Shown piece after piece: positions 1 through 38,899 of a stretch of 38,899 bases of DNA. Each line of letters begins with the position of its first letter. Within the stretch, counting starts at the first letter, position 1. Position numbers and translations under genes: made by a program. Source of the DNA: Desulfonauticus submarinus (GTDB lineage: Bacteria; Desulfobacterota; Desulfovibrionia; Desulfovibrionales; Desulfonatronovibrionaceae); assembly GCF_900104045.1 (NCBI RefSeq), contig NZ_FNIN01000016.1:1-38899 (forward strand), read 5' to 3'. The notes beneath the pieces are model-generated. The model saw only the letters and a program-made list of their open reading frames with translations, was not told the origin of the DNA and searched no databases.

Positions 1-151
1 CCTTTGCTGCCCCTTCATTAATCATCCCCGCTCCCTCTCCCTTAGGAGCCTGCGCTATCGCTTCACCTAACCTGTCCGCTAACGCAGGATGACTAATTAA
101 AAACAATAAGCCTAAAACCAAAAAACTAAAAAACACCCATCTCTTTTTCAC
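1..151 (-). CDS. Exported or membrane protein, N-terminus only (cut by window edge)
   Basis: About 50 codons are visible; the gene runs off the left edge. The proposed start is GTG at 149-151, with a strong Shine-Dalgarno (AAGGAGGG, minus strand, 157-164) six bases upstream. The product starts with Lys-Lys-Arg, then a long hydrophobic run and an Ala-Leu-Ala-type cleavage site near residue 25, which is a typical Sec signal peptide. A short Gly/Ala/Glu-rich mature segment follows. The N-terminus resembles my memory of Desulfovibrionales TauE/SafE-type permeases, which carry such a leader, but too little is present to claim this. It is probably co-transcribed with the 40-residue ORF just upstream (gap 26 bp). 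Confidence 0.6.
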   Translation of the reverse strand, partial: MKKRWVFFSFLVLGLLFLISHPALADRLGEAIAQAPKGEGAGMINEGAAK

Positions 152-177
152 TACGACCCTCCTTCATTTATAATTTT

Positions 178-300
178 TTACTTATAAATACCCATAAATA
201 CCCAAGCCAGCCCAAAGCCAAATCCTCTTAGCAAACTATGTACCACTTTTTTATATTTAATCGTTTTTAAAAAACAAAATAAATCCAAGGCATTAAGCAT
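178..300 (-). CDS. Putative 40-residue small membrane protein
   Basis: This is an intact 40-codon frame from ATG (298-300) to TAA (178-180), shorter than usual ORF cut-offs. The product has a basic central part (Lys-Tyr-Lys-Lys, then Leu-Leu-Arg) and a C-terminal Gly/Phe/Trp-rich hydrophobic segment ending in Tyr-Lys, as expected for a single-helix membrane peptide with its N-terminus inside. A weak ribosome site (AAAGGAT) lies about 10 bases before the ATG. It sits directly upstream of, and in the same direction as, the exported-protein gene at the window edge. I do not recognise a family. The coherent amphipathic-then-hydrophobic pattern and the operon-like placement support it, but composition could produce such a frame by chance. 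Confidence 0.45.
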   Translation of the reverse strand: MLNALDLFCFLKTIKYKKVVHSLLRGFGFGLAWVFMGIYK

Positions 301-357
301 AATTTTTCTTATCCTTTGTTTTTACTCTTCACCCCAAACGCAAAAACTTTCTTTCAG

Positions 358-375
358 TGCAATAAATTTATTGCA
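358..375. promoter_or_regulatory. Perfect 18-bp palindrome, probable activator binding site
   Basis: TGCAATAAATTTATTGCA is its own reverse complement. It lies in the divergent intergenic region, 58 bp upstream of the 40-residue ORF and about 148 bp (centre) upstream of the -24 element of the sigma-54 promoter at 513-528. Enhancer-binding proteins of the NtrC family commonly bind TGC...GCA inverted repeats 100-200 bp upstream. The nearby sigma-54 response regulator is the natural candidate ligand, which is inference. Confidence 0.55.
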
Positions 376-512
376 TGAGTTGAAAAAATTAGGTCTTCCT
401 TATTTTTTTACTTCTAAATTGAATAACAAAAAGACAAAAAAATATTGCGACTACACCTTTCAAAAAATAAAAAAAGCTATGTATAACCTGGATATTATCT
501 AACTTTTTAAAA

Positions 513-528
513 TGGCACCTTTTTTGCT
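513..528 (+). promoter_or_regulatory. Sigma-54 (-24/-12) promoter of the DUF169 gene
   Basis: TGGCAC (513-518), five bases, then TTGCT (524-528) matches the sigma-54 consensus TGGCAC-N5-TTGCA at all but the last position. GG (514-515) and GC (526-527) have the required spacing. The expected start of transcription is near 539, giving a leader of about 58 nt before the DUF169 ATG at 597. A sigma-54-dependent response regulator is encoded 3 kb downstream. Confidence 0.75.
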
Positions 529-596
529 GAGGGCAAGCTTGCTTAAGCTCCGTTTATTTTAGGAGCAAAAAACAAAAAAATATTGTGGAGGAACAG

Positions 597-1370
597 ATGG
601 AGTACAGTAAAGTACGAGAGCAACTTATTTGGAATCTTCGTTTGGACTTTGATCCTGTAGGCATCACCTTTGTGTATGATGAATCTCTTGAGTCCAGCTT
701 ACCTATCACTCACCGAGCCAAAGTTAAAATTACCTACTGCCAATTTTTAACTGCTGCACGCCAAAACAGAATGGCATTTTACATGAAACCAGAGAAACTT
801 TTATGTCAAAATGCCTGGCCAGTATTTAATTTTAGAGACTTAGAACAAGAAGCTGATACCAAACGGCATCTCAAGTATTTAATCGACAAAGACCTTGCTT
901 GGGAAGCTGTTCAACAAAAAGCTCGTTTGGAAAAAGGCTGTAAAGGTATTTATATGGCTCCAATTGACTTTTTTGATAAAGCAGAGATTAAACCAGATCT
1001 CTTATTTATGATTTGTACGCCATATCAGGCTTATCATATCTTAAATGATTACATGGGCGGCATGAAAAAACCTAACCTTTCCTTTTTCCATACCCCCAAC
1101 TCTGCAGTATGTTCAGGTAGTGTTTGGGCCTTTAACAATAACACAGCTAATATGACTACAATGTGTGCTGGCTCTAAAACATCAGGAAAAACAGAGATGG
1201 CATACCTTAATGTTTTTATCCCTGGCAAACACATAGAACCATTTATAACACAACAACAAAAACGCGTTGCTATGGGAGAAGGAGCATCTTTATTAGGTAA
1301 AGGATCTCAACCTTGGCCAGGACTTGATGTATGTAAAGGATGCCCTTTATTTAAATTTGAAGCAGTTTAA
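597..1370 (+). CDS. DUF169 family protein
   Basis: A 257-residue soluble protein without signal peptide or membrane segment. It matches the DUF169 family (PF02596) found widely in sulfate reducers, methanogens and other anaerobes; the molecular function is not established. Cysteines are spread through the protein (for example the Tyr-Cys-Gln motif near residue 48 and a Cys-x2-Cys close to the C-terminus, Cys-Lys-Gly-Cys-Pro), so metal or cofactor binding is possible but unproven. An in-frame GTG lies 12 bases upstream at 585, but GGAGG at 587-591 is correctly spaced (5 bases) only for the ATG at 597, so I chose that start. The gene has its own sigma-54 promoter and is followed by a hairpin terminator, so it appears to be a single-gene unit beside the two-component genes. 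Confidence 0.88.
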   Translation: MEYSKVREQLIWNLRLDFDPVGITFVYDESLESSLPITHRAKVKITYCQFLTAARQNRMAFYMKPEKLLCQNAWPVFNFRDLEQEADTKRHLKYLIDKDLAWEAVQQKARLEKGCKGIYMAPIDFFDKAEIKPDLLFMICTPYQAYHILNDYMGGMKKPNLSFFHTPNSAVCSGSVWAFNNNTANMTTMCAGSKTSGKTEMAYLNVFIPGKHIEPFITQQQKRVAMGEGASLLGKGSQPWPGLDVCKGCPLFKFEAV

Positions 1371-1394
1371 CCAACTGTTTTTAACCACTCACCA

Positions 1395-1425
1395 AGAGAG
1401 TTTGGATTTTATCCAAACTCTCTTT
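1395..1425 (+). terminator. Hairpin terminator after the DUF169 gene
   Basis: A perfect 13-bp stem (1395-1407 with 1411-1423) around a TTT loop begins 25 bp after the DUF169 stop codon. The 3' arm is T/C-rich and is followed by only a short T run, so termination may be partial. The -35 element of the next putative promoter begins right at the foot of this hairpin. Confidence 0.65.
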
Positions 1426-1452
1426 GACTTAACTCCAAATGGATACTATGGT
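1424..1452 (+). promoter_or_regulatory. Candidate sigma-70 promoter for the sensor/kinase operon
   Basis: TTGACT (1424-1429, 5 of 6 matches to the -35 consensus), a 17-bp spacer and TATGGT (1447-1452, 4 of 6 matches to the -10) lie between the DUF169 terminator and the ATG at 1486. The predicted transcript start is near 1459. This is a motif match only. Confidence 0.4.
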
Positions 1453-1485
1453 CAAAACCCTAAAAAAAGCAGAGCTGTGCATAAT

Positions 1486-1941
1486 ATGTTGAAATTATTA
1501 TATTTTTTTACCTCAATTTTAATTTTACTAATCAATCCTAAGCTTTGCTTGGCCACCCAAGTTCATTCTCACCCAGAAGGTTTGTATGTACACCAGTTAG
1601 CGCATTTCTTTTTTATTTTATCTATGGTCACTTTAATTTATTGGCTAAAAAAGAGAAATCTTTATCGAGAAAAAGGTTGGAGATATCTTAAATACAGTGC
1701 TCTTTGTTTTATTATTTGGAATATAGATGCTATTTTAGCCCATTATTTGGAGAATCAAAATTTTTTTATTATTAAAAATGCTGGAAGCTTAGAAGCAGTA
1801 TTGGTCTCTCTACCTGGATATGAACTACATACCCTTATTTTTTATTTTGCTAAAATGGATCATATATTTTGTGTCCCTGGTATACTCTTTTTATACTTTG
1901 CTTTACGTTGTTTTATAGATAAGGCGAGAGAACTAAAATGA
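1486..1941 (+). CDS. Histidine-rich small membrane protein, probable sensor partner
   Basis: A 151-residue protein. The open frame extends upstream into the DUF169 gene, but the part before residue 1 here has no protein-like features; ATG at 1486 is followed at once by a signal-peptide-like hydrophobic run (residues 5-22). GTG at 1477 is an alternative start. After the signal comes a His-rich stretch (His27, His29, His36, His40), then about three transmembrane segments (roughly 38-54, 68-86, 127-144), with further histidines at 86, 115 and 126 near helix ends. This arrangement could bind haem or metal, but no known motif proves it. The stop codon overlaps the kinase start (ATGA), so translation is coupled and a joint sensory role is likely. 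I do not recognise a named family. Confidence 0.72.
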   Translation: MLKLLYFFTSILILLINPKLCLATQVHSHPEGLYVHQLAHFFFILSMVTLIYWLKKRNLYREKGWRYLKYSALCFIIWNIDAILAHYLENQNFFIIKNAGSLEAVLVSLPGYELHTLIFYFAKMDHIFCVPGILFLYFALRCFIDKARELK

Positions 1942-3452
1942 CTTTACCAATGCTCCCAATATGGACCGTAGATTTCGTTGGTTCTTCTTTAATGATAGTT
2001 ATCTCATTTTTATGTGTATACATGGCTGTTTATCTATTTCTGCAAGATAAAGAAAATGCTGTATGGATATATTTTCTATGGATTACAAGTGGTCTTGCTT
2101 TTTTTGCTCTTTCAAGAGGAATTGGTCATATTGCAAAAGACTTATTAATTGTAAGTGGACATACAGATATATGGAAAAAATTACGACCATATAGTGGAGC
2201 ATTTAATACTATAACATTTATTTTAGTAGCATCTATTACTCTATTCTTTGAAAGGATATGGAAAATTTACCAAACAATTATAAGAGATAAACAAGCTCTA
2301 CAAAAAAGTCATGAACAAATTCTATATCTAAATAAACATTTAGAAGATTTGGTTGCTGAAAGAACTCTTAAACTAAAATCTTCTGAAAAAAAATATCGGC
2401 GTATCTTTGAATCTTCTAGGGATATGATTGTCGTAACTGATAAAAAAGGACTTATTCTAGAGCTAAATACGGCAGGCAGTTCTCTCTTGGGATTAGCAAA
2501 AGAAAACCTACTTCAAAAAAAACATTATTTGAAATCTTTTTTTGCTCATGATTCAGACTGGGACAAAATTGTCACCCAACTTCTTAATCAGGGCTATATA
2601 AATGATATTGAAACTGAACTAGTAAGTCCGGTAAAAAAAAATATTCGCTATGTACTTTTAAACGGTACAGTAGAATACTTTGAAGAAAAAGAAAAAAACT
2701 CTAATTTAAAAGAAATTTTTCACTTTTTAGTAAAAGATATTACTAGAAGAAAAACAATGGAACAACAGCTATTACAAGCAGATAAATTAGCATCTATCGG
2801 GAAGTTAGCTGCTGGAGTAGCTCATGAAATCAATAATCCTCTAAATATTATTCTAGGTTACACCCAACTTTTATTAAAACATGAGCAAAAAGGAACTCAA
2901 AAATATGAAGACTTACGTATAATTGAAAAACATGTATGTGCTTGCAGAAATATAGTTAACGACCTCTTAAAATTTTCTAGAAGATCAAAAACTCAAAAAC
3001 AATTTATTAATTTAAACGAGCTTATAAAAGAAGTTATAAAAGTTGCTTCACAACAATTTGAATTTGATAGAATTAAAATAGAAACTAACTATGATCCAAA
3101 TGTCCCTTCTATGGTTCTAGATGGAGATAAAATAAAACAAGTGTTTATGAATATATTTATGAACGCTAAAGATGCTATTGGAGAAGATGGCAAAATTACA
3201 ATATCAACAAATTACCTTGAAAAGAAGCATACTGTGGAGATAAAAATTCAAGATACAGGATGTGGGATAGAACCTCATCACATTTCAAAAATATTTGATC
3301 CTTTTTTTACCACTAAAGAAACAGGAAAAGGAACGGGTTTAGGCCTTTCTGTAAGCTATGGAATAATTAAAGAACATGATGGAGATATAAAAGTATTTAG
3401 CAAGGTAGGCCAGGGAACCACTTTCTTAATAACCTTACCAATAAGAGAGTAA
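1938..3452 (+). CDS. Membrane-bound PAS sensor histidine kinase
   Basis: A 504-residue kinase. The N-terminus has about three transmembrane helices (residues 13-35, 41-59, 92-105) with His64 and His75 between the second and third. A coiled-coil linker (about 112-150), a PAS domain (about 152-270), and a HisKA domain follow; the phosphoacceptor His296 sits in Ala-His-Glu-Ile-Asn-Asn-Pro. The ATP-binding domain is complete, with an N-box (Asn-Ala-Lys-Asp-Ala), Asp-Thr-Gly-Cys-Gly-Ile, and a Gly-Thr-Gly-Leu-Gly-Leu G2 box. By family it autophosphorylates on His296 and passes phosphate to the response regulator encoded 2 bp downstream. Overlap with the preceding His-rich membrane protein suggests the two form one receptor. 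The signal is unknown; the neighbouring hydrogenase operon suggests redox or hydrogen status, which is inference. Confidence 0.9.
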   Translation: MTLPMLPIWTVDFVGSSLMIVISFLCVYMAVYLFLQDKENAVWIYFLWITSGLAFFALSRGIGHIAKDLLIVSGHTDIWKKLRPYSGAFNTITFILVASITLFFERIWKIYQTIIRDKQALQKSHEQILYLNKHLEDLVAERTLKLKSSEKKYRRIFESSRDMIVVTDKKGLILELNTAGSSLLGLAKENLLQKKHYLKSFFAHDSDWDKIVTQLLNQGYINDIETELVSPVKKNIRYVLLNGTVEYFEEKEKNSNLKEIFHFLVKDITRRKTMEQQLLQADKLASIGKLAAGVAHEINNPLNIILGYTQLLLKHEQKGTQKYEDLRIIEKHVCACRNIVNDLLKFSRRSKTQKQFINLNELIKEVIKVASQQFEFDRIKIETNYDPNVPSMVLDGDKIKQVFMNIFMNAKDAIGEDGKITISTNYLEKKHTVEIKIQDTGCGIEPHHISKIFDPFFTTKETGKGTGLGLSVSYGIIKEHDGDIKVFSKVGQGTTFLITLPIRE

Positions 3453-3454
3453 TT

Positions 3455-4855
3455 ATGGTAAGAGAACGTATTTTAATTGTAGATGACGAACCAGACCTTC
3501 TAAGATTGTTAAAAAGAAGCTTAGAAGAAGATTTGCAATGTATTATTGAAACTGCTCTATCAGGAGAAGAAGCCTTAAATATTTTATCTCAAAAAAGCAT
3601 GGATGTTGTCCTCATAGATATGAAAATGCCTGGGATGAGTGGTTTAGAACTCTTACAATTTATTCTAGAAGATCACCCATGGATGACCATAGTAATGATG
3701 ACTGCCCATGGTTGCATTGAGCTGGCTGTAGAAGCAATAAAAAGTGGTGCATACGATTTCATTACCAAACCTTTTGATACAGAAACTATTTCCTTCACTT
3801 TGCAAAAAGCCTTAGAAAGAAGCAGATTGCTTAGAGAAAATTTACGTCTGCAAAAAGATATTCGGACATGCACCTCTTTTCAAGATATTGTTGGTACCAG
3901 CCCCAAAATGAAAAGAATCTATGAGCTTATTCAAACAGTTGCCACAACAGATATAACTGTATTGATTACTGGGGAATCAGGTACAGGAAAAGACTTAGTT
4001 GCACGGGCAATACACTCCCTAAGCAAAAGAAAAGATTTTCCTTTTGTAGCAGTAAATTGTCCAACTGTTCCTGAACACATCTTGGAAAGTGAGCTGTTTG
4101 GATATAAAAAAGGAGCTTTTACTCACGCTACCCAAAATAAAATTGGTCTTTTTCAAGAAGCTCACAAGGGCACTATCTTTTTAGATGAAATAGGAGATAT
4201 AAGCGCTAATATCCAAACTAAATTACTTAGAGTTCTCCAAGAAAAAACCATTAAACCATTAGGAGATACTAAAACTATTAGTGTGGATGTAAGGGTTATT
4301 GCTTCTACTAACAGGAATTTACAAGAAGCTATAAAACAAGGCAAATTTAGAGAAGACCTTTATTACAGACTAAACGTTATTCCTATAGAATTGCCCCCTT
4401 TAAGGGAACGAAAAGAAGATATTCCTCTTTTAGTAAACCATTTTTTAAAAAAACACGGACAAGAACTAAATAGACCTAATAAACGCCTTTCCCCTGAACT
4501 TATGGAAATTTTTCTCGAAAACGACTGGGAAGGAAATGTTAGAGAACTAGAAAATATTGTTATAAGAGGAATATTATTTGCCCCTGAAGAGGAAATACGT
4601 CCTGAACACATCGGCTTAAAACCATATAAAAACCCAAATATATCACCAGAACTAAATTTAATTCCCAATTTACCTTATAAAAAAGCTAAAGAATATATTT
4701 TAAAAAAATTTCATAAATTATACTTAGGAAAATTACTTAAAGAAACAGGAGGAAACGTTACTCAAGCAGCAAGAAATTGTGGTCTCGAAAGACAAGCCCT
4801 TCAGCAAATTATGAAAAGATATAATATAACTGCAAAACCTTTCAGAAAAAAATAA
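3455..4855 (+). CDS. Sigma-54-dependent response regulator (NtrC family)
   Basis: A 466-residue, three-domain activator. The receiver domain (about 1-125) has acidic Asp10/Asp11, phosphoacceptor Asp55, Thr83 and Lys105. The AAA+ domain (about 144-375) has Walker A Gly-Glu-Ser-Gly-Thr-Gly-Lys (173-179), Walker B (241-246) and the sigma-54 contact loop at 220-225, which reads Gly-Ala-Phe-Thr-His-Ala instead of the usual GAFTGA. A Fis-type helix-turn-helix lies at about 440-462. It is a cognate pair with the kinase just upstream. A sigma-54 promoter exists in this window in front of the DUF169 gene, with a palindrome upstream that could be its binding site. None was seen directly before the ech operon, which follows after 45 bp with no terminator between. 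Confidence 0.93.
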   Translation: MVRERILIVDDEPDLLRLLKRSLEEDLQCIIETALSGEEALNILSQKSMDVVLIDMKMPGMSGLELLQFILEDHPWMTIVMMTAHGCIELAVEAIKSGAYDFITKPFDTETISFTLQKALERSRLLRENLRLQKDIRTCTSFQDIVGTSPKMKRIYELIQTVATTDITVLITGESGTGKDLVARAIHSLSKRKDFPFVAVNCPTVPEHILESELFGYKKGAFTHATQNKIGLFQEAHKGTIFLDEIGDISANIQTKLLRVLQEKTIKPLGDTKTISVDVRVIASTNRNLQEAIKQGKFREDLYYRLNVIPIELPPLRERKEDIPLLVNHFLKKHGQELNRPNKRLSPELMEIFLENDWEGNVRELENIVIRGILFAPEEEIRPEHIGLKPYKNPNISPELNLIPNLPYKKAKEYILKKFHKLYLGKLLKETGGNVTQAARNCGLERQALQQIMKRYNITAKPFRKK

Positions 4856-4900
4856 TCCCAGCCAAAAGCCCAAAGCAAAAATAAAAAAAAGGAGGAGGAC

Positions 4901-6817
4901 GTGAATTGGCCAAGTATTGCACTTTTATGTATTCTTATCCCAATAGGAACAGGCCTTTTAAGTTTGTTCTTAAACTCTTCATTTCCACGTAAAGTAGTAG
5001 TTATACTAAATTCTATTTTTCTATCAACACTATCTATACTACTCTACATAAAAGGACCGTTTCCCATAACTAATACATTTACAAAAATTAATAATTTTTA
5101 TGATTATCTTATATGTGGGTTGGATTTTTTACTATTATTTTATATTGTGTTTATTGGTACAAAATTAAAAAACAGAACAATCACTATAATGTCATCTATA
5201 CAAATAATAATTTTATTTCTTGTTGAAATTATACATAATAAATCTGATATATATCCTTTAGTAGCAGATAAGTTTTCTCTTATGATGATTTTAATAGTTT
5301 CAATTGTTGGGTCTATTATCACTATTTATGCCTTACAGTATATGAAAAGACATGAAGAACATTTACATCTAACTACTTCAAAACAAAATAAATTCTTCTT
5401 TTTTATGCTAATTTTTTTAGGAGCAATGAATGGCTTAATTCTAAGCAATAATTTACTTTGGATGTATTTTTTTTGGGAAGTTACTACTCTTTGCTCCTTC
5501 ATGCTAATAGGTCATGATGATACAGATGAGGCAAAAGCCAATGCCCAAAAAGCATTATGGATGAATCTTTTAGGGGGAGTTACCTTTATTTTGGGACTCT
5601 TTATCTTAGCTCTAAATCACCTTCCACTAGAGATAACTTTACTTCTTAACAGCAAAATTGGCAGCAGTATGTTGTTAGTAATGGCTTTACTTTGCATAGC
5701 TGGATTTACTAAATCTGCTCAAGTTCCATTTCAAAGTTGGCTCACAGGTGCAATGGTAGCTCCTACACCAGTATCTGCTCTTTTACACTCTTCGACTATG
5801 GTCAATGCTGGAGTATACCTTATCTTACGTCTAGCTCCTATTTATCAAAAAACACTCTTTTCTTCTTATCTTGCTTTCTTAGGTGCATTTACCTTTATTG
5901 CAACTTCCATTTTAGCTCTTAGCCAAAAGAATGGGAAAAAAATTCTTGCCTACTCCACTATTGGAAATTTGGGAATGATTGTAGCTTGTGCAGGAATAGG
6001 ATCTCCTGCAGCTATTGGAGCTGGGATCCTACTTATTCTCTTTCATGCTGTTTCTAAAGGACTTTTATTCATGGGTATGGGTTATATAGAACAAAACATA
6101 GGAAGCAGAATAATCGAAGATATGCGTGGACTTTACTTGAAAATGCCTAAAACAACTTTAATTATGGCATTTGGCATGCTTACCATGTTTCTCCCTCCTT
6201 TTGGAGCTCTTTTAAGTAAGTGGATGATAATAGAAGCTTCTTCTAAAAATCCAATGGTAGTAATTATGTTGGCCCTAGGAAGTGCTTTTACAGTGGTGTT
6301 TTGGGCTCGTTGGGCAGGCCTTATTTTATGCCACACTAAAAACAAAAAACCTTCTCAAGAAATACTTCCTCTTTTTATAAGGTTAAGTTTTTTCCCTTTA
6401 GCCTTACTTATTGCACTATTAAGTATTTTGGTTTTACCAATTTACTCTAATATAATTGTTCCAACATTAAAACTATATTATAAAACGATATCATATTCCC
6501 TTCTTCAAGGAGGATTTAATAGTGAAGTAGGAGCATTTTCTATTTATCCTTTATTCTTATTTTTTATCATAGCCACAATTTGGACAATTCATGTTATTAA
6601 AAAATACAGTAAACGTACCTATGTAAATCCTTATATGTCTGGAATAGAGGAAATTCAAAACGATAATTATGGACATTTAGGACCATTAAATCAATTTGTT
6701 AAATTTACTGCTGGTAATTTTTATCTATTAGAATATTTAGGAGAAGAAAAATTAATGCTTGGTATTAACATCATTGCAATTGGAACAATTATAGTAAGCA
6801 TTGCAGGTGTTTTTTAA
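4901..6817 (+). CDS. echA: Ech hydrogenase subunit A, NuoL/Mrp-type antiporter subunit
   Basis: A 638-residue, highly hydrophobic protein of the NuoL/MrpA proton-translocating family. The key charged residues of the half-channels are present: Glu193 in Phe-Phe-Trp-Glu-Val, and Lys271 in Phe-Thr-Lys-Ser-Ala-Gln-Val-Pro-Phe. The highly conserved block Leu-His-Ser-Ser-Thr-Met-Val-Asn-Ala-Gly-Val follows. It starts with GTG at 4901 behind a GGAGGAGG ribosome site. It is the first gene of a six-gene run in the order known for Ech hydrogenase, where this subunit couples ferredoxin-linked electron transfer to ion movement across the cytoplasmic membrane. Residue-level ion specificity (proton versus sodium) cannot be decided here. 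Confidence 0.93.
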   Translation: MNWPSIALLCILIPIGTGLLSLFLNSSFPRKVVVILNSIFLSTLSILLYIKGPFPITNTFTKINNFYDYLICGLDFLLLFYIVFIGTKLKNRTITIMSSIQIIILFLVEIIHNKSDIYPLVADKFSLMMILIVSIVGSIITIYALQYMKRHEEHLHLTTSKQNKFFFFMLIFLGAMNGLILSNNLLWMYFFWEVTTLCSFMLIGHDDTDEAKANAQKALWMNLLGGVTFILGLFILALNHLPLEITLLLNSKIGSSMLLVMALLCIAGFTKSAQVPFQSWLTGAMVAPTPVSALLHSSTMVNAGVYLILRLAPIYQKTLFSSYLAFLGAFTFIATSILALSQKNGKKILAYSTIGNLGMIVACAGIGSPAAIGAGILLILFHAVSKGLLFMGMGYIEQNIGSRIIEDMRGLYLKMPKTTLIMAFGMLTMFLPPFGALLSKWMIIEASSKNPMVVIMLALGSAFTVVFWARWAGLILCHTKNKKPSQEILPLFIRLSFFPLALLIALLSILVLPIYSNIIVPTLKLYYKTISYSLLQGGFNSEVGAFSIYPLFLFFIIATIWTIHVIKKYSKRTYVNPYMSGIEEIQNDNYGHLGPLNQFVKFTAGNFYLLEYLGEEKLMLGINIIAIGTIIVSIAGVF

Positions 6818-6833
6818 AAAAGAGGAGTGAAAA

Positions 6834-7703
6834 ATGTTTACAATACAAAATATCATTATAGCTATTCTTGCCATTATCATTGCTCCTTTATTAGGAGGAA
6901 TTATTGCGGGCATAGATCGTAAATTAACAGCTAAGCTTCAAGGACGCTATGGTCCTCCTATTCTTCAACCTTTTTATGATCTTTTAAAACTATTTGCCAA
7001 ACAAAAAATGGCTGTAAATAGTGTTCAAGTATTTTGTGCCTGGATGTACCTTATTTCTGCTATCAGCGCCCTTTTCTTATTTGCCTTAAAATCTGACTTA
7101 CTTATGATCTTTTTTGTTTTAACTATTGGTTCTGTATTTTTAACCATTGGCGCATCTGCAACCCCTTCTCCCTATAGCCAAATTGGAGCACAAAGGGAAC
7201 TTATTCAAATGCTTACCTATGAACCTCTATTAATTGTAGTATTTGTAAGCATTTATTTTGTGACTGGAAGTTTTAAAATAGACGCTATCTTAAACTATCC
7301 TAAACCCATTTTTTTAAGCTTACCACTTATCTATTTAGTCTTGGGCTTTGCCCTTACCATAAAGCTTAGAAAATCCCCCTTTGATATTTCTACTTCTCAT
7401 CACGGTCATCAAGAAATTGTTAAAGGCATCCTTACAGAATATTCTGGCCCTCATTTGGCTTTAATAGAATTAGGACATTGGTATGAAATTATTTTAGTTT
7501 TAGGAATTTGTGCTTTATTTTGGTCAACAAATATCTTTGGCCTTATAATTTTATTAGCCATAACTTATTTTGCTGAAGTCTTTGTTGATAACTTAGTTAG
7601 CAGAGCAACTTGGAGATGGATGTTAGGATATGTCTGGGGAGTGGGCATATCTTTAGCGCTTTTTAATATTGCATTTTTATATGCTAATAAATTTGTAAAC
7701 TAG
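6834..7703 (+). CDS. echB: Ech hydrogenase subunit B, NuoH-like membrane anchor
   Basis: A 289-residue integral membrane protein of the NuoH/HyfC/EchB family with about eight hydrophobic segments. The family's conserved loops are visible: Asp-Arg-Lys near residue 30 followed by Arg-Tyr-Gly-Pro-Pro; Gly-Ala-Gln-Arg-Glu-Leu; and Pro-Phe-Asp-Ile-Ser-Thr with a following Glu-Ile-Val and Glu-Tyr-Ser-Gly. This subunit joins the membrane arm to the peripheral NiFe arm. In quinone-linked relatives the site binds quinone; in Ech there is no quinone and it acts in coupling. It follows echA by 16 bp behind a GAGGAG ribosome site. Confidence 0.92.
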   Translation: MFTIQNIIIAILAIIIAPLLGGIIAGIDRKLTAKLQGRYGPPILQPFYDLLKLFAKQKMAVNSVQVFCAWMYLISAISALFLFALKSDLLMIFFVLTIGSVFLTIGASATPSPYSQIGAQRELIQMLTYEPLLIVVFVSIYFVTGSFKIDAILNYPKPIFLSLPLIYLVLGFALTIKLRKSPFDISTSHHGHQEIVKGILTEYSGPHLALIELGHWYEIILVLGICALFWSTNIFGLIILLAITYFAEVFVDNLVSRATWRWMLGYVWGVGISLALFNIAFLYANKFVN

Positions 7704-7722
7704 AGATAGAGGTGAAAAAACA

Positions 7723-8199
7723 ATGAGTATATTAAACAAAATATTACAAAAATCAAAAATAAAATCTCCCTGGCTCTTACATTATGACTGTAGCAGTTGT
7801 AATGGCTGTGATATAGAAATACTAGCCTGCCTAACTCCTATATATGATGTAGAGCGTTTTGGCATTATAAATACAGGAAACCCAAAACATGCTGATATTC
7901 TATTAGTTACAGGTGGTGTCAATAATAGAAATAAACATGTATTAAAAAATCTTTACAATCAAATGCCAGACCCAAAAGTTGTTGTTTCTGTGGGAAGTTG
8001 TGGGAATACTGGAGGTATATTCAAAGATGCGTACAATATTATAGGCGGAATAGATAAAGTTATTCCTGTTGATGTGTATGTCCCAGGTTGTCCGCCAAAA
8101 CCAGAGGCTATTATTGATGGCGTTGTTCAGGCTTTAGAAATTTTAGCTCAAAAAACAGCAAAACAAAACCAAAAGGTGGAGAAAGAAGATGTTGGATAA
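7723..8199 (+). CDS. echC: Ech hydrogenase small subunit C (NuoB-like, proximal [4Fe-4S])
   Basis: A 158-residue peripheral subunit. It carries the small-subunit cluster motif Cys-Ser-Ser-Cys-Asn-Gly-Cys-Asp-Ile-Glu (Cys23, Cys26, Cys29), then Gly-Ser-Cys-Gly-Asn-Thr-Gly-Gly and Pro-Gly-Cys-Pro-Pro-Lys-Pro-Glu, which together ligate one [4Fe-4S] cluster next to the NiFe site. It has no Tat signal and no extra ferredoxin domains, as expected for the short cytoplasmic group 4 small subunit. Its 3' end overlaps echD by 11 bp. Confidence 0.94.
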   Translation: MSILNKILQKSKIKSPWLLHYDCSSCNGCDIEILACLTPIYDVERFGIINTGNPKHADILLVTGGVNNRNKHVLKNLYNQMPDPKVVVSVGSCGNTGGIFKDAYNIIGGIDKVIPVDVYVPGCPPKPEAIIDGVVQALEILAQKTAKQNQKVEKEDVG

Positions 8200-8572
8200 A
8201 AACATAAAAAACCTTGCCCTAGAAAACCTCTTAGAAGAAGTAAAAAATCTAAAAGATCAAGGTTATAGATTAGTCACTTTTAGTGCAGTAGAAAGCGATA
8301 ATCATCTAGAAATTATCTATCATTTTGATAAAAACTTTCAGACTATTAACTTTAGAATTCTATTTCCTAAAGAAGAGCCTATTCAAAGTATATCAAAAAT
8401 TTATTTTTGCGCTTTTTTAATTGAAAATGAAATTCAAGATCACTTTGGGGTAAAATTCAAAGATTTAGTTCTAAGTTTTGAAGGACATCTCTATTTAGAC
8501 CAAAAAACAGATCTTAGAGCTCCTTATTGCTCAATGACAATAAAACAAGAAGATAATGGAGGTACAAACTAA
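8189..8572 (+). CDS. echD: Ech hydrogenase subunit D (NuoC-like)
   Basis: A 127-residue protein, about the usual EchD length and shorter than NuoC. It contains the NuoC-type block with Phe-x-Leu-Phe-Pro and a conserved acidic stretch before Asp-His-Phe-Gly-Val (residues about 88-92). It is a structural subunit of the peripheral arm and binds no cofactor. Identification rests partly on position, as sequence conservation in this family is low. It starts inside the end of echC and its stop codon shares a base with the echE start (TAATG), so the three subunits are translationally coupled. Confidence 0.88.
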   Translation: MLDKNIKNLALENLLEEVKNLKDQGYRLVTFSAVESDNHLEIIYHFDKNFQTINFRILFPKEEPIQSISKIYFCAFLIENEIQDHFGVKFKDLVLSFEGHLYLDQKTDLRAPYCSMTIKQEDNGGTN

Positions 8573-9648
8573 TGGCTCCTACAGTTATACCCTTTGGTCC
8601 GCAACATCCTGTATTACCAGAACCCATTCATCTAACTCTTACTACTAAAGATGAAGTGGTTACAGAGGCTACTCCTCAATTAGGTTATATTCATAGAGGA
8701 TTAGAAAAATTAGCAGACATAAAAGATTTCCATCAATTGGTACAAGTAGTAGAAAGAATTTGTGGCATTTGTAGTTGCATTCATGCTGCAACTTATGCCC
8801 AAGGCATAGAAGCACTCATGAATATAGAAATTCCTCCTAGGGCAGACTTTTTAAGAGTTATCTGGTCTGAGCTACACCGTATGCACAGCCATATGCTCTG
8901 GTTAGGTCTTTTTGCTGATGCCTTTGGATTTGAAAGCCTTTTTATGCAAACATGGCGTATTAGAGAAAAAATTATGGATATAATGGAAGCAACTGCAGGC
9001 AATAGAGTTATAATTTCTGTTAATGTGATTGGAGGAGTTAGACGAGATTTATCTTCTGAGCAATGTAATTGGATTTTAAAAGAACTTAAAGATGTAGAAA
9101 CAGAATTTCAAGAGTTAGAAAAGGTATTTTTTCAAGACTATTCTGTGGAAAAAAGAACAAAAGGTTTAGGTGTATTGTCTGCTGAAAAAGCCTACGAACT
9201 TGGTGCATGTGGTCCAACTTTACGTGGAAGTGGAGTGGCCCAAGATGTAAGACAAACAGGTTATCAGGCATATAAAGAACTAGAATTTGAGCCTATAGTA
9301 GAGCAAGATGGAGATTGTTATGCAAGATGTAAGGTAAGATTTAGAGAAGTGTTGCAGTCTATTGCTTTAATTAGGGAAGCCATATCCAAATTACCTGAAG
9401 GAGAAATTAAAGTAAAAGTAAAAGGTTATCCAGAAGGAGAAATAATAACTCGCAGTGAACAGCCTAGAGGTGAACTTATGTATTATATTAAAGCTTCTGG
9501 GAAAAAATTTTTAGATCGTCTAAGAATTAGAACACCAACCTTTGCTAACATCCCAGCCTTATTGGCAATGCTCCCAGGTACAGAATTAGCTAATGTTCCT
9601 GTAGTTGTTTTATCTATAGACCCTTGCATAAGTTGTACAGAAAGATAA
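8572..9648 (+). CDS. echE: Ech hydrogenase large catalytic subunit E, [NiFe] site
   Basis: A 358-residue NuoD-like catalytic subunit. Both NiFe-binding motifs are intact: Arg-Ile-Cys-Gly-Ile-Cys (Cys64, Cys67) and Asp-Pro-Cys-Ile-Ser-Cys-Thr-Glu-Arg at the extreme C-terminus (Cys352, Cys355). Four ligand cysteines separate a true hydrogenase from complex I, which lacks them. The protein ends three residues after Cys355, so there is no long C-terminal extension for a maturation protease, which is typical of Ech. By family it couples oxidation of reduced ferredoxin to proton reduction, or the reverse, with ion translocation. No hyp maturation genes lie in this window. Confidence 0.95.
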   Translation: MAPTVIPFGPQHPVLPEPIHLTLTTKDEVVTEATPQLGYIHRGLEKLADIKDFHQLVQVVERICGICSCIHAATYAQGIEALMNIEIPPRADFLRVIWSELHRMHSHMLWLGLFADAFGFESLFMQTWRIREKIMDIMEATAGNRVIISVNVIGGVRRDLSSEQCNWILKELKDVETEFQELEKVFFQDYSVEKRTKGLGVLSAEKAYELGACGPTLRGSGVAQDVRQTGYQAYKELEFEPIVEQDGDCYARCKVRFREVLQSIALIREAISKLPEGEIKVKVKGYPEGEIITRSEQPRGELMYYIKASGKKFLDRLRIRTPTFANIPALLAMLPGTELANVPVVVLSIDPCISCTER

Positions 9649-9703
9649 ACCATGATGAACTTTAAAATACATATTTTAATTTTAAAACAAAAAAGGGGTT
9701 AAT

Positions 9704-10045
9704 ATGTTAAACTTCACTCCAACAATTTTAAAAAATTTACTTTCTAAAAGTTCTACTAGACTTTATCCCTTTGAAACAAGAGAGCCATTTAAAAATGTTA
9801 GAGGCGAGTTAAAAATTAACATAGAAGAGTGTAAGCTTTGCGGTATATGCGCGAAAAAATGTCCAGTAAATTGTATAAAAGTAGATAAAAAAACAGGTCT
9901 TTGGGAGGTAAATCCTTTTGAATGTGTATATTGTGGAATATGTGTAGATAATTGCCCAACCAATTGCTTATATTTCAAATCCGAATACCAAACTCCTAAC
10001 CAAACAAAACATTTAAAAACATTTCATAAAATTGAAAAAAATTAA
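9704..10045 (+). CDS. echF: Ech hydrogenase ferredoxin-like subunit F, two [4Fe-4S]
   Basis: A 113-residue NuoI-like electron-transfer subunit. There are two Cys-x2-Cys-x2-Cys-x3-Cys-Pro motifs: Cys43, Cys46, Cys49, Cys53 and Cys74, Cys77, Cys80, Cys84. Each has an extra cysteine four residues further (Cys57, Cys88). It accepts electrons from soluble ferredoxin and passes them to the cluster in EchC. It is separated from echE by 55 bp, the widest gap in the operon, which holds an AT-rich inverted repeat (9662-9679); the start has an AGGGG ribosome site. Confidence 0.94.
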   Translation: MLNFTPTILKNLLSKSSTRLYPFETREPFKNVRGELKINIEECKLCGICAKKCPVNCIKVDKKTGLWEVNPFECVYCGICVDNCPTNCLYFKSEYQTPNQTKHLKTFHKIEKN

Positions 10046-10099
10046 ATTACAAAAAATGGTTTTAACTTAAATTAAACTTTACTTTTAGGTAAAATCAAC

Positions 10100-10131
10100 T
10101 AAGAGAGAGGAAAATTATTTCCTCTCTCTTA
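10100..10131 (+). terminator. Strong hairpin between echF and the BPL_N gene
   Basis: A perfect 14-bp stem (10100-10113 with 10118-10131) around the loop ATTA. It lies 55 bp after echF and only 7 bp before the ATG of the next gene. There is no T run after it on the plus strand, so it may be a weak terminator, an RNA stabiliser for the ech message, or a control element for the following gene. Confidence 0.5.
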
Positions 10132-10138
10132 AAATATT

Positions 10139-11362
10139 ATGAAAACATTTTACGTTTCTATTTTATGGGATGAGTCTCATCTCTGGGTATTGTTAGTCTT
10201 AAACTTTTTTAAAACTCTATCTTTTCCTGTAGCAATAATATCTGCTAAAGACATTCAAAACAACTGGCTAAATAAATACAAGCCTAAATATCTCATAGTC
10301 CCAGGAGGATGGGCAAGTTTAAAAGCTAAAAAACTCACTGTAACAGGAATTCAAAATATAAGAGACTATGTTAAAAAAGGAGGGGTTTATATTGGATTTT
10401 GTGGCGGAGCAGGGCTGGCTTTAAAAGGAAAAAAAGAAAAAAGTCTAAATCTTTGCCCCCTTATTAGGAAAAAATTTTCCCAAAGACTGCCAAACTTTAG
10501 TGGAGATATATGGTGTAAAACTAAAAGTGAAAAATTATTATTACCTGTTTGGTGGCCATCTCAATTTGAATATAACCACATCTATTCTAAAATAAAGGTA
10601 CTTGCAAAATACGATAAACCAGGGGAAGATTTTTGGATCTCAGATCTTAAATTAAATAAAATTACTTCTAATCTTCAAGATTGGGAGCAACTTTATCAAA
10701 TCAATTTAAATCCCTTAAAACTAAAAAATGAACCTTGTATTATTCAAGGCAAATTTGGGAACGGTAAATATATTCTAAGTTATCCACATCTTGAAACTCC
10801 AGCTTCACCTCAAGCGAATAAACTCTTTGCCCAATTTTTAGATCTATCTATTCCAAATGAATTTCAAGCAAATCAAATTAACCTAAAACAAACTTCGCCT
10901 CTAAAAAATCATTTCTCTGATTTACACTCTGAAATGTTAAATTTTATAAAATTTTGTTGTGAACATTTTTTAGTTTTATGGCGGCGTCCTTGGCTTTTAG
11001 CATGGAGAAGAGGAATTCCTGGATCGTTTTTTAACTTTATTTTAGCCTATCTTCATTATCTACAAAACAACTCTCTTCCTGAAATAAATATACAATGGAA
11101 AACCTATGAACCAAAATTTAAGAAGTTGTGGCCAAAATTTATTCAACTAAGCACACAATTCATCTTAACCGAGCGTTATATTTTAACTAAAAAGCAACCC
11201 TCATCACCAATACAAAGTAGTTGTACTACGCAACAAGCCCTCAAACAACATCTTTTTGGCCAATTCCCAGGATACGGAGGTATTTATGGACAACTAATCT
11301 CTATTTTAGACGAACTAGCACTAACCAAAGCTAAATTAGAGTTGTGCCCAGATCTTCTTTAA
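10139..11362 (+). CDS. BPL_N domain (glutamine amidotransferase-like) protein
   Basis: A 407-residue protein. Residues about 1-240 match the BPL_N family, a class I glutamine-amidotransferase-like fold first described in yeast biotin-protein ligase. It shows Val-Pro-Gly-Gly-Trp at about 60 and the nucleophile-elbow-like Gly-Phe-Cys-Gly-Gly-Ala-Gly at about 90. The remaining 165 residues are lysine/tryptophan-rich and I do not recognise them. No biotin ligase catalytic domain is present; proteins of this layout occur in Desulfovibrionales with unknown function. No Shine-Dalgarno is visible before the ATG, because the strong hairpin at 10100-10131 ends just upstream. The 3' end overlaps the convergent DUF3568 gene by 27 bp. 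Confidence 0.8.
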   Translation: MKTFYVSILWDESHLWVLLVLNFFKTLSFPVAIISAKDIQNNWLNKYKPKYLIVPGGWASLKAKKLTVTGIQNIRDYVKKGGVYIGFCGGAGLALKGKKEKSLNLCPLIRKKFSQRLPNFSGDIWCKTKSEKLLLPVWWPSQFEYNHIYSKIKVLAKYDKPGEDFWISDLKLNKITSNLQDWEQLYQINLNPLKLKNEPCIIQGKFGNGKYILSYPHLETPASPQANKLFAQFLDLSIPNEFQANQINLKQTSPLKNHFSDLHSEMLNFIKFCCEHFLVLWRRPWLLAWRRGIPGSFFNFILAYLHYLQNNSLPEINIQWKTYEPKFKKLWPKFIQLSTQFILTERYILTKKQPSSPIQSSCTTQQALKQHLFGQFPGYGGIYGQLISILDELALTKAKLELCPDLL

Positions 11363-11731
11363 AAGCATTCTAGAACGTTCTTCATCACCTAAAAGACCAA
11401 CTCTAATATAAATTTTAGATGTATGTTTACTCACAGCTTCTATTTCTATCCAAATTTTTGTCTCATCTAAAAACTTTGATTCTATACTACTGCCATTATA
11501 TCTAACCTTTTCTTTTTCAATAGGTAGACCCATTCCTTTTAAAGCTTTAATTGTGGCCCTGTGTAAGGTAGAATGGTAGACATTTATAGTTTTTATTATT
11601 CTTCCTTTATAATATATTGCTCCAGCAGCACCTCCTGCTCCTCCTACTACCAAAAAAAAACAGCCATACAACTGGAAACTAATTATAATAAAAACAAATA
11701 ATTTTAATCTAACAAGTATATCCCTACACAT
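11336..11731 (-). CDS. DUF3568-type lipoprotein
   Basis: A 131-residue protein with a hydrophobic N-terminal signal ending in Leu-Tyr-Gly-Cys (Cys24), an acceptable lipobox, so it is probably a lipoprotein. A Gly/Ala-rich segment (Gly-Gly-Ala-Gly-Gly-Ala-Ala-Gly-Ala) follows. The rest resembles DUF3568, with a helix-strand pattern in which Ala-Thr-Ile-Lys-Ala-Leu precedes a Gly-Leu-Pro and the C-terminus has Arg-Val-Gly-Leu-Leu-Gly-Asp-Glu-Glu-Arg-Ser. Function unknown. The start ATG has a well-placed AGGAG six bases upstream and lies 9 bp after the HD-domain gene. Confidence 0.75.
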   Translation of the reverse strand: MCRDILVRLKLFVFIIISFQLYGCFFLVVGGAGGAAGAIYYKGRIIKTINVYHSTLHRATIKALKGMGLPIEKEKVRYNGSSIESKFLDETKIWIEIEAVSKHTSKIYIRVGLLGDEERSRMLLKKIWAQL

Positions 11732-11740
11732 AACATACTC

Positions 11741-12520
11741 CTACTCAACGTTACTTTTTAAATAATCATTTAATTCACGATATATTATTTTAAGCTCCGT
11801 ATTATTGGGAAGTAAAGAAAAAATTTTGCCTAAATAATCATTTTCTAAAATCACTTGATAAGAATATTTAAAATTAAAATCATATATCCAAGAAGCAAGC
11901 AATAGTTTAAAGTCATTAATATATTGCATTTTATTGTAATCAACTAATCTTTTTTGTTTTAGATCATCTAATACTGTTTTAGTAACCAAAGGAGCGTCTG
12001 ACAAATTTAACATAACCACCTTATTGTTACTTCCATTTTCAAAATATTTTAAAATAACCTTGAAAATATCTAGCTTATCAGCATCTCGTACAGCTTTAAC
12101 AACTAAACCTAAAGACTTATTAAATGTTGAAGGTATATTTAAGCGATTATGTAAAAGAATAGATATGCCAACATACCTACGTATCTTAATTGGCAGTTTA
12201 CGCCAAAAATCCTGCTGGCTAAGGACTTTAAACCCCAAAAGAGCATGATTAACTGACAATTTATCTTGAAAAGTCTTATATTGCTTATATTGTTCAAATC
12301 GTCCAATATCATGAAATAATGAAGCTAATTCTATACAAAATTTAATTTCTTTTCCAAATCCTTCATTTAAAGATATAGATTTGGCGTGCTTAAAAACTCT
12401 TACTGAATGATCTTCTTTTAATCTTATATTTTCCTGATCTTTTGGATTATCAAAGTAAAAATTTTTTACATACTCCTTAAACCAGCTAAAATATGGCTCA
12501 ATGTCTAAACTTATGCTCAT
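11741..12520 (-). CDS. HD-domain phosphohydrolase-like protein
   Basis: A 259-residue protein. The HD signature is clear: His-Ser-Val-Arg-Val-Phe-Lys-His in the first helix and Phe-His-Asp-Ile-Gly-Arg-Phe-Glu-Gln at about residue 75-85. A later histidine follows in Leu-Leu-His-Asn-Arg, and an aspartate in Arg-Asp-Ala-Asp-Lys-Leu-Asp. HD proteins are metal-dependent phosphohydrolases, often acting on nucleotides; the substrate here is unknown. An open frame extends 20 codons further upstream, but that segment is poly-lysine and covers the end of the preceding small gene, so I start at ATG 12518-12520, which overlaps that gene's last codons. Confidence 0.82.
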   Translation of the reverse strand: MSISLDIEPYFSWFKEYVKNFYFDNPKDQENIRLKEDHSVRVFKHAKSISLNEGFGKEIKFCIELASLFHDIGRFEQYKQYKTFQDKLSVNHALLGFKVLSQQDFWRKLPIKIRRYVGISILLHNRLNIPSTFNKSLGLVVKAVRDADKLDIFKVILKYFENGSNNKVVMLNLSDAPLVTKTVLDDLKQKRLVDYNKMQYINDFKLLLASWIYDFNFKYSYQVILENDYLGKIFSLLPNNTELKIIYRELNDYLKSNVE

Positions 12521-12704
12521 TTTTTTTCTTTTTTTGAGTATAGCGTTTAGGATCTTCTCTAAAAATACCTTTTGGGCCAAACAAAAATCTTAAATAGCCA
12601 ACTATAATTAATAAAAAAACACCTACTAACGCAAACTTACTTACAGAATACCAAAAGCCACCTTCATAACCAGGGCCAAAAGGCCAAAAATCCCATTTAG
12701 ACAT
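12498..12704 (-). CDS. Small single-helix membrane protein (68 residues)
   Basis: An aromatic N-terminus (Trp-Asp-Phe-Trp-Pro-Phe-Gly-Pro-Gly) precedes one transmembrane helix at about residues 21-43, then a very basic tail with Lys-Lys-Lys-Lys. The positive-inside rule puts the tail in the cytoplasm. No named family is recognised and no strong ribosome site is visible, but the gene sits 2 bp after the 64-residue gene and overlaps the HD gene, so coupled translation is likely. It is too well structured as a membrane protein to be a chance frame. Confidence 0.65.
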   Translation of the reverse strand: MSKWDFWPFGPGYEGGFWYSVSKFALVGVFLLIIVGYLRFLFGPKGIFREDPKRYTQKKKKNEHKFRH

Positions 12705-12706
12705 TT

Positions 12707-12901
12707 TTAAGTTCTTTGAAAGTAGTTAAAAAATTCAGGATGGATAATTAATTCAAATCCTTGCTCTACCTTTTGGGTTCCTATTACCATTTCAGGATTT
12801 AAACCAACATCCAACGCGACTTCACTTATTCTAGATACCTCTTGATCTATTTGTTCTTGAGTTCCAAACTGTCCAATTACAATCCACTCTTCTTGGGTCA
12901 T
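12707..12901 (-). CDS. Small conserved-looking soluble protein (64 residues)
   Basis: It starts at ATG 12899-12901, where AGGAG lies seven bases upstream; a longer frame beginning at 12946 has no ribosome site and overlaps the nuclease end. The product is acidic (Thr-Gln-Glu-Glu-Trp-Ile-Val-Ile at the N-terminus) with a likely beta-alpha-beta pattern and one Gly-Gln-Phe-Gly-Thr turn. I do not recognise the family. It lies between the nuclease and the 68-residue membrane protein in the tail of the rpoD operon. Confidence 0.65.
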   Translation of the reverse strand: MTQEEWIVIGQFGTQEQIDQEVSRISEVALDVGLNPEMVIGTQKVEQGFELIIHPEFFNYFQRT

Positions 12902-12918
12902 ATTATCTCCTTTATTTA

Positions 12919-13596
12919 TTATTCTAATGGCCAAATTGTACAACACCTTGCAGGCGCATATCCAAAATAAAAAGCCTCATAAAGAGAAGAAAATATTCTT
13001 CTATGTCTAGAGGATATCTTTCTTCCAAACTTACATTCTAATGTATGAAATCTTCTGCTTTTTTTATTACCTAAAAAAACTTGTGCTGCCGCAGGTAAAG
13101 ATAAGATCCTTTTCCAAAAACCAACTTCCTCTTGCATAGCCAAACGTTGAGCTCTTAAAAGAATTTTATTAAATTCTCCTTTATGAGGAAAATAAAATGC
13201 ATATCCTTTTCTAATCAATAAAAAATTTATCCACTTCCCATCTTCTAGGTAAGCCTGGGCAAGTAATCTGCCAAATCTATCCTTTGTCAAATTCCTAAGA
13301 CATAATTGTCTATGTTTAATCAAATGCCACAAAAAATTTTTAGACTTCTTAGCATAATACTGGCTAAGACCACCTTCATAATTAATCTCAGGAGCATCTA
13401 CTAAAGCCAAACGCAAATGAAGGCCATTACTTAAAAATACAGTATCTCCATCAGCAACGCCTCTTGGAAAAACAAAAACGCATTTTGCTTCTACAAAAAA
13501 ACCAGAAAATAAGAAATAAAAAAATATACACGCAACAAATAGTCGCCTTAACAATAACAATATTCTAAAGTTTGCAACCAAACAACTAACTTTCAT
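12919..13596 (-). CDS. Secreted staphylococcal-nuclease-like protein with C-terminal Ada-type zinc motif
   Basis: A 225-residue protein. A hydrophobic signal (about residues 10-35) is followed by a thermonuclease (SNase) domain: Val-Ala-Asp-Gly-Asp-Thr-Val, [10 protein letters not shown], and Asp-Arg-Phe-Gly-Arg-Leu-Leu-Ala, which carry the Asp, Arg and Glu of the calcium-dependent nuclease site. The C-terminal 45 residues resemble the Ada-like zinc-binding motif: Gly-Asn-Lys-Lys-Ser, His-Thr-Leu-Glu-Cys, [12 protein letters not shown]. It probably degrades nucleic acid outside the cytoplasm. It starts inside the last codons of rpoD (11-bp overlap), with no clear ribosome site. Confidence 0.82.
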
Positions 13597-15334
13597 AATA
13601 AGACTTTAAACAGGAGCTACGCATAGGATGTCTAAGCTTTCTAAGAGCCTTGGCTTCAATTTGTCGAATCCTTTCCCTAGTTACATTAAACAATTTACCA
13701 ACCTCTTCTAAAGTGTGATCTGATTTTTCTCCTATTCCAAAACGTTTTCTTAAGACTTGTTCTTCTCTAGGAGTTAATTCTGATAAAAGCTTATCTATAA
13801 GTTCAGAAAGTTTTGTATGTACTACTTCTTCTGCAGGGGCTACTGCTTTTTTGTCTTCTATAAAATCGCCAAGACTACTATCTTCCTCATCTCCAATAGG
13901 AGTTTCCAAAGAAATAGGTTCTTTGGCAATTCGTAAGACCTTTTTAACTTTATCAACAGGATAATCCATACGTTCAGCTATTTCCTCAGGAGTAGGTTCT
14001 CTACCTAACTCCTGCACTAAATATCTAGAGGTCCGAACAAGCTTATTAATTGTTTCAATCATGTGCACAGGGATTCTAATAGTTCTTGCCTGATCTGCAA
14101 TTGCCCTTGTAATTGCTTGCCTGATCCACCATGTAGCATAAGTAGAAAACTTATAACCACGTTGATACTCAAATTTATCTACAGCTTTCATTAAGCCAAT
14201 ATTTCCTTCTTGAATCAAATCTAAAAACTGAAGGCCTCTGTTGGTATATTTTTTAGCAATACTAACAACTAATCTTAAGTTAGCCCTTATAAGTTCTTGT
14301 TTAGCTCTTAAAGCATCACGATATCCTTTTTCTATTCGCCAAAGAACTTCTTCTAGTTCATAAACATCATGTTTACATTTTTCTTCTAAGCGTTCTAAAA
14401 TTTCCTTTTTCGCATAAATCATTTCTTTAAAAGAAAAGAGCTCTTCCACAGTCATACCCAACTCATCAGCAGCAACTACAGGATTTATTTCCCTATTATC
14501 TACTTGACTAAATAACTCAAAAACTTCTTCCTGGGTTTTTCCAAGGGAAATAATATAAGCACTAATATCTCTCATACAATTATGCATCTGCCGTACATAA
14601 TCCCTTACCAACTCGATAAGTCTATCTATAAGAGTCTTTTCTAACTTAATTGCCACCAGCCTTTCCACCACATCTTGCTTATAATCCAAAATTCTTTTTT
14701 GAACTGCATATACTCTTTTTTCTAATGTAGCACAGTCATTTAACCGCTCATAAACACTTTTCTTTTTCTTATAAATACCTTTGATTTCATCTAAATATTT
14801 AATAACCCTCTGCCTTTGATTCATTTCTTCTTCAGCAGGATCATCTTCTTCTATAGTTTTTACAACATCTTTTAATTTTATACGCTCCTTTTTCAAATCT
14901 TCACCTACTTTAATCAATTCTTCTATTACTACAGGAATTTCTACTAAAGCATATAATACCTCTAATTCTCCCGCTTCTATATTCTTAGCAATGGCTACTT
15001 CTCCATCCCGATCTAATAACCCCACTGCTCCCATTTCTTTTAAATACATTCTCACAGGATCTTTACCACCTGCAAATTCTGTCTCATCTTCTTCCGCAGG
15101 AGTTTCTACAAAATCGCTCGTATCCTCTGGTACTACACATATAGGTCTACCGGCCTTTTCATCTACAATAGTAATATCCAATTGATCAAAGATTGCGATA
15201 ATTTCTTCTATCTGCTCGGGACTATTTACATCGTTAGGTAAAGCCTTATTTAATTCTTCAAAAGTCAAAAAGCCCTTCTTTTTGCCTTCTGCAATTAAGG
15301 CTTTAATTTGTTGGACATCTTTTAAGGATTTCAT
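13586..15334 (-). CDS. rpoD: RNA polymerase primary sigma factor (sigma-70)
   Basis: A 582-residue housekeeping sigma factor with all conserved regions. An N-terminal region 1.1 (about 1-75) is followed by region 1.2 from Asp-Pro-Val-Arg-Met-Tyr-Leu, a 200-residue non-conserved insert with acidic and coiled parts, regions 2.1-2.4 (including [10 protein letters not shown], promoter melting), region 3, and regions 4.1-4.2 with the -35-binding helix-turn-helix near the C-terminus. The start is preceded by a G-rich ribosome site (AAGGGGGG). It is the last classical gene of the macromolecular synthesis operon. The 107-bp gap after dnaG contains a perfect -10 hexamer (TATAAT, minus strand, 15405-15410) but no convincing -35, so an internal promoter is only possible. 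Confidence 0.97.
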
Positions 15335-15441
15335 ATTCCCCCCTTACTAAAGTAAATATTTAGCCTCTTTATATTAATGAAATTCTTTAAACTCTAGCTT
15401 ACTAATTATAAAACGAAAATTTTACTTACATAAATCCAAAA

Positions 15442-17100
15442 TTAATTAAATTTTTTCTGCAACAAAGATAAAATCCTTTTTACCTCTTGCTGATCACCTC
15501 TATTCTGAGCTTTTTTTAAAGCTAGAAGTAAATTTTGCCTATTTAGGCATTTTTTTTTGGTTTCTAACCTCTGTTTTACTTCCTGTAAAATACTTTCTCT
15601 ATTTATTTGAAACTGTTTTTCCTTATAAAGTTTTACTTGGATAAAAAACGATCTTTCTTCTTCTGTAAAAAAATTTACATCCTCTTCCCTTATTAATTTG
15701 TCCCACAATTCTTGAGCCTGTCTTGTATGTAAAAAATGTTTAATACCTTCTTGATCAAGAATTTTAGCATCTTGAGGAGAAAAAATTGCTATACATAAAA
15801 CATCTTTATCCCAATTACTAAATACACTATCCCTTATAGTCTGTGTTTGGGAAACATTCTTTAATCCCTGGCGCAACTCGCTTTCACTTAAACCAAGGCC
15901 ATAAGCTATCTTTGGAAGATAAAAAGACTTTAACTTAAAATCAGATATTTTATCTAAAAAATTTTCTACCCACAAAATTTGTTCCTTAGGCGATTTATTT
16001 TTTCTAACCATCTTTAAACAATAAGCAAGACCTTCTTCAGCATTTTTTAGAATATAAGTTAAATCTTTTGAGCCAAACTTCTTTAAAAAACTATCTGCAT
16101 CCTCTCCATTAGGTAGTATTGCCACCTGGCAATCTAATCCCTGACTTAAAATCATTTCAGCACTTCTTAATGCAGCTTTTTGTCCAGCTGCATCCCCATC
16201 TAACAACAAAATTATTTTTGAAGTTAATTGTGAAAGTCTAAAAATTTGTTCTTTGGTTAAACTAGTACCCAAAATAGCACATGAATTTTTAAAACCTGCC
16301 TCTACTAAAGAAAGAACATCTATATAACCTTCTGTTAGCAAAACACTTTTTTCCTTTACTATATGTTGCTTAGCTTGATACAAACCATAGAGATGTTCAC
16401 TTTTTTTATAAATAAGACTTTCACTACTATTTAAATATTTTGGTTCTTCATCTCCTAAGGCTCTTGCGCCAAATGCAACTACTCTGCCTTGATAGTCTAA
16501 AATGGGAAACATCAATCTATCTCTAAACCGATCATAACAATGTCCTTTTTCATTTCTAATAATGAGTCCACATTTTATTGCATCCTCTATTGTAATCCCC
16601 TTCTTTCTAAAAAATTCTTCTAAAGAATGCCATGAATTTAAGCTGTATCCCAACTCAAAATTAGAACTAATCAAAGCAGAAATATTACGTCTCTTTAAAT
16701 AATCTCTCGCCTTCTTACCTGAATCAGAGGATAAATTTTTTTTAAAAAAATCTACTGCTAACTTATGTAAATAAAGAAAAATCTTTTTAACACTTGGTTT
16801 TCCAAATTCTTTTTTATCTAAAGAAATTCCCGCCTCTTTTGCTAAATCTTCTAAAGCTTCTTTAAATTCTAAGCCATTTATTCTTTGATAAAAATGAATT
16901 ACATCTCCTGCTGCCTGACACCCAAAACAATAAAAAAAACCCTTTTCTGGATTTACGTTAAAAGAAGGCTTTGTTTCTTGGTGAAATGGACAAGGTGCAA
17001 CAAAACGACTCCCTACTTGCCTTAATTCCACATAGCGACTTACTATATCCACAATATTTAACCTATCTTTTATTTCTGAAATAATCTCTTCTAAGTCCAT
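15442..17100 (-). CDS. dnaG: DNA primase
   Basis: A 552-residue primase that makes RNA primers at the replication fork. The N-terminal CHC2 zinc-binding domain has Cys37, His40, Cys58 and Cys61. The central catalytic core has the Toprim motifs: Thr-Glu-Gly-Tyr-Ile-Asp-Val at about 255 and Asp-Gly-Asp-Ala-Ala-Gly at about 300. The C-terminal third is lysine-rich and poorly conserved, as expected for the helicase-interacting part. It lies 29 bp after mutS2 and before rpoD. Confidence 0.96.
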   Translation of the reverse strand: MDLEEIISEIKDRLNIVDIVSRYVELRQVGSRFVAPCPFHQETKPSFNVNPEKGFFYCFGCQAAGDVIHFYQRINGLEFKEALEDLAKEAGISLDKKEFGKPSVKKIFLYLHKLAVDFFKKNLSSDSGKKARDYLKRRNISALISSNFELGYSLNSWHSLEEFFRKKGITIEDAIKCGLIIRNEKGHCYDRFRDRLMFPILDYQGRVVAFGARALGDEEPKYLNSSESLIYKKSEHLYGLYQAKQHIVKEKSVLLTEGYIDVLSLVEAGFKNSCAILGTSLTKEQIFRLSQLTSKIILLLDGDAAGQKAALRSAEMILSQGLDCQVAILPNGEDADSFLKKFGSKDLTYILKNAEEGLAYCLKMVRKNKSPKEQILWVENFLDKISDFKLKSFYLPKIAYGLGLSESELRQGLKNVSQTQTIRDSVFSNWDKDVLCIAIFSPQDAKILDQEGIKHFLHTRQAQELWDKLIREEDVNFFTEEERSFFIQVKLYKEKQFQINRESILQEVKQRLETKKKCLNRQNLLLALKKAQNRGDQQEVKRILSLLQKKFN

Positions 17101-17129
17101 AAATAATAATTTCTAGCTGCTCTAAAAAA

Positions 17130-19406
17130 TTAATTCAACTCTACTATTGTCACACCCTCTCCACCTTGCTCAAGAGGAGCAAAATAGTACTTACCTACTA
17201 ACGAATGATCTTTCAAAAACTCATGTATCGCTCGTCTTAAACTACCACTACCTTTTCCATGAAGGATCTCTATTTTATTAACACACTTAAGCGTGGCTAA
17301 ATTTAAAAATTTATCTACTTCAATTAAAGCTTCTTCTACTCTAAATCCCCTAAGATCTAACTTTAACGGTAAACATTCTTCTATTTTGGTAATCACTCCA
17401 GATTGTTTACATTCTTTTGCCTGATTTAAAGGAGCGACATCACTGAAGACACACCAAACGCTTACTCCTCCTAAATCTAACTTTAATTGCTTCTTTTTAA
17501 TGTCAACACTCACAACTTTTGCTTCTCTTTGCCAAGGCAAATACAAACATTTTTCTCCCACAGAAGGAATAAAAATCTCTTCTTTTACAGGGGTAGGAGT
17601 AACAATTCTTTTTTTTAAATTATTTAACTTTTCTAGTGCTTTTTTTCTACTAAGTTTATTTTTCTTCCATTCATTTAAAATATGTTGTTTAGCTTTCTGA
17701 ATTTCTTCTTCTAAATTTTTGTTTCTATTTCTTATCTTTTCTAATACATGTTTAAGTTTTTTTATAATCTTTTCTCTTTTATGTTTAAATTTCAATAATT
17801 CTTCTTCTTTTTGCCATACAAGTCGATTTAAACGCTCTAGCAAATTATCCTGCTTATCTACTTCAGAACCTAAAATAGCTTGCGCTCTTTTAATAATAGA
17901 CTCATCAAGACCTCGATCCCTTGCAACTTGCAAAGCAAAACTTGCTCCTACTTGGTCATAAGTAAGTTTATAAAGAGGTTTCTTAGTATTAGGATCAAAA
18001 AGTACAGAACATACTCTTAATTTATCATTAGTCAAAGCATATAATTTTAAGCCAGGAAAATGTGTAGCACATGCAATCCATCCATCATTATCTAAAATAT
18101 ATTCTACTACTGCTTGGGCCAAAGCAGCACCTTGGGAAGGATCAGTACCAGATCCAAACTCATCCAAAATAAATAATGTAGTGGGAGAAGAACATGGTAA
18201 GTATTCCTTTAAAGATTCTATCTGTGCTGTAAAAGTACTTAAACTTTCCTCTAAGCTCTGTTCATCTCCCATCAGGGCAAATATCTGCTCAAAATATGGA
18301 ATCTCACTATTTTCAGCACAACATACAGGCAAACCACATAGCACCATTAAAGCCGTTAAACCTAAAGTTTTTAAGCAAACTGTCTTACCACCAGCATTCC
18401 CTCCAGTAATAACAAGTCCCTTTTGCCCTGGCTTTAATTCAATATCTACGGGAACGACATTTTGATTCCTTAAAACTAAAAGAGGATGTCTTGCTTGTTT
18501 TAAACTTAAACAACCATCTTTATTAACCATTAAAATATTTGCGCCTATCTTCTTTGCTATCTTAGCCTTAGTTAAGAGAACATCTATTTTTACAACAAAA
18601 TTATAACAGTGAAAAAGACTATCTTGTTCTTGTCTTGCCAACTGCGTTAGATATTTGAGAATTGAGAGTTCTTCTTCTTTTTCTTGTAACTTCAACAATT
18701 GTAGTTTGTTATTCAATTCTACTAAAAAATAAGGTTCCACATAACAAGTTTCACCAGTATGAGAATAGTCATGAACAATACCTTCTAACTTACCTTTAAA
18801 ATTAGCTTTTAATGGCACAACATATCTATCAGAAGATAAAGTAAAAAATTCATCTTGTAAGTAATGAGAAATTTTTTTGTCCTTAAAAAAATCTTCTATC
18901 TTTTTTCTACATTTATTTTGAATAGCTCTAATATCATTTCGTATTTCTAATAATCGCGGAGAGCTTTCATCTTTTAAGGCTCCATTTTCACCCACACATC
19001 TAAAAATGGCTTGCTTTAACCTTTTTGGGCAAACCATTTCTGACTTTAATTCGTCTAACTTTGTATTTTCTTTATTAAAAATATATTCTAACCACCCAAA
19101 AACCTTATCCTGAGCTCTTAAAAAAGCCTCCAATCCCCATAAATCTTCAAAATCAAAAATATAAAGTTCCTGGCTTAAATTTTTGAACAACGGTTTTAAA
19201 GAAGGGAAAAAAGACAATTTAAAAGGAAATTTTTCTATTAGATAACAAAATTCTTTTAAGGTCTTTTGAGCATTAAGAACTTTTTCTAAAGACGAATATG
19301 GCCTTAAAAAAGAAAAAAAAGCCTTTCCTTCTTCTGAAGTGGCTTCTAAAATAAAAAACTGGAGCACTTTATCTAGCTCCAGATACTTAATTGTTTTGGA
19401 ATGCAT
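17130..19406 (-). CDS. mutS2: Endonuclease MutS2
   Basis: A 758-residue MutS2 protein, which in characterised bacteria suppresses recombination or acts at stalled ribosomes rather than in mismatch repair. The N-terminal mismatch-recognition domain of MutS is absent. The core and clamp are followed by the ATPase, with Walker A Thr-Gly-Gly-Asn-Ala-Gly-Gly-Lys-Thr (334-342; the usual form is TGPNxGGKT) and Walker B Phe-Ile-Leu-Asp-Glu-Phe-Gly-Ser-Gly-Thr-Asp. A long coiled coil (about 515-590) precedes a C-terminal Smr nuclease domain with Leu-Asp-Leu-Arg-Gly and His-Gly-Lys-Gly-Ser-Gly-Ser-Leu-Arg. It is inserted between yqeY and dnaG in the macromolecular synthesis operon. Confidence 0.95.
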   Translation of the reverse strand: MHSKTIKYLELDKVLQFFILEATSEEGKAFFSFLRPYSSLEKVLNAQKTLKEFCYLIEKFPFKLSFFPSLKPLFKNLSQELYIFDFEDLWGLEAFLRAQDKVFGWLEYIFNKENTKLDELKSEMVCPKRLKQAIFRCVGENGALKDESSPRLLEIRNDIRAIQNKCRKKIEDFFKDKKISHYLQDEFFTLSSDRYVVPLKANFKGKLEGIVHDYSHTGETCYVEPYFLVELNNKLQLLKLQEKEEELSILKYLTQLARQEQDSLFHCYNFVVKIDVLLTKAKIAKKIGANILMVNKDGCLSLKQARHPLLVLRNQNVVPVDIELKPGQKGLVITGGNAGGKTVCLKTLGLTALMVLCGLPVCCAENSEIPYFEQIFALMGDEQSLEESLSTFTAQIESLKEYLPCSSPTTLFILDEFGSGTDPSQGAALAQAVVEYILDNDGWIACATHFPGLKLYALTNDKLRVCSVLFDPNTKKPLYKLTYDQVGASFALQVARDRGLDESIIKRAQAILGSEVDKQDNLLERLNRLVWQKEEELLKFKHKREKIIKKLKHVLEKIRNRNKNLEEEIQKAKQHILNEWKKNKLSRKKALEKLNNLKKRIVTPTPVKEEIFIPSVGEKCLYLPWQREAKVVSVDIKKKQLKLDLGGVSVWCVFSDVAPLNQAKECKQSGVITKIEECLPLKLDLRGFRVEEALIEVDKFLNLATLKCVNKIEILHGKGSGSLRRAIHEFLKDHSLVGKYYFAPLEQGGEGVTIVELN

Positions 19407-19421
19407 AAATTTTATTATATT

Positions 19422-19868
19422 TTAAGAAGAGAGCTTTTGTCTAACAATTTGATTTAATTTTTTGCCATCTATCTGGCCTGTATACTTTTGCATTAAATAA
19501 GACATCACCTTACCCATTTCTTTAAGACTAGAAACGCCTAACTTCTCAATAGCAACATCAACTTCTTTTTCCACTTCCTCTAGACTTAGTTGCTTTGGCA
19601 AATATCTCTGCAAAACTTCTAATTCTTGTTCTTCCTTTAACGCTAAATCTTCTCTTCCGCCTTTTCTAAATTGAGAAATAGAATCTTCTCGCTGTTTTGC
19701 TTCTTTTATTAAAACAGCCAAAACTTCGTTATCATTTAAAGGTCTACCTAATTCTACCTGCTTATTTTTTACGGCTGTTTTAACCATACGCAAAACAGCC
19801 GTCTTTACTTTATCCTTTGCTTTAAAGGCAAACAAAAAATCCTTCTCTAATTGCTCTTGCAGAGACAT
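19422..19868 (-). CDS. yqeY: GatB/YqeY domain protein
   Basis: A 148-residue helical protein of the YqeY family, related to the tail domain of GatB, the tRNA-dependent amidotransferase subunit. Typical landmarks are visible: Leu-Arg-Met-Val-Lys-Thr-Ala near residue 27, Glu-Ala-Lys-Gln-Arg-Glu-Asp-Ser-Ile, Tyr-Leu-Pro-Lys-Gln-Leu, and Met-Gly-Lys-Val-Met near the C-terminus. The exact role is unproven, but a link to tRNA handling is assumed. It lies 8 bp after rpsU and 15 bp before mutS2. Confidence 0.93.
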   Translation of the reverse strand: MSLQEQLEKDFLFAFKAKDKVKTAVLRMVKTAVKNKQVELGRPLNDNEVLAVLIKEAKQREDSISQFRKGGREDLALKEEQELEVLQRYLPKQLSLEEVEKEVDVAIEKLGVSSLKEMGKVMSYLMQKYTGQIDGKKLNQIVRQKLSS

Positions 19869-19876
19869 TGTCCTAA

Positions 19877-20077
19877 CTAGATTAACCTTAATTTGCGCAA
19901 TTTTTTCATTAGCCTTTTTCTAGCGGCAGCTTCTTTCTTACGACGCCTAACTCCTGGTTTCTCGTAATGCTGTCTTTTCTTTAACTCAGAAAGAATACCT
20001 GCCTTTTCCACCTGCTTTTTAAACTTACGCAAGGCATACTCAAAATTATCTTCTCCACTTAAAAAGACTCCTGGCAA
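19877..20077 (-). CDS. rpsU: Ribosomal protein bS21
   Basis: A 66-residue basic protein of the small subunit, needed for initiation on natural messages. The family begins with Met-Pro-Gly-Val; here that point is reached at TTG (20075-20077), which has a GGGGG ribosome site eight bases upstream. A longer frame from GTG at 20086 would start directly against the ribosome site and is unlikely. Landmarks include [12 protein letters not shown] and Lys-Lys-Arg-Gln-His-Tyr-Glu-Lys-Pro. It is the first gene of the rpsU-yqeY-mutS2-dnaG-rpoD operon. Confidence 0.93.
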
Positions 20078-20109
20078 CAGAATCACCCCCTTTAAATTTG
20101 AATCTTCTT

Positions 20110-20138
20110 TTTATAAAAAGAAGAAAAACAAAAGGCAA
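20110..20138 (-). promoter_or_regulatory. Candidate promoter of the rpsU operon, overlapping the upstream terminator
   Basis: On the minus strand, TTGCCT (20133-20138), a 17-bp spacer and TATAAA (20110-20115) form a plausible sigma-70 promoter with start near 20103, about 25 nt before the rpsU TTG. The -35 lies inside the downstream arm of the HU-operon terminator. A perfect 20-bp palindrome (20104-20123) covers the -10. Confidence 0.5.
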
Positions 20139-20166
20139 GAAAAAATAAGCATTTTTTCTTGCCTTT
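20131..20166 (-). terminator. Rho-independent terminator of the HU operon
   Basis: A perfect 15-bp stem (20131-20145 with 20152-20166) with a 6-nt loop, followed on the minus strand by a T-rich run (TGTTTTTC). It lies 22 bp after the stop of the 59-residue gene. The stem contains the GGCAAG/CTTGCC core and A/T flanks that would extend the U tract. Confidence 0.85.
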
Positions 20167-20188
20167 ATAAAATAAAAAAATCAAAAAA

Positions 20189-20368
20189 TTAACTACTTTT
20201 TCTTTTCTCTTTCCATGTCTCAGCTAAAGATTTTAAAACAACAATTCCAACTCCTGTGCCAATGGTTATTAACACTGCATAAAGTACTCCAAAAAAGATA
20301 GCATGGTCAGGAGACCACCATGGTAAATCTTGTGGGAGCATACTATGTACAGTTTCGCCATGTAACAT
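20189..20368 (-). CDS. Small membrane protein (59 residues) downstream of HU
   Basis: An intact frame below the usual 60-residue cut-off, from ATG (20366-20368) to TAA (20189-20191). GGAGG lies seven bases upstream of the start. The N-terminus is short and aromatic (Leu-Pro-Trp-Trp-Ser-Pro-Asp-His). One transmembrane helix covers about residues 23-46 and contains Gly-Val-Gly-Ile-Val-Val, and the tail is basic (Lys-Glu-Lys-Arg-Lys). The gene begins 20 bp after the HU stop and ends just before the operon terminator, so it is almost certainly expressed with HU. Family and function are not recognised. Confidence 0.8.
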   Translation of the reverse strand: MLHGETVHSMLPQDLPWWSPDHAIFFGVLYAVLITIGTGVGIVVLKSLAETWKEKRKSS

Positions 20369-20388
20369 TATTTTGCCTCCACTAACAA

Positions 20389-20661
20389 TTATTTTACAGC
20401 TTCTTTTAACATTTTACCTGCACGAAATTTAACTACTTTGCAGGCAGGGATGTCTATTTCTTCGCCAGTACGAGGATTACGACCTTTTCGTGCTGCCCTC
20501 TCACCAACCTCAAAAGTTCCAAAACCAGTTAAGGTGAGTTTGCCCTCCTTAACTAAAGCTTCTTCAACAGAAGCCAAAAAAGCATTTAATGCCTTTTCAG
20601 CCGCTGCTTTGGTTAAACCAGCCTTTTCAGCAATCATGGCAATCACATCACCTTTAGTCAT
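20389..20661 (-). CDS. hup: HU-family DNA-binding protein
   Basis: A 90-residue histone-like protein, the normal HU length. The N-terminal dimerisation helices are followed by the beta-arm signature Gly-Phe-Gly-Thr-Phe-Glu-Val, then Arg-Lys-Gly-Arg-Asn-Pro-Arg-Thr-Gly-Glu, with the arm-tip Arg-Asn-Pro that intercalates and bends DNA. It lacks features specific to either integration host factor subunit, so HU is the better call. A GGAGG ribosome site precedes the ATG. The 220-bp region upstream has no gene; TTGAAA-17-TATTCT at 20824-20852 (minus strand) is a possible promoter, giving a long leader. Confidence 0.95.
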   Translation of the reverse strand: MTKGDVIAMIAEKAGLTKAAAEKALNAFLASVEEALVKEGKLTLTGFGTFEVGERAARKGRNPRTGEEIDIPACKVVKFRAGKMLKEAVK

Positions 20662-20881
20662 TATACGTTCCTCCTTTTAAACTTTTAACCTCATTTAAAA
20701 TATGCCACACCAATTTCTTACCTATCTTTCAAGCAAATACGACTCTAGCACAAACAAAATTTTTTAGGTTTAGTCAAGATAAATTTAAGTTTTTATCTCA
20801 ATCTACTCTTTCAGAGTAAAAATAGAATAACTCAAAATATATCTTTTTTCAATAAAAGATTTTAAATATACTTCTTAGGTT

Positions 20882-22363
20882 CTAGGAATTATTTCTCCAA
20901 AAATTAAAATTCATTGCCTTAACAAAATATTGAAGAAAGTCAGAAAAATTGGAAAGGTTGTAATATGTTGATTTCTGCAACCACTCTTCAACGTTCTTTC
21001 TGATTGTTTTATCAGCTAAAATCAAACACAAGCCTTTTAAAGCAGAATTTTCTATGAATTTTATTTTATTTTCAAACTCAAATGGGAAAAAACCGAGATT
21101 TATTAAAATATCTTCAACTAAATTACAACCCAATACTCCACTAATCCAAACAGAAGAAATATCATTAAACTTTAATTTAGCTTTATTTAGCAAAAAAATT
21201 ATCCCCAAATTAATAGCTGCCTTTACTTTTAAAATCTCTTCTATATCCTTTTCATCTATAAAAACATATTTTGTGAGGTAAAAACAACTATCTCTCAAAT
21301 TATTTTTTAGTCTTTTAAAGTTAAATTGATTGTTAAAATGTCCATCTCTATTTACAATTCCTATCTTTAAAAAAATATCTATTAAAGACAAATATCCTGT
21401 ACCTGTTATTCTAAACTTTTCTTTCTTATTAAATCCATTTATCCCATCTAGTGATAAAAAAAATGATGAAATTGCTTCCTTATTATAAGATGCTCCAAAA
21501 CGAAGACCAATACCTTCTAAAGCAGGACCCAAAGCTACACTTGTACATAATATATCATCTTTATCCTTAACTAATACTATTTCACCATTTGTTCCAAAAT
21601 CACAAAACAAATAAGGATATTTTGGTTTTTTGATTTCTTCTATATAGGCTAAACCAGCACTTATATCTGCTCCTACAAAAGCACCAAAAAATGGAGGAAT
21701 ATAAATTTTTTTTTCTTTTAAAGTTCTCCATATCCCGCCTTTTAAAGAAATTTGAAATGGTGCGTAAGAAAGCTCTTTTATATTTTCTCCTAAAAGTAAA
21801 TACATCATCACCGTATTACCAACAATACCTATTTTCCCTTTAAAACCATTCCATATTAATTGGATATCTTTTAAGATTATTTCCTGAAGATACGATATAT
21901 CGTTTTCAAGGGCAAAAGAAACTCGAGACAGGACTTCTGCTCCTGCTCCCATTTGAGGATTAATTTTTTGACCTAAAAAAAGAAAATTTTTGGAGCTATC
22001 AAAACCTCCCCATTTTAATGTAGTTGTACCTATATCAATACCCAAAATATCAATCTGTTTTAAATCATAGTTATGTTCAAAGCGAGTATTTTGATAATCG
22101 TATATTATATTCTGATTATCTTGAGGAAAATGTTCACAAGCAAGCCTAAATCCCTCTCTTAGCTCCGCACAAGACAAAATTTCTTTTTCCTTGTCTGTTA
22201 CTAGGGGCAAATTACTTAAAAATTTTATTTTACATTTTCCACACCTCCCTATTCCAGTACATAAAGGCGTTTCTTGAAAAAATCCTTTTAAAAAAAGATT
22301 TTCTAACCAATTTTTGTTGGGATCTAAAAAAAAGGTAGCATTATTAACTTTAACTTCTGACAT
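20882..22363 (-). CDS. [2Fe-2S] ASKHA-domain activator (RACo-like, DUF4445)
   Basis: A 493-residue protein. The N-terminal ferredoxin-like domain has Cys35, Cys41, Cys44 and Cys76 in the plant-type [2Fe-2S] spacing. From about residue 105, an ASKHA (actin/Hsp70-like) ATP-binding core begins with Gly-Ile-Asp-Ile-Gly-Thr-Thr-Thr, and later phosphate-binding loops are visible (Asp-Phe-Gly-Thr-Asn-Gly-Glu; Ser-Gly-Val-Leu-Gly). This is the layout of RACo, the ATP-dependent reductive activator of corrinoid proteins. No corrinoid protein or methyltransferase is in the window. Its start codon shares a base with the selD stop (TAATG), so a selenium-linked role is possible. Confidence 0.85.
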   Translation of the reverse strand: MSEVKVNNATFFLDPNKNWLENLFLKGFFQETPLCTGIGRCGKCKIKFLSNLPLVTDKEKEILSCAELREGFRLACEHFPQDNQNIIYDYQNTRFEHNYDLKQIDILGIDIGTTTLKWGGFDSSKNFLFLGQKINPQMGAGAEVLSRVSFALENDISYLQEIILKDIQLIWNGFKGKIGIVGNTVMMYLLLGENIKELSYAPFQISLKGGIWRTLKEKKIYIPPFFGAFVGADISAGLAYIEEIKKPKYPYLFCDFGTNGEIVLVKDKDDILCTSVALGPALEGIGLRFGASYNKEAISSFFLSLDGINGFNKKEKFRITGTGYLSLIDIFLKIGIVNRDGHFNNQFNFKRLKNNLRDSCFYLTKYVFIDEKDIEEILKVKAAINLGIIFLLNKAKLKFNDISSVWISGVLGCNLVEDILINLGFFPFEFENKIKFIENSALKGLCLILADKTIRKNVEEWLQKSTYYNLSNFSDFLQYFVKAMNFNFWRNNS

Positions 22364-23403
22364 TACTTAATAACCAGCGAACCAGAAATTGAATCCTCTA
22401 CAACTTGCCCCACTATCTTAACAAATTCCTCTGTTTCTTTCAAAAAACATAGAACATCTTCCAATATATCTTCTTTAACTCCTAATACAAGCCCTCCTGA
22501 GGTTTGGGCATCAAAAATTAAGTCTACCAGCAATTCATCAACTTGCGGATATACATAAACAAGTCTAGAACAAAAATGTTTATTAGCATAACTTCCCGCA
22601 GGAATTATTCCCATAGCAGCCATTTCTTTGGCTTGATCCAACACAGGAACTTCATTGGCCCACAATTCAATTTTTACTTTTGACGCCCTAGCCATCTCCA
22701 AAAGATGTCCGCCCAAACCAAAGCCTGTAATATCTGTTGCAGCCTTAAGTCCAAAATAAGATATTGCTTCTCCAGCCCTAGAATTTAATCGAGCACACCA
22801 CTTATAGAGAGTCTCTTCTATTATCTTTTCATCCCCTATCTCGCCCTTTAAAGCAGTAGCTAACACTCCAGTGCCAATAGGTTTAGTCAAAACAAGAAAG
22901 TCGCCTTTTTGAAGAGCAGAATTTTTAGCAATTTTACCTTGATCAATTACTCCTGTAACAGAAAGTCCATATTTTATTTCTTCATCTTCAACACTATGGC
23001 CTCCAGCCATTACTGCTCCTGCTTCTCTTACTTTATCTAATCCACCTTTTAAAATTTCTTTTAATATATTTTTAGACATCTTTTTTACAGGAAAACAAAC
23101 TAAATTCATTACAGCAAAAGGCACTCCTCCCATTGCATAAATATCTGAAAGAGAATTTGCTGCTGCAATTTGCCCAAACCAATAAGGATTATTCACTATA
23201 GGAGTAAAAAAATCCACACTTTGAACTAATGCTTTATTCTTAGGAACTTTTAGAACACTTGCATCAACATAATCTGATGGCGGGACAATAAAAATATCTG
23301 AATTAAAATCTAAATCCAAATCACTTAAAATTTCTTCCAGGTCCCCTGGAGATATTTTTGCTGCTCACCCTGCAGCTTTTACACTTTGAACTAATTTTTT
23401 CAT
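22363..23403 (-). CDS. selD: Selenide, water dikinase (selenophosphate synthetase), selenocysteine-containing
   Basis: SelD makes selenophosphate from selenide and ATP for selenocysteine and selenouridine synthesis. The true start is ATG at 23401-23403, overlapping the LysR stop (ATGA). Codon 13 is an in-frame TGA (23365-23367) exactly where family members have catalytic Cys or selenocysteine: Ala-Gly-U-Ala-Ala-Lys-Ile-Ser-Pro, with the essential Lys at 16. A hairpin follows the TGA. Reading TGA as selenocysteine gives 346 residues, the normal length; otherwise the gene appears 28 codons short. Downstream landmarks include Gln-Ser-Val-Asp-Phe-Phe, Ala-Gly-Gly-His-Ser, Thr-Asp-Ile-Thr-Gly-Phe-Gly, and Ala-Gln-Thr-Ser-Gly-Gly. 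The organism must therefore have SelA, SelB and SelC elsewhere. Confidence 0.95.
23336..23350 (-). promoter_or_regulatory. SECIS-like hairpin in selD
   Basis: On the minus strand, TCCAGG-GGA-CCTGGA forms a perfect 6-bp stem starting 14 nt after the selenocysteine TGA at 23365-23367. Bacterial SECIS elements lie within the coding region at this distance and have a short G-containing apical loop, so this is the expected SelB-binding element. It is a structural inference from the sequence. Confidence 0.75.
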
Positions 23404-24305
23404 TTTAAGCAAACTCCTATATTTTCTACAATATAATCTTGTAACTTCATAGCTAGCGGGAAATATGTCCGTTTCTGATGCCAAACAAGATAAAAATTTC
23501 TCCTAAAAGACAAGTCTTCAATTTTAGCCTCTAATAAAATGCCTCGTTGGAGATAGTCTCTCACCACTAACCGAGAAGTAAATCCCAACCCCACTCCACT
23601 TAACACATAGCGTAAAAGAGCCTCTGTTGTCTTTACTTCCACAAGCACGTTCAAATCTAAAAGAGAAATGGATTTTTTATTTAAAGCTTCTTCCAGAGCC
23701 TTTCTTGTTCCAGATCCCTTTTCTCTCATAACCCAAGGGAATCTAACAAGTTCATCTATACTCATGAGAACTGATTTATTTTTAAAAAAATCTTTATGCC
23801 CTACAATTATTAAATCATCCTCTATCAAGGGTTTAACATTCAAAAACCCATCTTCATAAAGCGCCCCTGTTAATCCAAAATCTACCTTCCCATTTACCAC
23901 CTTACTCCAAATATTAAAGGAATCTCCCATTTCTAACTTTACTTGGACTTTTCTATACTGTTTTAAAAAAACCCCTAACAAAGGAGGCAATAAATATGTA
24001 GCAGGAATTGTACTAGCTCCTATAACTACCTGCCCCTCCACCTCATCTTTAATATAATTTATCTCTTGTTTAGTTTTTTTAACTAATTCAAAGATCTCTT
24101 TAACTCTTTTAAAGAGTAACCTTCCTGCAGGAGTAGGTAAAGCAGTTCTGCCGCTTCTATCAAACAAATTTACTCCTAGCTCCTTTTCCAAATAAGAAAT
24201 ATGCGTACTTACTGTGGGCTGAGACAAAAACATCTCCTCACCAGCTTTGGAAAAGGAACCAGTTTTATATACATAATAAAAAACTTCTAGCTTTCTTAAA
24301 TCCAT
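23400..24305 (-). CDS. LysR-family regulator, selenium-metabolism type
   Basis: A 301-residue LysR-type regulator. The N-terminal winged helix-turn-helix (about 1-60) contains Ser-Lys-Ala-Gly-Glu-Glu-Met-Phe-Leu-Ser-Gln-Pro-Thr-Val-Ser, followed by a linker helix and a periplasmic-binding-like effector domain (about 90-295). Its stop codon overlaps the selD start (ATGA), and LysR regulators adjacent to selenium genes are a known subgroup, so a role in controlling selenium metabolism is likely. An inverted repeat overlapping its own -10 element suggests autoregulation. The inducing ligand is unknown. Confidence 0.9.
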   Translation of the reverse strand: MDLRKLEVFYYVYKTGSFSKAGEEMFLSQPTVSTHISYLEKELGVNLFDRSGRTALPTPAGRLLFKRVKEIFELVKKTKQEINYIKDEVEGQVVIGASTIPATYLLPPLLGVFLKQYRKVQVKLEMGDSFNIWSKVVNGKVDFGLTGALYEDGFLNVKPLIEDDLIIVGHKDFFKNKSVLMSIDELVRFPWVMREKGSGTRKALEEALNKKSISLLDLNVLVEVKTTEALLRYVLSGVGLGFTSRLVVRDYLQRGILLEAKIEDLSFRRNFYLVWHQKRTYFPLAMKLQDYIVENIGVCLK

Positions 24306-24330
24306 AGCCTATCCTTAAAATTAATTTTAA

Positions 24331-24360
24331 CTATCATATTGATAGATTTTTTATATACAA
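24331..24360 (-). promoter_or_regulatory. Candidate LysR-selD operon promoter with overlapping operator
   Basis: On the minus strand, TTGTAT (24355-24360), a 16-bp spacer and TATGAT (24333-24338, 5 of 6) form a possible promoter about 28 bp upstream of the LysR ATG. The inverted repeat CTATCATATTGATAG (24331-24345) covers the -10 and has the T-N11-A spacing of LysR boxes, which fits autorepression. Confidence 0.45.
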
Positions 24361-24368
24361 AAATATAA

Positions 24369-24399
24369 AAAAAAGGAAGGTTTTTCACCTTCCTTTTTT
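24369..24399 (-). terminator. Rho-independent terminator of the ribosomal/alpha operon
   Basis: A 13-bp stem (GGAAGGT with ACCTTCC plus six A-T pairs) with a 5-nt loop; on the minus strand it runs into eight Ts. It lies 15 bp after the rplQ stop and ends the long ribosomal protein cluster, separating it from the LysR-selD operon. Confidence 0.9.
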
Positions 24400-24413
24400 A
24401 TTTCTTTTTTTAA

Positions 24414-24854
24414 TTAATCCTCTGTCTTTTCAATGTCTTCTTTTGGTTCCGAAGACTCAGAAGCTCCTGTTTTCTCTACGCCCTCTTCAATATTTTTGGC
24501 TCTACTAAACTCTACAATAGCAAGCCTTGCACAATCCCCTTTTCTAGGCAAAGCAAGTTTTACAACTCTTGTGTATCCACCTTGAACACCTTGGAAACGT
24601 GGTCCTATTTCCTCAAACAATCTTTTTACTAATTTATGATTTTCTAAAATTTTAAAAGCTTGTCTTCTTGCATGTAAATCATTTCTAAGTGCCAATTTTA
24701 CAAGTTTATCTGCAACTCTTCTCAATTCTTTGGCCTTAGGTAAGGTTGTTTTTATCCTCTCATGGATTACTAAAGATTGAGCCATATTTTTAAACATGGC
24801 TTTTCTATGTTCCCACGTTCTATTGAGTTTACGACCTTTTTTTCTATGCCTCAT
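24414..24854 (-). CDS. rplQ: Ribosomal protein bL17
   Basis: A 146-residue large-subunit protein at the exit-tunnel side. It starts [10 protein letters not shown] and contains Arg-Arg-Gln-Ala and Gly-Gly-Tyr-Thr-Arg. The core ends at about residue 118; the last roughly 27 residues form an acidic, Ser/Glu-rich tail beyond the usual family length. It overlaps the end of rpoA by 11 bp and is the last gene of the cluster. Confidence 0.96.
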
Positions 24855-25884
24855 TGTCTTCCTTCCTCTTTAACCATTCTTTATATTTCTCTTCAAAATT
24901 ATCAATCTTCATACCAAACTCAAGACCTAAAGAGTTTAAAACTCTCCAAATATCATCTAAGGACTTACGCCCAAAGTTTTTAATTTTAAGAAGCTCATTT
25001 TCAGTTTTCTGAACTAATTCCCCAACCAAAGTAATACCAACACTCTTTAAACAATTACTTGCTCGTGGAGGTAATTCCAAATCATCTATATGCTTAAATA
25101 AATGCTCATTTAACTCTTCTTTTTCTTCCTCTGCCTCAGGCACTCCAACATCATCTACTTCATCAAAATTAATAAAAATAGTTAACTGATCTTTTAAAAT
25201 CTTAGCACTATAGGCTACTGCATCTTCAGGAGTTACAGAACCATCTGTCCAAACTTCTAAAATCAATTTATCATAATTAGTCATTTGTCCAACACGAGCT
25301 TGTTCTACATTAAAAGCCACTTTCTTTACTGGTGAAAAAGATGCATCTAATTTAATTACTCCTATCTCATTATCAAGACCTTCATGTAACTCAGCAGGAA
25401 CATACCCCTTTCCCATTCTCACCTCTAAATCCACTACAAAGTCAATATCATCTGTTAAAGTGGCTATATGAAGTTCTGGATTTAAGACTTTAACATGAGG
25501 ACTCTCTTTAATATCTCTCGCAGTTACTTCTCCTTTTTCATTAGCAATCAACTGGAGATGTTGAGGTTCCTCTGTAGTCATTTCAAAACGAACCTGTTTC
25601 AAATTCAAGATAATATCCGTTACATCTTCTAACACACCTGGAATAGTAGTAAACTCGTGCTGAACTCCTCTAATTTTTGCTGCCACAATGGCAGCACCTT
25701 GCAAAGAAGAAAGCAACACTCTCCTTAAAGCATTGCCCAAGGTAGTTCCATACCCTCTCTCCAAGGGCTCACACACAAACTTACCATAAGTGTCTGTAGA
25801 TTTCTCATCTCGGACAAGCTGCCGTGGTTTAACTAATTCTGTCCAATTTCTTGTATTTATAAGCTTGTCACCACTTCTTATCAT
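24844..25884 (-). CDS. rpoA: RNA polymerase alpha subunit
   Basis: A 346-residue protein. The N-terminal dimerisation domain (about 1-235) has [12 protein letters not shown]. A flexible acidic linker leads to the C-terminal DNA- and activator-binding domain (about 265-335), with Arg-Ala-Ser-Asn-Cys-Leu-Lys and Asn-Phe-Gly-Arg-Lys-Ser-Leu. It assembles the polymerase core and contacts upstream promoter elements. It lies between rpsD and rplQ, the standard alpha-operon order. Confidence 0.97.
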
Positions 25885-25901
25885 TTTAAATCACCTACTT
25901 T

Positions 25902-26528
25902 TTACTTAGAGTACAACTCAACAATGAGTTGTTCGTTAATTGGGAAGGTTATATCTTCTCTTGTTGGCATTGCTTTTACAACACCCTTTAAACTATTCTC
26001 ATCCACCTCTAACCAGCCAGGGATACCCTTTCTGGCCAAAGTTTCTAAAGCATTCTTAAAAATAAGCTTTTCTTTGCTTTTTGCCTTTACTTCTACCACA
26101 TCATTTTCTCTTACTAAAAAAGAAGGGATATCTACTTTTTTGCCATTCACCAAAAAATGACCATGACGAATAAGTTGTCTGGCCTGGGTCCTAGACTCAG
26201 CAAAACCTAATCGATAAACTACATTATCTAATCTTCTTTCCAACAAAATTAAAAGATTGGCACCAGTTGCGCCTTTCTGCCTAGCAGCTTCTTTAAAATA
26301 ATTTTTAAACTGTCGCTCTAAAACCCCATAAAGGCGTTTAACCTTTTGTTTTTCTCTTAACTGAATAGCATAGTCAGTAAGTTTCTTACGCATTCTTCCA
26401 TGCATTCCAGGGGCAAAAGGCCGCCTTTCAAATGCACACTTATCAGTAAAACAACGATCTCCCTTTAAAAACAACTTTGTGCCCTCTCTTCGACACAAAC
26501 GGCATCTTGCTTCTCTATATCTAGCCAA
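25902..26528 (-). CDS. rpsD: Ribosomal protein uS4, zinc-binding form
   Basis: A 208-residue primary 16S-binding protein that also represses its own operon in many bacteria. Cys9, Cys12, Cys26 and Cys31 form the N-terminal zinc motif of the C+ form. The S4 RNA-binding domain is clear at about 97-160 ([10 protein letters not shown]; Arg-Gln-Leu-Ile-Arg-His-Gly-His). Confidence 0.97.
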
Positions 26529-26540
26529 TTTTTATCCTCC

Positions 26541-26933
26541 TTAAACTCTGCGCCTTTTAGGCGGTCTGCAACCATTATGAGGAATAGGAGTAATATCTCT
26601 AATAAATCTTACTTTAAATCCCGCAGCCCCAATTGCTCTCATTGCAGACTCTCTTCCCGCTCCTGGGCCCTTTACTAAAATACCTACAGTCCTCATCCCA
26701 TGATCTTGAGCGGCTTTTGCAGCCATCTCTGCTGCTTTCTGAGCCGCAAAGGGAGTGCTTTTTCTAGACCCTTTAAATCCTGCAGTACCTGAACTAGCCC
26801 AAGAAATTACATTACCTTTTAAATCAGTAAAGGTAATAATTGTATTGTTAAAGGAAGAAGTAATATAAACTAATCCTGTAGGGATATTCTTTTTTTCCTT
26901 TTTTTTCCCGCTTCTTCTACGCTGCTTTGCCAT
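26541..26933 (-). CDS. rpsK: Ribosomal protein uS11
   Basis: A 130-residue platform protein of the small subunit near the mRNA exit site. Landmarks are Thr-Ser-Ser-Phe-Asn-Asn-Thr-Ile, [10 protein letters not shown], and the C-terminal [13 protein letters not shown]. The N-terminus is lysine-rich. It is the second gene of the alpha-operon block, 16 bp after rpsM. Confidence 0.97.
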
Positions 26934-26949
26934 CTAACCTACTCCCATT

Positions 26950-27321
26950 CTACTTTTTCTTTTTCTTCATCACAGATCTACGAGGGCCTTTTCTCGTACG
27001 AGCATTTGTATGTGTCCTTTGACCTCGTACAGGAAGCCCCCTTCTATGCCTTAACCCCCGATAACAACCTATCTCCATAAGCCTCTTAATATTTGCCGTT
27101 ATCTCACGTCTTAAATCACCTTCTACCTTATAATTATTTTCAATCTCATTTCTAATGGCATTAACTTCCTCAGGAGTTAAGTCATCTGTCTTCTTAGTCC
27201 ATTCAATACCTGTAGCTTCTAAAATTTTTAAAGCAGAGGTGTGACCAATACCATAAATGTAAGTTAAAGCTATATCCAGCCTCTTATTTTTAGGTAATTC
27301 TACTCCAGCTATTCTAGCCAC
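26950..27321 (-). CDS. rpsM: Ribosomal protein uS13
   Basis: A 123-residue head protein that forms inter-subunit bridges and touches the P-site tRNA through its basic tail. It shows [10 protein letters not shown], Thr-Tyr-Ile-Tyr-Gly-Ile-Gly, and the C-terminal Gly-Leu-Pro-Val-Arg-Gly-Gln-Arg-Thr with Asn-Ala-Arg-Thr-Arg-Lys-Gly. It directly follows rpmJ. Confidence 0.97.
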
Positions 27322-27330
27322 TTTTGCCCC

Positions 27331-27444
27331 CTAACCTTGTCTCTGTTTGTGCCTAGGATTCTCACAAATAACTCGTAAAATCCCCTTACGGCGAATTATC
27401 TTACACTTAGAACAAATTTTTTTAACAGAAGGTCTAACTTTCAT
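27331..27444 (-). CDS. rpmJ: Ribosomal protein bL36
   Basis: A 37-residue gene, too short for usual ORF lists. It runs from ATG (27442-27444) to TAG (27331-27333). The product begins Met-Lys-Val-Arg-Pro-Ser-Val-Lys and has the zinc ribbon Cys11, Cys14, Cys27, His32 of the C+ form of L36. It sits between map and rpsM; infA, which often lies here, is absent. Confidence 0.95.
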
Positions 27445-27454
27445 AAATCCCCCA

Positions 27455-28219
27455 CTAAACTTCACTTAAAATCATTGGTTCCTCAGAAGTTATGGCTATA
27501 GTGTGCTCAAAATGAGCAGCCAAACTCCTGTCCTTAGTTACTGCTGTCCACTTATCAGCCAAAATCTCTACCTCATCAGTACCTATTGCCACCATTGGCT
27601 CAATAGCCAAAGTCATCCCTGCCTTCAAAGTAATTTTTGAGGCATTAAAAGGAACAAAATTAGGTACTTCTGGCTTCTCATGAAGGCGAGTGCCAATTCC
27701 GTGCCCTACAAACCTCTTGATTACGTGAAAGCCCTTGCCCTCCACGTAATCCTGAATTGCCGCGGATATATCATATAAATTATTTCCAGCCCTAGCTTGA
27801 TCAATACCTAAATAAAGAGCATTTTTTGTAACATCCATCAAACGAGCAGCTTGCTCACTAATCTCTCCAACAGCAAAAGTTCTTGCTGCATCTCCAAAAA
27901 AACCCTTATACACGACTCCCATATCTACACTTAAGATATCACCTTCTTCTAATGGCCGAGTATTAGGAAAACCGTGAACTATCTGCTCATTTACAGAACA
28001 ACACAAAATAAAAGGATAACCATGATAGCCCTTAAACGCAGGCCTAACTTTAAACTTCTTACAAAGGGTCTCTGCTTTACGCTCTAAATCTAAAGTTGTC
28101 AATCCTGGCCTAATAGCTTCTCTTATCTCTTCTAAAATAATGGCTACTATCCGATTGGCCTCCCTCATTAGACCAATCTCTTCTCTATTTTTAAGGAAAA
28201 TACCTTTATACTTTTTCAA
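27455..28219 (-). CDS. map: Methionine aminopeptidase, type I
   Basis: A 254-residue enzyme that removes the initiator methionine from nascent proteins. It has the pita-bread fold signatures: Asn-Glu-Gln-Ile-Val-His-Gly, the metal ligands in Ser-Val-Asp-Met-Gly and Gly-Asp-Ala-Ala-Arg-Thr, Gly-His-Gly-Ile-Gly-Thr, Ala-Ile-Glu-Pro-Met and the final Glu-His-Thr-Ile. There is no N-terminal zinc-finger extension. It follows secY with no gap (the secY stop codon is adjacent to this start) and no adk gene in between. Confidence 0.97.
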
Positions 28220-29536
28220 TTAAAACCTACGTCCTTTCAATTTAGCTTTGCCCATCAAACCTTCATATTGTCCACTTATCAAATAGGACTGCACTTGAGA
28301 CATTGTATCCATAGCAACTCCAACTACAATCAATAACGCAGTGCCACCATAGTAGAAAGGAACGTTAAATTGTTTGATTAAAATCATGGGTAAGATACAA
28401 ACTATTGAAATATAGATAGCACCCCAAAAAGTAAGTCTAGAAAGCACCCTGTCTATATATTCTTTTGTCTTCTCTCCTGGTCTTATCCCAGGAATAAATC
28501 CCCCATGATTTTTTAAATTATCTGCTATGTCTTTAGGATCAAAAATAATAGCAGTATAAAAATAACAGAAAAACACAATCATCCCGATATAAAGTATACT
28601 ATACCAAATTGTTCCAGGTAGAAAATAACTGGCTACTTGTTTAACCCAATCTACATTGGAAAAATTAGAAATAGTTGCAGGAAACATTAAAATAGAAGAA
28701 GCAAAAATAGGTGGAATAACACCTGCTGTATTCAACCTCAAAGGAAGAAAACTACTTTGTCCACCATAAAGCTTTCGCCCTACCATTCTCTTAGCATATT
28801 GAATAGGTATTTTTCTAACTGCTCTTTCCACATAAACAATACCAACTAGAACCCCCACCATAATCAATAAAACTAACAACAATGTAAACAATGAAGTTTC
28901 ACCTGTGCTAATTAATCTAAAAGAATTAATAAGAGCACCAGGCAATCTAGCTATAATACCTGCAAATATTATAAGAGAAATACCATTTCCAATGCCAAAC
29001 TCGGTCATCTGCTCACCAAGCCACATTAAAAAAACAGTACCTGAAGTTAAAGTGATCATAGTGGTAAGACGAAATGCCCAACCACCCTGATATACAATTG
29101 GAGTGCCTGTAGGACTTGTCATACTTTCTAAGCCTATTGCAATTCCAATACCCTGGACTAAAGTAATTGCTACCGTTAAATACCTTGTATATTGGGTAAT
29201 TTTTTTTCTTCCTGCAGCTCCTTCCTCTTTACTGAGTCGTTCTAGTTCTGGAATAACCGCTGTTAAAAGTTGAATAATAATAGATGCAGAAATATACGGC
29301 ATAATACCCAAAGCAAAGATAGAAAGCCTATTTAGACCTCCACCAGAAAACATATCAAACAGGCCGAGTAAAGTATTCTGAGCCTGACCAAAAAAAGCAG
29401 CCAAGGCACTCCCGTCTACACCTGGTACAGGAATATGTATTCCCACTCTATATACAGCGAGCAATAAAAACGTAATTAAAATTCTTTTTTTTAGCTCGCC
29501 AAGGCCAGACATATTTTGAGGCACACTTTGAACCAT
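28220..29536 (-). CDS. secY: Protein translocase channel subunit SecY
   Basis: A 438-residue integral membrane protein with ten hydrophobic segments, the central channel of the Sec translocon. It shows the plug and helix-2 region (Gly-Gly-Gly-Leu-Asn-Arg-Leu-Ser-Ile-Phe-Ala-Leu-Gly-Ile-Met-Pro-Tyr-Ile), Gly-Asn-Gly-Ile-Ser-Leu, and the cytoplasmic loop with Pro-Gly-Ile-Arg-Pro-Gly-Glu. It lies 1 bp after rplO in the spc block. Confidence 0.97.
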   Translation of the reverse strand: MVQSVPQNMSGLGELKKRILITFLLLAVYRVGIHIPVPGVDGSALAAFFGQAQNTLLGLFDMFSGGGLNRLSIFALGIMPYISASIIIQLLTAVIPELERLSKEEGAAGRKKITQYTRYLTVAITLVQGIGIAIGLESMTSPTGTPIVYQGGWAFRLTTMITLTSGTVFLMWLGEQMTEFGIGNGISLIIFAGIIARLPGALINSFRLISTGETSLFTLLLVLLIMVGVLVGIVYVERAVRKIPIQYAKRMVGRKLYGGQSSFLPLRLNTAGVIPPIFASSILMFPATISNFSNVDWVKQVASYFLPGTIWYSILYIGMIVFFCYFYTAIIFDPKDIADNLKNHGGFIPGIRPGEKTKEYIDRVLSRLTFWGAIYISIVCILPMILIKQFNVPFYYGGTALLIVVGVAMDTMSQVQSYLISGQYEGLMGKAKLKGRRF

Positions 29537-29537
29537 A

Positions 29538-29984
29538 CTAACCTTCCAGTTGGGTTATACTACCGCCCGCCTTTTCTATCTTTTCTTTGGCGCTTTTACT
29601 AAACTTATGAGCAGTAATTTTTATTGCTTTTCTTACTTCACCTTCTCCTAAAATTTTAACCGGCAAAGTCTTTTTTACCAATCCACTGGCATAAATGTCC
29701 TCTATACTAATTTCCTCTTTATCTTCAAACTTCTGAAGCAAAGACCCAAGATTTACAATAGCATATTCTACTCTAAAAGGATTTTTAAATCCTCTTTTAG
29801 GCAGCCTCCTCTGTAAAGGCATCTGTCCACCTTCAAACCAACGAGCAACTTTTCCGCCACTTCTAGACTTTTGTCCTTTATGGCCTCTACAAGAGGTTCC
29901 ACCATGGCCACTACCATCTCCTCGGCCCACTCTTTTTCTGCCCTTTCTTTCGTGCTCAAATGGATACAATTCATGTAGTTTCAT
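29538..29984 (-). CDS. rplO: Ribosomal protein uL15
   Basis: A 148-residue large-subunit protein with the flexible glycine/arginine-rich N-terminal extension: Arg-Lys-Arg-Val-Gly-Arg-Gly, Gly-His-Gly-Gly-Thr, Gly-Gln-Lys-Ser-Arg-Ser-Gly. The globular C-terminal domain has Val-Lys-Ile-Leu-Gly-Glu-Gly-Glu and Ala-His-Lys-Phe-Ser. The start lies 1 bp after the rpmD stop codon. Confidence 0.96.
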
Positions 29985-29985
29985 T

Positions 29986-30156
29986 TTACTTCACCACCTC
30001 TACAAAAGTTTGCACTTTTTTAATCATCCCAAGGACAGCATCATTTTCTGGAAGCTCTTTTATTTGATTAATTTTTCTAAGCCCTAAGGCCTTAATTGTT
30101 CTTCTCTGTTTAGGCTTTAGTCCTATAAGACTTCTTTTTAACTTTACCTTAATCAT
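29986..30156 (-). CDS. rpmD: Ribosomal protein uL30
   Basis: A 56-residue gene, from ATG (30154-30156) to TAA (29986-29988). The product has the L30 pattern: [10 protein letters not shown], then [13 protein letters not shown]. Position between rpsE and rplO matches the spc operon order. Confidence 0.95.
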
Positions 30157-30164
30157 ATGCGCTC

Positions 30165-30653
30165 CTATTTAACAAGCCTTACCTTTTTACCTCTCATTAA
30201 ACTTACTTCCTCAGGTGTCACCAATTCGCTTAATCCCTGAATTGTAGCCTTAAGTACATTGTGGGGATTATTGCTTCCAAGGGATTTAGTCAAAACATCT
30301 TTTACTCCCAAAACTTCTAAAACTGCACGAACAGTACCACCCGCAATAATACCTGTACCAGGACTAGCAGGCTTTAACAAAACCCTACTTGAACAATATT
30401 CTCCTATCACTTTAAAGGGAATAGTGGTACCATGCAGAGGAATCTCAACCATATTCCTTCTTGCCTTTTCCGTGGCTTTTCTTATGGCATCTGGTACTTG
30501 ATTAGCCTTACCAAGGCCATATCCAATCTTCCCTTTACCATTGCCAACCACAACTAGGGCACTAAAGCTAAATCTTCGACCACCTTTAACAACTTTAGCA
30601 ACTCGATTGAGGTAAACTATCTTTTCTATAAGCTCCAATTCTTTCTTTTCCAT
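30165..30653 (-). CDS. rpsE: Ribosomal protein uS5
   Basis: A 162-residue small-subunit protein important for decoding accuracy. The double-stranded-RNA-binding-like domain contains [10 protein letters not shown], and [11 protein letters not shown] follows. The C-terminal part has [11 protein letters not shown] and Gly-Ser-Asn-Asn-Pro-His-Asn. A GAGGGTG ribosome site precedes the ATG. Confidence 0.97.
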
Positions 30654-30664
30654 TGATCACCCTC

Positions 30665-31012
30665 TTAAAATTTTAGTCCACCTTCCCTGGCACCATCCGC
30701 CAAAGCCTTTACTCTACCATGATATAAATAACCATTGCGGTCAAAAACAACTTTCTCAATCTTAGCCTTTTTAGCCAACTCAGCTATTTTTAACCCCACC
30801 TCTTTGGCAACTTCCTTACTGACATTTTTTTTGCCCATTGCCAAAGAGCTATAAGCCACAAGAGTATGCCCTTTGGTATCATCTACTACCTGAGCATAAA
30901 TATAACGATTTGAACGAAATACCACTAACCGTGGCCTTTCTGGCGTACCATAAATCTTTTTACGAATTCTAATCTTTCTTTTTAACCTGGCTTCTCGTCT
31001 AGTTCTTTTCAT
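30665..31012 (-). CDS. rplR: Ribosomal protein uL18
   Basis: A 115-residue 5S rRNA-binding protein. The open frame reaches GTG at 31024, overlapping the rplF stop, but L18 proteins begin with a basic Met-Lys-x-Thr-type sequence, and ATG at 31012 has GGGTG at a suitable distance, so I start there. Landmarks are [16 protein letters not shown] and [12 protein letters not shown]. Confidence 0.94.
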
Positions 31013-31023
31013 TGCTTCACCCA

Positions 31024-31560
31024 CTACTTCTTACCAGTTTTCCCAGCTTTACGTCTTATTTGCTCATCTAAATACTTAATACCCTTTCCTTTATATGGCT
31101 CTGGTGGACGCACTCGTCTAATACGAGCTGCATATTCACCTACTCTCTCTTTACTAATACCTAAAATAGTCAATTTATTACCTTCCACCTGAGCACTCAA
31201 ATCTTTTGGTAATTCCATTTGTACGGGATGAGAATAACCTACATTCAGCTCAACTTTATTACCTTTCACAGCTACTTTATATCCCACCCCAATTACCTCT
31301 AATGTCTTTTTAAACCCTTCACTTACACCTACTACAGCATTATAAAGCAAAGTCCTTCTAAGCCCATGTTGTTCTCTTGCTACCCGTGTATCATCCACAC
31401 GCTCTACAAAAATCTTACCTTCTTCCTCTCGATATGTAATCTTAGGATGGGTAGAAAGAGCAAGCTCACCTTTTGGGCCCTTTACCTTAATTACACTTTT
31501 TTCAAATTTAACCTCTACACCCTTGGGTAGAGTAATTGGTTTCTTTCCAATTCTTGACAT
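31024..31560 (-). CDS. rplF: Ribosomal protein uL6
   Basis: A 178-residue protein of the factor-binding region of the large subunit. It has two repeated L6 domains; the start is Met-Ser-Arg-Ile-Gly-Lys-Lys-Pro-Ile. The C-terminal signature [11 protein letters not shown] is present. It follows rpsH by 9 bp. Confidence 0.97.
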
Positions 31561-31569
31561 GACAAACTC

Positions 31570-31953
31570 CTACCAAACCTCACAAATTAATTCGCCACCA
31601 ATATTTTCCTTTCTGGCCTGCCTTCCTTCCAAAATTCCCTTAGGAGTAGATAAAATAGCGATTCCTAAGCCATTTCTTACAATAGGAATCTCCTTCGCCT
31701 TTACATATACTCGCCGACTTGGCTTACTAATCTTTTTCAACCCCTTAATGACCGGCTTCCCTTGATAATATTTAAGATAGACCTTTAATTCTTTATCTTC
31801 TTCAATATAATCTTTAATAAAACCTTCTTCTTTTAAAATCCTTAAAATTTCAGCCTTCATTTTACTGGCAGGAATAGAAACCTCTTTGTGCCTGGCCAAA
31901 TGGGCATTTCTAATTCGAGTTAGTAAATCGGCAATGGGATCAGTTAATTGCAT
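31570..31953 (-). CDS. rpsH: Ribosomal protein uS8
   Basis: A 127-residue 16S-binding protein, in E. coli the translational repressor of the spc operon. The open frame extends to 31971, but S8 proteins begin just before [14 protein letters not shown], and AAGGAG lies seven bases before ATG 31951-31953, so that start is used. The C-terminal Ile-Leu-Ser-Thr-Pro-Lys-Gly and Gly-Gly-Glu-Leu-Ile-Cys-Glu-Val-Trp are typical. Confidence 0.96.
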
Positions 31954-31964
31954 TTTTAAACTCC

Positions 31965-32150
31965 TTACCAACTAGATTTTCGCACACCTGGCAATTCACC
32001 CGCCAATGCCATATTTCTAAAACAGATACGACAAATACCAAACCTTCTCAAAAAGGCCCTCGGCCGACCACAGAGAGGACACCGATTATACTTACGAGTA
32101 GAAAACTTGGGTTTTCTCTTGGCCTTTACAATCAAAGCTTTTCGCGCCAC
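31965..32150 (-). CDS. rpsN: Ribosomal protein uS14, zinc-binding type
   Basis: A 61-residue protein of the small-subunit head. It is the short zinc form, with Cys24-Pro-Leu-Cys27 and Cys40-Arg-Ile-Cys43, rather than the longer zinc-free form. It ends Leu-Pro-Gly-Val-Arg-Lys-Ser-Ser-Trp. It lies between rplE and rpsH. Confidence 0.97.
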
Positions 32151-32162
32151 GGAAAATCCTCC

Positions 32163-32702
32163 TTACTTCTTAAAAGGCAAACCCAACATCTTTAACAAGA
32201 CCTTGCCTTCTTTATCCGTCTTTGCACTAGTAACAATAGTAACATTCATTCCCTTTACTCTTTCAACTTTATCCAAATCTACTTCAGGGAATATAGTGTG
32301 TTCCCTGATTCCAAGAGTAAAGTTGCCCCGGCCATCAAATCCTCGATCTGGAATACCTCTAAAGTCCCTCACTCGGGGCAAGGCAACATTGAACAACTTA
32401 TCTAAAAAGGCCCACATTCTTTCCCGGCGCAAAGTTACTCTTACTCCAATTGGCTGCCCTTCTCTTAACTTAAAAGCAGCAATCGATTTTTTTGCACGGG
32501 TAATTACAGCCCTCTGACCTGCAATAAAGGTCAGTTCTTCTACTGCATCCTGGATAAGCTTGTTATTCTGGCTGCCTTCCCCTAATCCCATGTTTAAAGA
32601 AACCTTCAGTACTCTAGGTACTTCCATGGGAGACTTGTAATTAAACTCTTTCATCAAATGAGGAACTATCTTCTCTTTGTATAACTTCTCTAACCTCATC
32701 AT
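32163..32702 (-). CDS. rplE: Ribosomal protein uL5
   Basis: A 179-residue 5S rRNA-binding protein of the central protuberance. It shows Leu-Asn-Met-Gly-Leu-Gly-Glu, Lys-Leu-Arg-Glu-Gly-Gln-Pro-Ile-Gly, Asp-Phe-Arg-Gly-Ile and the C-terminal [10 protein letters not shown]. Two adjacent ATG codons are possible starts; the first overlaps the rplX stop (TAATG). Confidence 0.97.
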
Positions 32703-33031
32703 TACTGCACCTTACTAATTACTTCATTACATTTTTTACAGAAGCGAACTTTCTTACCATCCTCAGTAAACTTAAAGCCGACACGGGTTGGCTTAGCACA
32801 AGAGTCACACAACAGAGCCACATTGGAAATATCTATAGGAGCCTCTTTTTCCACAATACCTCCTGGCTCATTGCGATAAGGATTAGGTTTAACATGGCGC
32901 TTAACTTTATTCACGCCTTCTACTATCACCTTATTCTTATCTCTTAAAATCTTTAAAACCTTGCCAACCTTATTTTTATCCTTACCGGCTATTACCATTA
33001 CCTTATCATTAACCAATATCTTCTGTGCCAT
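32702..33031 (-). CDS. rplX: Ribosomal protein uL24
   Basis: A 109-residue assembly-initiator protein. The KOW motif lies at the N-terminus ([17 protein letters not shown]). The C-terminal part carries Cys-x2-Cys (Cys-Asp-Ser-Cys) and Cys-x2-Cys (Cys-Lys-Lys-Cys), a zinc-ribbon-like addition seen in some bacterial L24 proteins. Confidence 0.96.
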
Positions 33032-33032
33032 T

Positions 33033-33401
33033 TTACAGTACCTCAGGAGCTAAAGATACAATCTTCATAAAATTCTTACTTCTTAGTTCACGACCCACAG
33101 GGCCAAAAATACGAGTACCTATAGGCTCTAAATTTTTATTTAACAATACCGCAGCATTCTCATCAAAACGAATATAAGAGCCATCTGGACGACCCACTTC
33201 CTTCTTTGTTCTAACTACTACGGCCTTATATACCTCACCCTTTTTTACCTTTGAGTGAGGAATTGCCTCCTTTACTGAGACTACTATGATATCACCTATA
33301 CTAGCATATCTTCTTCTTGTGCCGCCAAGCACCTTTATGCAGGCGACCTTTTTAGCCCCAGAATTGTCCGCTACTTCTAATTTACTTTCAACCTGTATCA
33401 T
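33033..33401 (-). CDS. rplN: Ribosomal protein uL14
   Basis: A 122-residue, highly conserved inter-subunit bridge protein. It begins Met-Ile-Gln-Val-Glu-Ser-Lys-Leu and contains Asp-Asn-Ser-Gly-Ala-Lys, Asp-Glu-Asn-Ala-Ala-Val-Leu, and Gly-Thr-Arg-Ile-Phe-Gly-Pro-Val. It is the first gene of the spc-type block, 11 bp after rpsQ. Confidence 0.98.
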
Positions 33402-33412
33402 CGCCTACCTCG

Positions 33413-33664
33413 TTACTTAGCTTTTTCAATAATCCGGACTAAATGCCAGCGTTTGCGGGCACTAAGAGGTCTAGACTCAACAATCTCTACCTTGTCCCCC
33501 ATCTTACAATCATTGTTGGGGTCATGGGCCATAAACTTTTTTCTTTTTTTAACATACTTTTTTAATAGTGGATGCTTTACTAATCTTTCTACTTGCACCA
33601 CTATTGTCTTATCACCTTTGTCGCTCACCACGACGCCAACTAATTTTCGCCTATTTGCTCTCAT
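33413..33664 (-). CDS. rpsQ: Ribosomal protein uS17
   Basis: An 83-residue OB-fold protein binding 16S rRNA. The open frame extends eight codons further upstream, but GGAG lies seven bases before ATG 33662-33664 and the family begins here (Arg-Lys-Leu-Val-Gly-Val-Val-Val-Ser-Asp). Lys-Tyr-Val-Lys-Lys-Arg-Lys-Lys-Phe and Ala-His-Asp-Pro are typical. It overlaps the end of rpmC by 14 bp. Confidence 0.95.
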   Translation of the reverse strand: MRANRRKLVGVVVSDKGDKTIVVQVERLVKHPLLKKYVKKRKKFMAHDPNNDCKMGDKVEIVESRPLSARKRWHLVRIIEKAK

Positions 33665-33860
33665 TTTGAGACTCCAACTCTTTTTCACGTAATACGGTTA
33701 AAACCCTGGCAATATCTCTCTTTACCTGGGGAATACGCTGGGTATTTTCAAGTTGCGCTGTGGCATGCTGAAAGCGTAAGTTAAACAATTCTCGCCTAAG
33801 ATCAGCTAACTTCTTATGTAGTTCTCCCACAGCCAATGAACGCAGTTCTTTCGCCTTCAC
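33651..33860 (-). CDS. rpmC: Ribosomal protein uL29
   Basis: A 69-residue, two-helix protein at the polypeptide exit tunnel, part of the docking site for signal recognition particle and trigger factor. It shows Lys-Ala-Lys-Glu-Leu-Arg, Leu-Arg-Arg-Glu-Leu-Phe-Asn-Leu-Arg-Phe-Gln, and Lys-Arg-Asp-Ile-Ala-Arg. It follows rplP by 2 bp. Confidence 0.96.
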   Translation of the reverse strand: MKAKELRSLAVGELHKKLADLRRELFNLRFQHATAQLENTQRIPQVKRDIARVLTVLREKELESQNESK

Positions 33861-33862
33861 TT

Positions 33863-34273
33863 CTACATCTCCTTAACCACTATTGCGGTTTTTATGGGCA
33901 GCTTATAAGAGGCTCTGCGTAAAGCCTCTTTGGCCAGCTCTATGCTAACCCCTTTTATTTCATATAAAATTTTACCCGGCTTTACCGGAGCACACCAACC
34001 CACTGGGGAACCTTTACCACTTCCCTGCCTTGTCTCAGCAGGCTTTGCTGTAATAGGTTTATCAGGAAAAATTCTAATAAAAATTTTTCCTCCTCTACGA
34101 ATATGCCTAATCATGGCTACACGAGCAGCCTCTATCTGCTGACTAGTCAGTTTTCCATGCTCAAGAGCCTTTAAGCCTACATCTCCAAAACTCACCTTGT
34201 TGCCACGATAAGCCTTTCCTCTTAACTTTCCCTTCTGCTGCTTACGATATTTAACTCTCTTTGGACTGAGCAT
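33863..34273 (-). CDS. rplP: Ribosomal protein uL16
   Basis: A 136-residue protein that organises the A-site tRNA region of the large subunit. It shows [11 protein letters not shown] near the N-terminus, the conserved [10 protein letters not shown], and a loop with [10 protein letters not shown]. It starts 1 bp after rpsC. Confidence 0.97.
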
Positions 34274-34274
34274 T

Positions 34275-34910
34275 TTAATTTACCTCGTCTAGAATATCAC
34301 CTTTATAAACCCAAACCTTAACACCTATAACACCATAGGTAGTTTTGGCTATGGCAAAGCCATAATCTACATCTGCACGCAAAGTCTGCAAAGGAACCCG
34401 TCCTTCCCTCTGCCACTCTGTTCGTGCAATCTCAGCACCGCCTAACCTACCTGCACAAGAAACCTTTATTCCCTTTACACCAAATTTTGTAGCTAAACCA
34501 ATGGCTCTTTTCATTGCACGTCTAAATGCTACACGTCTCTCTAATTGCAAGGCAACATTCTCTGCTATAAGCTGGGCATCTGTCTCAGGGCGTTTCACTT
34601 CTAAAACTTCTATATTAAACTCTCTTTTAAACTTCTGCTGAAGTTCCTTTCTTAAATTCTCAATCTCTACGCCTTTTCGACCAATCACAATCCCGGGCCT
34701 AGCAGTATTAATAATAACCCTTACTTTATCTGCTGCCCGCTCTATTTCTATCTTAGATACCCCAGCATGATACAATTTGTCTTTCACAAATTTTCTAATA
34801 TGCCTGTCCTCATAGACAAACTGAGGATACTCTGCCTTTGCATACCAACGGGACAGCCAATTTTTGGTATAACCTAAACGAAAACCGTATGGATGTACTT
34901 TCTGACCCAA
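34275..34910 (-). CDS. rpsC: Ribosomal protein uS3
   Basis: A 211-residue protein at the mRNA entry channel. The N-terminal start is [13 protein letters not shown]; the KH domain motif [10 protein letters not shown] follows. The C-terminal domain has [13 protein letters not shown]. The gap to rplV is 11 bp. Confidence 0.98.
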
Positions 34911-34921
34911 AACACGCCCTC

Positions 34922-35254
34922 CTATGCTTCGTCTACTATAACTGTTATGTGACTGGTCCTCTTCCGGATATAGAAGGCCCGGCCCATAGCATAAGGTTTT
35001 ATTCTTTTCATTGTAGGGCCTTCATCTATTAAAACCCTTTTCACATAAAGATTATCTATATCCAGACTCATATTATGCTCTGCATTAGCAATAGCAGAAC
35101 TCAAGACCTTTTCTATTAACCTGGCTGCTTTTTTGGGTGTAAACTTTAAAATATTTAAAGCATCCTCAATAGGTTTATCTTTTATCAAATCCGCAACCAA
35201 CCTCGCCTTTCTCGGCGAAATCCTAACATATTTAGCAACAGCTTTAACTTCCAT
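34922..35254 (-). CDS. rplV: Ribosomal protein uL22
   Basis: A 110-residue protein whose long beta hairpin lines the exit tunnel, a site of macrolide resistance mutations. It shows [12 protein letters not shown], Ala-Asn-Ala-Glu-His-Asn, and Tyr-Ile-Arg-Lys-Arg-Thr-Ser-His-Ile in the hairpin. Confidence 0.97.
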
Positions 35255-35271
35255 GGCTCGTTACCCTTATT

Positions 35272-35559
35272 TTATTTTTTACCCTTACCTTTACTCTTCT
35301 TATCAGCAGCATGTCCATAATAAGTCCGGGTAGGAGAAAATTCTCCTAACTTATGACCTACCATGTTCTCTGTTACAAATACTGGTATAAACTTTCTACC
35401 ATTATGAACAGCAAAGGTTAGACCTACCATTTCAGGAATAATGGTGGACCTTCTGGACCAGGTCTTAATTACTTTTTTACTCTTCTCCTGCCGCGCCTTC
35501 TCAACTTTCTTTAACAAATGATCATCTACAAAAGGACCTTTCTTTAGTGATCTGGGCAT
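35272..35559 (-). CDS. rpsS: Ribosomal protein uS19
   Basis: A 95-residue head protein near the A-site. It begins [11 protein letters not shown] and has Thr-Trp-Ser-Arg-Arg-Ser-Thr-Ile, [11 protein letters not shown], and a lysine-rich tail. It lies 10 bp after rplB. Confidence 0.98.
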
Positions 35560-35569
35560 ATCTCACCTC

Positions 35570-36397
35570 TTATTTGCGCCTTTTTACAATAAACTTACTA
35601 GACTGTTTCTTTGGATTCCTCGTCTTATAGCCCTTGGTAGGCCAACCCCACGGAGAACAAGGATGTCTTCCACCAGAAGACCTTCCTTCACCACCACCCA
35701 AAGGATGGTCAATGGGGTTCATAGCAACACCTCTAACCTTAGGCCTTCTACCCAGCCACCTATTCCGACCTGCCTTACCAATCGAAATATTCTCATGATC
35801 TAAGTTACCAACTTGTCCAACAGTGGCCATATTTTTAGCCAAAACATATCGTATTTCTCCAGAAGGAAGTCTTAACAAAACATACTTTCCTTCTTTCGCC
35901 AAAACTTGAGCATAAGTTCCAGCTGAACGTGCAAGTTGACCACCTCGACCATAAGTAAGTTCAATGTTATGGACAATTGTACCTACAGGAATATTTTCTA
36001 AAGGCAACGCATTGCCTGGTTTAATATCTACATCTGTTCCAGCTACCACTTGATCTCCTACATTTAAACCTACAGGAGCCAAGATATATCGCTTTTCTCC
36101 ATCCAAATAACTTAGAAGGGCAATTCGCGCACTTCTATTAGGATCATATTCTATAGCTGCTACCTTTGCTGGAACACCAAACTTATCCCGTCTCTTAAAA
36201 TCTATAATCCTATATTTTCTCTTATTTCCACCACCCCTTCGCCTGGAGGTCACTCTACCATAATTATTGCGACCACTCTTCTTATTCAATCCCTTAGTTA
36301 AAGACTTCTCAGGGGTTGTCTTTGTAATTTCTTCAAACGTGGAAACTGTTTGAAAACGTCTTCCAGGAGAGGTGGGCTTTAACTTTCTAACACCCAT
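35570..36397 (-). CDS. rplB: Ribosomal protein uL2
   Basis: A 275-residue protein essential for peptidyl transferase activity and subunit joining. It shows Lys-Pro-Thr-Ser-Pro-Gly-Arg-Arg near the N-terminus, [11 protein letters not shown], and the C-terminal Val-Arg-Gly-Val-Ala-Met-Asn-Pro with Asp-His-Pro-Leu-Gly-Gly-Gly-Glu-Gly. It starts 2 bp after rplW. Confidence 0.98.
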
Positions 36398-36399
36398 AA

Positions 36400-36690
36400 C
36401 TAAACCCCTTCAAAAAATTCAATTTTATCCCCAGGCGCTAAAGTCACATATGCTTTTTTGCTGCCAGCCTTTTTGCCAACAACTCTGCCAAATCTCTTTA
36501 AAGCCCTGGGTCGTTTACGTACCACATTTACCCTCTCAACTCTTACCCCAAAAAGCTCTTCTACCGCACTCTTTATCTGGTACTTATTAGCCTTAGGATG
36601 AACTAAAAAAGTTACCTTATTATCTCTATCTTTTAGTAGAGTGCTCTTTTCTGTTAAAAGAGGTTTAATAATAACCTGTGTAATGTCCAT
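36400..36690 (-). CDS. rplW: Ribosomal protein uL23
   Basis: A 96-residue exit-site protein that forms the main docking point for trigger factor and signal recognition particle. It shows Ile-Lys-Pro-Leu-Leu-Thr-Glu-Lys-Ser, Val-His-Pro-Lys-Ala-Asn-Lys, and Glu-Leu-Phe-Gly-Val-Arg-Val. The gap to rplD is 1 bp. Confidence 0.97.
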
Positions 36691-36691
36691 T

Positions 36692-37312
36692 TTATCCCAA
36701 CCTTTCCTGAAGTTTAAGAATAGCTTCTTTTTCTATTACTACCTCAGAATGTTTTAATGCATCATAAGTATTTAATAATTCCTGAGTTAAAACTGCCACC
36801 CCAGGAACATTACGAGCAGAAAGCTCAAGGTTGTTATACCTTTCTTGCAAAACAATCAAGGGTTTTTTTAATCCCAAGCTATTTTTTACTTCTACAAACT
36901 TTTTGGTTTTAATTTCTGGAAAGTCAAACTTGTCTACTATTTTTAATCTATTTTCTTTTAAAAGAGAACTTAAAGCCATCTTTAAGGCCAATCTCTTAAC
37001 CTTTTTATTTACCTTAAAAGAATAATCTCTAGGCTGAGGTCCATGTATCACTGCTCCACCTCTCCATAAAGGAGAACGAATTGTTCCTGCTCTAGCTCTA
37101 CCTGTTCCTTTTTGCCTCCAAGGTTTACGGCCCCCTCCACGTATCTTAGCTCTATTCTTAACACTTACCGTACCTTGACGTTTAGCTGCCAAATGAGCCC
37201 TTACAACAAAATGGAGCAATTCAGGGCGAACCTCTAGGCCGAAGACATCCTCTCGTAACTCAATATCTCCAACTTCCTGATTTGTCTGAGAATATACTTT
37301 TGCCTTAATCAT
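36692..37312 (-). CDS. rplD: Ribosomal protein uL4
   Basis: A 206-residue protein with the long basic loop that reaches the exit tunnel: Gly-Gly-Gly-Arg-Lys-Pro-Trp-Arg-Gln-Lys-Gly-Thr-Gly-Arg-Ala-Arg. In E. coli it also represses the S10 operon by attenuation; whether it does so here is unknown because the operon leader lies outside the window. It follows rplC by 13 bp. Confidence 0.97.
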   Translation of the reverse strand: MIKAKVYSQTNQEVGDIELREDVFGLEVRPELLHFVVRAHLAAKRQGTVSVKNRAKIRGGGRKPWRQKGTGRARAGTIRSPLWRGGAVIHGPQPRDYSFKVNKKVKRLALKMALSSLLKENRLKIVDKFDFPEIKTKKFVEVKNSLGLKKPLIVLQERYNNLELSARNVPGVAVLTQELLNTYDALKHSEVVIEKEAILKLQERLG

Positions 37313-37325
37313 CTTCTTTTGCCTC

Positions 37326-37958
37326 TTAGCTCTGCTTTCGTAGTAATACTAAGCTATTTTTAGGTCCTGGAATCTGACCCTTGATTAAAATAACATTGTC
37401 CTCTGGCCTTACACCAACAACCTCCAAGTTACGATAAGTAACTTGTTTATTTCCCATATGGCCAGCCATTTTTTTACCCTTAAACACCTTCCCAGGATAG
37501 GCACATTGCCCTATAGCACCTGGAGAACGATGTACTTTTTCAGCACCATGAGAGGCGGGAAGACCTCCAAAACCCCAACGCTTCATAACTCCAGCAAAAC
37601 CTTTTCCCTTTGAAGTTCCTGTAACGCTAATTCTCTCTCCAGGCTCAAAAATTTCTACAGTAATATCCTGGCCAAGATCAAACTCAGATCCATTTTCAAC
37701 CCTAAACTCTTTTAAATATCTAAAATATCCTTTTTTTGCTTTTGCAAAATGCCCCTTTAAAGGTTTATTGACCTTTTTCTCTGATACTTGTTCAAAACCA
37801 AGCTGAATAGCTTCATATCCATCAGCTTCTTTGGTTTTTACTTGAATAACAGGACAAGGCCCAGCCTGGACAACTGTCACAGGCACAACTGAACCATCTT
37901 CACCAAAAATCCTGGTCGTTCCTATTTTTTTTCCAATTATTCCAAGTCCCTTACTCAT
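37326..37958 (-). CDS. rplC: Ribosomal protein uL3
   Basis: A 210-residue protein near the peptidyl transferase centre. It starts [13 protein letters not shown] and has [10 protein letters not shown] and the central extension Ala-Ser-His-Gly-Ala, with Gly-His-Met-Gly-Asn-Lys-Gln-Val-Thr. It lies 12 bp after rpsJ. Confidence 0.98.
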
Positions 37959-37970
37959 CTTGTCCTCGCC

Positions 37971-38288
37971 TTATAGCTTTATTTCAACGTCAACACCTGC
38001 TGGCAAATTAAGTTTGCCTAAAGCATCTACCGTTTGCTGAGTTGGTTCTAGTATATCTAACAAACGCTTATGAGTTCTTATCTCAAACTGTTCACGAGAC
38101 TTTTTATCTACATGAACAGATCTATTTACTGTCACTTTATGAATTTTTGTGGGCAAAGGAATTGGGCCAACTACACTTGCCCCCGTATTTCTAGCAGAGT
38201 CAATTATCTCTGCAACAGCTTTATCTAAAATTCTATAATCATAAGCTTTTAACTTAATTCTTATTCTATCACTTGTCATTGTAACCAT
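37971..38288 (-). CDS. rpsJ: Ribosomal protein uS10
   Basis: A 105-residue protein that also serves in transcription antitermination as NusE in other bacteria. It shows Ile-Arg-Ile-Lys-Leu-Lys-Ala-Tyr-Asp, Gly-Pro-Ile-Pro-Leu-Pro-Thr, and the C-terminal Leu-Pro-Ala-Gly-Val-Asp-Val-Glu-Ile. A second ATG three codons in (38279) is possible, but GGAG is better spaced for 38288. The gap after tuf is only 4 bp. Confidence 0.96.
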
Positions 38289-38292
38289 ATGC

Positions 38293-38899
38293 CTACTCCA
38301 ATATATCTGTGACTACGCCAGCGCCTACTGTCCTTCCACCTTCACGAATCGCAAACCTCAATCCCTTCTCCATCGCTACTGGCGCTATTAACTCTACCTC
38401 AAACGTAGTATTATCTCCAGGCATTACCATCTCTACTCCCTCTGCCAATGTCACCACTCCCGTAACATCCGTAGTCCTAAAATAAAACTGAGGCCTATAT
38501 CCACTAAAAAATGGAGTATGACGTCCTCCCTCTTCCTTCGTCAATATATATACCTCTGCCTTAAACTTACGATGCGGCGTTATACTACCTGGCGCTGCCA
38601 ATACCTGACCTCGCTCTACCTCATCTCGCTTAACTCCCCTCAACAATACTCCTACATTATCTCCCGCCTGACCCTGATCCAATACCTTACGAAACATCTC
38701 TACCCCAGTACAAACCGTCTTCTGCGTCTCCTTAAATCCTACTATCTCTACCTCATCTCCTACCTTGATTATTCCTCGCTCAACCCTACCTGTTACTACC
38801 GTACCACGACCAGATATACTAAATACATCCTCTATCGGCATCAAAAATGGCTTATCTATATCACGCTTAGGCTCTGGTATATACTCATCACAAGCATCC
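38293..38899 (-). CDS. tuf: Elongation factor Tu, C-terminal half (cut by window edge)
   Basis: About 201 codons are visible, continuing beyond the right edge; the internal Met sometimes taken as a start is not one. The visible part covers the end of the GTPase domain linker (Ile-Pro-Glu-Pro-Lys-Arg-Asp), domain 2 ([13 protein letters not shown]) and domain 3 (Arg-Thr-Thr-Asp-Val-Thr-Gly; [13 protein letters not shown]). It delivers aminoacyl-tRNA to the ribosome. Lys, Glu, Gln and Leu codons end in G far more often than in the A-rich neighbouring non-ribosomal genes. Confidence 0.98.

Follow-up and report, generated by a model that had tools for sequence, protein, structure and literature searches.

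A predicted bidirectional sigma-54 control region, conserved with its neighbouring response regulator, between TauE/SafE permease and DUF169 genes of Desulfonauticus submarinus

Introduction

A described counterpart of the present locus comes from Desulfovibrio alaskensis G20, in which a DUF169 gene (Dde_0597) and a TauE gene (Dde_0598) are clustered with a histidine kinase and a regulator (PMC4001038). Mutants in either of the two genes are nitrate resistant, and mutants of the cluster were reported to be mildly impaired on thiosulfate, the authors suggesting a leaky thiosulfate transporter (PMC4001038). Permeases of the TSUP/TauE type are abundant in sulfate reducers and are not assignable from sequence (PMC5840216). 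For the enhancer-binding proteins of D. vulgaris, GAFTHA has been listed as a variant of the sigma-54 contact loop that is expected to keep activity, and it is found in that list only in DVU2894, a single-component flagellar regulator (PMC4641369).

In the present study, we analyzed a stretch of 38,899 nucleotides from Desulfonauticus submarinus (hereafter the window), for which an earlier note had proposed a one-way sigma-54 promoter with an upstream palindrome, forming a regulon dedicated to DUF169 and linked to the adjacent Ech hydrogenase. The features on which the argument depends are as follows.

1-151, minus strand: TauE/SafE-family permease gene, 5' part only (truncated by the contig end), with a GTG start at 151
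245-230, minus strand: divergent sigma-54 -24/-12 site facing TauE, TGGTACATAGTTTGCT, 1 mismatch
339-356, no strand: weak second dyad, CGCAAAAACTTTCTTTCA, 8 of 12 positions, 19 bp from the main dyad
358-375, no strand: perfect palindrome, TGCAATAAATTTATTGCA, a genome-unique, conserved motif and putative response-regulator binding site (UAS/enhancer)
513-528, plus strand: sigma-54 -24/-12 site of DUF169, TGGCACCTTTTTTGCT, 0 mismatches to TGGCAC-N5-TTGCW
597-1370, plus strand: DUF169 (PF02596) gene, with seven invariant cysteines
1394-1427, plus strand: strong terminator-like hairpin 3' of DUF169 (-19.9 kcal/mol, z -5.9)
1486-1941, plus strand: small membrane protein, predicted kinase partner, with invariant histidines 27, 36, 40 and 86
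1938-3452, plus strand: membrane PAS histidine kinase
3455-4855, plus strand: NtrC-family response regulator and putative activator, with a receiver, an AAA+ sigma-54 activator domain carrying a GAFTHA loop, and a Fis-type HTH

Results

The 430-base gap between the predicted sulfur-anion permease gene and the DUF169 gene holds two back-to-back candidate sigma-54 promoters that flank one palindrome. Sites were judged by GG-N10-GC together with TGGCAC-N5-TTGCW, with the reversed pattern as control; all genome-wide scans were pattern searches. The 2.1-Mb genome has three perfect TGGCAC-N5-TTGCW sites (reversed pattern, 0) and, with at most one mismatch, 59 against 8 for the reversed pattern. Dinucleotide shuffling of 154-584 (5,000 shuffles) produced a perfect site in 0.04% of the sequences, and in none of them two sites at no more than one mismatch, as observed. 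The genome also encodes rpoN (TIGR02395, 469.9 bits; cut-off 277), and an IHF consensus, sought in the window between the dyad and the promoters, was not found. The position previously given for the site at 513-528 is exact, and its reading as a predicted promoter of DUF169 is supported by the -24/-12 match, by rpoN and by conservation in relatives.

The palindrome, TGCAAT-N6-ATTGCA, is the only occurrence of this motif in the whole genome, and close variants sought elsewhere in the genome yielded none that was credible. By chance alone it is weak: a palindrome as long arose in 1.6% of the shuffles of 154-584, as would be expected if AT-rich intergenic DNA had simply yielded a palindrome and a sigma-54 look-alike. 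That explanation has next to no probability in our judgment, for phylogenetic conservation and enrichment stand against it and the independent test on new loci given below contradicts it. The palindrome is believed because its position is kept in relatives and because it recurs at distant orthologous loci much more often than chance would allow; the 513-528 promoter is credible without conservation, the palindrome only with it.

Two genomes of the same family, G005 and G008, keep the gene order, with TauE on the minus strand and DUF169, membrane protein, kinase and regulator on the plus strand. Both carry TGGCAC-N5-TTGCT before DUF169, identical to the window at -24 and -12, and TGGCAT-N5-TTGCT before TauE (TGGCATATGATTTGCT in G008, TGGCATGTGATTTGCT in G005), and between both promoters lie two TGCAAT-N6-ATTGCA-like dyads 19 bp apart, with whose tandem copy the weak dyad at 339-356 aligns at the same 19-bp offset. 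By the terms of the earlier note, close relatives that kept the gene order and lacked the motif pair would have spoken against its proposal; the pair is present in both genomes, and the perfect 18-bp palindrome that the note had placed at enhancer distance is as described in the window and is conserved. Two genomes of the same genus have neither DUF169 nor a close orthologue of the regulator.

Since a second, divergent sigma-54 site precedes TauE and the palindrome lies between both, 154-584 is, by its predicted elements, a real, conserved and functional-looking bidirectional sigma-54 control region. Of the one-way picture, sigma-54 and the neighbouring regulator stand, and what it missed is the divergent site at 245-230, the TauE start at 151 and the weaker dyad at 339-356. 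A regulon dedicated to DUF169 can no longer be upheld, as the conserved second promoter, for TauE, shares the same upstream site.

The TauE fragment in the window comprises only about 50 residues. It is 65% identical to the TauE of G005, which matches PF01925, and the orthologue in locus L096 scores 78.5 bits against PF01925 (cut-off 32.6). Positions 1-95 of the window recur unchanged in TauE genes lying at contig ends (C5, C6 and C18), and these three agree at 100% along 1,167 bp of TauE body (L261 1-1167, the end of L262 and the start of L260). Between C16, the contig of the window, and C18 the sequences upstream of TauE differ and the first codons are slightly different; apparently, two loci share one identical TauE body through recent duplication or gene conversion. 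The copy on C18 comes after complex-I-like genes and a 4Fe-4S protein. Additionally, TauE genes stand in tandem duplicate without the regulator in G004 and G007 (L183, L190, L191). The gene after TauE, labelled 'DUF106', has no match in Pfam or NCBIfam.

The most likely start codon of DUF169 is ATG 597, with GGAGG at 587-591. Hairpins occur at the matching place after DUF169 in G005 and G008, that is, in all three family genomes including the window; therefore DUF169 is probably transcribed separately, and the regulator genes probably from a different promoter. TTGACT after the hairpin could be the -35 element of such a promoter, and a sigma-70-like match at 1424-1452 is no better than chance. 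DUF169 has no sequence relative in the PDB. Comparison of its confidently predicted structure (pLDDT 87) with known folds brought up nothing clearly similar (lowest Foldseek E 0.8; highest VIA Z 5.0, with 154 residues superposed at 5.3 A rmsd), an outcome that does not establish a new fold. A defence role was considered for DUF169 and for the small membrane protein and discarded, with no PADLOC match.

The response regulator scores above the cut-off for PF00072 and PF00158 and just under it for PF02954 (20.6 vs 22). GAFTHA is present in 60 of 63 regulator orthologues (the window plus 62 loci), and the other related regulators examined have GAFTGA or GSFTGA, so that in these sequences GAFTHA in place of GAFTGA is a mark of this regulator subfamily. 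The small membrane protein has no match in Pfam or NCBIfam, and the kinase has one invariant histidine within its membrane part; from the invariant histidines, redox, haem or metal sensing may be proposed for the pair.

Directly after the regulator gene, and only in this genome among those checked, lies a complete ech-type hydrogenase operon, echABCDEF (4901-10045). Its start, 46 bp past the regulator gene, makes co-transcription with the kinase and regulator genes possible, and such a shared transcript, together with a promoter and a regulator that are both real, would suit a one-way promoter whose dedicated DUF169 regulon is functionally tied to Ech. We nevertheless hold this reading to be very improbable: the second conserved promoter faces TauE, the ech operon is located elsewhere in G005, G008, G002 and G004, and distant orthologues have TauE and PhsA-like genes rather than hydrogenases as their targets. 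The tie to Ech proposed earlier thus fails on gene order in these four genomes, and the neighbourhood is probably an incidental, local link.

Regulator orthologues of approximately 55-70% identity occur across the phylum within a module of membrane protein, kinase and regulator. In a first set of loci with TauE beside this module (G217, G285, G382), the order was sigma-54 site (minus), dyad, sigma-54 site (plus). For an independent test with the motif fixed, a new set was drawn and 39 loci were fetched, 34 of which offered 600 bp or more of sequence upstream of TauE; not all of the 34 count as independent in phylogenetic terms. The dyad (at most 2 mismatches) was present in 29/34 of these regions and not recognisable in 5/34, and the full architecture of both sigma-54 sites with the dyad between them was found in 27/34. 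At no more than one mismatch, 25 dyads fell in 43 kb of TauE upstream regions against 2 in the other 477 kb. Enrichment appeared only at a spacer of 6 (25 matches; 0-4 for other spacers), and 179 other permutations of the half-site gave at most 2 matches; as this spacer and half-site alone are enriched, AT-richness is no explanation. Dyads paired at a spacer of 11 were mildly raised at 2 mismatches; at 1 mismatch such pairs were few and mostly overlaps with neighbouring half-sites.

It may be argued that the dyad serves some other regulator, a repressor or an enhancer-binding protein acting in trans, with the linked response regulator acting elsewhere. The genome does encode other NtrC-type regulators; close regulator orthologues without TauE in G265, G365, G383 and G218 have no dyad nearby; and in locus L061 the dyad occurs in a fetched stretch devoid of a regulator gene. 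We judge this unlikely, for the dyad tracks the presence of this regulator gene beside TauE, and TauE loci without the gene lack the dyad: 15 TauE clusters without the regulator had one weak dyad and no sigma-54 site at one mismatch or less. The co-occurrence of motif and regulator across many genomes favours the linked NtrC-type regulator as the likely activator, as had been suggested before.

In L061, where a DUF169 gene and TauE face each other, a perfect TGCAATTTTTATATTGCA (5907-5924) stands a short distance before DUF169, and no sigma-54 site is recognisable. Loci L132-L135 carry close regulator orthologues with neither TauE nor the dyad, and GltD-like and 2Fe-2S ferredoxin genes are near some of them (for example L133 and L135). 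Of the 4 matches to a composite dyad-to-promoter pattern across 395 genomes, two fall outside the TauE/regulator locus type, so that this class of dyad is not exclusive to the 3455-4855 regulator. One, in G073, precedes an unrelated gene; the other, in G130, precedes multihaem cytochrome genes beside another enhancer-binding protein gene and is probably used by a different regulator. The G130 site itself (L170 8900-9073) consists of TGCAAN8TTGCA and a sigma-54 site between these genes.

The gene facing TauE in many distant loci encodes a molybdopterin oxidoreductase with PhsA as its closest family, under the curated PhsA cut-off (598.7 vs 694 bits for a full-length example). In L231 a DUF169 gene occupies this slot, and PhsA is not in the D. 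submarinus locus.

Discussion

Observed here are both -24/-12 elements, the dyad, the conserved gene order, rpoN, and the co-occurrence of motif and regulator across many genomes. Taken together, these make it likely, on sequence grounds, that 154-584 is a two-way sigma-54 switch for TauE and DUF169, activated by the 3455-4855 regulator through the dyad. In such a scheme, the membrane protein and the kinase (1486-3452) would sense a signal, upon which the phosphorylated response regulator would bind the dyad at 358-375, helped by the weaker dyad 19 bp away, and would loop to activate RpoN-RNA polymerase at the two divergent promoters, that at 513-528 serving DUF169 and that at 245-230 serving the TauE/SafE permease. 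We infer both the binding of the regulator to the dyad and its activation of the two genes. Against the scheme count the five TauE upstream regions with no recognisable dyad, the regulator orthologues that have neither TauE nor dyad near them, the GAFTHA loop in place of GAFTGA, the sub-threshold PhsA scores and absence of PhsA from our locus, and the L061 dyad lacking a sigma-54 site. The mechanism would be an ordinary one; the regulon is apparently widespread and undescribed in the literature searched.

As to the signal, a sulfur oxyanion (thiosulfate or sulfite) or a linked redox state is suggested, because a PhsA-like gene stands at the divergent promoter in most other lineages and because the Desulfovibrio cluster of TauE and DUF169 has been linked to thiosulfate uptake (PMC4001038). 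For the signal that the earlier note left unknown, sulfur-oxyanion or redox conditions are thus putative candidates. More tentatively, and as a possibility that we doubt somewhat more than we credit, there may be a phylum-wide, undescribed two-component sigma-54 regulon for the import and reduction of a thiosulfate-like sulfur oxyanion, in which a histidine-rich, possibly haem- or metal-binding membrane sensor and a kinase act through one dyad on a TauE/SafE importer to one side and, to the other, on a PhsA-like reductase or, within the window's family, on the cysteine-rich DUF169 protein. If this were true, DUF169 would be a functional substitute or an accessory for the reductase step. A regulon common to TauE and PhsA-like reductases would point to the TauE substrate, which bears on thiosulfate and nitrate handling by sulfate reducers. 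Furthermore, DUF169 and the nitrate-linked TauE/SafE permease, two orphan families, become predicted targets of one regulator with a defined site.

Compared with known systems, the dyad resembles the NtrC binding site, TGCACC-N5-GGTGCA, in containing TGCA, in its length of about 17-18 bp and in its tandem use before sigma-54 promoters, but half-site and spacer are both different. PhsA thiosulfate reductase (PRK15488) is the family that the divergent gene matches best at several of the orthologous loci, but the score stays below the cut-off and DUF169 takes its place in the window's family. The two-component NtrC-family regulons of D. vulgaris (Kazakov et al. 2015, PMC4641369; Rajeev et al. 2011, PMC3333781) likewise combine an AAA+ response regulator gene beside a sigma-54 promoter, a small regulon, a palindromic upstream site and divergent targets; they differ in that DVU0247, DVU0251 and TauE targets are absent from the main text of both papers, TGCAA/TTGCA is absent from the text of PMC4641369 (motif figures excluded), and the GAFTHA loop of the window regulator occurs there only in DVU2894. 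The 'nitrate cluster' (Dde_0597-0605 / DVU0245-0251; PMC4001038) shares DUF169, the TauE/SafE permease, the histidine kinase and a response regulator with our locus, but it also has PtxB-like and PEP-dikinase-like genes, and no sigma-54 control is described there. Its regulator, judged by the published list, appears to differ from that at 3455-4855: the D. vulgaris counterpart, DVU0247, does not figure among the 37 enhancer-binding proteins published for that species (PMC4641369), and therefore the targets are shared with the nitrate cluster, the regulator apparently not.
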